This document shows positions 1 through 64,000 of a DNA stretch of 64,000 bases, piece by piece (within the stretch, counting starts at the first letter, position 1; the number at the start of each line of letters is the position of its first letter). Under the pieces are notes generated by a model. That model had not been told where the DNA came from and made no database searches. It saw only the letters and a list, made by a program, of their open reading frames with translations. The position numbers and the translations under genes are program-made. Source of the DNA: Sphingomonas sp. EC-HK361 (lineage in GTDB: Bacteria; Pseudomonadota; Alphaproteobacteria; Sphingomonadales; Sphingomonadaceae); the NCBI RefSeq assembly GCF_902498785.1, contig NZ_LR701493.1, forward strand, positions 357,459 to 421,458, read 5' to 3'.

Positions 1-290
1 TCGCGATCCTCGCCTGGTCGCCGCTTGGCGGCGGGCGGATCGCCGATCCGGGCACCGCGCAGGAGCGCGCGGTCGCCGCTGCACTGGATGCCAAGGCCGA
101 GGAAGCGGGTGTGAGCCGCACGGCCGCCGCCTATGCCTGGATCATGGCGCATCCGGTCCGCGCGATTCCGATCGTCGGCACCCAGAACGCGCAGCGGATC
201 GCGGAGATCGGTGACGTCTTCAAGGTGAAGTGGACGCGCACCGAATGGTATGACGTGCTCGTCGCGTCGCGGGGGGAGAAATTGCCGTGA
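1..290 (+). CDS. Aldo/keto reductase, C-terminal part (cut by window edge)
   Basis: Only the last ~95 residues are present; the gene begins before the window. The reading frame is open from base 3. The visible part has an SPLGGGR segment, a helix, and a PIVGTQ segment followed by an ERI-like helix, which resembles the NADPH-binding C-terminus of YdhF-type aldo/keto reductases. Such enzymes reduce aldehydes or ketones with NADPH in the cytosol. Its stop TGA overlaps the GTG start of the next gene (GTGA), so the two are probably translationally coupled. In this setting it might reduce the aldehyde released by the downstream desulfonating monooxygenase, but that is inference. Confidence 0.8.
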   Translation, partial: AILAWSPLGGGRIADPGTAQERAVAAALDAKAEEAGVSRTAAAYAWIMAHPVRAIPIVGTQNAQRIAEIGDVFKVKWTRTEWYDVLVASRGEKLP

Positions 291-1357
291 GCGATGGCAC
301 GAGGGGATGCGAGATCAGCTGGTTCTCGGCGCTGTGCGACGACGATTACGAGTTTCTGGGGCAACCGGACCCGATGCTCGCGTCGAGCTGGGAGCATTGC
401 CGCGACATCGTGATGCAGGCCGAAACCGGCGGGTTCGACAACATCCTGCTCCCCTCCGGCTATGCGCTGGGCATCGACACCACCGCCTTTGCCGCCGCGA
501 TCGCGACGCTGACGCGGCGGATCAACCTGCTGATGGCGGTGCGAATCGGCGAGAGCTGGCCGCCCCAGCTCGCCCGCCAGATCGCTACCATTGATCGGAT
601 GACGGGCGGCGGCAGGCTGAAGATCAACATCATCTCCTCCGACCTGCCCGGCGAGACGATGCCGTCCGCCCCGCGCTATGCCCGCACGGTCGAGGCGATG
701 GCGATCCTGAAGGACATGCTGAACGGGAAGGCGATCGATCATCAGGGCGAATTCTGGCAGCTGAAGCTCGATCCACCACGCGTCACGACCGTCTCCGGCA
801 GGGCACCGCTCCTCTATTTCGGCGGGCTCTCCCCCGATGCGCGCGAGGCTGCGGCCAAGGGCTGCGATGTGTTCCTGATGTGGCCCGACAAGTGCGAGAC
901 GATCGCCGCGATCATGGCCGACATGGACGAACGCGCCGCCAGATACGGCCGCAAGCTCCGCTATGGCTACCGCGCGCACGTCATCGTCCGCGAGACGGAG
1001 GCCGAAGCCCGCACCTACGCCGACCGCCTGCTGTCGAAGCTCGACGCCGATCAGGGTGCCGCCATCCGCGCCAAGTCGCTCGATTCGACGAGCGTCGGCG
1101 TCGCCGCGCAGGCGGCGCTGCGCGAGGGTGCGTCGGACGACGGCTATGCCGAGGAAAATCTGTGGACCGGCGTCGGCCGTGCACGCTCCGGCTGCGGCGC
1201 GGCGATCGTCGGCGATCCCGATCAGGTGCTCGCGAAACTGCGCATGTATCAGGACATGGGGATCGAGGCGTTCATCCTCTCCGGCTACCCCCACGCCGCC
1301 GAAGCCGATCTGTTTGCGCGCCATGTGCTGCCGAACATCGACCACGCGCCACTCTGA
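287..1357 (+). CDS. SsuD-like FMNH2-dependent alkanesulfonate monooxygenase (LLM class)
   Basis: 356 aa luciferase-like (F420/FMN TIM-barrel) monooxygenase. By-eye comparison with E. coli SsuD shows shared blocks: LYFGG near 177, RAHVIVRET at 229-237 (matching SsuD Arg226/His228), a NLWTGVGRARSGCG block, and a final SGYPH carrying the Tyr331 equivalent. The position of SsuD Cys54 appears to be Leu61. The family cleaves alkanesulfonates to aldehyde plus sulfite using FMNH2 and O2. GTG start overlaps the stop of the preceding gene by four bases; an FMN reductase gene follows 16 bases later, as expected for a two-component system. The substrate range (alkanesulfonate, methanesulfonate or another sulfonate) cannot be told from sequence. 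Confidence 0.85.
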   Translation: MSDGTRGCEISWFSALCDDDYEFLGQPDPMLASSWEHCRDIVMQAETGGFDNILLPSGYALGIDTTAFAAAIATLTRRINLLMAVRIGESWPPQLARQIATIDRMTGGGRLKINIISSDLPGETMPSAPRYARTVEAMAILKDMLNGKAIDHQGEFWQLKLDPPRVTTVSGRAPLLYFGGLSPDAREAAAKGCDVFLMWPDKCETIAAIMADMDERAARYGRKLRYGYRAHVIVRETEAEARTYADRLLSKLDADQGAAIRAKSLDSTSVGVAAQAALREGASDDGYAEENLWTGVGRARSGCGAAIVGDPDQVLAKLRMYQDMGIEAFILSGYPHAAEADLFARHVLPNIDHAPL

Positions 1358-1373
1358 CGCTAACACCCTGCGC

Positions 1374-1964
1374 ATGGCGGACCGCGAACCCACTTCCCCT
1401 CTCGTCGTCGGCATCGGCGGCACGATCGGCGGCATCTCCTCCACCGAGCGCGCGCTGCGCATCGCGCTCGACGGCGCTGCGAAGGAGGGGTTCCGCACGC
1501 GGCTGTTCGGCGGCGCGGACATGGCGCGCCTGCCGCTTTATGATCCGCGCGCAACGACTCGGACGGCGGACGAGCGCGCCTTCGTCGATGCGGTGCGCGA
1601 GGCGTCCGCGATCATCATCGCGTCGCCCGGCTATCACGGCAGCATTTCCGGCGTGGTGAAGAACGCGCTCGATCTGCTGGAAGAAACCGCGCGCGACGAA
1701 CGCCGCGCCTATCTCGCCGACATGCCGGTCGGGCTGATCGCCACCGCCTATGGCTGGCAGGCGACCGGTTCGACGATCGCGGCGCTCAGATCAATCGTCC
1801 ACGCGCTGCGCGGATGGCCAACGCCGTTCGCCGCCGCGATCAACACCCAGATCACCAAGTTCGACGACGATGGCGGCGCCAGCGACCCGGCGGTCGTCGA
1901 GCAGCTCCGGCTGATCGGCCGGCAAGTCGCGCGCTTCGCACCGCTGGCGGCCGCCAATGCTTGA
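1374..1964 (+). CDS. NADPH-dependent FMN reductase (SsuE/MsuE-like)
   Basis: 196 aa flavodoxin-fold reductase. It has the N-terminal VVGIGGTIGG phosphate-binding loop and the family block SPGYHGSISGVVKNALDLLEE. Proteins of this family reduce FMN with NAD(P)H and hand FMNH2 to a partner monooxygenase. The ATG at 1374 was chosen because it gives the family N-terminus just before the flavin-binding loop and follows the previous stop by 16 bases; the open frame extends further upstream, but only as a shadow of the monooxygenase gene. Its 3' end overlaps the next gene by 8 bases. It probably supplies reduced FMN to the SsuD-like enzyme encoded directly upstream. Confidence 0.88.
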   Translation: MADREPTSPLVVGIGGTIGGISSTERALRIALDGAAKEGFRTRLFGGADMARLPLYDPRATTRTADERAFVDAVREASAIIIASPGYHGSISGVVKNALDLLEETARDERRAYLADMPVGLIATAYGWQATGSTIAALRSIVHALRGWPTPFAAAINTQITKFDDDGGASDPAVVEQLRLIGRQVARFAPLAAANA

Positions 1965-3159
1965 TCGTCGCGCAGCGCTTGCCACGATCGGCTTCGGCAC
2001 CGCCGGGATCGCGGCGACGGGGTGGGCGGCGGGCGACGGCGGGGTCGATCTCGGCTTTGCGGGCGGACGCCGCGCCCTGACGCGTGCATTTCCCGGCAAG
2101 GCTGAGATGATCCTCCAGCGGATGCGCGCGCCGCTGCTCGAAACGCCGATGACCGCGCTCGACGGGCAGGTGTTCACCCCCAACGACCGCTTCTTCGTGC
2201 GCTGGCATTATTCGGACATCCCGACCGCGGTCGATCCGGCGACATTCCGCCTCCGCGTCGGCGGCGCGGTGAAGCGCCCGCTCGCGATCCCGCTCGGTGA
2301 ACTGCTGAAACTCCCGCGCGTCGAGATGGCGGCCGTGAACCAGTGTTCGGGCAATTCCCGCGGATTCTTTACCCCGCGCGTGCCCGGGGCGCAGTGGGGC
2401 AACGGCGCGATCGGCAACGCGAAATGGACCGGCGTCCGGCTGAAGGACGTGCTCGATCTCGCCGGGGTCGCGCCCGGCGCGCGGCAGGTCCGCGTGTCCG
2501 GCCTCGATCGCCCGCCCCCCGACGCGCCGTGGTTCGCGAAGGCGCTCGAGATCGACCACGCCCGCGACGGCGAGGTCATGATCGCCTTTGCGATGAACGA
2601 TGCGCCGCTGCCGCTGCTCAACGGCTTCCCGATCCGCCTCATCGTGCCCGGCTGGTTCTCGACATATTGGGTCAAGGCGCTCGACCGGATCGAGGTGCTG
2701 AGCGCGCCCGACACCGGCTTCTGGATGGAAAAGGCGTATCGCATTCCGGCGACGCCGGGCGCGAACGTGGCGCCGGGCGCCAAGGATTTCCCGACCGTCC
2801 CGATCAACCGAATGGTCCCGCGCGCCTTCTTCACCAACGTCGCCGACACCGCGGCGACGACCGCGAGCAAGCCGCTTTACGTCCGCGGGCTTGCGATGGG
2901 CGGAGCGAGCGCGGTCGCCAGGGTCGACCTGTCCATGGATGCTGGCGCGAGCTGGCACGCCGCGCGTCTCGGCCGCGACGAGGGGCGCTACGGCTTCCGG
3001 CTGTGGGAGGCGACGCTGCCCCCGCTCGCGCGCGGCGGCTACCGCCTGTGGGTCCGCTGCACCAATGCGGACCGGGAGGCCCAGCCGATGCAGCCGACGT
3101 GGAATCCGGGCGGCTTCATGCGCAATCCCGCCGAATCGATCGCGGTGCGCGTCGCATGA
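1957..3159 (+). CDS. sorA: Molybdopterin-dependent sulfite dehydrogenase, catalytic subunit (SorA-like)
   Basis: 400 aa sulfite oxidase-family protein. The N-terminus has an Arg-Arg pair followed by a short hydrophobic stretch ending around residue 25, compatible with Tat export of a folded molybdoenzyme to the periplasm. The Moco-ligating cysteine is Cys130 in NQCSGNSRG, the sulfite oxidase signature. The C-terminal ~120 residues look like the Mo-co dimerisation domain (QPTWNPGGFMRNP near the end). The family oxidises sulfite to sulfate and passes electrons to cytochrome c. The gene overlaps the FMN reductase by 8 bases and the following cytochrome gene by 4, so the pair is SorAB-like. The sorA assignment is by family and context. 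Confidence 0.82.
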   Translation: MLDRRAALATIGFGTAGIAATGWAAGDGGVDLGFAGGRRALTRAFPGKAEMILQRMRAPLLETPMTALDGQVFTPNDRFFVRWHYSDIPTAVDPATFRLRVGGAVKRPLAIPLGELLKLPRVEMAAVNQCSGNSRGFFTPRVPGAQWGNGAIGNAKWTGVRLKDVLDLAGVAPGARQVRVSGLDRPPPDAPWFAKALEIDHARDGEVMIAFAMNDAPLPLLNGFPIRLIVPGWFSTYWVKALDRIEVLSAPDTGFWMEKAYRIPATPGANVAPGAKDFPTVPINRMVPRAFFTNVADTAATTASKPLYVRGLAMGGASAVARVDLSMDAGASWHAARLGRDEGRYGFRLWEATLPPLARGGYRLWVRCTNADREAQPMQPTWNPGGFMRNPAESIAVRVA

Positions 3160-3500
3160 GGCTGCTTCTCACCGCTCTAGCGCTCCTGCCGCTCGCTGCC
3201 TGCGGCCAGGGCAACGAAGCACCCGCGAACACGACGGCACCGCAGTTCGCCGCGGCATCCATCTCGCTGCCGACCGACGAGCCGACGCTGCCCGCGGGGC
3301 CTGCGGGTGAGTTGCTCACCAACAGCTGCACTGCCTGCCACTCGCCGGACTTCCTGATGGCGCAGCCGCCGCTCAAGCCCGAGACATGGAAGGCCGAGGT
3401 CACCAAGATGCGCAGCGTCTATCACGCGAGCATCGCTCCGTCCGACGACGAGAAGATCGTCGCCGCGCTGGTCGATCTTCAGAAGCAGCCCCGGCCATAG
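3156..3500 (+). CDS. sorB: c-type cytochrome, SorB-like subunit of sulfite dehydrogenase (lipoprotein)
   Basis: 114 aa with one haem-binding motif, C58-T-A-C61-H62. The N-terminus is a short hydrophobic signal ending in LAAC, a lipobox with Cys16 as the likely lipidated residue, so the cytochrome is probably membrane-anchored in the periplasm. The ATG overlaps the sorA stop (ATGA), which fits tight coupling in a heterodimer. The role is to accept electrons from the SorA molybdenum centre and pass them to the respiratory chain. Size and single haem fit SorB. The next gene is convergent with a 19-base gap, so the operon ends here. Confidence 0.82.
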   Translation: MRLLLTALALLPLAACGQGNEAPANTTAPQFAAASISLPTDEPTLPAGPAGELLTNSCTACHSPDFLMAQPPLKPETWKAEVTKMRSVYHASIAPSDDEKIVAALVDLQKQPRP

Positions 3501-3519
3501 GACACCGGGGACAAAGCCG

Positions 3520-3870
3520 TCAGCGCTTGCCCGCGCGCGCCTTGCGCGCGGCGTAGCGCGCGTCGCGGGCGGCCTTCATCTCGGCTTCGGTCGGCATCTT
3601 GGGCACATAGACCTTGGCGGCCTCGGCAGCGGCAGCGGCGGCTTCCTCGGCGCGCGCCTTCTTCTCGGCCGCAACCTGTTCGCGCGCGGCCTGCTTCTCG
3701 GCGCGCGCCTTGGCCTGCGCGGCCTCGCGGGCTTCCTGCGCCGCCTTGCGCTCGGCGACGACGGCTTCGTCGACGGGCGGCTTGGCGCGCAGCTTGTCGA
3801 GCGCGGCCTGTTTGGCTTTGGCGGCGAGCGCGGCGCGCTCCTGAAACGACTGTTCCTTGAAAGAGGCCAT
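3520..3870 (-). CDS. DUF6481 family Lys/Ala/Glu-rich coiled-coil protein
   Basis: 116 aa, very rich in Ala, Lys, Glu and Arg, with no signal peptide or membrane segment. Residues ~10-95 look like one long, charged helix (KAKQAALDKLRAKPP, then repeated A/K/E runs), so a coiled coil is likely. It starts MASFKEQSFQERAALAAKAK, a pattern I recall for the sphingomonad DUF6481 family. The ATG at 3870 was chosen for that conserved start; the frame is open upstream but lacks similarity. Function is unknown. It is convergent with the SorAB operon. Confidence 0.72.
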   Translation of the reverse strand: MASFKEQSFQERAALAAKAKQAALDKLRAKPPVDEAVVAERKAAQEAREAAQAKARAEKQAAREQVAAEKKARAEEAAAAAAEAAKVYVPKMPTEAEMKAARDARYAARKARAGKR

Positions 3871-4076
3871 GAAGGGGTAGAAATCCTCGTCGATTGTGTG
3901 ACACGGGTTTGGTGGCGCCCGCTGGCGCCACACGTCGCTGGATGCGCGCGATAGTCGAAAACGCCGCGCTGCACAAAGGGTGCCCGCGATTCGTGCTCGA
4001 CCTTAGCGATCACCACCCTCGCCAACCCGCCCCCGCAGCCTTAACGGCAGGCCGATCCTCGTGCGAAAAGGCCGCC

Positions 4077-4748
4077 ATGACCCCCAGAGAACTGCTAGGC
4101 ACTGCAGACGTCCCCGGCGGAGAACCGCTGCGTCTCTTCCGTCGCGGCGGCGACTTCATGATCGTGCTCGATCGCAACGAGCTGATGAGCAGCCGGATGA
4201 GCGGGTCGGAGGAAGCGCTGGCGACGATGACCTGCCAGCGACTCGGCGCGCGCGGCGGCATCCGCATGCTGATCGGCGGCTACGGCATGGGCTTTACGCT
4301 GCGCGCCGCACTCCGCACGCTGCCGGCAGACGCGCAGATCACCGTCGCCGAGCTGGTGCCCGAAATCCTCGTCTGGGCGCGCGGGCCGATGGCTGCGGTG
4401 ACCGGCGACTGTCTGGATGATCCCCGCGTAAGCGTCGTCGAAGGCGACGTCGCAGAGGTCATCGCCGACGCGCGCGGCAGCTATGACGCGATCCTGCTCG
4501 ACGTGGACAACGGCCCCGATGGGCTGGTGCGCGCGGCGAACGACCGCCTCTATTCAGCGGCGGGCCTCGCCCGCGCGCGCGCGGCGCTGCGACCCCGCGG
4601 CGTCCTCGCCATCTGGTCCGCCGCCCCCGACGCCGCCTTTACCCGCCGGCTTCAGGTAGCGGGATTCGCAGTCGAAGACGTGACGGTGCGCGCCCGGAAC
4701 AACGGCAAGGGCCCGGCCCACCTCATCTGGTTCGCCACGCCGCGGTGA
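4077..4748 (+). CDS. SAM-dependent methyltransferase-like protein (spermidine synthase fold)
   Basis: 223 aa. The core resembles polyamine aminopropyltransferase-like Rossmann folds: MLIGGYGMGFTLR (motif I region), an acidic strand end in TVAELVPEIL, VVEGDV, and YDAILLDVDNGP. The aminopropyltransferase N-terminal beta domain is reduced to a short stretch, so it probably is not a true polyamine synthase. The substrate cannot be named. The ATG at 4077 gives the start MTPRELLGTA; an upstream in-frame start would overlap nothing but has no supporting similarity. It stands alone, ahead of a tRNA gene on the opposite strand. Confidence 0.72.
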   Translation: MTPRELLGTADVPGGEPLRLFRRGGDFMIVLDRNELMSSRMSGSEEALATMTCQRLGARGGIRMLIGGYGMGFTLRAALRTLPADAQITVAELVPEILVWARGPMAAVTGDCLDDPRVSVVEGDVAEVIADARGSYDAILLDVDNGPDGLVRAANDRLYSAAGLARARAALRPRGVLAIWSAAPDAAFTRRLQVAGFAVEDVTVRARNNGKGPAHLIWFATPR

Positions 4749-4786
4749 CGGAGGACGGCCGGCGATTCATCGATCTCGCTAGAAAA

Positions 4787-4861
<75 letters not shown>

Positions 4862-4954
4862 ACTGCCCCGAACCGTAGTCTGTGGGGCGAGGGGGCCTAA
4901 GAGACGTTGCCGCCGGGATTGTCAAGGCCGCGTCGGCGGCGCATGGCGCATCCC

Positions 4955-5089
4955 ATGCCTGACACGCCCATCAAGGACGACCGCGCTGACCGCCTTGCGG
5001 CGGCGCTGCGCGAAAATCTGCGGCGGCGAAAGGCGCAGGCGCGCGAAACGAGCGCTTCGCCCCCCGTGCCTCCGCCGCACAAGGATTAG
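4955..5089 (+). CDS. Small basic hypothetical protein
   Basis: 44 aa from ATG 4955 (an in-frame ATG at 4943 would add four residues). The sequence begins MPDTPIKDDRADRLAAALREN and continues with a basic RRRKAQAR helix and a Pro-rich tail. Short proteins with this DDRxxRLAAALRxNLRRRKAQ layout are, as far as I recall, common in sphingomonads, which supports it being real. No signal peptide or membrane segment. Function unknown. It is convergent with glnD, 3 bases from its stop. Confidence 0.55.
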   Translation: MPDTPIKDDRADRLAAALRENLRRRKAQARETSASPPVPPPHKD

Positions 5090-5092
5090 CCC

Positions 5093-7840
5093 TCAGGCGG
5101 CAAGTTCGATCGGTGTCCCCGCGGCCGCATCGAGCAACCGCTTCTCCAGGGCGCGCAGTTTCGTCACGCTCGCGATCTTGTCGCCGGTCAGGTCGGTCAG
5201 GTAAAAAACATCGACCGCGCGCTCGCCGTACGTCGCGACATGCGCGGAGTGGATCGTCACCTTCGACTGGAACAGCGCATGGGCAAGCTGGTTGAGCAGC
5301 GCCGGCCGGTCGCGCGCGTTCACCTCCACGACGGTGAAGCGGTTCGACGCCTTGTTGTCGACCAGCACATTGGGCTCGATCTCGAACGCATCGGCGCGGG
5401 TGCGCGGGGTCGGCTTGGCGCGGAGCCGGTCGGCGAGCATGCCGCGGTTCGCCAGCGCATCGTCGATCGCGGTGCGTAGCCGGTCGAGCTGCGCCGCCTC
5501 GTCGAACGGGCGGCCGAACGGATCCTGGACGAGGAAATTGTCGAGCGCCATGCCGTCGCGCGTCGTGTGGATTCGCGCATCGATGATGTTGCCGCCGGCG
5601 ACATGGATCGCGCCGGCGATCCGGTAGAACAACCCCGGATGATCGGCGGCATAGACCGTGACAAGGGTCGCACCGCGATCGGGCTGGGGCTGGGTCGCGA
5701 TGAAGAGCTGCGCGTCGCCCGCCGCCTCGACCGTGCGCGCGTTGCGGGCGAGCACATCCTCGGGCTCGGCGATCCAATAGGGTTCCGGGAAACGGTGGAT
5801 ATAGGCCGCGAGCGCTGCCTCGTCCCAACCCATCGCCGCCTGCAGCGCCTCGTGCTTGGCCGAGATCCGTTCGGCGCGCCCGCGCTGCTTGTGGCCGAGG
5901 CGCAGCACTTCCTCGCCCGCTTCGAACAGGTCGCCGAGAAGTTGCCGCTTCCAGCCATTCCACACGCCCGGCCCCACCGCGCGGATATCGACGATCGTCA
6001 GCACCAGGAGCAGGCGCAGCCGTTCCGGGCTCTGCACCGCCTCGGCGAAGTCGAGGATCGTCTTGAAGTCCGACAGGTCGCGCTTGAACGCGGTCGCCGA
6101 CATCAGCAGATGCCAGCGCACGAGCCATTCGACCGTTTCGGTTTCCGCCGCGCTCAGCCCGAGTCGCGGGCAGAGCCGCCGCGCGACCTCGGCGCCCAGC
6201 ACCGAATGATCGCCGCCGCGCCCCTTGGCGATATCGTGGAGCAGCACCGCGACATAGAGCGCCCGGCGCGAGACGATCTGCTGCATGATCGCGGTCGCCA
6301 TCGGGTGGTCGGCCTTCAGCGCGCCGCGTTCGATCTGCGCGAGCAGCCCGATCGCGCGGATCGTGTGCTCGTCCACCGTATAGTGATGATACATGTCGAA
6401 CTGCATCTGCGCGACGACGCGGCCGAAATCGGGCACGAAGCGGCCGAACACGCCTGCCTCGTTCATCCAGCGCAGCACCAGCTCGGGATCACGTGGGCTC
6501 GAGAGGACATCGAGGAACAGCGAATTGGCGCGCGGGTCGCGGCGAATATCGTCGACCAGCTTCGCATCGCGCGTCGCGGCGCGCATCGCGAGCGGATGGA
6601 TTTCCAGCGTGTTCGCGTCGGCCAGCTGGAAGATTTCGATCAGCCGCACCGGGTCGTCGCGGAAGAAATCGTCGCGCGGCAGCGCCAGGCGCCCGCGATC
6701 GAGGACGAAACCGTTGAGCCGCCGCGGCGACCGGCGGATCGTCGGGAAGCCGAAGCGGCGCCCGCGCGCGGCGAACTTCTCGTCGAGATGGGCGAGGAAT
6801 ACCCCGGTCAGGGTGCCGACCGTCTTCGCCTGCAGGAAGTAATATTGCATGAAGCGTTCGACCCGCGGCTTTCCGGGGCGATCGGAAAAGCGCATCCGCT
6901 CCGCCACCTCGCGCTGCAGGTCGAAGGTCAGCCGGTCCTCGGCGCGACCGGTGATGAGGTGCAGGTGGCACCGCACCGCCTGGAGAAAATTGTCGGCGCG
7001 GTGGAACAGCCGATATTCGGCGCGGGTCAGCAGCCCGGCATCGACGAGCTCGGCCGCGCGCTGGACGTCGTGGACATATTTGCCGATCCAGAACAGCGCG
7101 TGGAGATCGCGAAGCCCGCCCTTCCCCTCCTTCACATTGGGTTCGACGACGTAGCGGGTGTCGCCCATCTTGACGTGGCGCACGTCGCGCTCGGCCAGCT
7201 TGTCGGCGATGAAGGCGCGCTCGGTCCCGCGCTGCACCTCCGCCTTGAACCGGCGCGCGGCCTCGTCATACAGGTCCTGGTCGCCCCAGACATAGCGTGC
7301 CTCGACCAGCGCGGTGCGGATGGTGCCGTCTGCCTTGGCCTGGCGGACCATGTCGTCGAGCGATCGGCTGGAATGGCCGATCTTCAGCCCGAGGTCCCAC
7401 AGCGTATACAGCATCGACTCGATGACCTGCTCCGCCCAGGGCGTCTGCTTCCACGGGGTCAGGAAACCGATATCGACGTCGGAAAACGGCGCCATCTCCG
7501 CGCGGCCATAGCCGCCGACCGCGATGAGGACGAGGCGCTCCGCCGCGGTCGGGTTGGCGAGCGGATAGAGCCGCTGTGTCGCGACATCGAACAGCAGCCT
7601 CAGGATCTGGTCGATGAGGAACGCCTGCCCGTTGGTCGCCTCGATCCCGCGCGAGGGGTGTTCGGCCAGCCGCCGTGCGATCTCGGCGCGCCCGTCCGCA
7701 AGCGCTGCCTTCAGCACCTCCATCACATGATGGCGCAACTGCGCCGGCGTCGCCGCGTCGATCGCCGCGATTCCGTCGGTCAGCGCCCGGCGGTCGATGA
7801 TCTGGCGGCGGGCGGGCAGGTGGTCGAAACGCGAGGACAT
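5093..7840 (-). CDS. glnD: [Protein-PII] uridylyltransferase / uridylyl-removing enzyme
   Basis: 915 aa, the usual GlnD size. Domains in order: nucleotidyltransferase with GGYGRAEMAPFSDVD (residues 109-123, Asp121 and Asp123 as metal ligands), GlnE-like helical linker with VEPNVKEGKGGLRDLH, an HD hydrolase domain with LLHDIAKGRGGDHS near residue 530, and two C-terminal ACT domains (around 725 and 830) that sense glutamine. The enzyme uridylylates PII when nitrogen is limiting and removes UMP when glutamine is high, setting glutamine synthetase and Ntr activity. It is monocistronic here; the glnD and mutS neighbourhood looks like a conserved sphingomonad arrangement. Confidence 0.97.
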   Translation of the reverse strand: MSSRFDHLPARRQIIDRRALTDGIAAIDAATPAQLRHHVMEVLKAALADGRAEIARRLAEHPSRGIEATNGQAFLIDQILRLLFDVATQRLYPLANPTAAERLVLIAVGGYGRAEMAPFSDVDIGFLTPWKQTPWAEQVIESMLYTLWDLGLKIGHSSRSLDDMVRQAKADGTIRTALVEARYVWGDQDLYDEAARRFKAEVQRGTERAFIADKLAERDVRHVKMGDTRYVVEPNVKEGKGGLRDLHALFWIGKYVHDVQRAAELVDAGLLTRAEYRLFHRADNFLQAVRCHLHLITGRAEDRLTFDLQREVAERMRFSDRPGKPRVERFMQYYFLQAKTVGTLTGVFLAHLDEKFAARGRRFGFPTIRRSPRRLNGFVLDRGRLALPRDDFFRDDPVRLIEIFQLADANTLEIHPLAMRAATRDAKLVDDIRRDPRANSLFLDVLSSPRDPELVLRWMNEAGVFGRFVPDFGRVVAQMQFDMYHHYTVDEHTIRAIGLLAQIERGALKADHPMATAIMQQIVSRRALYVAVLLHDIAKGRGGDHSVLGAEVARRLCPRLGLSAAETETVEWLVRWHLLMSATAFKRDLSDFKTILDFAEAVQSPERLRLLLVLTIVDIRAVGPGVWNGWKRQLLGDLFEAGEEVLRLGHKQRGRAERISAKHEALQAAMGWDEAALAAYIHRFPEPYWIAEPEDVLARNARTVEAAGDAQLFIATQPQPDRGATLVTVYAADHPGLFYRIAGAIHVAGGNIIDARIHTTRDGMALDNFLVQDPFGRPFDEAAQLDRLRTAIDDALANRGMLADRLRAKPTPRTRADAFEIEPNVLVDNKASNRFTVVEVNARDRPALLNQLAHALFQSKVTIHSAHVATYGERAVDVFYLTDLTGDKIASVTKLRALEKRLLDAAAGTPIELAA

Positions 7841-7901
7841 GGTGGTCAGATAGAACGCCCACGCCCTCGCGTCATCCCGGAGCGGAAGTGCCCCGCCCTA
7901 C

Positions 7902-8699
7902 CTATTGCCGGTAAGCGGTGTAGGTCGTCTTCGTGCCCGCCTGGTTGTTGGCATAGGTGCCGACCGCCGACTTGCCGTCGGCCGCGACATTGACCTGAAG
8001 CACGCCGACGACCTTGCCGCCGCGCTTGTTGATTTCCTCGATCCCGCGGTCGCCCAGCTTCTTCACCGCGATCATCGTGTTGCCGGGGTCTCCGACGAGC
8101 GGAACGAACGGCCCGCCAAAGGTGGCGGTATAATGCTCGCCGGTCGGCTGGGTCATCGTCACCGTGTCACCGTCGACCTTATAGGTGACCGTCAGAGCGG
8201 CCTCGCTGACCCCCGTGACCGCGCCCGGCTTCCACGAACCGGAGATCGCATGCGCGCCCGCCGGCGCTGGCGCGACGCGGGTTTCGGTCATCGACTGATC
8301 GACCGGCGTTCCGTTCGCGTTGTTGGTCGATTTGAAGCTGCTGGTCAGCGTGTTGCCGTCCGCGGACACCGTATCGGTGCCGCTGCTCACGTCCTTGCCC
8401 TTCAGGCGGTAGCCATAGGACACCGTGTTCGGATCGACGATGGTCACCGAGATCTCGTCCGAATAGCTGTGGCCGGTGACCTTGTGGAACTTGCCGTCGG
8501 CGGGGACGGTCACGGCGGGGGTGCAGGTGCTGCACGAATAGGTGCCGTCCTTCAGCAGCATCACATCGGGCTTGGCCGGCAGCTTCGCGGTCGCCGGATC
8601 GAGCTTCCACGTGCCGGCGATCGGGTGATCGGCAAGCGCCGGCGATGCGATGGCAAGGGCGACGAGCGCGGCTGCGCCCGAGGCGAAATGTCTGATCAT
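7902..8699 (-). CDS. Secreted hypothetical protein with signal peptide
   Basis: 265 aa. The N-terminus MIRHFASGAAALVALAIASPALA is a clear Sec signal peptide with cleavage after ALA. The mature part is beta-rich and Thr/Gly/Lys-rich, starting HPIAGTWKLDPATAKL, with a short CSTC pair near residue 55; a second, similar half begins ISGSWKPGAVTG, suggesting an internal duplication of a lipocalin-like or beta-sandwich unit. The ATG at 8699 follows a good Shine-Dalgarno (AGGGGAAAG). An in-frame upstream start would place 21 residues before the signal and is rejected. Function unknown; probably periplasmic. Confidence 0.75.
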   Translation of the reverse strand: MIRHFASGAAALVALAIASPALADHPIAGTWKLDPATAKLPAKPDVMLLKDGTYSCSTCTPAVTVPADGKFHKVTGHSYSDEISVTIVDPNTVSYGYRLKGKDVSSGTDTVSADGNTLTSSFKSTNNANGTPVDQSMTETRVAPAPAGAHAISGSWKPGAVTGVSEAALTVTYKVDGDTVTMTQPTGEHYTATFGGPFVPLVGDPGNTMIAVKKLGDRGIEEINKRGGKVVGVLQVNVAADGKSAVGTYANNQAGTKTTYTAYRQ

Positions 8700-8859
8700 G
8701 GTCTTTCCCCTGTCGGAAGTGGCGGTTTCAGATACGCGCGACCATGGTCTGGTTATGGCCAAAGGCTAAGCCCGCGGACGGTTCGGAGTCAAAGGATCAT
8801 CCGTCCAATCGCACGCCAGCGATTGGCGGCGGAGCGAACCTCGCCTAGCGTCGCTTCCG

Positions 8860-10074
8860 ATGCATGCGCGCCAGCAAGATGTCGAACGGAGCCGGGCCGG
8901 CACGGCGCTCCCCGCACTCGTCGCGCTCGCGCTGTTTGCCGCCTGTGCGCTGTGGATCGCGGCGAAGATGGCGTTTCCGTCGACCTATGACGAGCTCCAG
9001 CATCTGTCGGTGGTCGAGGCGCAGCGCGAGGCGCCGCAGCTGTTCGCGGATGCGCGCGACTACCGTGTGCTCGATGCCCGCGACCCATCGCGGTGGAGCG
9101 CAAAAGCGAACTACATCAACCACCCATCGCTCTATTATCTGCTGATGGCCCCGCTTCGCGCGGCGACGCCGAGCATCCTCGCGCTGCGGCTGGCGAACGT
9201 CGCGCTGGCGCTGATGGCGCTCGCGATCCTGCTGTGGGCGGCGCTCCCGCGCCTTGCGCCGGCGGCACGCTGGCCGTTCGCGATCCTTGCCGGGGCCTTT
9301 CCCAAGGCGGCCGTCATCGCCGGCATGGTCAACAACGACAATCTCGCCGCGCTCGCCGCGTCGATGGTGTTTGCCGGCCTCGTCGGGGCGCCGGGCGCGG
9401 CGTGGTGGATCGCGATCGGGCTGGCGCTTGCCGGCTGGTCGAAACTGACCGCACTGATCGCGCTCGGCGCGGTCGCCGGGGTCCACCTGATACTCCGGAT
9501 GAAAGCAGGACCGCGGTCGATGGGGTCGCGCGCACTCGTGCCGATCGCCATCGGCGCGGCGATCGGTGCGCTGCCCTATCTCGTCACCTGGTGGCACACC
9601 GGCGCGCTGCTCTACGTCAACGACGCCGCCTTCTTCGTGCCGCCGGCGCTGCGTCCGCTGTTCCACCCTGCGGACTTCACCAGCGCCTTTCTCCGCGCCT
9701 TGGTGATGAAATGGCCGGCAGCGGAGAGCCACCTGCCCTTCCCGCTCGCGCTCGCCGTGCTCGGCCTCCCGCTCCTGCTCACCGCCGTCGCAGCCACCCG
9801 GCGCGATCCGGCGCGCCTCGTTGCCACCGCATATCTTGCCGGGACCGCGATCCTGCTCGTCATCCATTTGTGGTTCGCATGGTCCGCCTATCGGCGGATC
9901 GGCGACCTGACGATCGCGCAGCCGCGCTATTACGGGGTGCTGTGGCCGGGGATCGCACTCGGCGCCGCGGCTGCGCTTGGCCGGACGCCGCGCGCCGTGC
10001 GCGTGATCGCGCTCATGCTCTGTCTGATCCCGACCGTTCTCGGCGTGGTCGTGCTTTCGGGACTCGGATTCTAG
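8860..10074 (+). CDS. Polytopic membrane protein, GT-C glycosyltransferase-like
   Basis: 404 aa with about nine hydrophobic segments. After the first membrane segment lies a loop with YDELQHL and later NYINHPSLYYLL, the pattern of an acidic first loop and H-P-P/S-L-Y motif seen in GT-C (ArnT/PMT-like) and DUF2142-like lipid-linked-sugar glycosyltransferases. This suggests transfer of a sugar from a polyprenyl carrier on the periplasmic face. No partner glycan genes are nearby, so the acceptor is unknown. It is divergent from the secreted protein gene and convergent with mutS (9-base gap). Confidence 0.62.
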   Translation: MHARQQDVERSRAGTALPALVALALFAACALWIAAKMAFPSTYDELQHLSVVEAQREAPQLFADARDYRVLDARDPSRWSAKANYINHPSLYYLLMAPLRAATPSILALRLANVALALMALAILLWAALPRLAPAARWPFAILAGAFPKAAVIAGMVNNDNLAALAASMVFAGLVGAPGAAWWIAIGLALAGWSKLTALIALGAVAGVHLILRMKAGPRSMGSRALVPIAIGAAIGALPYLVTWWHTGALLYVNDAAFFVPPALRPLFHPADFTSAFLRALVMKWPAAESHLPFPLALAVLGLPLLLTAVAATRRDPARLVATAYLAGTAILLVIHLWFAWSAYRRIGDLTIAQPRYYGVLWPGIALGAAAALGRTPRAVRVIALMLCLIPTVLGVVVLSGLGF

Positions 10075-10083
10075 AGGATTGCG

Positions 10084-12687
10084 CTATCCCTCCCGCGCGA
10101 GCGCCTTCAGCCGGTAGAGCGTGTCGAGCGCATCGCGCGGGGTGAGACTGTCGATATCGAGAACCTCGACCTCGCGGCGAATCGCATCGCACTGCTCCTC
10201 CTCCGCCTCCGCGGCGGCCGCGAACAGCGGCAAATCGTCGAGCCCCGCCGCGAGCCCGCCGGTCTTCGCGCGCCCCGCCTCGAGCTTCGCGAGCACCGCC
10301 TTCGCCCGCGCGACGGTCGCGGGCGCCATCCCGGCCAGACGGGCGACGGCGAGGCCGTAGCTGCGGTCGGCGGGGCCATCCGCCAGCTCGTGGAGCAACA
10401 CCAGCTCGCCCTTCCACTCGCGGGCGCGGACATGATGCAGCGTCAGCGCATCGCACCGTTCCGCCAGCCGCGTCAGCTCGTGATAATGCGTCGCGAAGAG
10501 GCAGCGGCAGCGATTTTCGTCGTGGATCGATTCGACGACCGCCCATGCAATGGCGAGCCCGTCATAGGTCGAGGTACCGCGCCCGACCTCGTCGAGGATG
10601 ACGAACGACCGCGGCGTCGCCTGCGCCAGGATCGCCGCCGTCTCGACCATCTCGACCATGAAGGTGGAGCGCCCGCGCGCGAGGTTATCGGAGGCGCCGA
10701 CGCGGCTGAACAGCCGATCGACCAGCCCCAGCCGCACGGCGGTCGCGGGCACGTAGCTGCCCGCCTGCGCAAGCACCGCGATGAGCGCGTTCTGCCGCAG
10801 GAAGGTCGACTTGCCGCCCATGTTCGGCCCCGTCACAAGCCAGAGCCGCGACTCCTCGGTCAGCACGCAGTCGTTCGCGACGAAGCGGTCGCCCGCGCGC
10901 GCCACGGCCGCCTCGACGACGGGATGGCGCCCGCCCGTCACCTCGAAACAGAGGTGATCGACGAGCGCGGGGCGCGACCAGCCGCCCTCGACCGCACGCT
11001 CCGCCAGCGCCGAGGCGACGTCGAGCCGCGCGAGCGCGTCCGCGGTCGCCGCGATCGCTTCGCGGCTGGCGAGCGCCAGCGCGGTCAGGTCCTCCAGATG
11101 CGCGGCCTCGGCGGCGATGGCGTGCGCGCCGGCCTGCGTCACTTTCACCGCGACCTCATGAAGCGCGGGCGCATTGAAACGAACGACGCCGGCGAGCGTC
11201 TGGCGATGGATGAAGCCGCTATCCGCCGCCATCAGCGCGTCCGCTGCCTTTGCCGGCACCTCGATATGATAGCCGAGGACGCCGTTGTGGCGGATCTTGA
11301 GCGCCTGCGTGCCGGTCTGTGCGCGGAACTCCGCCTCCAGCGCGGCAATCGCACGGCGGCCGCCCGCGCCGGCATCGCGCAGGTCGTCGAGCGAGGCGTC
11401 ATAGCCCTCCGCCACATAACCGCCATTCGCGGCATCGATCGGCGGCGTCGCGACCAGCGCGCGTTTGAGCAGATCGATGAGCGCGCCGTGTCCGCGCAGG
11501 TGCGGCGCGAGATCACGCAGCAACGGCGGGGCGGCATCGATGCCCGCTAGCCGCTCGTCGAGCAGCCACGCGCCGTCCAGCCCGTCGCGCAACTGGCCGA
11601 GGTCGCGCGGGCTCCCCCGCCCTACCGCGATCCGCCCGAGCGCGCGGCCGATATCGGGCAGCGCGCGCAGATTTCCCCGCAGCGCATCGCGCAACGCAGC
11701 ATCGTCGTGGAAGAGCGCGACGAGATCGAACCGCGCCTCGATCCCCGCGCGGTCCATGAGCGGTGCACCGATGTCGGCGGCGAGCAGTCGCGCGCCGGCG
11801 CCAGTGACGGTCCGGTCGACCGCATCGAGCAGCGATCCCTTGCGCTGCCCGCTCGCCGTCTGGGTCAGTTCCAGGCTTTCGCGCGTCGCGGCGTCGATCG
11901 CCATCGTCTGCGCAGCACTGGTGACACGCGGCGGGCGAAGGAAGGGCAGCGCCCCCTTTGCGGTGTGTTCCAGATACGCGACCAGTCCGCCCGCCGCCGA
12001 CAGGGCCGCACGCCCGAATTGCCCGAAGCCGTCAAGCGTCGCAACGCTATAGAGCCGCTTCAGCCGCGCCTCGCCAGCGCCGCTGTCGAACTCCCCGCGC
12101 GGACGCAGCGTCGTCGCTGCATCGGCGTGATCGCTCGCCTCCGACGCGACGACCTCGGCTGCCGCAAGCCGTGCAAGCTCGGCGCCGAGGGCCGCGCTCG
12201 CAACCTCGACGATCTCGAACCGTCCGGTCGAAACGTCGGCGGCGGCGACCGCGATCTCGCCGCCGGCTTCCCCGATCGCGACGCACCAATTGTCGGCCCG
12301 CGCATCGAGCAGCGCTTCTTCGGTCAGTGTCCCTGCGGTAACGAAGCGGACGATCGCGCGCCCAACGAGCGCCTTCGACCCGCGCGCCTTCTTTGCCTGT
12401 TCGGGGCTTTCGGTCTGCTCGGCGATTGCGACACGGTGTCCCGCCTTGATAAGCCGCTGGAGATACGCGGTCGCGGCGTGGACGGGGACGCCGCACATCG
12501 GGATCTTCGTGCCCTCATGCTCGCCCCGCGCGGTCAGCGCGATGTCGAGCACCGCGCTCGCGATTCTGGCATCGTCGAAGAACAGCTCGAAGAAATCGCC
12601 CATCCGGTAGAAGAGTAGGCAATCCTCGGCCTCCGCCTTCAGCGCGAGATACTGCGCCATCATCGGGGTCGGGGCGGCGGTCGTCAT
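10084..12687 (-). CDS. mutS: DNA mismatch repair protein MutS
   Basis: 867 aa, normal for MutS1. N-terminal mismatch-binding domain has FYRMGDFFELFFDDA, containing the Phe-x-Glu (FFELF) mismatch-wedge. The C-terminal ABC-type ATPase carries Walker A GPNMGGKST (near residue 618) and the signature/Walker B segment DEVGRGTSTYDGLAIAW (near 695). MutS dimers recognise base mismatches and small loops and recruit MutL. ATG start is followed by PTPMMAQYLALKAEAEDC, the usual family start. It is divergent from the ogt/maeB region. Confidence 0.97.
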   Translation of the reverse strand: MTTAAPTPMMAQYLALKAEAEDCLLFYRMGDFFELFFDDARIASAVLDIALTARGEHEGTKIPMCGVPVHAATAYLQRLIKAGHRVAIAEQTESPEQAKKARGSKALVGRAIVRFVTAGTLTEEALLDARADNWCVAIGEAGGEIAVAAADVSTGRFEIVEVASAALGAELARLAAAEVVASEASDHADAATTLRPRGEFDSGAGEARLKRLYSVATLDGFGQFGRAALSAAGGLVAYLEHTAKGALPFLRPPRVTSAAQTMAIDAATRESLELTQTASGQRKGSLLDAVDRTVTGAGARLLAADIGAPLMDRAGIEARFDLVALFHDDAALRDALRGNLRALPDIGRALGRIAVGRGSPRDLGQLRDGLDGAWLLDERLAGIDAAPPLLRDLAPHLRGHGALIDLLKRALVATPPIDAANGGYVAEGYDASLDDLRDAGAGGRRAIAALEAEFRAQTGTQALKIRHNGVLGYHIEVPAKAADALMAADSGFIHRQTLAGVVRFNAPALHEVAVKVTQAGAHAIAAEAAHLEDLTALALASREAIAATADALARLDVASALAERAVEGGWSRPALVDHLCFEVTGGRHPVVEAAVARAGDRFVANDCVLTEESRLWLVTGPNMGGKSTFLRQNALIAVLAQAGSYVPATAVRLGLVDRLFSRVGASDNLARGRSTFMVEMVETAAILAQATPRSFVILDEVGRGTSTYDGLAIAWAVVESIHDENRCRCLFATHYHELTRLAERCDALTLHHVRAREWKGELVLLHELADGPADRSYGLAVARLAGMAPATVARAKAVLAKLEAGRAKTGGLAAGLDDLPLFAAAAEAEEEQCDAIRREVEVLDIDSLTPRDALDTLYRLKALAREG

Positions 12688-12810
12688 CGCCGATGCGATA
12701 GAGGGAGCGCGACGCGCGCGTAAAGCGCTTTGACCGCAAGCCGCGAGATGTGTCGAGCTCTGCTACACGGTAGAGAGCCACTCATCACCCGGAACCGTTC
12801 GGTTCGAGCA

Positions 12811-12890
12811 GCTTCGAGCGAAGTCGAGAAGCGTCAGTCGAGAACCCTTCTCGACTATGATCTCGGCTTCGCTCGATCTCCGCTCGAAGC
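12811..12890. repeat. REP-like intergenic palindromic element
   Basis: The stretch GCTTCGAGCGAAGTCGAGAAG (12811-12831) is followed by its imperfect reverse complement, CTTCTCGAC (12848-12856) and CTTCGCTCGA (12867-12876), then CGCTCGAAGC (12881-12890). The halves are interrupted by short insertions. It sits in the 261-base gap between mutS and ogt, where no gene is seen. Such CTTCTCGACTTCGCTCGAAG-type palindromes recur between genes in sphingomonad genomes as I recall them; copy number was not checked. Confidence 0.6.
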
Positions 12891-12948
12891 AAAAGGGATT
12901 CAGTCAGACTGGATCACACCAGGAAAACGGCAGCACGGAGAACCGACC

Positions 12949-13443
12949 ATGACCCTCGCAAGCAAGACCATGCCCTCGCCCGTCGGCACGCTCACCCTCG
13001 TGGCGAGCGACGCCGGCCTCGTCGCGATCCTGTGGGCGGACGACGATCCGTCGCGCGTCCGGCTCGGCGTGGTGACGCCCGTCGCGTCGCACCCGATCCT
13101 CGATGCGGTGGAGGGACAGCTCGCCGAGTATTTTGCGGGCAAGCGGACGACGTTCGATGCGCCGCTCGATCCGCGCGGCACCGAGTTCCAGAAGAGCGTC
13201 TGGCGCGCGCTGTGCGCCATCCCGTTCGGCGAGACGCGCAGCTATGCCGAGATCGCGCGCGCGGTCGGCCGTCCCACCGCAACTCGCGCAGTCGGCGCGG
13301 CGAACGGGCGAAACCCCATTTCGATCATCGCGCCGTGCCACCGCGTGATCGGATCGAACGGGGCGCTGACCGGCTTCGCCGGCGGGCTTGCGGCGAAGGA
13401 CTATCTGCTCGGGCACGAGCGCGCGGTCGCTACGGCACGCTAG
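12949..13443 (+). CDS. ogt: Methylated-DNA--[protein]-cysteine S-methyltransferase
   Basis: 164 aa. The C-terminal DNA-binding/active-site domain has RAVGAANGRNPISIIAPCHRV, with the acceptor Cys in PCHRV, and the preceding FGETRSYAEIA helix. The short N-terminal domain is typical of Ogt rather than Ada. The protein removes O6-alkyl groups from guanine to its own cysteine in a suicide reaction. The ATG at 12949 was chosen because it gives a normal-length N-terminal domain starting MTLASKTMPSPVGTLTL; the frame is open further upstream through a repeat element. A second, divergent paralogue is at 56127-56594. Confidence 0.93.
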   Translation: MTLASKTMPSPVGTLTLVASDAGLVAILWADDDPSRVRLGVVTPVASHPILDAVEGQLAEYFAGKRTTFDAPLDPRGTEFQKSVWRALCAIPFGETRSYAEIARAVGRPTATRAVGAANGRNPISIIAPCHRVIGSNGALTGFAGGLAAKDYLLGHERAVATAR

Positions 13444-13503
13444 CGCCGCCCGAATCATTCCCGGCGTTTTCATTCGCGGCGCACTTGCCTAAAGCCTTGC
13501 GGC

Positions 13504-15783
<2,280 letters not shown>

Positions 15784-15797
15784 CGCGCTCAGTAATT

Positions 15798-15878
15798 CGT
15801 CACCCCGGACTTGATCCGGAGTCCCGCTGCCTTGAGCCGGCAGACGAAGCGGGACCCCGGCTGGGGGCCGGGGTGACG
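15798..15878. repeat. Intergenic palindrome (CGTCACCCCGG repeat type)
   Basis: Outer arms CGTCACCCCGG (15798-15808) and CCGGGGTGACG (15868-15878) are perfect complements. Inner arms GTCCCGCT (15821-15828) and AGCGGGAC (15848-15855) are also complementary, so the whole 81 bases can fold as a nested hairpin. It lies in the 258-base gap after maeB. The sequence resembles the common alphaproteobacterial CGTCACCCCGGACTTGATCCGG intergenic repeat. It may also help end maeB transcription, but there is no T-run. Confidence 0.7.
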
Positions 15879-16041
15879 GGTTGGGGAATGCAAGGATCAC
15901 TCCGGCAAAGCTGAACAACACTCGCCCCACCGCCAGATTTTGCGACAATTTCATGCGGTTCACGGCACAGCTTCGCGACAGCTGCGTTCCACATTGCTCT
16001 CACAGGCCCGGTCAGGGCTGCGTATCCAGAGGAGTGAACCC

Positions 16042-16362
16042 ATGAAGACCATGACCAAGCTGATCGCAGGCCTCGGCCTTGCCGCCGCGATCGTCCCCAG
16101 CATGGCATCCGCCGCGCCGTGGCAGTCGATCAACCAGCGTCAGGCGAACCTGAACGTGCGCATCGACCAGGGCATCCGCTCCGGCGCGCTGACCCGGCCC
16201 GAGGCTATCCGCCTGCGCGCGCAGATGCGCGACGTGGCCAACCTGGAATATCGCTACAAGCGCAATGGCCTGACGCTGGCCGAGCGCCGCGACCTCGACC
16301 GCCGCTTCAACGCGATCAGCGCGCGCGTCTACACCAACAAGCACGACCGTCAGTATCGCTGA
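16042..16362 (+). CDS. Small exported hypothetical protein
   Basis: 106 aa. MKTMTKLIAGLGLAAAIVPSMASA is a Sec signal peptide cleaved after ASA. The ~82-residue mature protein is helical and charged, with WQSINQRQANLNVRIDQG, TRPEAIRLRAQ and LTLAERRDLDRRFN, suggesting two or three helices. The start is fixed by a strong GAGGAG Shine-Dalgarno. A good intrinsic terminator follows, so it is a single-gene unit. Proteins of this size and pattern are common in sphingomonads; function unknown. Confidence 0.8.
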   Translation: MKTMTKLIAGLGLAAAIVPSMASAAPWQSINQRQANLNVRIDQGIRSGALTRPEAIRLRAQMRDVANLEYRYKRNGLTLAERRDLDRRFNAISARVYTNKHDRQYR

Positions 16363-16382
16363 TCCGATCTGACCGAGAACAT

Positions 16383-16417
16383 GGGGCTTCGCAGCGATGC
16401 GGGGCCCCTTTTCTTTT
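16383..16417 (+). terminator. Intrinsic terminator after small exported protein gene
   Basis: GGGGC (16383-16387) pairs with GCCCC (16404-16408); inside, CGCA-GCGA-TGCG forms a GNRA-capped hairpin. A TTTTCTTTT tract follows at 16409-16417. Confidence 0.8.
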
Positions 16418-16477
16418 GGCGTTGCAGGGGGATGCGGCGCGGCTTACGCCCCGTGACACACCTTTCGGAGCAGCCCC

Positions 16478-18397
16478 ATGCGTTTCGTCCTTGCCGCCTC
16501 CCTCGCCCTGACCTTCGCCAGCCCGGCGCTCGCCGACACGCTGCGCGGCTATGCGGGGCTCACGCTGTCGCCGCGCGGAGACCGGATCGCGGCGATCGAG
16601 ACGGCGCCCGGCGCCAAGCGCGCGGCCATCGTCGTCCGCGACGCGCGCAGCGGGCAGATCGTGCGCAGCATCGATCCGTGCGGCACGTGCAGCTATTCGG
16701 GGCTGACCTTCGCCCCCGACGGATCGCTGGCGTGGCTCGCGCGCGATCGTGCGGCGGGCACCGTCACGCTTTCGGTCGATTCAGCCGGCAAGCCGCACAC
16801 GATCGCGACGGTGAAGGGCATCGCGCAGGCGCCGCGCTTCTCGCCCGACGGCAGCCGGATCGCGCTGCTGGTCACGATCGGCGCGGCCAAGGAATCGGGC
16901 GCGGTGCAGGCGGGCGTCCGCCAAATCGGGGAGATTGGCGAGGCGAATGACGAGCAGCGGATCGCAGTATTCCCGGTGCGTGGTGCGGCGGTGTCCGCGG
17001 ATGCGGTAAAGCCGGTGTCGCCGGCCGATCGCTATGTCTACGAATATGACTGGACGCCCGACGGCCGCGGCTTCGTCGTCACGTCGGCGCTCGGCAATGG
17101 CGACGCGAACTGGTGGGTCGCGACCCTCGACGCCGTCGATGCCGCGACGGGCACCGTCCGCACGATCGCGCGGCCCGCGACCCAGATCAACTTCCCGCGC
17201 GTTTCGCCGGATGGCCGCACGGTCGCCTATATCGGCGGGCTGATGAGCGACTTCGGTTCGGTCGGCGGCGATGTGTGGACGGTGCCGTTCGCCGGCGGCA
17301 CGCCGGTCGATCGCACGCCGGGTTACAAGGCGAGCGTGACCTCGCTCGCCTGGACCAAGGCGGGGCTGCGCGGCACGACGCTGGCGGGCGCGAATACGAC
17401 GCTCGTCAGCTTCCCCGATCGCGGCGAGGGCCGCGTGCTGTGGGCGAAGCCGGTGTCGCTGTCCGCCGGCGACGGCCGCGTCGCGTGGAGCGCGGACGGT
17501 CGCATCGCCGCCGCGGTTTCGCAGGATTTCGAACACGCCCCCGCGATCCTTGCCGGCGCACCCGATGCGCTCGCACCGGTGACGCATGACAACGACACCG
17601 CGCGCCCGATCGTGACCGCGAAGAGCGTCACCTGGAAGAGCGGCGGCTATGACGTGCAGGGCTGGCTGCTCGCGCCGGTCGGGGCAGACCCGGCCAAGAA
17701 GGCGCCGATGATCGTCAACGTCCACGGCGGCCCCGCCGCCGCGAGCACGCCGGGCTTCATGACCGCCGACGGACAGGCGGCAGACTTCATCAACGCCGGC
17801 TATTATCTCTTCCTCCCCAACCCGCGCGGCAGCTACGGCCAGGGCGAGGCGTTCACCGCGGCGAACAAGCGCGATTTCGGCGGCGGCGACCTGAAGGACA
17901 TCCTTGCCGGTATCGACGCGGTGGAAAGGCAGGCGCCGGTCGATGACGCGCGGCTCGGCCTGACCGGCGGCAGCTATGGCGGGTTCATGGCGATGTGGGC
18001 GAACACCCAGACCAACCGCTTCAAGGCGATCGTCGCGGGCGCCGGCCTGTCGAACTGGGTCAGCTATTACGGCACCAACGGCATCAACACCTGGATGATC
18101 CCGTTCTTCGGCAAGTCGATGTACGACGATCCCGCGGCCTACGAGAAGGTCTCCGCGATCAACTATATCAAGCAGGCGCGAACCCCGACCTTCATCTATG
18201 TCGGCGAACGCGACATCGAAGTGCCGCCGACGCAGTCGATCGAATATTGGAACGCGCTGAAGTCCCAGAACGTGCCGACCAGCCTCGTCATCTACCCCGA
18301 TGAAGGCCACGGCATTCGCCAGCCGGACCATGTCGCCGATCTGCGCAAACGCCTGCTCGCCTGGTTCAATCGCTACCTGCAGCCCGCGGCGCATTAG
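16478..18397 (+). CDS. S9 family serine peptidase (dipeptidyl/acylaminoacyl peptidase-like)
   Basis: 639 aa. It starts with a Sec signal peptide (MRFVLAASLALTFASPALA). A beta-propeller of WD40-like/TolB-type repeats (for example LTFAPDGSLAWLA, FSPDGSRIALL, FPRVSPDGRTVAYIGG) fills residues ~25-390. The C-terminal alpha/beta-hydrolase domain has the nucleophile Ser in GGSYGGFM (about residue 497), Asp near 578 in GERDIEVPPTQS and His in DEGHGI (about 610). It should cleave short peptides in the periplasm. It is monocistronic between two small exported-protein genes. Confidence 0.93.
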   Translation: MRFVLAASLALTFASPALADTLRGYAGLTLSPRGDRIAAIETAPGAKRAAIVVRDARSGQIVRSIDPCGTCSYSGLTFAPDGSLAWLARDRAAGTVTLSVDSAGKPHTIATVKGIAQAPRFSPDGSRIALLVTIGAAKESGAVQAGVRQIGEIGEANDEQRIAVFPVRGAAVSADAVKPVSPADRYVYEYDWTPDGRGFVVTSALGNGDANWWVATLDAVDAATGTVRTIARPATQINFPRVSPDGRTVAYIGGLMSDFGSVGGDVWTVPFAGGTPVDRTPGYKASVTSLAWTKAGLRGTTLAGANTTLVSFPDRGEGRVLWAKPVSLSAGDGRVAWSADGRIAAAVSQDFEHAPAILAGAPDALAPVTHDNDTARPIVTAKSVTWKSGGYDVQGWLLAPVGADPAKKAPMIVNVHGGPAAASTPGFMTADGQAADFINAGYYLFLPNPRGSYGQGEAFTAANKRDFGGGDLKDILAGIDAVERQAPVDDARLGLTGGSYGGFMAMWANTQTNRFKAIVAGAGLSNWVSYYGTNGINTWMIPFFGKSMYDDPAAYEKVSAINYIKQARTPTFIYVGERDIEVPPTQSIEYWNALKSQNVPTSLVIYPDEGHGIRQPDHVADLRKRLLAWFNRYLQPAAH

Positions 18398-18459
18398 GGC
18401 CGACTGCAACCAAATACCGCGTCGATCATTACGCCTTCATCACGACAGGAGGGTTGGCG

Positions 18460-18870
18460 ATGAAGATGGTGGCGTTGGCGGCAGTCGCCGCGGCGACGTT
18501 GGTCGCAGGGTGCAATGACTATGGCCGGGGACCGGGCTACGCAGGTGACTATGGCTATGGTCGTTACGACTATAACCGGCCCGACCCGGCGTATAACGGC
18601 TATTATGCCGATCGCTATTACCGTGACGATGCCCGCTACCGGGAACGTCGCCTGGGCAACAATGACCGCGTGTATGTCGGCAATGACGGGCGCTATTACT
18701 GCCGCCGCAACGACGGCACGACGGGGCTGATCGTCGGCGGCATCGCGGGCGGCGCGCTGGGTGCTGCGATCGCACCGGGCGGCTCGGGTCTGCTCGGCGC
18801 GCTGATCGGCGGCGTCGCGGGTGCAGCAGGCGGTCAGGCGATCGACAAGAACAACGTACGCTGCCGGTAA
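18460..18870 (+). CDS. Glycine-zipper outer membrane lipoprotein
   Basis: 136 aa. The signal peptide ends in LVAGC, a lipobox with Cys20. A Tyr/Gly/Asp-rich middle (YGRGPGYAGDYGYGRYDYN) is followed by VYVGNDGRYYCRRNDGTTG and a glycine-zipper pair GGIAGGALGAAIAPGG/GGVAGAAGGQA, as in Rick_17kDa-type envelope proteins. ATG 18460 follows AGGAGGG with 6-base spacing; the alternative TTG at 18454 overlaps the Shine-Dalgarno and is rejected. It probably sits at the outer membrane; role unknown. Confidence 0.8.
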   Translation: MKMVALAAVAAATLVAGCNDYGRGPGYAGDYGYGRYDYNRPDPAYNGYYADRYYRDDARYRERRLGNNDRVYVGNDGRYYCRRNDGTTGLIVGGIAGGALGAAIAPGGSGLLGALIGGVAGAAGGQAIDKNNVRCR

Positions 18871-18892
18871 GGGTCGCGGGTCGGCGTCTGCC

Positions 18893-19894
18893 TCAGCGGA
18901 CGAACTGACCCGAATCCTTCCACCGGTCCAGAACCGGAGAATCGGGCAGTCGGTCGTCGCGTTCAGCGGCCAACGGCTGCCCGCTTTGCGTGTGCGCCGG
19001 CTGGATGACGGGCGCGGCGTAGGACGGTTCGGGCGTCTTCGCGACATGCACTGCGCTCGATACCGCTGCGACCGCGACGGGAATTGGCGCGGCGACCGGA
19101 CGCAGCGGGCCGGGCACCTGTTCGCCGCCACGATAGGGCTGGTGGAACGCCGCCGCCGTCCCCCAATAGCCCTTCCACCGATGAAAGAAGTGGGCGCCGA
19201 TCGCATCGGTCATCACCAGCGTCCGGTTCCACGCCGGGGTCACCGCAAAGGTGTGATAATGCGTCGCCAGGCCCACCGGCGCGAAGACCTGCCCGCCGAG
19301 CGCCGCGGCCGCGATCCGCAGCGCGCGCGCCCAGCCGGAGCGTGACGGCTCCCGCGCCATCGCGCCGTCACAGGCGAAGCTGAACTGGCATCCGGTGGGT
19401 TTGTTCGATCCCTGATAGACTACGCCGCACACCGTCGCGGGAAAGGCGGGGTGCCGCACCCGGTTCAGGACGACCTGGGCCACCGCACGCTGGCCGTCGT
19501 CCGATTCCGACGCGGCTTCGTAATAGATCGCCGCGGCGAGACACTCGAGCGCACGGCCGCGATCAAGCATCGTTGCCGGCCCGAACGCAAAGGGTTGCGC
19601 CGGTGTGATGCCGGTCGCGAAATCGGTCGGGACCGGCAGTGCCTTTGGCTCCGGCGGCAGCGCGATGGTGCCGGTCGTCCCTTGTGCGGGCGAGGCGAAC
19701 GGATCGATCGGCACCGCGGGCGCCACCTTGGCCGCGACGGGCGCCTGCTCGATCGCGAAGACCCGCAGCGCGGCGCTCGCCGAAACCCCGATCAACGCCA
19801 TCCCGAGCGCTACGGCGAGCACCACACGCCGCTGTCCGCCCCCGTGCGCGGCGACGGCACGACGTTCGGAAGGATGGCGCGCGGAATCGTTCAC
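18893..19894 (-). CDS. Cell wall hydrolase, SleB (Hydrolase_2) domain
   Basis: 333 aa. A short cytoplasmic N-terminus is followed by one membrane segment (VVLAVALGMALIGVSASAAL, about residues 24-43), a Pro/Ala-rich linker, then a SleB-type domain with CLAAAIYYEAASE (catalytic Glu in YYEA), GQRAVAQVVLNRVRHPAFP, CQFSFACDG and ATHYHTF. The ~70-residue C-terminal tail is low complexity. SleB-family enzymes are lytic amidase/transglycosylase-like peptidoglycan hydrolases. A smaller paralogue lies at 44992-45654. Confidence 0.87.
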   Translation of the reverse strand: MNDSARHPSERRAVAAHGGGQRRVVLAVALGMALIGVSASAALRVFAIEQAPVAAKVAPAVPIDPFASPAQGTTGTIALPPEPKALPVPTDFATGITPAQPFAFGPATMLDRGRALECLAAAIYYEAASESDDGQRAVAQVVLNRVRHPAFPATVCGVVYQGSNKPTGCQFSFACDGAMAREPSRSGWARALRIAAAALGGQVFAPVGLATHYHTFAVTPAWNRTLVMTDAIGAHFFHRWKGYWGTAAAFHQPYRGGEQVPGPLRPVAAPIPVAVAAVSSAVHVAKTPEPSYAAPVIQPAHTQSGQPLAAERDDRLPDSPVLDRWKDSGQFVR

Positions 19895-19981
19895 GCTTGC
19901 GCCCGTAGCGCACCAGCGGTGAAGATTCTCCCGCGCAATCGCCCCCGTCCCGCTGCGGGACGATCGCGCGGCGCGCTAACC

Positions 19982-22813
19982 CTATTTCAGCGTCGCCGAA
20001 TCGAGGTCGAGCGATGCCGCCGGAATGACCTCGAGCGCCGGATAGCTCTTGCGCAGATCGCCGACGAACTGCTTCGCGTCGCCCACCACGACGATGCTCG
20101 CCTTGGAGGGGTCCAGCAGCTTCGCCGCAACCGCCTCGACCCGCGCGCCGGGCACCGCCTCGATCGAACGCGTGTAGCGCCCGATCTTGTCGAGCGGCAC
20201 GCCGTTGGTGACATAGCCGCCGACGATCGCCGCCAGTCCCTCGGTCCGCTCGATATTCCGTCCGAAATTGCCGACGAGGACCGCCTTGCGCGTCGCGAGT
20301 TCGGCATCGGTCGGCGCAGGCGGCTTGCCGAGCTTCGCCATCTCCGCGGTGATGAGCGTCACGACTTCGGCGGCCGACGGGTTCTTGGTCTGGGTGAAGG
20401 CGATAACGCTGCCACCTTCGCGCCGCGTGTCGAGCGCGCTGCCCGCGCCATACGCAAGCCCGCGCTTGATCCGCACCTCATAATTCAGCCGCGACGAGAA
20501 GCCGCCGCCAAGCACGGTGTTCGCGACCGAGGCTGGATAGAAATCCGCATCGCGCCGCGCGATGCCCGGGCGTGCGACGACGACCCCCGCTTGCCCCGCA
20601 TCGGGCATGTCGACCACCACCACCCGCGGTGCCGGCGCTGCGGCGAGCTTCGCGGTCGCGGCAGGCGCGGCCCCGTTCGCCTTCCAGCTGCCGAAACTCG
20701 CCTCGGCCAACCGCCTGGCCTCGGCCGGGGTCACGTCCCCCGCCACGACGAGCGCGACGCGATCGGGGCGCCATGCGGCGGCATAGCTCGCCGCCACCTG
20801 ACCGCGCGCGATGGCCTTCAATGATTTCGGCGTGCCGTCTTCGGCGGTCGCATAGGCGCCGCTGCCATAGACGGCGCGGTTGGCGGTCATCCGCGCGAGG
20901 TCGGCCGGGTCCTTGAACGACAGCGTCGCCGCGTCGATCGCTTGTCCCCGCGCACGCTCGATCTCGTCCGCCGCGAACGCCGGGTGCTGCGCGACATCGG
21001 CCATGATGCCGAGGGCCGGCGCAAGCGCGCTGCTGCGCACCGTGATGCCGAGCGACGATCCGTCGCGCCCGGCATCGCTCGACAGCGACGCGCCGAGCAT
21101 TTCCGCCGCACGCGCGATCTGGGTGGCGGAGCGTGTCGTCGTGCCCTTGGTAAGCAGATCGGCGGTCAAACTCGCGGTGCCCGCAGGCATCGCATCACCC
21201 TCCCCGCCCAGCGCCACCAGCTCTGCGGTGACGAGCGGCACGCCGTGGCGCTCGACGGTGATGACGCGCAGGCCGTTGGCCAGCCGCGTTTCGGATGGGG
21301 TCGGCACAGCGGTCGCGACCGGCGTCGCCGGGGCAGGCGGCGCGACGCGGTCGGCAGCGCTCGCCGGTGTCACGACTGCGATATCGGCGGGTGGGGTGAG
21401 CGGCGCCGTCACGACGCTGGCGGCGATCGCAACGTCATCGCCCTTCGCGTTCGCCGGCTTGCCCTCGGCCGGCAGATAGCGGATCGACGCCGCCCGCGCA
21501 TCGCCCAGATATTTGCGCGCGACGCGCTGCACGTCCGCGGCGGTGACCGTCTGCACCTGGGCAAGCTGACGCTCCGACGCGGTCGGATCGCCATCGATCA
21601 GCACCGACGACGCGATCATCCGCGCCTTGCCCTCGGCCGTCTCCAGCCCCTTCAGCGCGCCGGTCAGGATCTCGTTCTTCGCCTCGGCGAGTTCGGCCGC
21701 GCTGACCGGCGTCTCGCGAACCGCGGCGATCTGCCTGCGCAGCGAGGCTTCCGCAGCCCCCACATCCTTCCCGCCCGCGACGATCGCATAGGCGACCAGC
21801 GACCCCGGCCCCTGCCGCATGTCGAGCTGCGTCTCGGCCGACTGCGCGATGCCCTCCTTGTAGACGAGGTTCTCGTAGAATCGCGAGCTTTCGCCGGTCG
21901 AAAGGATCGCGTTCAGCACCATGAGCGCGGGCGCGTCGGCATCGCGGTCGGGCGGCAGCGGCCAGGTGATCGCGACAGCGGGCAGCGGCGTGTTCGGTTC
22001 ATAGACGGTGTAGCTGGCGGGCTTCGCGCGCACCGGCTCGTCTACCGTCACGCGCGGAAGCGCCCCGGCGGGCTTCTTGATGCCTGCGAAATATTGGTCG
22101 ATCCATTTGTCCAGCTGCGCCGGATCGAAATTGCCCGAGACGACGAGGATCGCATTGTCGGGCCGGTAATAGGTCGCGTGGAAGGCGCGGACATCGTCGA
22201 TCGTCGCCGAATCCAGATTCGCGATGTCGCCGATGACGCCGCGCGCATAAGGGTGCGTGCGATAGGTGATCGCGGGCAGATATGTGCCGAACAGCTTGCC
22301 GTACGGACGCGACAGCACGCTCTGGCGATACTCCTCCTTCACGACGTCGCGTTCCGACACGAAGGTCGATTGCTCGACCGCGAGCGACCCCATCCGGTCG
22401 GCCTCGGCGAACAGCAGCCGCTGCAAATGGTTGGCCGGCACGACCTCGTAGTAATTGGTGTAGTCGTCACCCGTGGAGGCGTTGTTGTAGCCGCCGACAT
22501 CCTCGGTCAGCCGGTCCATCTGTTCCGGCACCAGATTGCGCGTCGCCTTGAACATCAGATGCTCGAACAGATGCGCGAAGCCGGATCGCCCGCGCGGATC
22601 GTCCTTGCCGCCGACATCGTACCAGACCTGCACCGCGACGTTGGGCGTACCGGTGTCGCGGATGGCGTAGACGCGCAGGCCATTGGCAAGCGTGCGGGTG
22701 GTGAACGCAATCGGCTTCATCGGGGCAGCCGGCGCCGGCTTCTCCTGCGCGGCAGCGGCCAGCGGCAGGGTGACGGCGGACGCGGCGAGCAGGGCGGCAC
22801 GGATCAGGCGCAT
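19982..22813 (-). CDS. M16 family zinc metallopeptidase (tandem-domain, periplasmic)
   Basis: 943 aa with a Sec signal peptide (MRLIRAALLAASAVTLPLAAAA). It contains two M16 modules. The first has the inverted zinc motif H81-LF-E84-H85 and the downstream Glu in the VKEEYRQ helix. The second (from ~500, after an Ala/Pro-rich linker) keeps the fold (SLTADLLTKGTTTRSA) but lacks HxxEH, as expected for the inactive half of a pitrilysin-like clam shell. It probably degrades peptides in the periplasm. A small membrane protein gene and tgt lie just upstream on the same strand. Confidence 0.93.
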   Translation of the reverse strand: MRLIRAALLAASAVTLPLAAAAQEKPAPAAPMKPIAFTTRTLANGLRVYAIRDTGTPNVAVQVWYDVGGKDDPRGRSGFAHLFEHLMFKATRNLVPEQMDRLTEDVGGYNNASTGDDYTNYYEVVPANHLQRLLFAEADRMGSLAVEQSTFVSERDVVKEEYRQSVLSRPYGKLFGTYLPAITYRTHPYARGVIGDIANLDSATIDDVRAFHATYYRPDNAILVVSGNFDPAQLDKWIDQYFAGIKKPAGALPRVTVDEPVRAKPASYTVYEPNTPLPAVAITWPLPPDRDADAPALMVLNAILSTGESSRFYENLVYKEGIAQSAETQLDMRQGPGSLVAYAIVAGGKDVGAAEASLRRQIAAVRETPVSAAELAEAKNEILTGALKGLETAEGKARMIASSVLIDGDPTASERQLAQVQTVTAADVQRVARKYLGDARAASIRYLPAEGKPANAKGDDVAIAASVVTAPLTPPADIAVVTPASAADRVAPPAPATPVATAVPTPSETRLANGLRVITVERHGVPLVTAELVALGGEGDAMPAGTASLTADLLTKGTTTRSATQIARAAEMLGASLSSDAGRDGSSLGITVRSSALAPALGIMADVAQHPAFAADEIERARGQAIDAATLSFKDPADLARMTANRAVYGSGAYATAEDGTPKSLKAIARGQVAASYAAAWRPDRVALVVAGDVTPAEARRLAEASFGSWKANGAAPAATAKLAAAPAPRVVVVDMPDAGQAGVVVARPGIARRDADFYPASVANTVLGGGFSSRLNYEVRIKRGLAYGAGSALDTRREGGSVIAFTQTKNPSAAEVVTLITAEMAKLGKPPAPTDAELATRKAVLVGNFGRNIERTEGLAAIVGGYVTNGVPLDKIGRYTRSIEAVPGARVEAVAAKLLDPSKASIVVVGDAKQFVGDLRKSYPALEVIPAASLDLDSATLK

Positions 22814-22848
22814 CGATGTCTCCAGAGGGATTGGCGGGACGATGAAGT

Positions 22849-23052
22849 TCAGCGCTTTTTCGGCTTGTCACGATTGGCGAAGAGGACGGCGGCGGCGACC
22901 GCAGCAGACCCGATGCCGACGCCGAGCCCGATCTTGCCGATATTCCAGTTACGGTTGCGCGCCTCGCGCTTCGCCTTCTCGGCGCCGAGCTCGTGGCTCT
23001 TGGCGGTCGCGGCGGCGGCGAGGATTTCGTTCGGCTCTTCGGGGTCTGACAC
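22849..23052 (-). CDS. Small single-span membrane protein
   Basis: 67 aa from a GTG start. A charged N-terminal helix (EEPNEILAAAATAKSHELGAEKAKREARNRN) is followed by one membrane segment IGLGVGIGSAAVAAAVLFA and a basic end (NRDKPKKR), suggesting an N-out or anchored topology. The Shine-Dalgarno AAAGGAGAG lies inside the last codons of tgt, and the GTG follows the tgt stop by two bases, so translation is coupled to tgt. Function unknown. Confidence 0.7.
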   Translation of the reverse strand: MSDPEEPNEILAAAATAKSHELGAEKAKREARNRNWNIGKIGLGVGIGSAAVAAAVLFANRDKPKKR

Positions 23053-23054
23053 GG

Positions 23055-24215
23055 CTACTCTCCTTTGTTCCCACGATAGCGCGCGCGGAATGCGTCTGCG
23101 AACCCCTTGAGTTCGCCCGCCGCAATCGCAGAACGCAGATCGGCCATCAACGCTTCGTAAAAGGCGATATTGTGTTCGGTCATCAGCATCGCACCCAGGA
23201 TTTCGCCCGCTCGCACCAGATGGTGCAGATACGCCCGGCTCCAGCCCGCACACACCGGGCAGCCGCATTCGGGGTCGAGCGGCGACTGGTCCTCGGCGAA
23301 TTTCGCGTTGCGGATGTTGATCGGCCCGACGCGGGTGAACGCCTGCCCCGTGCGGCCCGAGCGCGTCGGCATGACGCAATCGAACATGTCGATCCCGCGC
23401 TCCACCGCGCCGACGATATCGTCGGGCTTGCCCACCCCCATCAGATAGCGGGGCTTGTCGGCCGGAAGCTGTTGCGGCGCATAGTCGAGGCACGCGAACA
23501 TCGCTTCCTGCCCCTCCCCCACCGCGAGCCCGCCGACCGCATAGCCGTCGAAGCCGATCTCGATCAGCGCATCGGCCGAACTCTTGCGCAATCCCTCGTC
23601 GAGCGCACCCTGCTGGATGCCGAAGATCGCGTTGTGCGCGGCGTGCGCCTCGCCCCCGTCAAAGGCATCGCGCGACCGGCGCGCCCAGCGCATCGATCGT
23701 TCCATCGCCGCCGCCTGCACCTCGCGGGTCGAGGTCGTCGGCACCAGCTCGTCGAACGCCATCACGATGTTCGAGCCGAGCAGCCGCTGGATTTCGATCG
23801 AGCGTTCCGGGCTCAGCAGATGCCGCGTGCCGTCGAGATGCGACTTGAACGAAACGCCCTCTTCGGAGCGTTTGGTCAGATCGGCGAGGCTCATCACCTG
23901 ATAGCCGCCGGAATCAGTCAGGATCGGCTTCGACCAACCCATGAACGCATGCAGTCCGCCAAGCCGCGCGACGCGCTCTGCACCGGGACGCAGCATCAGA
24001 TGATAGGTGTTGCCCAGGATGATGTCGGCGCCCGCGCGTTCCACATCCGCGGGCTTCATCGCCTTCACCGTCGCGGCGGTGCCGACCGGCATGAAGGCAG
24101 GCGTGCGGATCACGCCGCGTTCCATGGTGATGGCGCCGGCGCGGGCGCGGCCATCGCGGGCGTGGATGGCAAAGGCGAAACGATCCGTCACGCGCGCCGC
24201 AATGCCGGTGGGCAC
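23055..24215 (-). CDS. tgt: tRNA-guanine transglycosylase
   Basis: Up to 386 aa. Key parts: [13 protein letters not shown] with the active-site Asp101, GGLAVGEG, and a zinc site in [17 protein letters not shown] near the end. The enzyme exchanges guanine-34 of GUN-anticodon tRNAs for the queuosine precursor preQ1. The start at 24215 is GTG; an internal GTG at 24191 (giving [14 protein letters not shown]) matches the usual family N-terminus better and may be the true start. queA, the next queuosine enzyme, lies upstream on the same strand, separated by an EF-hand gene. Confidence 0.95.
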
Positions 24216-24235
24216 CGGGCTTGTCGAGAGTGGGA

Positions 24236-24685
24236 TCAGCGCCGCTTGCCGCGCCGCGGGTCGCGGTCCCCGCCGCTCGCGCGGATCGTCAGCAGCTCGG
24301 CGCGAGTCACCGCGCCGTCATGGTCGCGGTCCAGCCGCGCGAAGATCTCGGCCATCTTCGCCTCCAGCTCGCCGAGCGTGATCCGGTTGTCGCCGTCGGC
24401 GTCGGTCTCGAACGGGCTGGGCAGCGCGTTGCGATCGCCGAGCCAGCGCTCCGCCCAGTCGGCAAAACCGATATAGCCGATGCTCCCCTTGTGCTCGCTG
24501 TCGATCGCATCGAAGCCGCGCTTGACGCAAGACGTCAGCTCGGCACGGGTCGTCTTCCCGTCGCCGTCGCTGTCGCAGGCGGCGATCAGCATCCCCGCCG
24601 GCTCGACCACCATCGTCGCGGGCGGCAGTTGCGGAATCGCGGGCGGTGCGACGGGAGTGACCTGGGCGAGGACGAACAGCAGCAT
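24236..24685 (-). CDS. EF-hand calcium-binding protein
   Basis: 149 aa. Three canonical EF-hand loops are visible: [12 protein letters not shown] (residues 38-49), [12 protein letters not shown] (95-106) and [12 protein letters not shown] (119-130). A fourth, degenerate loop lies at 62-73 (DSEHKGS...). The first ~20 residues are hydrophobic and Pro-rich, possibly a weak signal peptide or anchor. The layout resembles calerythrin-like bacterial calcium-binding proteins. It sits between tgt and queA on the same strand; a link with queuosine synthesis is not suggested by sequence. Confidence 0.82.
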
Positions 24686-24697
24686 CGGCGAGAACCC

Positions 24698-25723
24698 TCA
24701 AGGAAGAAGCAGCGACGCATCCCCGTAGCTGTAGAAGCGGTAATCGTGTCGAATCGCGTGCGCATACGCCGCCTGCATGCGGTCCAGCCCCATCAGCGCC
24801 GAGACCAGCATGAACAGGGTCGATCGCGGCAGATGGAAGTTGGTGAAGAGGCCATCGATCGCGCGGAAGGCATAGCCGGGGGTGATGAAGATCGCGGTGT
24901 CGCCCTCGAACGGGCGGATGACTCGGTCTTCGCCGCTCGCGCTTTCCAGGAGGCGCAGCGACGTCGTGCCGACCGCGATCACCCGGTCGCCCCGCGCGCG
25001 CACCGCATTCAGCCGACCGGCGGTCGCTGCGTCGATCCGACCCCATTCGGCATGCATGACATGCGCGTCGGTATCCTCGGCCTTTACCGGCAGGAAAGTG
25101 CCCGCGCCGACGTGCAGCGTCAGCGTCTCGTGCGCGATCCCCGCCGCCTCCAGCGCCGCAATCAATTCCGGGGTGAAGTGGAGCGCGGCGGTGGGCGCGG
25201 CGACGGCGCCCGCCTCGCGCGCGAACATCGTCTGGTAATCGTCCGCGTCGCGCGCGTCGGTCGGACGCTTCGCCGCGATATAGGGCGGCAGCGGCATGCG
25301 ACCGGCGCGTTCCAGCAGCAACTCGACCGGCTCGTCCCCTGCGAACTCCAGCGCGAAGCTGCCGTCCTCGCGGCGGTCGCTCGCGCGGGCGGTCACGCCG
25401 TTCCCAAAATCGATATCGTCACCGTCGCGCAGCCGCTTGGCGTTGCGGATGAAGGCGCGCCAGCGTCGCGGCCCCTCGCGCTTGTGCAGCGTCGCGCCGA
25501 TCGTCGCGTCGCCGCGGCGTCCTTCGAGCTGGGCAGGGATGACGCGCGTGTCGTTGAAGACGAGGCAGTCGCCGGCGCGCAGCTGCGCCGGCAGGTCGGT
25601 GACGTGCAGGTCGCGGGTGACGCCGCCGTCAAGGACGAGCAGGCGCGCCGAATCGCGCGGGGACGCCGGACGGAGCGCGATCCGCTCCGGCGGCAGCTCG
25701 AAATCGAACAGATCGACGTTCAT
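24698..25723 (-). CDS. queA: S-adenosylmethionine:tRNA ribosyltransferase-isomerase
   Basis: 341 aa, typical QueA length. It begins [20 protein letters not shown] and has the family blocks [52 protein letters not shown] and the C-terminal [21 protein letters not shown]. QueA transfers the ribosyl part of SAM to preQ1-modified tRNA to form epoxyqueuosine. It is on the same strand as tgt, the preceding step. Confidence 0.96.
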
Positions 25724-25760
25724 CTCGCGTCAGGGCGGGATCGAGCCCGCCCCGCCCGGA

Positions 25761-26546
25761 TCACTTGGTCGCGGGCGCGAGCTTGGGCGCCGCGACGTTC
25801 TTTCCCGGCACCGTCTTCTTCGCGATGGTCTTCGTGCCCGGCAGCGCGGTGACCGTGTCCGACGCGACCGGCGCGGGCGGCGGGGCTGGCTGATAGGCCG
25901 GGGGATTGTCGCCCGCGATATAGGCGTGGAGGATCCGCGTCGGGTTCTGCGGCGGCTCGCCCCGCTCGATCGCATCGACATATTGCATGCCGTCAATGAC
26001 GCGGCCGAACACGGTGTATTTCTTGTCGAGGCTGAGGCGCGGCTGGAACACGATGAAGAACTGGCTGTTCGCGCTGTCCTCCGAATCCGCGCGCGCCGCC
26101 GACACCGCACCGCGGACGTGGGGCAGATAGTTGAACTCCGCCTTCACGTCGGGAAGCGTCGAGCCGCCGGTGCCGTCGCCCTTGGGATCGCCGCCCTGCG
26201 CCATGAAGCCGTCGATCACGCGGTGGAACAGCAGGCCGTCATAGAAATGCTGGCGCGTGAGGTTCTTGATGCGCGTCACCATCCGGGGCGCGACGTCGGG
26301 CCGCAGCCAGATCGTGACGCGGCCGCCGTCCGACAGGTCGAGCAGCCACTGGTTGTTCTTGTCGGTCATCGGCGGCGGGGTGATCCGCACCGCAGCGGTC
26401 GCCGCCGTCGCTTCGCGCTGTTCATCGGCGAGCTTCGACGCCATCTTCGCCTGCTCGGCCTTCTTCACGGCATCGCCCTGCGACTGGGCGAGCGCCGGGG
26501 TGGCGGCCAGGCAGCCGAAAAACGCAAGAACAGCGAAAACGCGCAT
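25761..26546 (-). CDS. Periplasmic peptidyl-prolyl cis-trans isomerase (cyclophilin type)
   Basis: 261 aa from ATG 26546. MRVFAVLAFFGCLAATPALA is a Sec signal peptide; an upstream in-frame ATG (26558) would only add MNDP. The cyclophilin domain holds GRVTIWLRPDVAP, FYDGLLFHRVIDGFMAQGGDP and GAVSAARADSEDSANSQFFIVFQ, covering the usual Arg/Phe/Gln active-site residues. An N-terminal Lys/Ala-rich helix precedes the domain and a ~55-residue Pro/Ala/Lys tail follows. It should speed proline isomerisation in exported proteins. Confidence 0.93.
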   Translation of the reverse strand: MRVFAVLAFFGCLAATPALAQSQGDAVKKAEQAKMASKLADEQREATAATAAVRITPPPMTDKNNQWLLDLSDGGRVTIWLRPDVAPRMVTRIKNLTRQHFYDGLLFHRVIDGFMAQGGDPKGDGTGGSTLPDVKAEFNYLPHVRGAVSAARADSEDSANSQFFIVFQPRLSLDKKYTVFGRVIDGMQYVDAIERGEPPQNPTRILHAYIAGDNPPAYQPAPPPAPVASDTVTALPGTKTIAKKTVPGKNVAAPKLAPATK

Positions 26547-26615
26547 GGGGTCGTTCATCCTAGAAAGCCGGTCCCGCGCGCTTAGAGCAAAAGGCCGATT
26601 GCGCCAAACTGAACG

Positions 26616-27122
26616 TCAGCTACCGCGGCGCCCCAGGACGGCGACGCGTGCGACGACCTCTTCGCGCACCGCCGGCGTCACGAACTTGCCGATCTCGCCG
26701 CCGAAGATCGCGATCTCCTTGACCAGCCGGCTCGCGATCGGCTGCAGCGCGACATCGGCCATCAGGAACACCGTCTCGATGCGGTTGTTGAGCTGCTGGT
26801 TCATCCCCGCCATCTGATATTCATATTCGAAATCGGCGACCGCCCGCAGGCCACGCACGATGACCGAGGCGCCTTCGCGCTCGGCGAAGTCCATGAGCAG
26901 CGAATCGAAGCTCACGACGGTGACGTCGCCCGCGATATCCGCGACCTCGCGCTCGACGATCGCCATGCGTTCGGGCAGCGAGAACATCGGCGACTTGGAC
27001 GGGTTCGTCGTGACCCCGATCACCAGCCGGTCGACCAGCTTCGCGCCGCGCCGGATGATGTCCATATGCCCGAGCGTGATCGGATCGAAGGTGCCCGGAT
27101 AGACGCCGATGCGGATGGTCAC
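26616..27122 (-). CDS. coaD: Phosphopantetheine adenylyltransferase
   Basis: 168 aa. The N-terminal GVYPGTFDPITLGHMDII contains the nucleotidyltransferase T/HxGH motif, and IVRGLRAVADFEYEYQMAGMN is the substrate-binding block. It adds AMP to 4'-phosphopantetheine in coenzyme A synthesis; coaE, the last step, is also in this window (48431-49036). The gene lies 14 bases downstream of ispA on the same strand. Confidence 0.97.
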   Translation of the reverse strand: MTIRIGVYPGTFDPITLGHMDIIRRGAKLVDRLVIGVTTNPSKSPMFSLPERMAIVEREVADIAGDVTVVSFDSLLMDFAEREGASVIVRGLRAVADFEYEYQMAGMNQQLNNRIETVFLMADVALQPIASRLVKEIAIFGGEIGKFVTPAVREEVVARVAVLGRRGS

Positions 27123-27136
27123 GGACGCTGTTCCCT

Positions 27137-28045
27137 TCAGTGGTCGCGCGCCACGACGAAGCGGGCGATGTCGCGCAGCAGTTCGGCCTCGTCGCCGAAA
27201 CCGCGCAGATGGTCGATCGCCTGATCGACGAGCATGCGCGACTGCGCCCGCGCGCGCTCGATGCCGAGCAGCGAGACGAACGTCTCCTTGCCCGCCTCGC
27301 CGTCCTTGCGCAGCTTCTTGCCCGCCAGCGCCTCGTCGCCCTCCACATCCAGCAGATCATCGACGATCTGGAAGGCAAGCCCCAGATCGTGCGCATAGCC
27401 GCGCAGGCTGGTGCGCATATCGGGGGAGGCCTTGCCCAGGATCGCGCCGGCTTCCACCGACGCCGCGATCAGCGCGCCGGTCTTCATCGCCTGCAGCCGG
27501 GTGACGGTATCGAGGTCGAACTGAGCGCGTTCGGCCTCCAGGTCCATCATCTGGCCGCCGGCCATGCCCGACGGTCCCGATGCGCGCGAGAGATCGAGGA
27601 TCAGTTCGGACCGCACGAACGGATCGGCATGCGTCGCGGGTTCCGCCAGCACTTCGAAGGCGAGCGCGTGGAGGCAATCGCCAGCGAGGATCGCGGTCGC
27701 TTCGCCATATGCCTTGTGCGCAGTCGGCTTGCCGTGGCGCAGATCGTCGTCGTCCATCGCGGGCAGATCGTCATGGATCAGCGAATAGACGTGAATACAT
27801 TCGATCGCGGTCGCCGCGCGGCCGGCGCACTCGCGGTCCACGCCGAACAGGCTCGCGGTCGCGAAGACGAGCAGCGGACGCAGCCGCTTGCCGCCGCCGA
27901 TCGCGACATGCCGCATCGCGCGGTAGAGATCGGCCCGCGGATCGTCGGGCACCGTCAGCAGCGCGTCGAAACGGTCGTCCATCTCGGCCGCGACCTCGGC
28001 AAGCGCATCCTGCAGGCGGGGCGACGCGGTGGCCATACCGCTCAT
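27137..28045 (-). CDS. ispA: Geranyl/farnesyl diphosphate synthase
   Basis: 302 aa polyprenyl synthase. First aspartate-rich motif DDLPAMDDDDLRHGKPT and second QIVDDLLDVEGD are both intact, as are GGKRLRPLL and the HVYSLIHDD helix. The two residues after the first DD and the aromatic positions before it fit a short-chain (C15) enzyme. It makes farnesyl diphosphate for quinones, undecaprenyl carriers and carotenoids. The ATG overlaps the xseB stop (ATGA); no dxs gene follows, unlike in many proteobacteria. Confidence 0.94.
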   Translation of the reverse strand: MSGMATASPRLQDALAEVAAEMDDRFDALLTVPDDPRADLYRAMRHVAIGGGKRLRPLLVFATASLFGVDRECAGRAATAIECIHVYSLIHDDLPAMDDDDLRHGKPTAHKAYGEATAILAGDCLHALAFEVLAEPATHADPFVRSELILDLSRASGPSGMAGGQMMDLEAERAQFDLDTVTRLQAMKTGALIAASVEAGAILGKASPDMRTSLRGYAHDLGLAFQIVDDLLDVEGDEALAGKKLRKDGEAGKETFVSLLGIERARAQSRMLVDQAIDHLRGFGDEAELLRDIARFVVARDH

Positions 28046-28281
28046 CCGGCGGCGAAGGGCTTGGTGCCCGCGGCGCGCCCTTCGGCATCGACCCGGATCG
28101 CCTCGATCCGCGCCTGCGCCGCGTCGAGCCGTTCCGAACAGCGCTGCCGGAGCGCGTTGCCGCGTTCGTAGAGATGGATCGATTCGTCGAGGCTCGCATC
28201 CCCTGATTCGAGCCGGGTCACGACCGCCTCGAGCTCCTTGAGCGCATCTTCGAACGAAAGGGCATCGATCGGGCTATCCAT
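28042..28281 (-). CDS. xseB: Exodeoxyribonuclease VII small subunit
   Basis: 79 aa. LSFEDALKELEAVVTRLESGDASLDESIHLYERG is the XseB signature of two helices joined by the G-x-x-x-L-D-E-S turn. It partners XseA (not in this window) to degrade single-stranded DNA. ATG 28281 gives the family start; the frame is open well upstream without similarity. It overlaps ispA by four bases, a widespread arrangement. The 293 bases upstream, up to the acyl-CoA ligase stop, hold nothing recognisable. Confidence 0.95.
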   Translation of the reverse strand: MDSPIDALSFEDALKELEAVVTRLESGDASLDESIHLYERGNALRQRCSERLDAAQARIEAIRVDAEGRAAGTKPFAAG

Positions 28282-28574
28282 CGCATCGCTATGCGGCAGC
28301 GCGCTTGGGCCGGTCAAGGCGGCTGGGCGATCCTCCGGACGAGCGCGGGATACCCGGGCACAAGGCATGCGTCGAAAGGCCAAAAAAGAGCCGGCGCCGT
28401 ATTCCTCTTGTCGATCTCGTGATTGGCAAGACCGGGGCGCCATTCCCCGATTCATCTTGGCGAAGCCATAATGGCGAGCGCGGTCCCTTCGGCCTTGCAA
28501 GTTCAGGACGCTGAAAACCATGCTGGTGGCATGAATTCGGATCCACCCTGCGCAAGCGGCCGATCGGGGCCGCG

Positions 28575-30278
28575 CTAGGGCTGCTCTGCCGTCACCTCGA
28601 CAACCAGGTCCTTGCGGCTCAGCTTGCCGATCATCGTCTTCGGCAGGCTGTCGCGCACGATCACCGCATCGACGCGTTCGTGCTTGCCGAGTTGCGGGTT
28701 CAGCCAGCCGGCGAGCGCGGCACCGTCCACCGCCGCCTCATCGGTCAGCGTCACATAGGCGCGCGGATGCTCGCCGCGATACGCGTCGGGCAGCCCGATC
28801 ACTAGCGCCTCCTTCACCGCAGGATGCGTGTAGAGCACCGCCTCGATCTGGCTGGGGAACACCTTGAATCCGCCGACCGCGATCATGTCCTTCAGCCGGT
28901 CGACGATCCGGATGAAGCCGTCTTCGTCGATCGTGCCGACATCGCCGGTGCGCAGCCACCGCGTGCCGCCATCGTCGGTGACGAAGGTCTCCGCATCGGC
29001 ATCGTCGCGGTTCCAGTAGCCCGCCATGATCTGCGGCCCCGCCGCGACGATCTCGCCGGGGTCACCCGCCGGCGCGGGCCGCGCGGCGTCTTCCTTGTCG
29101 ACGAGACGAATCCGGGTGCCGGGAATCGGCTGGCCGATCGTGCCGGGCTTGCCTTGCGCCTCGTAAGGATTCGCCGCGAGCACGCCCGAGCTTTCCGACA
29201 GGCCATAGCCCTCGATCAGCGTCGCGCCGGTCGCGGCCTCGAACCGGGTCTTGAGCTCCGCCGGCAGCGGCGCGCCGCCGGAGATGCAGATGCGCAAGGA
29301 CGACAGGTCGGTCTGCGCCAGCTTTGGGTGATCGAGCAGCGCACGGTACATCGTCGGCACGCCGGGCAGCGCGGTCGCCTTCGTCCGCTGGATCGCGGCG
29401 AGCGCCTGCGCGCCGTCGAAACGCGGCAGCATCACGATCTCGCCGCCGTTCAGCACGGTGCGGTTGAGCACGCAGGTGTTGGCGAAGACGTGAAACAGCG
29501 GCAGCACGCCGAGGATGCGGTCGGGCGCGTTCGGATTCGGATCGAGTCCCGCGACCTGGCGGGCGTTCGCGGACAGATTCCGGTGCGTCAGCATCGCGCC
29601 CTTGGGCACGCCGGTGGTGCCGCCGGTATACTGGATCAGCGCGACGTCGTGATCGGGATCGATTGGCGCCGCATCGCGCACCCCGTCATTGGCGATGAGC
29701 TGCGAAAAGGCGGTGATCCGGCCGTCCTGGGGTCTCGCGGTGACTTCACGGCCGCGGAACAGCCGGTAGAACATGGATTTCGCCGGCGGCAGCGCCCCCG
29801 CGACCGAGCCCACGATCAGCCGTTCGAGCCCGCTCTTCTCCAGCACCGCAAGCGCGGTCGGCAGCAGCGCGCTGGCGGAAATCGTGAAGAGCGCCCGCGT
29901 GCCCGAATCTTCGACCTGATGGCGCAGTTCCTCGACCGTGTAGAGCGGCGAGAAATTGACGACCGTCGCACCCAGCCGCAGGATGCCGTAATAGGCCGCG
30001 ACATAATGCGGGACGTTGGGGAGGAAGAGCCCGATCCGGTCGCCCGGACCATAGCCCATCGCCGCCAGCCCTTTCGCGACGCGCCGCACCCCGTCGGCCG
30101 TCTCGCGGTAGCTATAGTGCCGCCCCAGAAAATCGATGAGCGCCCGGTCGGCGAACCGCGTCGCCGAAGCGTCGAACAGCTCCGTCATCGATTCGGGTGG
30201 AAATGCGGTATCCCACGCAGTCGGATGGCGATACCGCGCGCGCCACGCGGCTTCCGGTGCAGGATCGGGTGCAGTCAT
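28575..30278 (-). CDS. Long-chain fatty acid--CoA ligase (AMP-forming)
   Basis: 567 aa from ATG 30278. The ATP-binding motif YTGGTTGVPKGAMLTHRN, the A5 motif GYGLSESSG, TGDVGTIDEDGFIRIVDR and the C-terminal catalytic-lysine region PKTMIGKLSRKDL are all present. It activates fatty acids to acyl-CoA via acyl-AMP. ATG 30278 (MTAPDPAPEAAWRARY) was chosen over 30314 because the extra 12 residues look non-conserved. Similar to FadD; chain-length preference cannot be told. Confidence 0.92.
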   Translation of the reverse strand: MTAPDPAPEAAWRARYRHPTAWDTAFPPESMTELFDASATRFADRALIDFLGRHYSYRETADGVRRVAKGLAAMGYGPGDRIGLFLPNVPHYVAAYYGILRLGATVVNFSPLYTVEELRHQVEDSGTRALFTISASALLPTALAVLEKSGLERLIVGSVAGALPPAKSMFYRLFRGREVTARPQDGRITAFSQLIANDGVRDAAPIDPDHDVALIQYTGGTTGVPKGAMLTHRNLSANARQVAGLDPNPNAPDRILGVLPLFHVFANTCVLNRTVLNGGEIVMLPRFDGAQALAAIQRTKATALPGVPTMYRALLDHPKLAQTDLSSLRICISGGAPLPAELKTRFEAATGATLIEGYGLSESSGVLAANPYEAQGKPGTIGQPIPGTRIRLVDKEDAARPAPAGDPGEIVAAGPQIMAGYWNRDDADAETFVTDDGGTRWLRTGDVGTIDEDGFIRIVDRLKDMIAVGGFKVFPSQIEAVLYTHPAVKEALVIGLPDAYRGEHPRAYVTLTDEAAVDGAALAGWLNPQLGKHERVDAVIVRDSLPKTMIGKLSRKDLVVEVTAEQP

Positions 30279-30324
30279 TGACACTGATGTAAGCAAGCCG
30301 CGTGCAGGCGGCAAGCGCAGCCGG

Positions 30325-30537
30325 TCAGCTGCGCGGTGCCAGCCGTGAAGACGTCCAGGTGACGAGCACCGAAACCCCCATCAGCCCCAGATCGACCGCG
30401 GCCTGGAACCGGTGCGGCGCGCTATCCCAGGCCTCGTGGTTGATGAAGCGCAGATCGGCGGTCGGGTGGCGCGCCGAAACGAGCGCCAGCGCAAGGGCAA
30501 ATCCGGCGATCACGGTGGTACGGCGGCGGGAATCCAT
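30325..30537 (-). CDS. Small membrane protein, uncharacterised
   Basis: 70 aa. Two hydrophobic segments (VIAGFALALALVSA at 9-22 and AAVDLGLMGVSVLVTW at 46-61) flank a polar loop RHPTADLRFINHEAWDSAPHRFQ. The layout, with a basic start and a loop rich in His/Asp, looks like a real protein rather than a chance frame. It lies between the acyl-CoA ligase and the diguanylate cyclase, all on the minus strand. Function unknown. Confidence 0.6.
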   Translation of the reverse strand: MDSRRRTTVIAGFALALALVSARHPTADLRFINHEAWDSAPHRFQAAVDLGLMGVSVLVTWTSSRLAPRS

Positions 30538-30593
30538 GGCGGCATTCTCCTGCCGCGGGCCTTAGCGCGAAATTGCTTCGACTACAAGCGTAA

Positions 30594-32264
30594 TCAAGCA
30601 GCGGCTTCGCAGCGCGCACGATCGCGTCCGGCGGCTTTTGCTTCGAACAGCGCGCGGTCGGCGCGGCGATACATCGATTTCCACGCAGCCTCGCTCTCGA
30701 TGCCGCCGGCACAGCTGCCGATCGAAACGGTGACGGTAATGTCGAAGGGCATGCGCTCCGCGCGGATACGGCCGAGCATTGCCTGCGCATCGAGCGGCGC
30801 GAAGACGCCGGTGAGGATCGCGAATTCCTCGCCGCCGATTCGCGCCACGATCGCACCCGCCGGCGCCACCGCGCGCAGCGACCGTGCGACGATTCGCAGC
30901 ACTTCGTCGCCGCCGTCATGGCCGAGCGTATCGTTGACCCGCTTGAAATGATCGATGTCCACGATGAACAGCCGGTGGTCGCCCCCACGCCCGATCGCCT
31001 CGCGCAGGAAGCCGCGGCGGTTGAGCAGCCCGGTCAGCGGGTCGATATCGGCGAGCAACCGCGCCGCGACCTCCTGCTCGCGCGCCTCGTCGCGTTCCTT
31101 GGACAAGAGGCGGATTCGGTAGGCGATGGCGACACTCGACAACAGCGCCTCGGTCGCCATCGCAAGAATCGTCGAATTGTCGACCCAGAAGCTCCACCCG
31201 ATGAGCTGCAGATTGCCCGCGACGCGCACCGTGGCGAGCGCGATCGGCGATGCCCAGGCAATGGCGAACAGCCACAGATAGTTGCTCCGCTCGCGCCAGG
31301 CGCGCCACAACACCGCAGCGGCCGTGACGAGCAGGAACGCGAAGGCGAACGCATAGAGCTTGTCGAGCAGCATCATCCGCCACGGCGCCGCCGCCGCCAA
31401 GAGCGCCGACGATCCCAGCAGCCCCGCGATCGTCGCGGCGGCCATCAGCTTCAGCCGCCGGCCGAACACCCGCTCCTCGAAGAAGCAGCGAGCGAAGACG
31501 AGCGCTGCCGACGCACTGCCCGCGAGCATCACGTAATTCAGCCGGATCCGGTCATTGTTCGCGACGTCAGGCCATATCCATGCGAGCGCGCCCGAAGACG
31601 ACAGCGCATAGACGCCTAGGCAGGCAAGCATCGCGCAATAGGCGAGCTGGAACCGGTGCCGGAGCACGAACCACAGCGCCAGATTGTAGACGAACAGCGC
31701 CACCGCGAGCCCGCCGAAGCCAGCGTAGATCGCGGCCATTGTCAGGTTGGCACCGGTGGAATCGCGCATTCCCGCAAGCGTGACGCCCATCATCACCGCG
31801 CGCGTGTTCGTCGCGTGCTCGACATGCCACAGCAGCCGTTCGAGCGGCGCCGCGCGCATTGGCAGCCGAACCTCGATGATCGCGCCTAGCTGGATATGCC
31901 GCGACACCCCCCGCCCGTCGAGCAGCTGCGTTTCGACATGGCCATCGGCATAGCGCGCGTAGAGGGTGAGCCGGTCCTGCCAGAGACTGGCGAACCGCAC
32001 GCGCATATGGGGAATGGTCGTGACGGCTGTCGGAATGCGCTTCGAAAGCACCCAATAGTCGCCGCTGCCGAAGCGCCGCTGCGGCGTCTCGCAATCGAAC
32101 CGGGCCGGGGACGCGAACAACGCGGCCGGCGTCATCCCCGGAGCCGCGCGCGTCACGCACACGCCGAGATTGGTGCCGACAAGCCCCGCCTGCGCACGCG
32201 TCGCGCCCGGAAGCATCAGCGCCGCAAGCGCTGCCAGCACTGCAATGATCCATCCCCGCGTCAT
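30594..32264 (-). CDS. Membrane diguanylate cyclase (7TMR-DISM sensor + GGDEF)
   Basis: 556 aa. A signal-like first helix precedes a periplasmic ~150-residue domain (7TMR-DISMED-like, with FGSGDYWVLSKRIP and RVRFASLWQDRLTLYARYADG). Seven or so membrane segments follow, then a short coiled linker and a GGDEF domain starting DPLTGLLNRRGF, with active-site RIGGEEF. No RxxD inhibitory site is seen five residues before GGEEF. It should make cyclic di-GMP in response to an unknown periplasmic ligand. Confidence 0.9.
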   Translation of the reverse strand: MTRGWIIAVLAALAALMLPGATRAQAGLVGTNLGVCVTRAAPGMTPAALFASPARFDCETPQRRFGSGDYWVLSKRIPTAVTTIPHMRVRFASLWQDRLTLYARYADGHVETQLLDGRGVSRHIQLGAIIEVRLPMRAAPLERLLWHVEHATNTRAVMMGVTLAGMRDSTGANLTMAAIYAGFGGLAVALFVYNLALWFVLRHRFQLAYCAMLACLGVYALSSSGALAWIWPDVANNDRIRLNYVMLAGSASAALVFARCFFEERVFGRRLKLMAAATIAGLLGSSALLAAAAPWRMMLLDKLYAFAFAFLLVTAAAVLWRAWRERSNYLWLFAIAWASPIALATVRVAGNLQLIGWSFWVDNSTILAMATEALLSSVAIAYRIRLLSKERDEAREQEVAARLLADIDPLTGLLNRRGFLREAIGRGGDHRLFIVDIDHFKRVNDTLGHDGGDEVLRIVARSLRAVAPAGAIVARIGGEEFAILTGVFAPLDAQAMLGRIRAERMPFDITVTVSIGSCAGGIESEAAWKSMYRRADRALFEAKAAGRDRARCEAAA

Positions 32265-32396
32265 GGACCTCTGCTAGGGCGCAAGTCGCGAAAGAGTGGT
32301 AAATGCCCCCGAGGAAAAGGACGGCGCCGGACCTATCCGCCCGACGCCGCCCGCCTTTTTCCCGCGATTCCCTGCGCGCGCACCTGCGCGTGAGAA

Positions 32397-34724
<2,328 letters not shown>

Positions 34725-34904
34725 CAGATTACTCCAACGGGCGTGCGACACATGCGCGGCCCGTTCCCGATATGTTGGCATCGGAAGGCCCCGCATCAAG
34801 CGCTGGGGCGTTCGCATCGGCGGCGGCGTGCCGGTCAGGCGTGTCGCCGGACCGATGCGCCCCTTCGGCTGCCTGCAAGGCAGACGTCGGGGCTGGCCCT
34901 AGGC

Positions 34905-35102
34905 TCATGACTTGAATAACGCATCAGCGCTTGCGCGATGGTTAACGGCGCCTTCAATTTTTCGTTTCGTGCGCGCGATCTCGCCGTCCAGCGTGGCGAC
35001 CCGCGCGTGAAGTTCGGCGACCGAAAGCCGATCGAGGTCCTCGCGCACCAGAAGCGCGATCGGGGCTTCGCCTCGCAGCGGAAGATTGTCGTCCGCGTCC
35101 AT
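34905..35102 (-). CDS. DUF1192 family protein
   Basis: 65 aa. The sequence begins MDADDNLPLRGEAPIALLVREDLDRLSVAEL and ends with a helix HARVATLDGEIARTKRKIEGAVNHRASADALF, matching the DUF1192 layout of a short acidic start and one long coiled-coil-like helix. It is divergent from the quinone oxidoreductase gene with 67 bases between them. In alphaproteobacteria this family is often next to a zinc-type quinone oxidoreductase, as here. Function unknown. Confidence 0.78.
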   Translation of the reverse strand: MDADDNLPLRGEAPIALLVREDLDRLSVAELHARVATLDGEIARTKRKIEGAVNHRASADALFKS

Positions 35103-35169
35103 GTGCCACAGCGTTGACCGGGGTGCGGGCGATGTCAATAAGGCAGCCATCGACAGAAGGCGGATGACG

Positions 35170-36168
35170 ATGACCGACGTGCCCGAGACGATGCAGGCGA
35201 TCGATCCCGAGGCGGCGGGAGGACCCGAAGTCCTTGTGCCGGTCACCCGCCCGGTGCCCCGCCCCGCGCCTGGCGAAGTGCTGGTCCGGGTCGAGGCGGC
35301 CGGCGTCAACCGGCCCGATGTGCTCCAACGCAAGGGCGGCTACCCCCCGCCCCCCGGTGCGCCGTCGATCCCGGGGCTGGAAATCGCGGGCTATGTCGTG
35401 GCGCTTGGCGAGGGCGTCGGCGCGGAAATGCTCGGCCAGCCCGTCTGCGCGCTGGTCGCGGGTGGCGGCTATGCCGAATATGCGGTCGCGCCCGCGGGAC
35501 AGTGCCTCCCCGTTCCGGACGCGCTGACGATGACCGAGGCGGCCGCGCTGCCCGAGACGCTTTTTACGGTGTGGACGAACCTGTTCGAGCGCGCCTTTGC
35601 GGTCGAGGCTGACACGGTGCTCGTCCATGGCGGCACGAGCGGGATCGGCACGATGGCGATCGCGCTCTGCAACATCTTCGGCATCACGATCATCGTGACC
35701 GCCGGATCGGACGAGAAATGCGCCGCGGCACGCGCGCTGGGGGCGGATCACGCGATCAACTACAAGACGCAGGACTTCGTCGCCGAGGTAAAGACTATTA
35801 CCGAGGGACGCGGCGTCGCCGCGGTGCTGGACATGGTCGGCGGCGATTATGTGCCCCGCAACCTCCAGTGCCTGGCGGAGGACGGCCGCCACGTGTCGAT
35901 CGCGGTGCAGGGCGGCGCGACCACGACGATCCCGATCTTCGAGATCATGCGCAGGCGTCTGACCCTTACCGGATCGACGCTGCGCGGGCGCGACACCGCG
36001 TTCAAGGCGCTGGTCGCCGACGAGCTGTCGCGCACCGTCTGGCCGCATGTCGAGGCGGGACGGCTGAAACCGGTGATCGACCGCAGCTTTGCGCTCGCCG
36101 ACGCGGCTGACGCGCACCGGCGGATGGAGGCGGGCGATCACGTCGGGAAGATCGTGCTGACGATCTAG
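35170..36168 (+). CDS. NAD(P)H-quinone oxidoreductase (zinc-independent MDR, PIG3 type)
   Basis: 332 aa. It shows the quinone oxidoreductase block GEVLVRVEAAGVNRPDVLQRKGGYPPPPG and the nucleotide-binding VLVHGGTSGIGTMAIAL. Cys residues of zinc-type alcohol dehydrogenases are absent. It should reduce quinones with NADPH. ATG 35170 is nine bases after AGAAGG; ATG 35164 is only three away and less likely. Confidence 0.92.
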   Translation: MTDVPETMQAIDPEAAGGPEVLVPVTRPVPRPAPGEVLVRVEAAGVNRPDVLQRKGGYPPPPGAPSIPGLEIAGYVVALGEGVGAEMLGQPVCALVAGGGYAEYAVAPAGQCLPVPDALTMTEAAALPETLFTVWTNLFERAFAVEADTVLVHGGTSGIGTMAIALCNIFGITIIVTAGSDEKCAAARALGADHAINYKTQDFVAEVKTITEGRGVAAVLDMVGGDYVPRNLQCLAEDGRHVSIAVQGGATTTIPIFEIMRRRLTLTGSTLRGRDTAFKALVADELSRTVWPHVEAGRLKPVIDRSFALADAADAHRRMEAGDHVGKIVLTI

Positions 36169-36352
36169 CCGGCCGACGCGGACCGCCGTCGACTGTGTTG
36201 CCTGCACGCCACAGTCGCCGATTTTTCGTCTCGGGCGAACGATATAGTCCTTTTGAAGGCTGGGGCCGCAGTTGCGCCACCGGAAAGAACGCGTAAGCTT
36301 TTGCGATCGTGCAGGGAAAAGCACGTCATCAAAGATTTTAGGGGGATTACCG

Positions 36353-39300
36353 ATGTCGATAGCTGCCAACCGCGCCAGTGCGCGCGCCGTCCGTCTCGCG
36401 CTGCTCGCGTCGACCGCGATGCTGGCAGTTCCTGCCGCGGCGCAGGATGCAGGCGTGGTTCGGCCCGACGGGTCCTACAACGATCCGCAGATCGTGATCT
36501 CGCAGCCCGGAACGCCAGCGTCGGCGGTCGACAAGACCGATGTGACCGGCGTCGGCCAGATGATCATCGATCAGAAGAACGGTTTTGTCGGGCTGTGCAC
36601 CGGCACGCTTATCAACCCGCGCACCGTGATCTTCGCCGCGCACTGCGTGAACGAGAGCCCGAGTGGCGCCGCGATGAACCCCTGGGGCTACGGCACCGGC
36701 GCGGGTCAGCTGCCGATCGGCTTCGGGTTCAAGGCGAACAACCTCCCCGGCATCGTTTCCTGGTTCAACAGCAATTACCAGTCGAGCAAGACCAACGCTT
36801 TCTACAACGTCAACCAGGTCGTCTATAACCCCGATTCGCTGAAGCTCGGCCTCGCCAACAACTTCCTGCAGGGCGACATCGCGCTCGCCTCGCTCGACAC
36901 GCCGGCCAGCAACGTGCCGACCTGGACGATCCTGCTCTCCGCGCTCCCCGCACCCGCATCGATCAGCAACACCACCGGCACCGGCTATCACGTCACCGAG
37001 GTCGGCTACGGCAATAACGGCGTCGGGACGACGGGCTCGACGGGCGGTATCGATTATCGCCGGCGCGTGGCGGAGAACTTCATCGGCCTGCTCGGCTCGC
37101 TCGACGACCGCGACCTTTTTCTCTTCGGCTCGCCGGACGGCCTGCCGCAGAACCTCTACCAGCTCGATTTCGACGATCCGCGTCGGGGCACGGCATCGGC
37201 CAGCCCATATGACTTCAACCTGTTCAAGGACAATGCACTGCCGAGCGAGGGTATCACCGCGCCCGGCGATTCGGGTGGTCCGCTGATCCTCGACAAGACC
37301 TTCGACCGGCCGACCGTGATCGGCGTTCTGTCGGGCGGCAGCCGCTTCTACGGGGCGCAGCCGGCCGGCTCCTACGGCACCTCGTCCTTCTATCAGCCGC
37401 TCTATCTGTTCTGGGATTATATCGTCGCGAACAACCCGTATCGCTACGTCTCGGCGAAGGCTGGCGACGGCAAGTGGAGCGATGCGACCCACTGGGTGAC
37501 CAATCTCGACCCCGCCTATCAGATCATCGCGGGCGGCAAGCTGGTAAACGGCGTGCCGACGACCCCGGGTGCGGGGATCGCGGGTGACGGCAACAAATTC
37601 GGCCAGGTCTGCTTCGAGCAGCGCGGCTCCAGCGAATGCCAGGACGTCGCGACCGGCGTCTATTACGTCAATGGCCAGCCTGTCTCCGCCGACGCGGCGG
37701 CGCCAGACGCTGCGGGCGCGACCGCCGGCGCGATCGGCGTCGAGACCGCCAGCGACAAGGCGACGGTGCGCGGGATCACCGCGATCAACAGCGCGCAGGA
37801 CGCAACCGCATCGTCGGGGCTGACCGCATCGGCTGGCGACGTTGCAGCCGCAGCGGCCGCCGCCGCCGCGCTGCCGACACCGACCCTCGCCAATGGCCTG
37901 CCGGGCGCGACCAATTTCGTGCCGAACAACATCGACCCGAACGCCGCGACGAAGACCAACGGTCGCTATTTCGACGTGAACCTTTCGGCGACCGGCACGA
38001 CGACGCTCGACACCGCGGTGACGATCGATCGCTTCACGATTTCGGGCACCGGCGCCAAGCTGAACGTAACGAGCACCGGGTCGCTCTCCAGCCTCATCGA
38101 TTTCAGCCACCTGACCGGACTCGTTACCGTCGATGGGCGGATCAAGTCGGCCGGTGACTATTTCATGATGGCCGGCGCGCTGAACGGTTCGGGGCGTATC
38201 GACGCGCCCTATTTCACCAACGCAACCGGCATGATCGCCCCCGGCACGATCGGCGGGGTGGGCACGCTCACCTTTGGCGGCAACGTGATCCTGTCGTCGG
38301 GCAGCGCCTTGCTCATCGACCTGGGTGACAATGGCGCAAGCGACAAGCTGGCGGTGGTCGCGACCCAGTTCAGCGGGACGACCGCGCTCGACGGCAAGGC
38401 ATCGATCGGCGGGACGGTGGGCTTCGCGCCGGCTTCCGGCACGATCCTGCGCGCCAACAGCGTCTATACCATCCTGACCGCGCAGGGCGGGATCGGCGGC
38501 ACGTTCGCTGCGCCCAAGGCGTTCAGCGCGATCCTGACGCCGCAGTTCCTCTACAGCACCAACGCAGTGCAGGTGCGGATCAACGCTGGGCTCTACGCCA
38601 ATGTCGTGGCGGGCACGCCGATCCAGTCCGCCTATGCGCGGCTGCTCGACAGCAACCGGGCGAACGCGACGGGGCTGAGCGAACTCTACGGCATCCTCGA
38701 CCTGCAGAATGCGGCGACGATCCAGACCACGCTCGAGGGGCTGGCGCCGCGCACCGAATCGCTTGTCCAGGCACTCGGCACCACCGCGACCGACAACCTC
38801 GCGCGCTTCTACCGCGATCGCCTCGGCCAGATGGACGTGCGTGGCGGGCTCGGCGGCAGCCTTGCGCTGATCGGCCAGCCGATCCAGCTCGCCGCCGTCG
38901 CGACGATGCCCGGCGCGCAAGCGACCGCCAGCGATTCGGGCGGCATCTCGCTGCAGGAAAATGCGCTTCCCGATACGGTCGCTGCCTATATCGCTGGCGG
39001 CTATATCGACGGCAAGGCGCGCTCGACCCCGGGGCTCAATCCGCAAGGGTCGCGTGATCCCTTCGACGGCTGGTTCGTGGCGGGCGGCATCGAAACCGAG
39101 ATCGACGACAACGCCGCGATCGGCTTCTCGCTGTCCTACACCAAGGTCGATGGCACCACGAGCGGCATCGCGCAGACCGCGCGCGGCGAGCTCTACTCCG
39201 GCACGCTCTACGGCAAGCTGGAAACAGAGAGCGGCGTGACGCTCGACACCCAGTTCAGCGCCGGCGTCTTCCAGGCCCGCACGCGCCGCGGTGCGCAGCT

Positions 39301-39805
39301 GGTGACCAACAGCTATACGCTGCGCAGCCGTGACAATGCGCTGGCGGTGTCGAGCGAGGTCGGACTTGCCAAGGCGTTCGATCTGGGCGGGTTCAAGATC
39401 GGCCCGCGCATCGCCGCGCGCGCCAGCCATCTCGGCTTCACCCCGACGGCAGAGACCGGCGGTGCGCCGGCGCTCCGCTACGATCGCGGCAGCTATGACA
39501 GCCTGCAGGGCCGCGCCGGTCTGCAGCTGTCGGGCGGCATGGGGTTCAAGCCCTATGCCTCGGCCTATTACGTCCACGATTTCCAGGACAAGCCGGGCTA
39601 TTACGGCGCGAATTTCGCCGGCGGCTTCCCGGGCAACTCGGCGCTGTTCGCGCTGCCGGGCCAAGACAAGAACTGGGGCGAGCTGAGCGCCGGCGTGTCG
39701 TTCGGTGGCGAAAAGGTCTCGGTCTCGGTCGGGGCGGACACCACCGTCGGCCGGGAATCGCTCGAGAACCAGTCCTATCGCGGATCTATCAGCGTCCGCT
39801 TCTGA
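36353..39805 (+). CDS. Autotransporter with trypsin-like (S1) serine protease passenger
   Basis: 1150 aa from ATG 36353, after TTAGGGGG. A signal peptide ends VPAAAQ. The S1 passenger has the catalytic triad His97 (FAAHCVN), Asp175 (GDIALASLD) and Ser307 (GDSGGPL). A ~480-residue Gly/Ala/Ser-rich stretch with passenger-like turns (GSGRIDAPYFTN, GGVGTLTFGGN) links it to a C-terminal beta-barrel of roughly 270 residues, ending in the outer-membrane signature SVRF. It should be displayed or released at the cell surface. Only Cys residues near 98, 421 and 427 are seen. The natural substrate is unknown. Confidence 0.92.
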   Translation: MSIAANRASARAVRLALLASTAMLAVPAAAQDAGVVRPDGSYNDPQIVISQPGTPASAVDKTDVTGVGQMIIDQKNGFVGLCTGTLINPRTVIFAAHCVNESPSGAAMNPWGYGTGAGQLPIGFGFKANNLPGIVSWFNSNYQSSKTNAFYNVNQVVYNPDSLKLGLANNFLQGDIALASLDTPASNVPTWTILLSALPAPASISNTTGTGYHVTEVGYGNNGVGTTGSTGGIDYRRRVAENFIGLLGSLDDRDLFLFGSPDGLPQNLYQLDFDDPRRGTASASPYDFNLFKDNALPSEGITAPGDSGGPLILDKTFDRPTVIGVLSGGSRFYGAQPAGSYGTSSFYQPLYLFWDYIVANNPYRYVSAKAGDGKWSDATHWVTNLDPAYQIIAGGKLVNGVPTTPGAGIAGDGNKFGQVCFEQRGSSECQDVATGVYYVNGQPVSADAAAPDAAGATAGAIGVETASDKATVRGITAINSAQDATASSGLTASAGDVAAAAAAAAALPTPTLANGLPGATNFVPNNIDPNAATKTNGRYFDVNLSATGTTTLDTAVTIDRFTISGTGAKLNVTSTGSLSSLIDFSHLTGLVTVDGRIKSAGDYFMMAGALNGSGRIDAPYFTNATGMIAPGTIGGVGTLTFGGNVILSSGSALLIDLGDNGASDKLAVVATQFSGTTALDGKASIGGTVGFAPASGTILRANSVYTILTAQGGIGGTFAAPKAFSAILTPQFLYSTNAVQVRINAGLYANVVAGTPIQSAYARLLDSNRANATGLSELYGILDLQNAATIQTTLEGLAPRTESLVQALGTTATDNLARFYRDRLGQMDVRGGLGGSLALIGQPIQLAAVATMPGAQATASDSGGISLQENALPDTVAAYIAGGYIDGKARSTPGLNPQGSRDPFDGWFVAGGIETEIDDNAAIGFSLSYTKVDGTTSGIAQTARGELYSGTLYGKLETESGVTLDTQFSAGVFQARTRRGAQLVTNSYTLRSRDNALAVSSEVGLAKAFDLGGFKIGPRIAARASHLGFTPTAETGGAPALRYDRGSYDSLQGRAGLQLSGGMGFKPYASAYYVHDFQDKPGYYGANFAGGFPGNSALFALPGQDKNWGELSAGVSFGGEKVSVSVGADTTVGRESLENQSYRGSISVRF

Positions 39806-39825
39806 TCGCGCGGATCATGACGAAG

Positions 39826-39857
39826 GGGGTCGCGCCGTCGGCGCGGCCCCTTTTTTT
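39826..39857 (+). terminator. Intrinsic terminator after the autotransporter gene
   Basis: GGGGTCGCGCC (39826-39836) pairs with GGCGCGGCCCC (39840-39850) across a GTC loop with one G-T pair, followed by seven T (39851-39857). Confidence 0.88.
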
Positions 39858-39955
39858 GCGCGCTGCGCACAACCCAACCTCGCGGCACACCGCAATCGCG
39901 TTCGCTCGGCTGAAGAAGCGACGCGAAGTTTCAGACCTATCGGTGCTGGTGGCGC

Positions 39956-40029
39956 TGGATGCCCCGTGAGGATTCGAACCTCAATTGACGGAGTCAGAGT
40001 CCGTAGTCTTACCTTTAGACGACGGGGCA
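39956..40029 (-). tRNA. tRNA-Gln (CTG anticodon)
   Basis: On the minus strand: acceptor TGCCCCG/CGGGGCA, anticodon stem ACGGA/TCCGT around loop CTCTGAC with anticodon CTG, T-arm TTCGAATC, and encoded CCA; 74 bases. It reads CAG. The flanking 98 bases to the autotransporter terminator and the 233 bases to the next start hold nothing else recognisable. Confidence 0.93.
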
Positions 40030-40262
40030 ATCGAGGGGGGCTGTAAGGCGCAGAAAACCGTGGGTCAAGCGCGTTTCCGGGCGGCGCTGCGACGAAAACC
40101 GTTGTCGCACTGCGACGAAGCGGCGGCCATCGACCACCTTTTCGGGCCGGATTGGCACGCAGCTTGCCGCACGCGCGCATCGCCGCTACGCTTGGGGTCA
40201 AGCACCGGGCGGATCGGGACCGAAAGGGGCCGCGCCGCAACGGCAGAACGAACAAGAAGCGA

Positions 40263-41315
40263 GTGACGGCAGTGGGCGATCAATCCGCCGGCATGCCGGA
40301 CCGGGCCGGAGACATTGCGGCACGGGCGGCTGGCAAGACGACAATGCGGCATCGCGGCCGCGAGCCGCGGCATTTCGCCGCGCTCGATCTGGGCACCAAC
40401 AATTGCCGGTTGCTGATCGCGCGCCCGCAGGGCGACGGCTTTGCGGTGATCGATGCCTTTTCGCGAATCGTGCGCCTGGGCGAAGGTCTCGCGACCACTG
40501 GCCGACTCAGCGACGCCGCGATCGAGCGGACCATCGCCGCGCTTCGCGTGTGTGCCGACAAGCTGAAGCGCAGGAATGTCGCGCTCGCGCGTTCGGTGGC
40601 GACAGAGGCGTGTCGTCAAGCCTCGAACGGCGAAAGCTTCATCGAACGCGTCCGCGCCGAGACGGGCATCCATCTGGACATCATTTCTGCCGAGGAAGAG
40701 GCGCGTCTCGCGGTGCTCGGCTGCCACGTGCTCATCGAGCCCGGCAACGGCCCGGCGATCGTTTTCGATATCGGCGGCGGATCGACCGAGATGGTGCTCA
40801 TCGACACCAGCACGACGATCCCGACCGTGCTCGACTGGCATTCGACGCCGTGGGGTGTGGTGTCGCTGACCGAGTTCGTCGGCGGCGGCGACGGCGCTGA
40901 CGGGCGCGCCGCGTCCTATGCGCGGATGCGCGGGCTGGTCGCCGAGAGCTTTCGCCCCTTCGCAGCGCGGCTGCCCGATCCCGGCGAGCGCCCGCGGCTG
41001 CTCGGCACCAGCGGCACGGTGACGACGCTGGCGAGCGTCCATCTGGGGCTGGAGCATTATGACCGCGCCGTCGTCGATGGCCTGATCGCGCCGGCGGCGG
41101 CGATGCGGCGGATCAGCAGCACGCTCTCGACCATGTCGCCGGCCGAACGCGCTGCGCTGCCCTGCATCGGCACCGAGCGCGCCGACCTGGTGGTCGCGGG
41201 GTGCGCGATCCTCGAATCGATCCTCGATATCTGGCCCGCCGAACGGCTGGGCGTCGCCGATCGCGGCATTCGCGAAGGCATCTTGCGCCGGCTGATGGGC
41301 ACGCGCGTTCAGTGA
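40263..41315 (+). CDS. Ppx/GppA family exopolyphosphatase/guanosine pentaphosphatase
   Basis: 350 aa from GTG 40263. The ASKHA-fold phosphate-1 motif ALDLGTNNCRLLIA, an ATEACRQASNG block, IVFDIGGGSTEMVLID (phosphate-2) and LLGTSGTVTTLASVHLGL (adenosine region) are present. These enzymes hydrolyse polyphosphate or pppGpp. The start is uncertain: the frame is open to ATG 40152, and GTG 40272 is also possible. The next gene rlmE follows after 9 bases, so the two are likely co-transcribed. Confidence 0.9.
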   Translation: MTAVGDQSAGMPDRAGDIAARAAGKTTMRHRGREPRHFAALDLGTNNCRLLIARPQGDGFAVIDAFSRIVRLGEGLATTGRLSDAAIERTIAALRVCADKLKRRNVALARSVATEACRQASNGESFIERVRAETGIHLDIISAEEEARLAVLGCHVLIEPGNGPAIVFDIGGGSTEMVLIDTSTTIPTVLDWHSTPWGVVSLTEFVGGGDGADGRAASYARMRGLVAESFRPFAARLPDPGERPRLLGTSGTVTTLASVHLGLEHYDRAVVDGLIAPAAAMRRISSTLSTMSPAERAALPCIGTERADLVVAGCAILESILDIWPAERLGVADRGIREGILRRLMGTRVQ

Positions 41316-41324
41316 AGGCAGATC

Positions 41325-42014
41325 ATGTCCAAGGATAGCCTGCGCGGGCGCCAGCGCGTCCGCACCGCACGCGGGCGCACCGCGCAATCGACCCGCTGGC
41401 TCGAGCGCCAGCTGAACGACCCTTATGTCCGCCGCGCGAAGGCGGAAGGGTATCGCAGCCGCGCCGCCTACAAGCTGATCGAGCTCGACGAACGGTTCGG
41501 CTTCCTGAAGGGCGCGAAGCGGATCGTCGATCTGGGCATTGCGCCCGGCGGCTGGTCGCAGGTCGTTCGCCGCCAGCTACCGAACAGCGCCGTCGTCGGG
41601 ATCGATCTGCTACCCGTCGATCCGATAGACGGGGTCACGATCTTCCAGATGGATTTCATGGATGACGCTGCGCCAGGCAGGCTCATTGAGGCGCTCGGCG
41701 GCGCGCCCGATCTCGTCATCTCGGACATGGCGGCGAACACCGTCGGGCATCCGCAGACCGATGCGCTGCGCACGATGGCGCTGGTCGAAACCGCGCTCGC
41801 CTTTGCATGCGACGTTCTGCAACCCGGCGGCGATTTCGTCGCGAAGGTCTTTGCAGGAGGAGCCGATTCGGCGCTCGTCGCCGAGATGAAGCGAAACTTC
41901 ACGACCGTGAAGCACGCCAAGCCGCCATCGAGCCGCAAGGGGTCGGTCGAATGGTTCGTCGTCGCGCAGGGGTTCAAGGGCCGCACCGAACCGGAAATCG
42001 GCGCCGCCGGATAA
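41325..42014 (+). CDS. rlmE: 23S rRNA (uridine-2552-2'-O)-methyltransferase
   Basis: 229 aa. The catalytic K-D-K-E tetrad is visible: Lys50 (AAYKL), Asp134 (ISDMAANT), Lys174 (VAKVF), Glu209 (SVEWF). SAM-binding motif I is VDLGIAPGGWSQV. It methylates U2552 in the ribosomal A loop. GAAGG precedes the ATG at good spacing. A strong hairpin follows the gene. Confidence 0.96.
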   Translation: MSKDSLRGRQRVRTARGRTAQSTRWLERQLNDPYVRRAKAEGYRSRAAYKLIELDERFGFLKGAKRIVDLGIAPGGWSQVVRRQLPNSAVVGIDLLPVDPIDGVTIFQMDFMDDAAPGRLIEALGGAPDLVISDMAANTVGHPQTDALRTMALVETALAFACDVLQPGGDFVAKVFAGGADSALVAEMKRNFTTVKHAKPPSSRKGSVEWFVVAQGFKGRTEPEIGAAG

Positions 42015-42099
42015 GCCGATCGAACAAAAGCCGCACAGGCGCGTTGCGGCAATTGGTCCCTTCCCCCCTTTCGGGACCAGTGCCGACCCAAGCCGGCAC

Positions 42100-42132
42100 C
42101 GGCCGCGCCGGCGCGTAAACGCGGCGCGGCCG
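42100..42132. other. GC-rich hairpin between convergent genes
   Basis: CGGCCGCGCC (42100-42109) and GGCGCGGCCG (42123-42132) are perfect complements around a 13-base loop, in the gap between rlmE (+) and an RcnB-like gene (-). There is no T-run, so it may slow or stabilise transcript ends rather than terminate. Confidence 0.5.
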
Positions 42133-42178
42133 AAACGGGGAACAGGGGGCACGTCGTAACGCCGCGCCCCCGGATTTC

Positions 42179-42685
42179 CTACCAGTAGAAGTTGCGGATC
42201 ACATCGACGACATAGCCGCGACGGTAATCGACGAGAATCACGTCGTTATAATGCCGCACCCACCGCGTGCCGGGACGCGCGATCGGCAGGCGATAGCGCC
42301 AGGGATCGGCGATGACGTAGCGCGGTCCATAGTAAAAGCTCTGGATGCGCACCCCCGGCCGGAACGTCGTGTAGCGGAACGGCGCGCGCCAGTTGCCGCG
42401 CGCGTAGAGCGCACGATTCTGGTTGCGCCAGCCCTGCCAGTCGTTGCGGCCCCAGCGGTGATTGCGATCGCGCAGGTCCTCGCGATATTCCTGACGCGCG
42501 TCGCGAACGTCGCGGCGCTGGTCACGCACGTCCCGCTGCGTGCCATAGCGGCGCGCCTGGTTCAGGTCGCGCTGTTCCTGCCGGATATCCTGCCGGTCGT
42601 GGCGCAGTTCGCGTGCGGACTGGGCATTTGCCACCGACGGCAGCGCCGTCGCGGCGAGCAGGGCAACGGTCATCAACGTACGCAT
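42179..42685 (-). CDS. RcnB-like small periplasmic protein
   Basis: 168 aa. MRTLMTVALLAATALPSVANA is a Sec signal peptide. A highly charged middle (RHDRQDIRQEQRDLNQARR...) is followed by WRAPFRYTTFRPGVRIQSFYYG and an ending LPIARPGTRWVRHYNDVILVD with YRRGYVVDVIRNFYW, the layout of RcnB-family proteins. The start at 42685 follows AGGAGACAG. RcnB of E. coli is a periplasmic nickel/cobalt-homeostasis protein; the role here is unknown. Confidence 0.78.
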   Translation of the reverse strand: MRTLMTVALLAATALPSVANAQSARELRHDRQDIRQEQRDLNQARRYGTQRDVRDQRRDVRDARQEYREDLRDRNHRWGRNDWQGWRNQNRALYARGNWRAPFRYTTFRPGVRIQSFYYGPRYVIADPWRYRLPIARPGTRWVRHYNDVILVDYRRGYVVDVIRNFYW

Positions 42686-42813
42686 GATCTGTCTCCTGTC
42701 ATGGCGCCGCGACCCCAAACGAAGATCGCGGCATGAGGGAGAATTGCCCGAACGGTCCTGAACGCTGCGGGAATGCGCCGGTCAGCCGCCAGCAAGGTGC
42801 CAGCGGAGTGGCG

Positions 42814-43293
42814 TCAGGGGGTATCGCGACCGCCGCCGCCTGCGTCACCACCGCCCGCCCCAGCCGCACCGACCGTGCCGATATTGCCGAACAGATCCTC
42901 GAAGAAGCCGCGCTTGCGGCCGAGCGTCGGCGTGGTCTTCGACGATGGCGAGATCGAGGCCACCTGTTCCTCACCAGACTTGCGGATGGCGGTAACCGTA
43001 CCGGCCTGGTCGAAGCTGATCTGCAGCGTCAGCTGCTTGTCGACCTTGGGGGAGTTATACGCGTAATTCTTGCTGTCGCGCGCGATATAATACCAGTCGC
43101 CCTGGCCGAACTGGCTCGCAAAACTGGGATGGCCGAGCGTCGCGGCGACCGAATTGCGGTTGTCGACCCCCGGCTGGATCGAATTCACCAGATCGGCATC
43201 GACGATATAGCCCTGGTGCGATTTGAGCGGCGCGCACGCCCCGCTGGCAAGACCGAGCGCGATCGCGACGAGGAGAGTGGACGATACGCGCAT
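42814..43293 (-). CDS. bamE: Outer membrane protein assembly factor BamE (OmlA/SmpA)
   Basis: 159 aa. The lipoprotein signal ends ASGACAP, and the mature part has IQPGVDNRNSVAATLGHPSFASQFGQGDWYYIA, the SmpA/OmlA fold, ending with a Gly-rich tail. It should be part of the BAM complex. ATG 43293 follows GGAG. It is divergent from the cytochrome bc1 chaperone gene, with 120 bases between. Confidence 0.9.
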   Translation of the reverse strand: MRVSSTLLVAIALGLASGACAPLKSHQGYIVDADLVNSIQPGVDNRNSVAATLGHPSFASQFGQGDWYYIARDSKNYAYNSPKVDKQLTLQISFDQAGTVTAIRKSGEEQVASISPSSKTTPTLGRKRGFFEDLFGNIGTVGAAGAGGGDAGGGGRDTP

Positions 43294-43413
43294 GGGAACT
43301 CCGAGCCGACAAGCAAAGCCGCGCGTTGCATCGGCGCGGCAAAGCCTCAATATGCCGAGGCGCGCTGCAGGACAAGCACGGGCGTCATGCGGCATGGACG
43401 GGAAGGGTCAGCG

Positions 43414-43920
43414 TTGGGTTTGTTCGACAGGCTGTTCGGAGATCGCACCTCCGAAGCGCAGCTCCTCTACAATGCCGCGGTGGCGAAGGGGCGCGAGCCG
43501 CACTGGTATGTTGAAGGGGCCGTGCCCGACACCGTCGATGGCCGGTTCGACATGATCACGGCCATCGTCGCCGTCATCATGCTGCGACTGGAGGATGACC
43601 CCGATGGTGCTGCGCCCAATGCGCGGCTGGCGGAATGCTTCGTCGCCGACATGGACGGGCAGATGCGCGAGCTCGGCATCGGCGATGTCGTCGTGGGCAA
43701 GAAGATCGGCCGGCTGATGAGCCTGCTCGGCGGGCGGTTGGGCGCCTATCGCGATGGCCTGGCGGGAGGATCGCTGGACGAGGCGTTGGTGCGCAATCTC
43801 TATCGCGGAGTGGCGCCGGGGAACGAGGCAGTGGTTCACGTAGCAAAGCGCCTCGCGGCGTTGCGCGCCGATCTCGACCAGGTGACGATCCCGGCGCTGC
43901 TGGAAGGCCGGCTGCCATGA
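43414..43920 (+). CDS. Ubiquinol-cytochrome c chaperone (bc1 assembly factor)
   Basis: 168 aa from TTG 43414. The sequence begins LGLFDRLFGDR and holds REPHWYVEGAVPDTVDGRFDMITAIVAVIMLRLE and CFVADMDGQMRELGIGDVVVGKKIG, the CBP3-type chaperone pattern. TTG 43414 is preceded by GGAAGGG at good distance; ATG 43387 would add nine residues without similarity. It helps assemble cytochrome b of complex III. Overlaps the DUF177 gene by four bases. Confidence 0.88.
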   Translation: MGLFDRLFGDRTSEAQLLYNAAVAKGREPHWYVEGAVPDTVDGRFDMITAIVAVIMLRLEDDPDGAAPNARLAECFVADMDGQMRELGIGDVVVGKKIGRLMSLLGGRLGAYRDGLAGGSLDEALVRNLYRGVAPGNEAVVHVAKRLAALRADLDQVTIPALLEGRLP

Positions 43921-44435
43921 CGCCGGAGTTTTCGCGGACCGAACGGATCGACACGATCGGCGGCGATGCGCGCGCGGTATCGATCGAGGCGACGCCCGGG
44001 GAACGCGCGGCAATCGCGCGGCGCTTCGATCTGGTGGCGCTCGACCGGCTGGCCGCCGAGCTATCCGTCCGTCGCACTGCAAGCGGGGTGATGGTCGAGG
44101 GGCGGGTTACGGCCGCGGCGACGCAGGCGTGCGCGATCACCGGCGATCCGTTGCCCGTCTCGATCGACGAGGCCGTGGCGCTGCGCTTCGTCGATGCGCA
44201 GGCAAGCGAGGAGGACATCGAGCTCGACGCCGACGGGCTCGACACCGTCGAGATCGAGGATGGCGCGGTCGATCTGGGTGAGCTCGCCGCCGAAACGCTG
44301 GCCCTCGCGCTCGATCCGTTCCCGCGTGGCCCGAACGCCGAGGCGGCACTCCGCGCGGCAGGCGTCCTTCGCGAAGAGGATGTGCGGCCGGCCAATGCCT
44401 TTTCCGGGCTGAAGGACAAGCTTTCGGGGCGTTGA
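43917..44435 (+). CDS. DUF177 (YceD-like) protein
   Basis: 172 aa. The mid-part has VEGRVTAAATQACAITGDPLPVSI, the DUF177 core (C-x-x-T), followed by an acidic stretch and GAVDLGELAAETLALALDPFPRGPNA. YceD-type proteins affect 23S rRNA accumulation. ATG overlaps the stop of the bc1 chaperone (ATGA). In many bacteria rpmF follows, but here the next gene, mmcB, is on the other strand. Confidence 0.9.
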   Translation: MTPEFSRTERIDTIGGDARAVSIEATPGERAAIARRFDLVALDRLAAELSVRRTASGVMVEGRVTAAATQACAITGDPLPVSIDEAVALRFVDAQASEEDIELDADGLDTVEIEDGAVDLGELAAETLALALDPFPRGPNAEAALRAAGVLREEDVRPANAFSGLKDKLSGR

Positions 44436-44458
44436 TCCCGCGGATCGTGCGCCGCGTC

Positions 44459-44950
44459 CTACCCGAACGCCGACGTCTCCGGGTCCACCAGCGTCGTCAG
44501 CCGGCGTGCGGCGCGGCGGGCGAAGGCGAGGGTGCAGCGCTTGCGGACATGCGCGGCGAGCGGCACCGTCGCGCCTTCGCGCACGATTGCGGCGTCATAG
44601 CGGTCGGCCACGATCAGCCCGGTACGGTCCGGCAGAAAGGCGGGGCCGTCGATCGGGGACGCATCGAAGCCCGCCGGTACCGCCCAGTAGAACCGGTCGC
44701 AGTGATCGAGATACTCGCGCCATTTGGCATCGCCGATCAGATCGGCGCGCGACACCTTGATCTCGACGATCACGATCCGCCCCTTCACGTCGAGCGCCAT
44801 CAGGTCGGCGCGGCGCCCGCCGTCGAGCGGCACTTCGCCGATCGTCGTCAGGTCGTGGCGCAGCAGCATCCGCGTGACGCCGCGCGCGACATCGGCGGCG
44901 CACAATGCCTCGGGCGAACCGTCCAGACAGGAAGAAGGGGCGACGAGCAT
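44459..44950 (-). CDS. mmcB: MmcB-family DNA repair protein
   Basis: 163 aa. It has LTTIGEVPLDGGRRADLMALDVKGRIVIVEIKVSRADLIGD, a PD-(D/E)XK-like nuclease fold segment (Asp in RRADLM, Glu-x-Lys in VEIKVS) followed by KWREYLDHCDRFYWAVP. In Caulobacter mmcB is an SOS-linked DNA repair gene. The gene is convergent with DUF177. Confidence 0.86.
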   Translation of the reverse strand: MLVAPSSCLDGSPEALCAADVARGVTRMLLRHDLTTIGEVPLDGGRRADLMALDVKGRIVIVEIKVSRADLIGDAKWREYLDHCDRFYWAVPAGFDASPIDGPAFLPDRTGLIVADRYDAAIVREGATVPLAAHVRKRCTLAFARRAARRLTTLVDPETSAFG

Positions 44951-44991
44951 GGCCCGCCACCCCTAGAACATTGCACGAACCTTTTGAAGCC

Positions 44992-45654
44992 TCAGCGGTA
45001 AAAGACGTGGTTGCCGATAGAGGCGACCTGGGTCTTGTTCCACCCCGGCGAGACGCGGCGGGCGTGGAAGAACAGCGCCTTGCCGGCCGGGCTGTCCCAT
45101 GCATCGTCCATCGCGACCTTCGCGACCGCAACGGCGGTACGGTAGCTCGCGCGGCTTTCCGGGATCGAGGGGATCCGCCCACCGCGCACGAACGAGAACT
45201 GGCCGCGCTGGGTCACGACGTCGCACACCGTCTCACCGAAGCGACGCGCCGCCACACGGTTCAGGATGACTTCGGCAACCGCGAGCTGGCCGGCGAGGGG
45301 TTCCCCCTTCGATTCGAAATAGATCGCGCCCGCAAGGCAGCGGAGTTGCTCGTCGCTCGCCTCGACAGGCTGCGCGGCGACCGCGGCGGCAAGCGTGGGA
45401 TAAGCCACGGTATCGCCGTCATCGATGTCGGCGGATTCGGTCGGCGGCGTGGTCGCGGCCGGCGCGGGGTAGGTCGGGGTGGGGAGCGCCTGGGGCGCCT
45501 GACCGTCCTGGAAGACGATGATCGCGGGAGCCGGGGTCGGCACGTTCGCGTGGGGCGTTTCCGCCGCGAAGCCCGCGGTGCTGTGGGCGGCAAGCCCGAC
45601 AAGCGCAAGAGAAAGGGCTGCGACGGACGCAACCCGCTGACGAAACGACATCAA
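44992..45654 (-). CDS. Cell wall hydrolase, SleB domain (short form)
   Basis: 220 aa. A signal peptide (VASVAALSLALVGLAAHSTAGFAA) is followed by a Pro/Thr-rich linker and a SleB-type domain with CLAGAIYFESKGEPLAGQLAVAEVILNRV (catalytic Glu in YFES), GQFSFVRGG and WDSPAGKALFFHARRVSPGWNKT. It is a paralogue of the protein at 18893-19894, shorter by 113 residues and lacking its long C-terminal tail. Probably a periplasmic peptidoglycan hydrolase. The ~160 bases upstream hold nothing recognisable. Confidence 0.88.
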   Translation of the reverse strand: MMSFRQRVASVAALSLALVGLAAHSTAGFAAETPHANVPTPAPAIIVFQDGQAPQALPTPTYPAPAATTPPTESADIDDGDTVAYPTLAAAVAAQPVEASDEQLRCLAGAIYFESKGEPLAGQLAVAEVILNRVAARRFGETVCDVVTQRGQFSFVRGGRIPSIPESRASYRTAVAVAKVAMDDAWDSPAGKALFFHARRVSPGWNKTQVASIGNHVFYR

Positions 45655-45817
45655 TCAACACATTTATGCGGTTGGCGTGCGGAACGCGGTCGTCATCGCC
45701 TCACAGCGAACGACCGGCCGGACTTACCCCCCGACTGCGTAACTGACCGGATCGCACCCGCCCCAGCACAACGCGAAGAACCCAATGCGGCGGCTGTGAT
45801 GGTGCGGTGCACGCAAG

Positions 45818-46153
45818 TCAAATCATCGCGATCGTTTCAGCGACGAATCGTTCGGCCTCCGGGACGGCCAGAGCAACCACCCATAGATCGGGATCGCGCG
45901 CGCGCCGGCGGCGCCAATATTCCTCAACCGACTCCTCGCCGCCTGCACGCGGCCCGGTTTCGATGAGGCCGGAGCGGCCATCGGCGCCGATCCCGCGCTC
46001 CATAACCCGGTCGCCCGCCGTCTCCTCGAGGAGGAACAGGATGGCGCCTGCCTGTGCGTCGCCCTTCGCGCGAACCACCGCGAATCCACCGGAATCATTG
46101 GCGCGGCGAAGCAGCGCGGACACAAGGATGCCGCTCGGCAGGCGATCACTCAC
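45818..46153 (-). CDS. DUF1491 family protein
   Basis: 111 aa. LPSGILVSALLRRANDSGGFAVVRAKGDAQAGAILFLLEE and the ending EEYWRRRRARDPDLWVVALAVPEAERFV match the DUF1491 layout: a short alpha/beta protein with a conserved YWRRR. It overlaps the upstream thioesterase gene by four bases and reads leftward with ptsN and hpf, so it belongs to that unit. Function unknown. Confidence 0.82.
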   Translation of the reverse strand: MSDRLPSGILVSALLRRANDSGGFAVVRAKGDAQAGAILFLLEETAGDRVMERGIGADGRSGLIETGPRAGGEESVEEYWRRRRARDPDLWVVALAVPEAERFVAETIAMI

Positions 46154-46632
46154 CGGACGCCATAGCCATCGAGGCCGGCGAGCGCGATTCGCGACTTCAT
46201 GAAGGTGCCCGTGCCGCGCGCGACCTCCTCGCCCGCGGCATCGATCAGGCGGGCGTCGGAGACGAAGACGCGCCGCTGGCCGCTGATCCAGCGGCCTTCG
46301 GCAACGACCCGCCCCTCGCGCAGCGGCCGGGTGAACAGCAGGTTGAACGCAGTGGTCAGCAGGAAACGGTCGGTCACCAGGCTGTTCGCCGCGTAAAAGG
46401 CCGCGTCGTCGAGCATCTTGAAATAGCTCGTGCCGTGCACCGCACCGGCGGCGTGAAAGTGCCGCCGATCGAGGTTGAAATGGATTCGCGCGACGCCCGC
46501 CGCAACGATTTCGAGCCGCGAATCGAACAACTGGTTGATTGGCGCGTGCGCGTAGAGCGATTCGAGCGCACGGTAGTGCGCCGCCGCGCCACCCGTCACC
46601 CCCGCCGCCATGGCTCCGTCAGGCGGCGTCAC
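46150..46632 (-). CDS. PaaI-family thioesterase (hotdog fold)
   Basis: 160 aa. The hotdog pattern FHAAGAVHGTSYFKMLDDAAFYAANSL has the central helix, with AVHGTSYFKMLDDA resembling the HGG-type active region of PaaI, and VVAEGRWISGQRRVFVSDARL. It should hydrolyse an acyl-CoA. Its start overlaps the end of ptsN by 14 bases. Confidence 0.84.
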   Translation of the reverse strand: MTPPDGAMAAGVTGGAAAHYRALESLYAHAPINQLFDSRLEIVAAGVARIHFNLDRRHFHAAGAVHGTSYFKMLDDAAFYAANSLVTDRFLLTTAFNLLFTRPLREGRVVAEGRWISGQRRVFVSDARLIDAAGEEVARGTGTFMKSRIALAGLDGYGVR

Positions 46633-47086
46633 GCGCGTCGTCCCCGGTCAGCAGCGCGTAGATCGCATCGCGCGATCCGGCGCCGCGCAGCTTCGCGACG
46701 AAAGCGCGGTCGCGCAGCCGGCGCGAGATTCGTGCCAGCGCCTTCAGATGCTCAGCACCCGCCTCAGGCGGAGACAGGAGGACGAAGGCGATATCGACGG
46801 GCAGATCGTCGACCGCCTGGAAATCGATCGGCTGGGCGAGCCGGATCACCATCCCGGCGATGCGCGGCAGATCGGGCACGCGGGCGTGGGGAATGGCGAC
46901 GCCGCCGCCAAACCCCGTCGATCCCAGTTTCTCGCGCGCCGCCAGCAGCCGCGCGACCGTTCCCTCGTCGAGATTGAGGACGGGGGCGGCGGCGGCGGCG
47001 GCCTGCTGAAACAACGCCTTCTTGGTTGCCGCCGCCACGTCCACCAGGACGAGTTCGGGCAGCAGCAGGTCACTCACATCGGTCAT
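46619..47086 (-). CDS. ptsN: PTS IIA-like nitrogen regulatory protein
   Basis: 155 aa, EIIA(Ntr) fold. The phosphorylated His lies in GVAIPHARVPDL. It accepts phosphate from NPr in the PTS-Ntr chain and regulates potassium and nitrogen functions. The gene follows hpf by 13 bases, the widely conserved hpf-ptsN order; rpoN is not in this window. Confidence 0.93.
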   Translation of the reverse strand: MTDVSDLLLPELVLVDVAAATKKALFQQAAAAAAPVLNLDEGTVARLLAAREKLGSTGFGGGVAIPHARVPDLPRIAGMVIRLAQPIDFQAVDDLPVDIAFVLLSPPEAGAEHLKALARISRRLRDRAFVAKLRGAGSRDAIYALLTGDDARDAA

Positions 47087-47099
47087 CGTCGTGCAATCG

Positions 47100-47687
47100 T
47101 CACCCTGCGCGCTGCGGCTCGACCCACCCGATCGTGCCGTCGCCGCGCCGATAGACCATGTTGTACGATCCGGTCCCCGAATTCTTGAACAGCAGCGCAG
47201 TGGTGTTGCGCAGATCGAGCATCATCACCGCATCGGACACGCTGGCATCGGGGACATCGACCCGCGTCTCGGCGATGATGAGCGGCGAATCGGGCGATTC
47301 CTCCTGCTCGTCGGTGCGCTCCGCGAACAGGGTATAGCCGGCATTGTCATAGCCGTTGCCCTCCGCCGCCGCGTTCGCCTGATCGGCATGGCGATCCTTC
47401 AGCCGGCGCATGTAGCGGCGCAGCTGCTTCTCGATCTTGTCCGCGACACCGTCGAAGGCGAGATGCGCATCCTGCGCGTCGTGCCGGCCCTTCAGCACGA
47501 GGCCCTGCATCACATGCGCGGTGATATCGCAGGTGAAGCCATTGTCGTGCGGCCCTTTCCCGAACGTCACCTGCGCCGAGATCGCCCGGGAGAAATATTT
47601 GCTCGCGATACCCTGGAGCCGGTCTTCGACATGGCGCTTCAGCGCGTCGCCGGTGGCGACCTGATGACCCGAGATCCGGATATCCAT
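47100..47687 (-). CDS. hpf: Ribosome hibernation promoting factor (long form)
   Basis: 195 aa. The N-terminal S30AE domain begins MDIRISGHQVATGDALKRHVEDRLQ; the C-terminal domain has DVPDASVSDAVMMLDLRNTTALLFKNS and YRRGDGTIGWVEP, so this is the long form that makes 100S ribosome dimers in stationary phase. It is followed by ptsN. Confidence 0.96.
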   Translation of the reverse strand: MDIRISGHQVATGDALKRHVEDRLQGIASKYFSRAISAQVTFGKGPHDNGFTCDITAHVMQGLVLKGRHDAQDAHLAFDGVADKIEKQLRRYMRRLKDRHADQANAAAEGNGYDNAGYTLFAERTDEQEESPDSPLIIAETRVDVPDASVSDAVMMLDLRNTTALLFKNSGTGSYNMVYRRGDGTIGWVEPQRAG

Positions 47688-47706
47688 ATGTTCTTCTCCT
47701 TTGTTG

Positions 47707-47734
47707 GCGCCGGCACGAAAACGCGCGCCGGCGC
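47707..47734. other. GC-rich hairpin between dnaQ and hpf
   Basis: GCGCCGGC (47707-47714) and GCCGGCGC (47727-47734) are perfect complements around a 12-base loop, placed between the dnaQ stop and the hpf start. No T-run follows on the minus strand, so it may be an RNA-end stabiliser rather than a terminator. Confidence 0.4.
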
Positions 47735-47739
47735 AGGTC

Positions 47740-48423
47740 TCAGGCGGCGGTCCAGATCGGATCGCTCACCTTGGACAGGAACGCGGCATGCGCGGCCAAT
47801 TCTCCCTCGCTCGGCTGAAAAGTGCGCGCCGGCCGGACGCTTGCGGCAGGGCGTGCCGCCGAGGCGGCGACCGCGGCGGTCGCGGTTTCGCTGACCAGCG
47901 ACAGGCCGATCTGGCGGCCGCCCATCAGCTCGACATAGACCTGGGCGAGGAGCTGCGCGTCAAGCAGCGCGCCGTGGAGGACGCGGTGCGAACGATCGAT
48001 GCCGTAGCGCGAGCACAGCGCATCGAGCGTGTGCTTGGCGCCCGGATGCCGCTGCCGCGCGATCTGCAGCGTATCGATCATCCGCGTGGTGCACACGAGC
48101 GAACGGCCGCATTTGTGAAGCTCGCCGTTCAGGAAGGAAAAGTCGAAGCCCGCATTGTGCGCGATCAGCGGCGCGTCCCCGATAAAGGCGATGAGCGCGT
48201 CCGCCGCATCGGCGAAGCGCGGCTTGTCCGACAGGAAGGCGTCGCTGAGCCCATGCACCGCCTGCGCCTCCGCCGCCATCGGGCGCTCGGGATGATAATA
48301 GGCGTGAAAGACCTGACCCGTCTCGACCCGGTTGATCATCTCGACACAGCCGATCTCGACCAGCCGGTCACCGCCGGAGAAGCTGAGCCCCGTGGTTTCG
48401 GTATCGAACACGATTTCGCGCAT
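47740..48423 (-). CDS. dnaQ: DNA polymerase III epsilon subunit (proofreading exonuclease)
   Basis: 227 aa. Exo motifs I (VFDTETTGL), II (HNAGFDFSFLN) and III (HGALLDAQLLAQVYVEL, with the His and Asp) form the DEDDh 3'-5' exonuclease site. It proofreads DNA polymerase III. It is the last gene of the ppsR-maf-aroE-coaE-dnaQ group; 7 bases separate it from coaE. Confidence 0.95.
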   Translation of the reverse strand: MREIVFDTETTGLSFSGGDRLVEIGCVEMINRVETGQVFHAYYHPERPMAAEAQAVHGLSDAFLSDKPRFADAADALIAFIGDAPLIAHNAGFDFSFLNGELHKCGRSLVCTTRMIDTLQIARQRHPGAKHTLDALCSRYGIDRSHRVLHGALLDAQLLAQVYVELMGGRQIGLSLVSETATAAVAASAARPAASVRPARTFQPSEGELAAHAAFLSKVSDPIWTAA

Positions 48424-48430
48424 CGGGGCG

Positions 48431-49036
48431 TTATCGGCCTTCGCGCGGCGCTAGGCAAGCAACGACGCGGGCGACGGCGCTGCGGGTCTGCTCGAGCGGC
48501 ACATCGGTGGCGATGACGAAGTCGGCGCGCGCGCGCTTTTGCGCATCCGGCATCTGGCGTGCGAGGATCGATTCGAACTTCGCCGCACTCATGCCGGCAC
48601 GCGCGAGCACGCGGGCGCGCTGCACGTCAGACGAGGCGGAGACGACGACGACCTTGTCCACCCGCCCGTCACCGCCGGTTTCGAAAAGCAGGGGGATGTC
48701 GAGGACGACGATCGGCGCATCGATGCGATCGGCGAAGAAGCGTGCCCGTTCTTCGCCGACGGCCGGATGGACGATCGCCTCGAGCCGCCGCATCGCCGCA
48801 TCGTCGTTCAGCACCGCTGCCGACAGGGTGGGACGATCGACCCCGGATGCGCCGGTAGTGCCCGGAAACGCCGCCTCGATCGCCGGCACGATCCGCCCGC
48901 CCGGTCCCTGCAGCGCGTGGACCACCGCATCGGCATCGAAGACCGGCACGCCAAGGTCCGCGAACATCGCCGCCACCGTCGACTTGCCCATCCCGATCGA
49001 GCCGGTGAGCCCGACGACGATCCGCGGCGGCGTCAC
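48431..49036 (-). CDS. coaE: Dephospho-CoA kinase
   Basis: 201 aa. P-loop [32 protein letters not shown], and [22 protein letters not shown] match CoaE. It phosphorylates dephospho-CoA, the last step in CoA synthesis. Its start overlaps the aroE stop by four bases. Confidence 0.96.
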
Positions 49037-49854
49037 GACGTCAATAGCGTGCGCAGCGCGTCATCCCGGTCGCGCGGCGGTGCCTGACCGAAGAACATCT
49101 CGAACGCCGCAGCCGCCTGACCGATCAGCATTTCGAGCCCGTCGACCACATCAAGACCGCGTGCGCGTGCGGCGGCGAGCAGCGGGGTTTCGAGCGGCGC
49201 GTAAACGATATCATAGACGACCGCGTCATCGGGCAGGGGGTCGAGGTCGATCGTCAGCGGCGGCTGGCCGGCCATGCCGAGAACGCTCGCATTGACGAGT
49301 AGCGCGGCCGGCGGAATCGGCGCGGTCAGGGGAAGCGCTTCGCCCTTCAGCCCGAACGACGCCAGCAGCGCCGCGCCCTTCAAAGGATTGCGATTGAGGA
49401 TCGTCACGCGGCCGACATCCATGCGAGCCAGCGCGAAGAGAATCGCGCGCGCCGCGCCGCCCGCACCGATCACGACGACGGGCGCCCCGTCGAGATCGAG
49501 GTCGGCAATCGGCGCGTAGAAGCCGGCGGCATCGGTGTTGGTGCCAACCAGCACCTCGCCCTCCGCGCGCACCACGCAGTTGATCGCGCCGATCGAGCCG
49601 CGCACATCACCGGGATCGGCGACATGGTCCAGCGCGGCGATCTTGTGCGGCACCGTGATATTGCATCCGCGCCAGGCCGGGTCCGCGCGACGATCGGCAA
49701 AATAGGCGGCGAGCCCGTCCGGCGTCACATGCACCGCGCGATACTCGGCATCGACCCCCAGCGCGTTCAGCCAGAAATTGTGGATGACCGGCGATTTCGA
49801 ATGCGCGATCGGATCGCCGATGACTTCGGCAAACGGCTTGTTCGGCGCGGTCAT
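49033..49854 (-). CDS. aroE: Shikimate dehydrogenase
   Basis: 273 aa from ATG 49854. [16 protein letters not shown] is the shikimate-binding site, [11 protein letters not shown] contains the catalytic Lys, GTNTDAAGF and [15 protein letters not shown] form the NADP-binding part. It reduces dehydroshikimate in aromatic amino acid synthesis. The ATG overlaps the maf stop (four bases). Confidence 0.96.
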
Positions 49855-50465
49855 GCGGGCAGGATCTTTCGCGTCCGGAGATATTCGAGCACGGGAAGCA
49901 GCGGCATGCCGAGCACGGTGAACTGGCTGCCGTCGATCCGCGTGAACAGCTGTGCGCCCGGTCCCTCGATCCGGTAGCAGCCGACGCACCCTGCGATCGC
50001 CGGCCATTCGAGATCGAGATAGCGCGCGATGAACGCGTTCGAGAGCGGACGGACGTGCATCCGCGCGCGATCGACATGCCGCCAGACGGCACGACCGCCT
50101 TCCGCAACGACCGCAGCGCTCACGAGATCGTGATGACGCCCGCTCATCCGCCGCAGGTGGTCCGCTGCCTCCGCACGGTCGCGCGGCTTGTCGAGGATGC
50201 TGCCATCGTCAAGTACCGCAAGCGAATCCGAACCCAGCACCAGGGCGTCGGCGTGCAGCGCGGAAACCTTGATCGCCTTCAATTCCGCCAGCGCGTCGGC
50301 CAGATCGCGCGGGCGTGCGGAATCGAACGATGCCTTGACGCCAGCTTCATCGACGTGCCCGGGAACAGCCTGATACGCCACGCCCGCCGCGTCGAGCATC
50401 GCGCGGCGTGACGCGCTTTGCGACGCGAGGATCAGTCGAGAAGCGGCGGGATCGTTCAAGGTCAC
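49851..50465 (-). CDS. Maf-family nucleotide pyrophosphatase
   Basis: 204 aa from GTG 50465. SRLILASQSASRRAMLDAAG and LVLGSDSLAVLDD match Maf/YhdE/YceF-type NTP pyrophosphatases that act on non-canonical or modified nucleotides. GTG 50465 is preceded by GGGGAAG and overlaps the ppsR stop by four bases, which favours it over the longer frame. Confidence 0.92.
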   Translation of the reverse strand: MTLNDPAASRLILASQSASRRAMLDAAGVAYQAVPGHVDEAGVKASFDSARPRDLADALAELKAIKVSALHADALVLGSDSLAVLDDGSILDKPRDRAEAADHLRRMSGRHHDLVSAAVVAEGGRAVWRHVDRARMHVRPLSNAFIARYLDLEWPAIAGCVGCYRIEGPGAQLFTRIDGSQFTVLGMPLLPVLEYLRTRKILPA

Positions 50466-51295
50466 AAGTCTTCCCCGCGCGACGCGCCGCGACGTTCGTT
50501 GCACAGCGCGATGACCGCGGCGGCGGTTTCCTCGATCGAGCGCCTCGTCACATCGATGACCGGCCAGCCATGATCCGCGAACATCCGCCGCGCGAAGGCA
50601 ATCTCGCTCGCGACCGCCTCCTGGTTCACATAATCGGTTTCAGCTGCCTGATTGAGCGAGAGCAGCCGGTTGCGTCGGACCTGGATCAGCCGGTCCGCGC
50701 TCGTCGTCAGCCCGACGATCAGCGGATTGGCGAGGCTGTAGAGCGACGTCGGCGGCGGGCTTTCGACCACAATCGGGATGTTCGCGACCTTGTAACCGCG
50801 ATTGGCGAGGTAAATCGAGGTCGGCGTCTTCGATGACCGGCTGACCCCCGCGAGAACGATGTCCGCTTCCTCCCAGTCTTCGTGCGCGATGCCGTCGTCA
50901 TGCGCGATGGTGAACTGGATCGCATCGACCCGCGCGAAATAGGCGGCATCAAGGACGTGCTGGCGCCCGGGGCGAGCCTTAGCCTGCTGACCCAGCATCG
51001 ACGACAGCGCATCGTTGACGGAATCCAGCGGCGCGACCGTCGGCAGGCCCAGCGCTGCGCACCGTTGCTCCAGCGCACGTCGGGTCGACGAGTTGACCAA
51101 CGTGAAGATCACGAGTCCCGGATTCTGCGCGATTTCCTGCAGGATGCGATCCAGATGCGCCTCGGTGCGCACCATCGGCCAGAAATGCCGGACGGTCTCG
51201 ACATCGTCATATTGCGCGAGCGCCGCCTTTGCGATGTTCTCCAGCGTCTCGCCGGTCGAGTCCGACAGGAGGTGCAAATGGAGGCGCGTCGCCAT
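50462..51295 (-). CDS. ppsR: PEP synthase / pyruvate phosphate dikinase regulatory protein (DUF299)
   Basis: 277 aa from ATG 51295. HLLSDSTGETLENIAKAAL at the N-terminus and the P-loop-like GVSRSSKTPTSIYLANRGYKVANIPIV are the DUF299 signature. These bifunctional kinase/pyrophosphorylases switch PEP synthase or pyruvate phosphate dikinase off and on; which target applies here is not visible. It is the gene nearest to oriC on its left side and starts the ppsR-maf-aroE-coaE-dnaQ group. Confidence 0.93.
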   Translation of the reverse strand: MATRLHLHLLSDSTGETLENIAKAALAQYDDVETVRHFWPMVRTEAHLDRILQEIAQNPGLVIFTLVNSSTRRALEQRCAALGLPTVAPLDSVNDALSSMLGQQAKARPGRQHVLDAAYFARVDAIQFTIAHDDGIAHEDWEEADIVLAGVSRSSKTPTSIYLANRGYKVANIPIVVESPPPTSLYSLANPLIVGLTTSADRLIQVRRNRLLSLNQAAETDYVNQEAVASEIAFARRMFADHGWPVIDVTRRSIEETAAAVIALCNERRGASRGEDL

Positions 51296-51309
51296 CAGCG
51301 GGATCGATC

Positions 51310-51318
51310 TGTGGACAA
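51310..51318 (-). promoter_or_regulatory. DnaA box (near-consensus)
   Basis: TGTGGACAA on the plus strand, i.e. TTGTCCACA on the minus strand, one mismatch to TTATCCACA. Confidence 0.65.
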
Positions 51319-51388
51319 GATGGGGACGAGCGCTAGCGCAACTCGCAACCGCGGCCAAGCGCAGCGCCGCCGGTGGATCATCCGCGAT

Positions 51389-51397
51389 CTGTCCACA
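51389..51397 (+). promoter_or_regulatory. DnaA box (weak)
   Basis: CTGTCCACA, two mismatches to TTATCCACA. Confidence 0.5.
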
Positions 51398-51431
51398 AAG
51401 TCGTCAACGCCCACCGGGTTCCTGCACAGGC

Positions 51432-51440
51432 TGTGGATAA
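51432..51440 (-). promoter_or_regulatory. DnaA box (perfect consensus)
   Basis: TGTGGATAA on the plus strand is TTATCCACA on the minus strand, the exact consensus. Confidence 0.75.
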
Positions 51441-51559
51441 CGGGGATGCCCGACGCGAATCCCAAGGGAATCGTCAGCACGCATACGTCAAGCTGTTGGC
51501 ATTTCCGGGATGGCCGCATAATCCCGGTCACCAACGCGACTACTACCGCAACAGCTTCT

Positions 51560-51574
51560 TTAAGATTCTCTTCA
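51560..51574 (+). promoter_or_regulatory. CtrA-like binding motif at oriC right edge
   Basis: TTAA (51560-51563), seven bases, then TTCA (51571-51574): one mismatch to the CtrA box TTAA-N7-TTAA. In Caulobacter CtrA binds oriC and represses initiation. Single site, one mismatch, so tentative. Confidence 0.35.
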
Positions 51575-51594
51575 TCAGTAGAAGGACGCCCGCG

Positions 51595-52617
51595 CTGACC
51601 AAGCCCCTGCTCGCAACGCTGAAGGGTCAGCGCCAGTCGGTGCCGCCAATGTGGCTCATGCGGCAGGCGGGGCGCTATCTGCCCGAATATCGTGCTCTCA
51701 GGGCGGAGAAGGGCGGGTTTCTTTCGCTCGCGACCGACCCCGAAGCTGCGGCGGAAGTGACGCTTCAGCCGATCCGGCGCTTCGGATTCGACGGCGCGAT
51801 CCTGTTCAGCGATATCCTGATGGTGCCCTGGGCGCTTGGCCAGGACCTGAGTTTCGGGGTGGGAGAAGGCCCGCGACTGGAGCCGGCGCTCGTCGATCAT
51901 GCGCTGGTGGCGCTTCAGAGCGTCCCTGAGAGGCTAGAACCTGTCTATGCGACCGTCAGGACTGTCGCGGCGGCTTTGCCCCCCGAAACGACCTTTCTGG
52001 GCTTTGCCGGCTCCCCCTGGACCGTCGCGACCTATATGGTGGCCGGACAAGGCAGCCGCGATCAGGCCGAGACTCGGCGCTACGCCTATCGCGATCCCGG
52101 GGCGTTCGGCGCGATCGTCGATGCTATCACCCGGATGACGACCGACTATCTTTCCGCGCAGATCGAGGCGGGCGTGGAGGCGGTGCAGCTGTTCGACAGC
52201 TGGGCGGGGAGCCTCAGCCCGGCACAATTCGAACGCTGGGTCATCGCGCCGAACGCCGCGATCGTTGCGGGGGTAAAGGCGCGGCACCCGGAGGCGGTCG
52301 TCATCGGCTTTCCCAAGGGCGCCGGCGGGAAGCTCCCCGCCTATGCGCGCGAAACGGGGGTCGATGCGCTGGGGCTGGACGAGACGGTCGATCCCGAATG
52401 GGCGGCCGCCTCGATCCCGGCGGCGATGCCGGTGCAGGGCAATCTCGATCCGCTGGCGCTCATCACCGGCGGCGAAACGCTCGATGCCGCGATCGATCGT
52501 ATCCTTGCAGCCTTCGCCGACCGGCCGCACGTCTTCAATCTCGGCCACGGCATCCTTCAGGACACGCCCATCGCGCATGTCGAGCAACTGATCGCGCGGG
52601 TGAGGGGAACGGCATGA
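51595..52617 (+). CDS. hemE: Uroporphyrinogen decarboxylase (probable CTG start)
   Basis: 340 aa from CTG 51595. PPMWLMRQAGRYLPEYRALR at the N-terminus, GAILFSDILMVPWALG, GFAGSPWTVATYM and VQLFDSWAG are HemE signatures. It converts uroporphyrinogen III to coproporphyrinogen III in haem synthesis. No ATG, GTG or TTG lies at a family-like position: the next upstream candidates are TTG and GTG far inside oriC. GAAGGA (51581-51586) is 8 bases before CTG-ACC-AAG, which would give MTKPLLATLKGQ, the expected N-terminus. Its stop overlaps hemJ (ATGA). Confidence 0.95.
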   Translation: MTKPLLATLKGQRQSVPPMWLMRQAGRYLPEYRALRAEKGGFLSLATDPEAAAEVTLQPIRRFGFDGAILFSDILMVPWALGQDLSFGVGEGPRLEPALVDHALVALQSVPERLEPVYATVRTVAAALPPETTFLGFAGSPWTVATYMVAGQGSRDQAETRRYAYRDPGAFGAIVDAITRMTTDYLSAQIEAGVEAVQLFDSWAGSLSPAQFERWVIAPNAAIVAGVKARHPEAVVIGFPKGAGGKLPAYARETGVDALGLDETVDPEWAAASIPAAMPVQGNLDPLALITGGETLDAAIDRILAAFADRPHVFNLGHGILQDTPIAHVEQLIARVRGTA

Positions 52618-53069
52618 TCATCGATCTTGGTGCGGCCTACCCGTGGGTGAAGGCGGCGCATGTCGTCTTCGTGATCTTCTGGATGGCGGGGCTGTTCATG
52701 CTGCCGCGTTACCTCGTCTATCATCAGGAGGCGCTGGGCGACGGCGCGCAGGAGGCGCTGTGGGTCGAGCGCGAGGCGAAGCTCCGCCAGATGATCCTCA
52801 CCCCGTCGATGATCGCGGTTTGGGTGCTGGGGCTGCTGCTCGCTGCCAATCTCGGGCTGTTCAGCGGCGGTGCGGGCCTGGGATGGCTGCATGCCAAGCT
52901 GACGATCGTCGTGCTGCTATCCGCCTATCATGGCTGGGCGGTGGGGTATGGCAGGCGGCTCGGCAAGGGGGTGGCGCGGCTGACCAACCGGCAGTTGCGG
53001 ATGGCCAACGAGCTCCCCGCGCTCGCTACCGTTCTCATCGTCGTGCTGGTGATCGCCAAGCCCTTCTGA
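52614..53069 (+). CDS. hemJ: Protoporphyrinogen IX oxidase HemJ (CopD-like membrane protein)
   Basis: 151 aa with about four membrane segments. Conserved residues His16 in WVKAAHVVFVIFWMAGLF and Lys95 in WLHAKLTIV match HemJ, and ARLTNRQLRMANELPAL precedes the last helix. It oxidises protoporphyrinogen IX in haem synthesis, two steps after the pathway of the adjacent hemE. The ATG overlaps the hemE stop, so the pair is co-translated. Confidence 0.9.
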   Translation: MIIDLGAAYPWVKAAHVVFVIFWMAGLFMLPRYLVYHQEALGDGAQEALWVEREAKLRQMILTPSMIAVWVLGLLLAANLGLFSGGAGLGWLHAKLTIVVLLSAYHGWAVGYGRRLGKGVARLTNRQLRMANELPALATVLIVVLVIAKPF

Positions 53070-53074
53070 TCCGC

Positions 53075-53103
53075 TTGACTTGAACGCGGCCGAATCCTAG
53101 ATT
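53075..53103 (+). promoter_or_regulatory. Sigma-70-like promoter of rho
   Basis: TTGACT (53075-53080), 17-base spacer, TAGATT (53098-53103). Predicted start near 53110 leaves a ~110-base leader before the rho ATG. Confidence 0.6.
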
Positions 53104-53219
53104 CGAGGCTACCGGGAACCGGCGTCCGCCGTGCGTCTCGCGTATCCCCTCCAGCTTCGTCAGTCGCGTTCCACCGCCGGCCGAGCTTCCCCCACGACCG
53201 ATCCATTCGGAAAAAACAC

Positions 53220-54476
53220 ATGCATCTCAAAGATTTGAAAAAGAAGACTCCCGCGGAGCTCGTCCAGCTGGCCGAGGAATTGGGGGTCGAAGGCGCGTCG
53301 ACGCTGCGCAAGCAGGACCTCATGTTCGCGATCCTGAAGGTCCAGGCCGAGAATGGCGAGCAGATCATGGGCGAGGGCACCATCGAGGTGCTCCAGGACG
53401 GCTTCGGCTTCCTCCGTAGCCCCCAGGCAAACTACCTTGCCGGCCCCGACGACATCTATATTTCGCCCAATCAGGTCCGCAAATTCGGGCTGCGCACCGG
53501 TGATACCGTCGAGGGCGAGATCCGCGGTCCCAAGGACGGCGAGCGCTATTTCGCGCTGACCAAGCTCATCAGCGTCAATTTCGACGATCCCGATGCGGTG
53601 CGCCACCGCGTCAACTTCGACAACCTCACGCCGCTCTATCCCGAGGAGCGGCTGAAGCTCGAGATCGAAGACCCGACGATCAAGGACAAGACGGGCCGCG
53701 TGCTCGACGTCGTCGCGCCGCTCGGCAAGGGCCAGCGCTGCCTGATCGTCGCGCCGCCGCGGGTCGGCAAGACGGTGATGATGCAGAATGTCGCGCGCGC
53801 GATCAGCGTCAATCATCCCGAGGTCTACCTCATCGTGCTGCTGATCGACGAGCGGCCCGAGGAAGTCACCGACATGCAGCGCACGGTGAACGGCGAGGTC
53901 GTCTCCTCGACCTTTGACGAGCCGGCGACGCGCCACGTGCAAGTCGCAGAAATGGTGATCGAAAAAGCCAAACGCCTGGTCGAGCACAAGAAGGACGTGG
54001 TGATCCTGCTCGACAATATCACGCGCCTTGGCCGGGCCTACAACACGGTGGTGCCATCGTCGGGCAAGGTGCTGACCGGCGGCGTCGACGCGAATGCGCT
54101 CCAGCGGCCGAAGCGCTTCTTCGGTGCAGCGCGCAATATCGAGGAAGGCGGGAGCCTCACGATCATCTCGACCTCGCTGATCGACACCGGCAGCCGCATG
54201 GACGAAGTGATCTTCGAAGAGTTCAAGGGCACCGGCAACGCCGAGATCGTGCTCGACCGCAAGGTGGCCGACAAGCGCGTCTTCCCGGCGATCGACATCG
54301 GCAAGTCGGGGACCCGCAAGGAGGAGCTGCTCGTCGAGAAGGGGCAGCTCAGCAAGATGTGGGTCCTGCGCCGCATCCTCATGCAGATGGGCACCGTCGA
54401 TGCGATGGAATTCCTGCTCGACAAGATGAAGGATTCGAAGACGAATTCGGACTTCTTCGACAGCATGAATCAGTAA
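53220..54476 (+). CDS. rho: Transcription termination factor Rho
   Basis: 418 aa, normal size, with no large insertion. N-terminal helix bundle ([20 protein letters not shown]), RNA-binding cold-shock-like domain [23 protein letters not shown], Walker [12 protein letters not shown] (about 176-186), [16 protein letters not shown]-loop [20 protein letters not shown] and R-loop-containing [13 protein letters not shown] hexameric RNA helicase that ends transcription. The long leader could support autoregulation, as known for E. coli rho; that is inference. Confidence 0.97.
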
Positions 54477-54486
54477 CCGAGCACGG

Positions 54487-54507
54487 CCCGCTGCATGCTG
54501 CAGCGGG
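54487..54507 (+). other. Perfect hairpin just after rho
   Basis: CCCGCTGCA (54487-54495) and TGCAGCGGG (54499-54507) pair around TGC. It lies 10 bases after the rho stop, ahead of the intrinsic terminator. No T-run. Confidence 0.5.
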
Positions 54508-54552
54508 ACTCGTGCCGGTTCGGCCGGTGGGCGCAAGCCCGTCCGACGTGAA

Positions 54553-54582
54553 GGCGCGGGCTATGCCCGCGCCGTTTTTCTT
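54553..54582 (+). terminator. Intrinsic terminator of rho
   Basis: GGCGCGGGC (54553-54561) and GCCCGCGCC (54565-54573) pair perfectly around TAT, followed by GTTTTTCTT. Rho's own message therefore appears to end without Rho. Confidence 0.88.
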
Positions 54583-54652
54583 GTATCCCATTGAGCCAAA
54601 CCAGGCGGCGATCGTTCCGTATTGGTCCGTTCACGAACTCCGGGAGTCGTTC

Positions 54653-55378
54653 TTGAGCATCATCGCGCTTCTTGCCCAGGCTGTCCAAGGTCCGGGGTCG
54701 CCAGCGGAAATCTGGCAGCATATCGTTGCCGACTTTTCGAACATCACCGAACCTGCGGCGCTCGCGGCGTTCGGATCGGTGCTGATGATCGACCTCGTCC
54801 TCGCTGGCGACAACGCGATCGTCGTCGGCGCGCTGGCAGCGGGGTTGCCCGCCGAGCAGCGCAAGAAGGTCATTCTGATCGGGATCGGCGCGGCGCTGGT
54901 GCTGCGCATCCTCTTCGCGCTGATCGTCACCTGGCTCATGGGGATCGTCGGACTCATCTTTGCCGGCGGGCTTCTGCTGCTGTGGGTCAGCTGGAAATTC
55001 TGGCGCGAAATCCGGCATTCGGCCGCCAATGTCGGCTCGGACGAGATCGCCGGTGACGAGCATTCGGGCCTGACCCCTGCGAAGAGCTTCGCTGGTGCCG
55101 CATGGGCAGTCGCGGTCGCCGATGTGTCGATGAGTCTCGACAATGTGCTCGCCGTCGCAGGTGCCGCGCGCGAACATCCCGGCATCCTCGTCGTCGGGCT
55201 GCTCCTATCGGTCGCGCTGATGGGGTTGGCCGCGAATTTTATCGCGCGGATCATCGATCGATACCGATGGATCGCGTATCTCGGCCTAGCCGTCATCCTG
55301 CTCGTCGCGGGCAAGATGATCTATGAAGGCTGGGTCGGCACCGGCGAGACGCAGGGCATCATCACGCTGTTTACATGA
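54653..55378 (+). CDS. TerC-family integral membrane protein
   Basis: 241 aa from TTG 54653. Family motifs DLVLAGDNAIVVGALAAGLP and VSMSLDNVLAVAGAA carry the conserved Asp/Asn pairs, with about seven membrane segments. TerC-family proteins (YjbE/Alx type) are linked to metal (Mn) handling. TTG 54653 follows CGGGAG at good spacing. The frame is open to ATG 54563, but that lies inside the rho terminator hairpin, so transcript starts should exclude it. It is transcribed separately from rho. Confidence 0.87.
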   Translation: MSIIALLAQAVQGPGSPAEIWQHIVADFSNITEPAALAAFGSVLMIDLVLAGDNAIVVGALAAGLPAEQRKKVILIGIGAALVLRILFALIVTWLMGIVGLIFAGGLLLLWVSWKFWREIRHSAANVGSDEIAGDEHSGLTPAKSFAGAAWAVAVADVSMSLDNVLAVAGAAREHPGILVVGLLLSVALMGLAANFIARIIDRYRWIAYLGLAVILLVAGKMIYEGWVGTGETQGIITLFT

Positions 55379-55380
55379 CG

Positions 55381-55418
55381 AAAAAGGCCTGCCGCGCCGA
55401 CAAATGGCGTGGCAGGCC
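55381..55418 (-). terminator. Intrinsic terminator of the dienelactone hydrolase unit (minus strand)
   Basis: Arms 55386-55398 (GGCCTGCCGCGCC) and 55406-55418 (GGCGTGGCAGGCC) pair with one G-T; five A (55381-55385) become T on the minus strand after the hairpin. It lies between the convergent terC and dienelactone hydrolase genes. Confidence 0.85.
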
Positions 55419-55425
55419 GTCGCGG

Positions 55426-56127
55426 TTATCCCAGATGGCTGGCGAAGAACGCCGCCGTCCGCTCGTCCGCACGCTTCGCGGCTTCATCCGAACGCCGCTC
55501 ACCGAATTCGGTCGCGAAGCCGTGATCCTCGCCCGGATAATCATAGAGGGTGATCTTGGGATGATCGTCGAGCCCGGCATGCATCGCAGCCTGCGCTGTC
55601 TTGTCGACGAAGTGATCTTCCTGGGGAATGTGGAGAAGAACCGGGCGGGCGATCGCGTGCTTCTCGCCGAGCAGGCCGTCGATGCCGACGCCGTAATAAC
55701 CGACGCTTGCATCGATATCGGTACGCGTCGCGGTCATGAAGGCGAGGCGTCCACCCAGGCAATATCCCACCGCGCCAACCTTTGCGTCGTCACCGAGAAG
55801 CCTTCGCGCCGCGTGAATCGTCGCCTCGATATCCTGGATACCCTGATTCTGGTCGAACTCCCCCATCAGCCCCAGCGCTTCCTGCATCTCGGCCTCGATG
55901 TCCGGATCGAGCTCGATCCCGGGGCGCAGGCGCCAGAAGAGATCGGGGGCGAGCGCGAGGTAGCCCGCCTCTGCCAGCGTATCGCATTTGCGGCGGATGC
56001 CTGCGTTCACGCCGAAGATTTCCTGGATGACGATGATCGCTGCTCTGGGGGTGGCTTCGGGGTCGGCGCGGTATGCGGGGAAGGTTGCGGCCCCGTCCAG
56101 CGTCGGCACATCGATCATCGTCGTCAT
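55426..56127 (-). CDS. Dienelactone hydrolase family protein
   Basis: 233 aa alpha/beta-hydrolase. The nucleophile lies in GAVGYCLGGRLAF (Cys122), with LLHIPQEDHFVD and YDYPGEDHGFATEF giving the acid and His. Dienelactone hydrolases open lactone rings in aromatic degradation, but the family is broad and the substrate here is not known. Its ATG shares a base with the stop of the alkyltransferase gene (TGATG), so they are co-translated on the minus strand, against the direction of surrounding origin-right genes. Confidence 0.9.
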   Translation of the reverse strand: MTTMIDVPTLDGAATFPAYRADPEATPRAAIIVIQEIFGVNAGIRRKCDTLAEAGYLALAPDLFWRLRPGIELDPDIEAEMQEALGLMGEFDQNQGIQDIEATIHAARRLLGDDAKVGAVGYCLGGRLAFMTATRTDIDASVGYYGVGIDGLLGEKHAIARPVLLHIPQEDHFVDKTAQAAMHAGLDDHPKITLYDYPGEDHGFATEFGERRSDEAAKRADERTAAFFASHLG

Positions 56128-56594
56128 CAGTCTCTCCGGTAGCGAAGCTCGTGAGCGAGCAGCCATTGTTTCGTCGAAACGCCGTGACCGGCCGAATAGT
56201 GCCCGATTCCGTTGGTCGCGAGCACGCGGTGGCAGGGAATCACGATCGGAAAAGGGTTGCGCGCGCAGGCCTGACCGATCGCACGCGGGCTGGAGGCGAT
56301 GCGGCGTGCAAGCGCGCCGTAGCTTTGCGTCTCGCCATAAGGAATGGCGATCATCCCGTCGCGTAGTGCCTGACCGCGTGGGGTTGCGGCAGGTGTCAGG
56401 GGCAGGTCGAAGAGTTGACGGTCCCAGGCGAACCATTGGCGAAGCTGTGCGATAGCGGCCACGACCGCCTTGGCCGAGCCGGCGTGTGGCGACCCCTCCG
56501 CACCGATCGAAATCGACAGGACGCGGTCGTCATCCCCGGTGACGCTGACGATCCCGACGGGCGTTGCGATTGCGGCACGATCACGGGCATACAT
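56127..56594 (-). CDS. Methylated-DNA--[protein]-cysteine S-methyltransferase (second copy)
   Basis: 155 aa from ATG 56594. IPYGETQSYGALARRI, RAIGQACARNPFPIVIPCHRV (active Cys in PCHRV) and GHGVSTKQWLLAHE are O6-alkylguanine transferase features. It differs clearly from the copy at 12949-13443 (for example GQACARNPFP instead of GAANGRNPIS). It is translationally linked to the dienelactone hydrolase gene. Confidence 0.9.
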   Translation of the reverse strand: MYARDRAAIATPVGIVSVTGDDDRVLSISIGAEGSPHAGSAKAVVAAIAQLRQWFAWDRQLFDLPLTPAATPRGQALRDGMIAIPYGETQSYGALARRIASSPRAIGQACARNPFPIVIPCHRVLATNGIGHYSAGHGVSTKQWLLAHELRYRRD

Positions 56595-56644
56595 ACGCCG
56601 AATACTGCCTCCGGTGGTCGGCGGGCTCAAGCGGAGACGCGCGT

Positions 56645-56878
56645 GTGAAGATCAATGTCGAGGTGGATTGTACTCCCGAAGAAGCACGGCGTTTCATGGG
56701 ACTTCCCGATCTTTCGCCGCTCCATGCGCGCTATATCGAGAAGATGGGCGACATGATGGACGGCAGCGTGCAGCCCGAGATGGTCGAGGCGATGATGAAG
56801 GGCTGGGCGCCGATGGGCGAGGCTGGCATGACCTTCTGGCGCCAGTTGTTCGAGGCCGGCGGCAAGCCGGGCGGCTGA
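56645..56878 (+). CDS. DUF6489 family small protein
   Basis: 77 aa from GTG 56645. VKINVEVDCTPEEARRFMGLPDLSPLHARYIEKM is the sphingomonad DUF6489 layout as I recall it, followed by a helix-rich acidic part and WRQLFEAGGK. GTG follows GGAGACGC. mnmE starts 10 bases after its stop, so they may share a transcript. Function unknown. Confidence 0.75.
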   Translation: MKINVEVDCTPEEARRFMGLPDLSPLHARYIEKMGDMMDGSVQPEMVEAMMKGWAPMGEAGMTFWRQLFEAGGKPGG

Positions 56879-56887
56879 GCGGCGCAA

Positions 56888-58159
56888 ATGGCTGACACGA
56901 TTTTTGCGGTTTCAAGTGGGCGCCCGCCCGCGGCCATCGCGGTCATTCGGGTGAGCGGGGCGCTTGCGATGGCGTGCGCCCAGAGCCTTGCCGGGAATAT
57001 TCCTGAACCGCGACGAGCGACGCTGCGGCAAATCAGGAATGCGGATGGGCTGCTGCTCGATCGTGCGCTGCTGCTCGCCTTTCCGGGACCGGAGAGCGCA
57101 ACGGGCGAGGATCTGCTCGAAATTCACGCGCATGGCGGACCCGCGGTCGTCGCGGCGATCGAGGCCGCGCTCGCCGCCATGGCCGGCGTGAGACGCGCCG
57201 AACCGGGCGAATTTACCCGCCGGGCGCTCGAACATGGCCGACTCGATCTGTCGCAGGCCGAGGCTCTCGCCGATCTGCTGGCGGCCGAAACCGAGACGCA
57301 GCGTCGCCAGGCTATCCGCGCAAGTGAGGGTGAGCTGAGCGCCGCGGTCATCGCCTGGATGGATCACCTCGCGGCGATCGCGGCGATGATTGAGGTGGCG
57401 ATCGACTATGACGGAGAGGAGAACTCGGGCGATCCGGAGGAAGCGGCCTTGCGCGCGACATGCGCGGTGCGGGATGACATAGCGCTCGCCCTTGCCAGAC
57501 CGCCGGTAGAGCGGCTGCACGATGGGATAAGGATCGTACTCGCCGGGCCTCGAAATGCCGGAAAGTCGACGCTATTCAATGCGTTGGTCGCACGGGATGC
57601 AGCAATTACCTCACCGATTGCGGGCACGACGCGCGATTTGATCGAAGCGAGCGTCCAGCGCGGAGGACGGGCTTATGTCCTGGTCGACACGGCCGGAATA
57701 GTCGCGGAGACCGCCGATCCGATCGAAGCGATTGGGATCGAGCGGGCGGGGCAGGCCATCGCGCACGCGGACGTTGTCTTGTGGCTGGGCGACGAAGTTC
57801 CTCCCGAGCAGAATGGGATGATCGCTGTACATCCCCGTGCCGACTTGCACGGTCGGGAGATCGCACCTGAGGGGCGTATTGCGGTTTCGGCCGGTGACGC
57901 TGCTTCGGTCGAACGGGTCTGGCGCGCGATCGATGCGAAAGCCAATCTGATGATCCCTGCTGTCGATGTTATGTTCAACAACCGTCAGCGCCGCGCGCTT
58001 CGGGAGGCCTGGAGTGCAATCGCCGACCCCGATGACGAGCTGTTGTTGCTCGCCGAACAGCTTCGTGTCGCAACGCGGAGCCTTGCGGCAGTGATCGGGG
58101 TCGATGCCACCGAGTCGATGCTGGATATGCTCTTTTCGCGATTTTGCCTCGGAAAATGA
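56888..58159 (+). CDS. mnmE: tRNA uridine-5-carboxymethylaminomethyl modification GTPase MnmE
   Basis: 423 aa. The N-terminal tetrahydrofolate-binding part contains DTIFAVSSGRPPAAIAVIRVSG; the G domain has GPRNAGKSTLFNAL (G1, about 217-230) and DTAG; the protein ends in FCLGK, keeping the essential C-terminal Cys-x-GK. MnmE with MnmG makes cmnm5U34 in tRNA. mnmG follows after a 58-base gap that contains a parS-like site. Confidence 0.96.
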   Translation: MADTIFAVSSGRPPAAIAVIRVSGALAMACAQSLAGNIPEPRRATLRQIRNADGLLLDRALLLAFPGPESATGEDLLEIHAHGGPAVVAAIEAALAAMAGVRRAEPGEFTRRALEHGRLDLSQAEALADLLAAETETQRRQAIRASEGELSAAVIAWMDHLAAIAAMIEVAIDYDGEENSGDPEEAALRATCAVRDDIALALARPPVERLHDGIRIVLAGPRNAGKSTLFNALVARDAAITSPIAGTTRDLIEASVQRGGRAYVLVDTAGIVAETADPIEAIGIERAGQAIAHADVVLWLGDEVPPEQNGMIAVHPRADLHGREIAPEGRIAVSAGDAASVERVWRAIDAKANLMIPAVDVMFNNRQRRALREAWSAIADPDDELLLLAEQLRVATRSLAAVIGVDATESMLDMLFSRFCLGK

Positions 58160-58162
58160 CAA

Positions 58163-58178
58163 TGTTTCACGTGGAACG
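58163..58178. promoter_or_regulatory. parS-like centromere site (one mismatch)
   Basis: TGTTTCACGTGGAACG matches the parS form TGTTTCACGTGGAACA except for the last base. It sits in the mnmE-mnmG gap, about 2.4 kb left of parA. Confidence 0.75.
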
Positions 58179-58217
58179 TTTTTGACGGTCCACGCGCAAA
58201 TAGTTTAGGCGCTCTGC

Positions 58218-59924
58218 ATGAACTATGATGTGATCGTCGTCGGTGGTGGCCACGCAGGCGTGGAAGCCGCGTGTGCCGCCGCGCGCCGCGGCGCGCGGAC
58301 GGTGCTTGTTACGCTTGATCGACGCGGTATCGGCGCCATGTCCTGCAACCCCGCGATTGGTGGGGTCGGCAAGGGCCATCTCGTCCGCGAGGTGGACGCA
58401 TTGGGCGGGGCAATTGCCGTTGCGGCCGATCAGTCGGCGATCCATCATCGGATGCTTAACAGGAGCAAAGGGCTAGCGGTTCATGGTCCGCGCATACAGG
58501 CCGATCGTTCCCGATTTCATCGTGCCGTGGCATCGATCGTCAAAGCGGCACCGAATCTCGATATGATCGAAGCGGAAGTCGTCGATCTCGATCTGAAGGG
58601 CGCGACCATCCGCGGCGTGGTGCTCGCAGACGGGTCGCGGATAGGTGCCCGCGCGGTCGCTATCGGCAGCGGCACGTTTCTCGGCGGGCGCCTCTTTCGG
58701 GGTGTCGAGCGCAGCGTCGGAGGACGGATTCACGAGAGACCAACGACAGCGCTTGCGGCTCGGCTGCGCGATCTCGGGCTGCCGATCGCACGGCTCAAGA
58801 CCGGAACACCGCCGCGGCTGGATGGACGCACCATCGATTGGACTCGCCTTGAACGACAGCCCTCGGACATCGACGACTGGACGATGTCGCCGATGACGGC
58901 GCAGCGTATACTGCCGCAGGTCGCGTGCGGGATCACGCGGACGAACAGCCGGACCCACGCGATCATCGCCGCATCTCTCGACCGATCGCCGCTATTCAGT
59001 GGCGACATCGCTAGTGGCGGACCGCGCTATTGCCCGTCTATCGAAGACAAGATTCATCGCTTTGCCGATCGCGATGGTCATCAGATTTTCCTGGAGCCGG
59101 AGGGGCTGGACGACGCGACCGTCTACCCGAACGGCATATCGACCTCGCTGCCGACGGACGTGCAGGAGGCGCTGATCGCGACGATCGAGGGACTCGAAAG
59201 CGCCCGTATCGTCGAGCCGGGCTATGCGGTCGAATATGACCATATCGACCCACGAGCGTTGACGCCGCTGCTAGCAACGCGGGCGGTCGAAGGATTGTTC
59301 TTTGCCGGTCAAGTGAATGGCACCACCGGCTATGAAGAGGCGGCTGCACAGGGATTGGTTGCGGGCGCCAATGCCGCTGCGGTTGCTCGCGATCTGGCGC
59401 CGTTCGAAGCGGATCGCACGACAAGCTATATCGGCGTGATGATCGATGACCTCGTGCTGCAAGGCGTGACGGAACCCTATCGCATGCTCACGGCAAGGGC
59501 AGAATATCGCCTGGCTTTGCGTGCAGACAACGCGGAGTCGCGACTATCCGCCGTGGCGGACTCGCTCGGGATGCTGACGCCGGCGCGACAGGAGGTGTGG
59601 AGGGCGCGAAGCGACGAGCGTGAGCGCGCCCGCGGCGGTCATCACGATGTCAGCGCCGACATTTTGCGCGAGGTCGAGGAGGATGCACGCTACGCACCAT
59701 ATTTGGCGCGACAGGCCGCAGAGGTCGCGCGTCTGCGTCGGGAGGGCGGTCTCGCAATTCCAGCAACCATCGATTATCGCGCTGTCCCCGGCTTATCGAC
59801 CGAAATGATCGAACGGCTCGATGCCGCGCGTCCGGAAACGCTGGGGGCGGCGGGACGGGTTCGGGGCGTCACACCGTCGGCAATCTCCGCAATCTGGCTT
59901 CAGCTCCGCCGGGTGGCGGCGTGA
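58218..59924 (+). CDS. mnmG: tRNA uridine-5-carboxymethylaminomethyl modification enzyme MnmG (short form)
   Basis: 568 aa. FAD motif [66 protein letters not shown] and [19 protein letters not shown] are intact; the C-terminus ends [15 protein letters not shown]. It is ~60 residues shorter than E. coli MnmG (629), with the deficit lying between [19 protein letters not shown] and [13 protein letters not shown] in the C-terminal helical part. Works with MnmE. Its stop overlaps rsmG (GTGA). Confidence 0.93.
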
Positions 59925-60532
59925 CGGAAAGCGATGCCCGCGCGTGGATCGTATCGCGGTTCGGCGACCACAAGGCGGCGCTGCTCGAGCGCTTCGGCGA
60001 AATCGTCGGCGAAGAAAACGAGCGCCAGAATCTCGTTTCCAAAGCGACACTGGACTCGATCTGGACACGGCACTTGGTTGACTCGGCGCAGCTGGTCCCG
60101 TTGGCGCCGGAATGCGGAACGTGGCTTGATATCGGAACGGGCGGTGGATTTCCCGGTATGATCGTCGCGGCGCTTCGCGAACAGCCTGTGGTCTTGTGCG
60201 AGCCCCGCCGCCAACGTGCGCAGTTCCTGAAAACGTCCGCGGGCTTATTGGGGTTATCGAATGTCTCCGTCGAACAGCGGAAAGTCGCAGCGCTCTCGGG
60301 GTTTACGCCTGCGATAATCTCGGCACGCGCGGTCGCACCGGTAGATGTCCTTTTTCGCGATACCCTTCATTTGACCCATCCGGACACGCTTTTCGTGTTT
60401 CCGCGTGGTCGTTCGGGCACCGATGAGCTATCAGCAGCAAAGCGCAATTGGCGAGGAATGTTTCACGTGAAACAGAGCATCACGGACGCGGACTCGGTGA
60501 TCGTGACCGCGACGAAGGTCCGTCCCTCATGA
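59921..60532 (+). CDS. rsmG: 16S rRNA (guanine-527-N7)-methyltransferase
   Basis: 203 aa. SAM motif [14 protein letters not shown] and [13 protein letters not shown] match RsmG/GidB. It methylates G527 of 16S rRNA. GTG start overlaps the mnmG stop, and its stop overlaps the parA start. A perfect parS lies within its last codons, encoding MFHVKQ. Confidence 0.95.
60459..60474. promoter_or_regulatory. parS centromere site (perfect)
   Basis: TGTTTCACGTGAAACA is the exact 16-base palindromic parS consensus. It lies inside the rsmG coding sequence, 55 bases before the parA start. Confidence 0.93.
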
Positions 60533-61308
60533 TCCGCATCGCCGTCGCGAATCAGAAGGGAGGGGTTGGCAAGACAACCTCCGCGATCAATCTCGCGACG
60601 GCCCTCGCCGCCACTGGGCAGCGCGTCTTGCTGATCGACCTTGATCCACAGGGTAATGCCTCAACCGGACTGGGGATCGGCGCGAATCAAAGGCATCGCT
60701 CGAGTTACGACGTCCTGGTTGGCAATACGACGGTGTCGGACGCGGTCGTAAATACCCCGATCCCGCGCCTCGATGTGCTGCCGGCGACCGTCGATCTGTC
60801 TGGTGCAGAAATCGAACTGGTCGAGCTCGAAGCGCGAACGCACCGTCTGCACAAGGCGCTCGAAGTTGCGCCCGCGGATTGGGATATTGTCCTCATCGAT
60901 TGCCCGCCCTCGCTCGGGCTGTTGACGATGAACGCGATGGTCGCGGCCGATTCCTTGCTGGTGCCCTTGCAGTGCGAGTTTTTTGCGCTTGAAGGGCTCA
61001 GCCAGCTGTTGAGCACGGTCGAGCGGATAAGGGCGCGCTTCAACCCGTCCCTGTCGATCCTGGGTGTGGCGCTCACGATGTACGATCGGCGCAATCGTTT
61101 GACTGAACAAGTGTCGAAGGACGTTCGCGCCGTTTTGGGGCAGGTTGTGTTCGATACCGTCATCCCCCGCAATGTGCGGCTTTCGGAAGCGCCTAGCCAC
61201 GGCTTGCCGGCGCTGATCTACGATCATCGTTGTTCGGGATCGGAGGCGTATATCGCGCTGACGCGCGAGCTGCTCGCACGTCTGCCGCGTCAAAGGGAGG
61301 CTGCATGA
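60529..61308 (+). CDS. parA: Chromosome partitioning ATPase ParA (Soj)
   Basis: 259 aa from ATG 60529. The deviant Walker A motif KGGVGKTTSAINLA and DLDPQGNASTGLG are clear. No N-terminal HTH extension, as for chromosomal type Ib-like ParA. It drives origin segregation with ParB and parS. The ATG overlaps the rsmG stop and its own stop overlaps the parB start. Confidence 0.96.
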   Translation: MIRIAVANQKGGVGKTTSAINLATALAATGQRVLLIDLDPQGNASTGLGIGANQRHRSSYDVLVGNTTVSDAVVNTPIPRLDVLPATVDLSGAEIELVELEARTHRLHKALEVAPADWDIVLIDCPPSLGLLTMNAMVAADSLLVPLQCEFFALEGLSQLLSTVERIRARFNPSLSILGVALTMYDRRNRLTEQVSKDVRAVLGQVVFDTVIPRNVRLSEAPSHGLPALIYDHRCSGSEAYIALTRELLARLPRQREAA

Positions 61309-62192
61309 ACGAACCACAGATGAAGCGTGCGCGTCCAGGACTTGGCCGCGGGCTTAGTGCGCTGCTCGGCGATACGCTGGTCGATGACCTGGCGGGCGGC
61401 GGCGAGGGCGGGCGCAAGGCGGGCGTGCAGACGATGGCGGTAAGTGCGCTGTCGCCGCATCCGGGGCAGCCGCGACGACATTTCGATGAGGCCGCGCTCG
61501 ACGAACTCGCGGCGTCGATTCGTCAGAGGGGACTGATCCAGCCGATCGTCGTGCGACCCCATGGCCATGATTTTCAGATTGTCGCGGGCGAGCGACGCTG
61601 GCGCGCGGCGCAGCGTGCGCAGCTCCATGAAGTGCCTGTCGTCGTGCGCGATTTCACCGACGCGGAAACGCTGGAAGTCGCGCTCGTCGAGAATATCCAG
61701 CGGCAGGACCTGAATGCGATCGAGGAGGCGGAAGCCTATTCGCGGTTGATCGCGGAGTTCGACCACACGCAGGAAGCACTGGCGAAGATCGTCGACAAGT
61801 CGCGCAGCCATGTGACGAACCTGCTGCGGCTGCTCGACCTGCCCCGCCCGGTGCAGTCGCGGCTTGCTGCCGGCGACCTGTCGATGGGACATGCCCGCGC
61901 GCTGATCGGCGCGGCCGATCCCGAGGCGCTGGCGGAGCAGGTCGTCGCACGCGGTCTGTCCGTGCGCGAAACGGAGAAACTCGCGCGGGCAGCGAAGAAC
62001 AAGCCAGTGCGGGCAAAGATCAGGCAAGAGCGCAACGCCGATATCACGGCATTGGAGACGCAACTAGCGGATTTGCTTGGGCTTTCGGTATCGATCGCTC
62101 ATGCCGAGTCTGGAGGCACGCTGACGCTCAGCTATTCGACGCTCGATCAGCTCGACATGATCTGCCAGCGGCTCACTGGCGAGGCGATCTGA
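61305..62192 (+). CDS. parB: Chromosome partitioning protein ParB
   Basis: 295 aa. The N-terminus has GLGRGLSALLGD; the CTPase/ParB box is IVAGERRWRAAQ; an HTH region is seen in EEAEAYSRLIAEFDHTQEALAKIVDKSRSHVTNLLRLLDLP; a C-terminal dimerisation part follows. It binds parS and spreads as a CTP-dependent clamp. It ends the parA-parB unit, convergent with sixA. Confidence 0.96.
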   Translation: MNEPQMKRARPGLGRGLSALLGDTLVDDLAGGGEGGRKAGVQTMAVSALSPHPGQPRRHFDEAALDELAASIRQRGLIQPIVVRPHGHDFQIVAGERRWRAAQRAQLHEVPVVVRDFTDAETLEVALVENIQRQDLNAIEEAEAYSRLIAEFDHTQEALAKIVDKSRSHVTNLLRLLDLPRPVQSRLAAGDLSMGHARALIGAADPEALAEQVVARGLSVRETEKLARAAKNKPVRAKIRQERNADITALETQLADLLGLSVSIAHAESGGTLTLSYSTLDQLDMICQRLTGEAI

Positions 62193-62209
62193 TCTCGTTC
62201 GTGCACGAC

Positions 62210-62740
62210 CTACTCGGCGTCCGGCCCTAGCCCCGGATCGAGGTCGCGCGGGCGGACAAAGCGGCTGAGCGCGCATAGTCCGGCAGTCCAGTCGCTCCAG
62301 GAATCAGGTCCGCGCAGCTGCGCAAAGCTCGCCGTCGGAAATTTATGCTCGACTGCTTCTCGCATTTCGCCCGTGTTGGCGAGCAGCAGCGCGATATCTT
62401 CAAGGCCTGGATTGTGGGCTATTATCAATGCATTAGCTACTTTTTCTGGCATCGTGTGGACGATGTCGAGCAGCGTTGCCGAAGACGCGAGGTAGATCCG
62501 GCGGTCCCATATCGGCGTCACCGCCCGGCCATAGCCAGCGCTGAAAGCTTCGACCGTCTCGACCACGCGGATCGCCGGCGACGCAATGACGTGGTCGAAA
62601 ACCAGGTCGAGCTCGCGGGCGTGCGCGCCCATCATCGCCGCGGCGCGCTTGCCCTTGGCGTTCAGGTCGCGGTCGAAATCGCGCGCGATGTGCGGATCAT
62701 GGCCCGACTTGGCGTGGCGCAGCAGCGTCAGCGTCTTCAC
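62210..62740 (-). CDS. SixA-like phosphohistidine phosphatase
   Basis: 176 aa histidine phosphatase. The RHG-type motif is LTLLRHAKSGHD, with RDLNAKGKRAAAMMG and ALIIAHNPGLEDIALLL giving the second catalytic His. SixA proteins remove phosphate from phosphohistidine in phosphorelay or PTS components; the target here is not known. Convergent with parB. Confidence 0.88.
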   Translation of the reverse strand: MKTLTLLRHAKSGHDPHIARDFDRDLNAKGKRAAAMMGAHARELDLVFDHVIASPAIRVVETVEAFSAGYGRAVTPIWDRRIYLASSATLLDIVHTMPEKVANALIIAHNPGLEDIALLLANTGEMREAVEHKFPTASFAQLRGPDSWSDWTAGLCALSRFVRPRDLDPGLGPDAE

Positions 62741-62755
62741 GGGCGGCGATCTCCG

Positions 62756-64000
62756 TCAGGCAGGTGAAGTCGCCTCATGCCGTATCGCGGGCGCCGAGGG
62801 AAGTCGTGCCCGCACCCGCGCCACCGCTTCGTCAAGGGTCACACGCGCGATCGGCACGCCGGGCGGGAAGGCAGTGAGCAGCCGGGACGGCATCGCCGCC
62901 GACAGCAGCACGAAGGCGCCGCGATCGTCGGCGCGGCGGATCAGCCGCCCGAACGCCTGCGCCAGCCGCGCCCGGACGATCCGGTCGTCATAGGCGCTGC
63001 CGCCGCCCGCCAGTCGACGCGCTGCGTGGAGCACCGTCGGCTTGGGCCACGGCACGCCTTCCATCACCACCAGCCGCAGCGAATGGCCAGGCACGTCGAC
63101 GCCGTCGCGCAACGCATCCGTTCCGAGCAGCGAGGCATGCGGATCGTCGCGGAAGATATCGACCAGCGTGCCGGTATCGACAGGATCGACGTGCTGCGCG
63201 TGGAGCGGCAAGCCTTCGCGCGCCAGCCGATCGGCGATACGGCCATGCACCCCGCGCAGCCGGCGGATCGCGGTGAACAGCCCCAGCGTCCCGCCCTCGG
63301 CCGCGACGATCAGCTGGGCATAGGCATTGGCGAGGGCGGAAACGTCCCCGCGCTTCACGTCGGTAACGATCAGCACCTCGGCCTGCGCGGCATAGTCGAA
63401 CGGACTCGGCGCTTCGAACCGCGCGGGCGATTTGAGCAGATGCGGCGCGCCGGTGCGCGCTTCCGCGACCGACCAGTCGCCACCGCCGGTCAGGGTTGCC
63501 GAGGTCACAAGCGCGCCATGCGCGGGCTTGAGGACGATTTCAGCGAAGGGCCGGGTGGGATCGAGCCAGTGACGGTGGAGACCGATGTCATACTCGCGGC
63601 CCTCGACCCGGTCGACCGCGAGCCAATCGACGAAATCGGGCGACGCGGGCCCGCCGATGCGCGTGAGCAGCGACAGCCACGCCGCAACCGTCTCCGCCCG
63701 CCAGCCGACCGACGCGATCGCACCCTCGATCCGCGCCCGCGCCGGCCCGTCCATCCAGTCGGGCGCCTCCGCCAGCACCGCCTCAAGCCGCCGTCCGAGC
63801 GTCACGAGCGGGCGAACCAGCGTATCGAGCGCGGCGGCGGCGGGGGCGGCGGCGTCGATCAGTTCCGGGCTCGGCTCTGCCAGCTCGGTTTCCAGCCCAT
63901 AACCCGCATCGCCGGGCTGCTCGGCGCGCGCATAGGTGAGCCCGCGAACCGCCGCGAGGAGCCCCTCGATCGGCCCGAACGGCTCGCCTTCCGCCAGACG
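62756..64000 (-). CDS. DinG/Rad3-like ATP-dependent DNA helicase, C-terminal part (cut by window edge)
   Basis: About 414 residues of the C-terminal part are visible; the frame stays open to the right edge, so the start and Walker A lie outside. Helicase domain 2 motifs are present: LVTSATLTGGGDW, SLLGTDALRDGVDVPG (motif V-like), and ARLAQAFGRLIRRADDRG (motif VI, Q-x-x-G-R-x-I-R). This fits XPD/DinG-family superfamily 2 helicases; the iron-sulfur cysteines would be upstream if they exist. Confidence 0.87.
   Translation of the reverse strand, partial: RLAEGEPFGPIEGLLAAVRGLTYARAEQPGDAGYGLETELAEPSPELIDAAAPAAAALDTLVRPLVTLGRRLEAVLAEAPDWMDGPARARIEGAIASVGWRAETVAAWLSLLTRIGGPASPDFVDWLAVDRVEGREYDIGLHRHWLDPTRPFAEIVLKPAHGALVTSATLTGGGDWSVAEARTGAPHLLKSPARFEAPSPFDYAAQAEVLIVTDVKRGDVSALANAYAQLIVAAEGGTLGLFTAIRRLRGVHGRIADRLAREGLPLHAQHVDPVDTGTLVDIFRDDPHASLLGTDALRDGVDVPGHSLRLVVMEGVPWPKPTVLHAARRLAGGGSAYDDRIVRARLAQAFGRLIRRADDRGAFVLLSAAMPSRLLTAFPPGVPIARVTLDEAVARVRARLPSAPAIRHEATSPA

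Follow-up and report, generated by a model that had tools for sequence, protein, structure and literature searches.

The window analysed here is a stretch of 64 kb of DNA, in which a gap of 299 bp at 51296-51594 corresponds exactly to the interval between ppsR on the reverse strand and hemE on the forward strand. A left/right switch in gene direction had been described by the first-pass annotation and was borne out around this gap. Pfam domains name the genes of the neighbourhood as ppsR, maf, aroE, coaE, an RNase_T exonuclease of the DnaQ type, hemE, hemJ, rho, mnmE, and mnmG. With the NCBIfam models, HemE and Rho scored above the cut-offs and ParB scored above the cut-off of the general parB_part model. 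RsmG remained just under its cut-off (98.5 vs 99.5), as did HemJ by a larger step (116.1 vs 138.05), and ParA was below the cut-offs of all its models. The neighbourhood of rho, mnmE, mnmG, rsmG, parA, and parB that had been noted earlier is confirmed for rho, mnmE, mnmG, and, with the general model, ParB, while rsmG and ParA are assignments below cut-off. The marker gene hemE had also been named correctly, and the second marker gene, ppsR, had been left unnamed. For ppsR, COG1806 and PF03618 denote one and the same family, with DUF299 as the link between them.

51296-51594, no strand: oriC candidate, the whole ppsR/hemE gap (299 bp)
50462-51295, reverse strand: ppsR, kinase/pyrophosphorylase (PF03618, 310.6 bits; COG1806)
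51595-52617, forward strand: hemE, probable start codon CTG (TIGR01464, 376 bits)
60523-62192, forward strand: parA and parB (NCBIfam, ParA below the model cut-offs)

The divergent arrangement of ppsR and hemE was found at 68 of 70 loci of the order, which were obtained from 78 HemE-positive genomes among 80 searched. One of the two exceptions (L217) starts at a contig end some 200 bp ahead of hemE, so that it does not represent a real absence of ppsR. In the class, 93 of 114 genomes searched were HemE-positive, and the pair was divergent at 27 of the 30 loci examined, which were the top HemE scorers and not a random draw. For an alignment of the gap itself, relatives were chosen by PpsR as the best 80 of at least 573 loci. 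One of them (L077), located on a short contig without a hemE match, was left out, and two others (L015 and L032) were kept despite partial hemE matches and long branches in the HemE tree, so that the alignment comprises 80 gaps, namely those of 79 relatives and that of the window. By record title, the 80 nearest PpsR loci belong to Sphingomonas, except for Hephaestia caeni, one Arthrobacter and one Microvirga (probably misnamed), and a few titles reading uncultured bacterium, Sphingomonadales, or Sphingomonadaceae. As many of these loci are near-copies, with 64 different unwinding segments among them, counts out of 80 do not stand for 80 independent events.

Five positions in the aligned gaps are conserved as DnaA boxes:

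51310-51318, reverse strand: DnaA box 1, TTGTCCACA, 8 of 9 letters; at least 7 of 9 in all 80 gaps
51372-51380, reverse strand: DnaA box 2, TGATCCACC, 7 of 9; at least 7 of 9 in 68 of the 77 gaps with nine letters there
51389-51397, forward strand: DnaA box 3, CTGTCCACA, 7 of 9; at least 7 of 9 in 77 of 80 gaps
51420-51428, forward strand: position of DnaA box 4, inverted partner of box 5, decayed in the window (6 of 9); at least 7 of 9 in 63 of 80 gaps, exact in 31
51432-51440, reverse strand: DnaA box 5, TTATCCACA, 9 of 9; at least 7 of 9 in 65 of 80 gaps, exact in 24

These are the top five among 508 position-and-strand tests across the 80 gaps; the next-best position reaches at least 7 of 9 letters in 33 of 78 gaps, and all others do so in less than 9 percent. 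The three DnaA-like boxes counted by the first-pass annotation, one of them perfect, are all real, including the 9/9 match at 51432, but the count was too low, with the positions at 51372-51380 and 51420-51428 having been missed. In the window as a whole, matches to the DnaA consensus with at least 7 of 9 letters occur at chance level (45 vs a shuffle mean of 47.3). The gap holds four of these 45, and nowhere else in the 64 kb does a stretch of 299 bp contain three or more. The pattern [CT]T[AG]TCCACA, picked after the boxes had been seen, has three matches in the window, all of them in the gap (boxes 1, 3, and 5). Boxes with at least 8 of 9 letters are strongly enriched over expectation in 79 Sphingomonas-type gaps (281 vs 3.0), in 68 gaps of the order (232 vs 6.8), and in 27 gaps of the class (69 vs 2.3). 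The strong box TGTGGAWAAC alone is not a marker of the origin, since only one of its 21 matches in four genomes lies there.

Besides the boxes, the gap contains a zone of low duplex stability and two conserved blocks:

51541-51580, no strand: putative duplex-unwinding element, the least stable 40 bp of the gap
51332-51360, no strand: conserved block GCTAGCGCAACT ... GCCAAGC, possibly promoter parts of ppsR
51487-51501, no strand: conserved block GTCAAGCTGTTGGCA, possibly part of the hemE promoter or a weak protein site

The putative unwinding element ranks sixteenth among the 63961 40-bp stretches of the window, 15 being less stable, and the least stable stretch is found within 100 bp of hemE in all but two of the 80 gaps. 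The blocks were searched for in four Sphingomonas assemblies (G001 to G004). The pattern GTCAANCTGTTGGCA, derived from the block at 51487-51501, occurs once each in G001, G003, and G004, always at the origin, and is absent from G002. The pattern GCTAGCGYAACT-N9-13-CNAAGC, derived from the block at 51332-51360, occurs once each in G001, G002, and G003, again always at the origin, and is absent from G004. In a search of the 80 gaps, the 42 that matched the first pattern all had a spacing of 21 bp to a second block. Of the 51 that matched the second pattern, 45 had a spacing of 26 bp and the other 6 one of 27 bp. As a further DnaA box, GTCAAGCTGTTGGCA is not convincing: in registers 51491-51493 the window matches 3, 2, and 1 of 9 letters, and register 51494 reaches at least 7 of 9 in 5 of 80 gaps. 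The two blocks are perhaps promoter parts of ppsR and hemE; alternatively, they could be sites for an unknown origin protein.

Their resemblance to promoter parts with fixed spacing (21 bp; 26/27 bp) would agree with an explanation in which the gap is nothing but the divergent promoter region of ppsR and hemE, the boxes serve DnaA in its role as a transcription factor, and replication starts elsewhere. Yet five boxes, an unstable zone, a parS site close by, and conservation throughout the class exceed the needs of a promoter, and the origin of Caulobacter is located at the same place. The position of GC-skew minima also bears on this explanation and is treated below together with the parS sites.

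60459-60474, no strand: exact parS, TGTTTCACGTGAAACA, near the end of rsmG and before parA (0 mismatches; none in shuffles)

This parS lies 9 kb from the gap. A second parS-like site with two mismatches is present at 58163-58178 between mnmE and mnmG. Six of eight related genomes contain parS-like sites, 15 in total, and all but one of these are no farther than 20 kb from hemE or the origin blocks; the exception, in G159, lies 0.36 Mb away. With one mismatch allowed, G001 and G141 lack parS-like sites. In G002, the single parS-like site is found 8 kb from hemE and away from the skew minimum. The parS-like sites tie the candidate origin to hemE independently of skew, and this includes G002.

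A sign change of the GC skew at about 51.4 kb had been proposed as a check, and no sharp switch is present there. Skew in the window is about zero to slightly negative at 46-52 kb and mostly positive at 51-63 kb, and the cumulative minimum lies near 38-40 kb. Four single-contig genomes of the order were evaluated in ten 20-kb stretches around hemE each. The expected sign was found in 10 of 10 stretches in G121 and G172, in 9 of 10 in G159, and in 6 of 10 in G141, which gives no clear signal; identity of the fetched part of HemE to that of the window is 52, 76, 48, and 75 percent in G121, G172, G159, and G141, respectively. Skew thus switches at hemE in three of the four. In the four Sphingomonas assemblies, which are draft scaffolds or contigs whose order was taken as given, a switch at hemE is seen in G004, is local in G003, and fails in G002 and G001. 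In G004, four stretches before hemE are negative and nine after it, up to 2.9 Mb, are positive, with mixed signs further left. G003 shows negative skew in four stretches before hemE and positive skew in two after it, with a patchy pattern beyond. In G002 (contig C1), the best two-break fit puts the skew minimum near 2.1 Mb with hemE at 2.48 Mb, an offset of 0.35-0.4 Mb for which an origin-proximal inversion or an error in scaffolding would account. In G001, hemE lies inside a stretch of positive skew. GC skew has been described as insufficient in several alphaproteobacteria in a passage of PMC1914354. As the skew is mixed, it was not used as proof of the origin. The skew minima elsewhere in G002 and G001 would fit a gap that acts as a promoter region only, but the switch at this place in three of four single-contig genomes of the order and the parS-like site of G002, which stays 8 kb from hemE and not at the skew minimum, argue against it. 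Taken with the features of the gap, we regard this explanation as very improbable.

The feature set that characterizes the gap, namely a divergent hemE/COG1806 gap with a cluster of DnaA boxes, an easily melted AT-rich zone, and parABS close by, fits the hemE/COG1806 type of alphaproteobacterial oriC. G-boxes, as found in the Caulobacter origin Cori, are DnaA boxes in which the T-to-G change concerns letter 2. In contrast, boxes 1, 4, and 5 here mostly read TTATCCACA, although box 2 of the window does have a G at letter 2. Two G-boxes with the T-to-G change have been reported for Cori in passages of PMC3973325/PMC4468827, which also describe GANTC motifs in that origin and a parS within 8 kb. 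Both are further points of likeness to the gap, parS lying within about 10 kb in either case (9 kb in the window). That the Caulobacter origin lies at hemE, as the first-pass annotation had stated, is in print: a passage of PMC1914354 places Cori between hemE and COG1806 and, in 2007, called it the only experimentally identified alphaproteobacterial ori. As described in the same source, Cori of Caulobacter crescentus has features that recur in the gap, namely the flanking genes (hemE and COG1806/DUF299), several DnaA boxes, and an AT-rich zone of about 40 bp. Closer to the window, passages of PMC4741004/PMC4059872 place oriC close to hemE in Sphingopyxis, in most Sphingomonadaceae in DoriC, and in Novosphingobium PP1Y. 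The predictions for Sphingopyxis granuli TFA, Novosphingobium PP1Y, and other Sphingomonadaceae resemble the gap in their position at hemE and in their DnaA boxes, and that for Sphingopyxis additionally in conserved gene order and a putative unwinding element (PMC4741004/PMC4059872). The passages on these predictions are silent on GANTC in the unwinding element, on the two blocks, and on the hemE start codon, some of which the alignment in the supplement of PMC4741004 may show. In Rickettsia and Wolbachia, hemE is likewise a boundary gene and DnaA boxes are present in Wolbachia, but CtrA and IHF sites serve as criteria there and a distance of more than 600 kb separates hemE from COG1806 in Wolbachia (passages of PMC1914354).

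The gap is very probably the chromosomal oriC of a Sphingomonas-like alphaproteobacterium and of the hemE/ppsR type. The earlier proposal of a likely oriC at this place is backed by position, DnaA boxes, the unstable zone, parS, and conservation over 80 gaps; direct observation covers the parts in the sequence, how well they are conserved, and the genes around them. Points against this reading include the skew in G002 and G001, the minimum near 40 kb in the window, the decay of box 4, and the lack of a parS-like site in G001 and G141. The decayed box 4, with 6 of 9 letters in the window, and the weak skew around the gap would also suit an ancestral origin that persists as a remnant after another origin has taken over in this strain. 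Such a replacement appears extremely unlikely, given that every box but this one has been preserved, as have the two conserved GANTC sites, the two blocks, and the unstable zone, and that parS has no mismatch.

For an active oriC in the gap, DnaA binding, melting, and initiation may be inferred from the arrangement of the parts. DnaA-ATP would bind to box 1 and the boxes at 51420-51440 and then fill the weaker boxes between them. The resulting DnaA filament would melt the unstable zone at 51541-51580 beside hemE, where the helicase would be loaded and from where two forks would depart in opposite directions. The nearby parS with ParAB would then move the new origins apart.

Two GANTC sites in the gap are fixed in nearly all relatives:

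51457-51461, no strand: GAATC, a CcrM-type GANTC site (GANTC in 78 of 80 gaps)
51564-51568, no strand: GATTC (GANTC) within the putative unwinding element (GANTC in the aligned segment in 77 of 80 gaps)

The window has three GANTC sites, and the one at 51468 is common to just 3 of 80 gaps. For the melting segment, shuffling leads to an expectation of about 15 in place of the 77 segments with GANTC, and among 13 further pentamers built in the same way the best, TT.AA, reached 44 vs 21. Over whole gaps, observed and expected GANTC counts are 397 vs 94 in 79 Sphingomonas-type loci, 175 vs 95 in 68 loci of the order, and 85 vs 47 in 27 loci of the class. The least stable 50 bp contain GANTC in 75 of 79 Sphingomonas-type gaps (12 expected), 23 of 68 gaps of the order (6 expected), and 12 of 27 gaps of the class (3 expected). 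Within the order sample, this amounts to 18 of 28 (3.1 expected) at a HemE identity of at least 60 percent, and is weak below 60 percent, with 5 of 40 (2.7 expected). CcrM carries a RAMA domain, and a protein with this domain is encoded in all four Sphingomonas genomes and, among 14 control genomes, in Caulobacter alone, which is consistent with the presence of CcrM in Sphingomonas. For Caulobacter and its close kin, passages of PMC3973325/PMC4468827 already report several GANTC motifs in the origin, and GANTC sites in an origin are therefore not new. Literature passages on these origins contained no statement on GANTC in the Sphingomonas melting zone.

The gap differs from Cori in the narrow sense in that it has no conserved CtrA sites: TTAA-N7-TTAA is exact in 4 of 80 gaps and present within one mismatch in 7 of 80, so that control by CtrA in the style of Caulobacter is unsupported. 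The best match in the window has 7 of 8 letters. By eye, this CtrA-like match at 51562-51576, with its one mismatch, overlaps the GANTC site of the unwinding element, and the same applies to the exact match in L001; such overlaps may be due to chance in AT-rich DNA.

Methylation of the fixed GANTC sites by CcrM, one of them in the melting zone, might mark origins as old or newly copied and help to time the next round. A more specific idea, which we put forward tentatively and consider rather doubtful, is that melting is gated by methylation: with one GANTC site in the unwinding element and a second just past the DnaA boxes, full, hemi-, or no methylation would alter the ease of origin opening and set the timing of initiation, replacing the CtrA control of Caulobacter.

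Towards hemE, the gap runs into a start region that is probably atypical:

51582-51586, forward strand: Shine-Dalgarno-like AAGGA of hemE, 8 nt before CTG (start region 51582-51597)

Judging from the aligned loci, CTG preceded by a Shine-Dalgarno-like AAGG(A) is probably the start codon of hemE in many Sphingomonas. No ATG, GTG, or TTG is present between the upstream in-frame stop and HemE residue 6 in 25 of 80 gaps (L009-L019, L023, L024, L035, L038, L039, L050, L057-L060, L064, L072, L074, and L080). The same test gave 0 of 81 for ppsR, 0 of 80 for dnaQ, 0 of 79 for hemJ, 1 of 81 for coaE, 2 of 81 for aroE, and 2 of 80 for rho; with maf it gave 5 of 24, and the test thus has an error of its own, at least where the N-terminus of the query is doubtful. 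CTG is the sole codon among ATG, GTG, TTG, and CTG with a Shine-Dalgarno-like match of at least four letters in 40 of 80 loci, including all 25 and the window, and AAGG stands 8 nt before CTG in 22 of these 40. By this rule, 22 of the remaining loci have a standard start only, 4 have both, and 14 have neither. On the HemE tree, the CTG label changes 4 times in 62 labelled rows vs 18.3 times after shuffling, with none of 500 shuffles as low; the tree is a quick one with many unsure forks, and near-copies add to this clustering. A locus that does not belong to the PpsR set, L248 (G172), likewise carries CTG and lacks a standard start downstream of its upstream stop. In the class sample, a hand count gave 27 of 30 loci with ATG, GTG, or TTG in the interval from -39 to +6 nt relative to the HemE core; L081 has none. 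Phrase searches of one literature collection found no report of a CTG/CUG start of hemE.

The origin is of the known hemE type, and some of its conserved details, such as GANTC in the melting zone and the hemE start codon, merit a test. The analysis narrows the putative chromosome origin of the Sphingomonas type to about 300 bp and provides a list of parts that are testable singly, namely five DnaA boxes, an unwinding element, two conserved blocks, and two fixed GANTC sites. If hemE does start with CTG, as is probable, a non-standard start codon would have been conserved here, which is unusual. As GANTC is kept in the melting zone (77 of 80) without conserved CtrA sites, a possible effect of CcrM on initiation would be testable in a simple origin.
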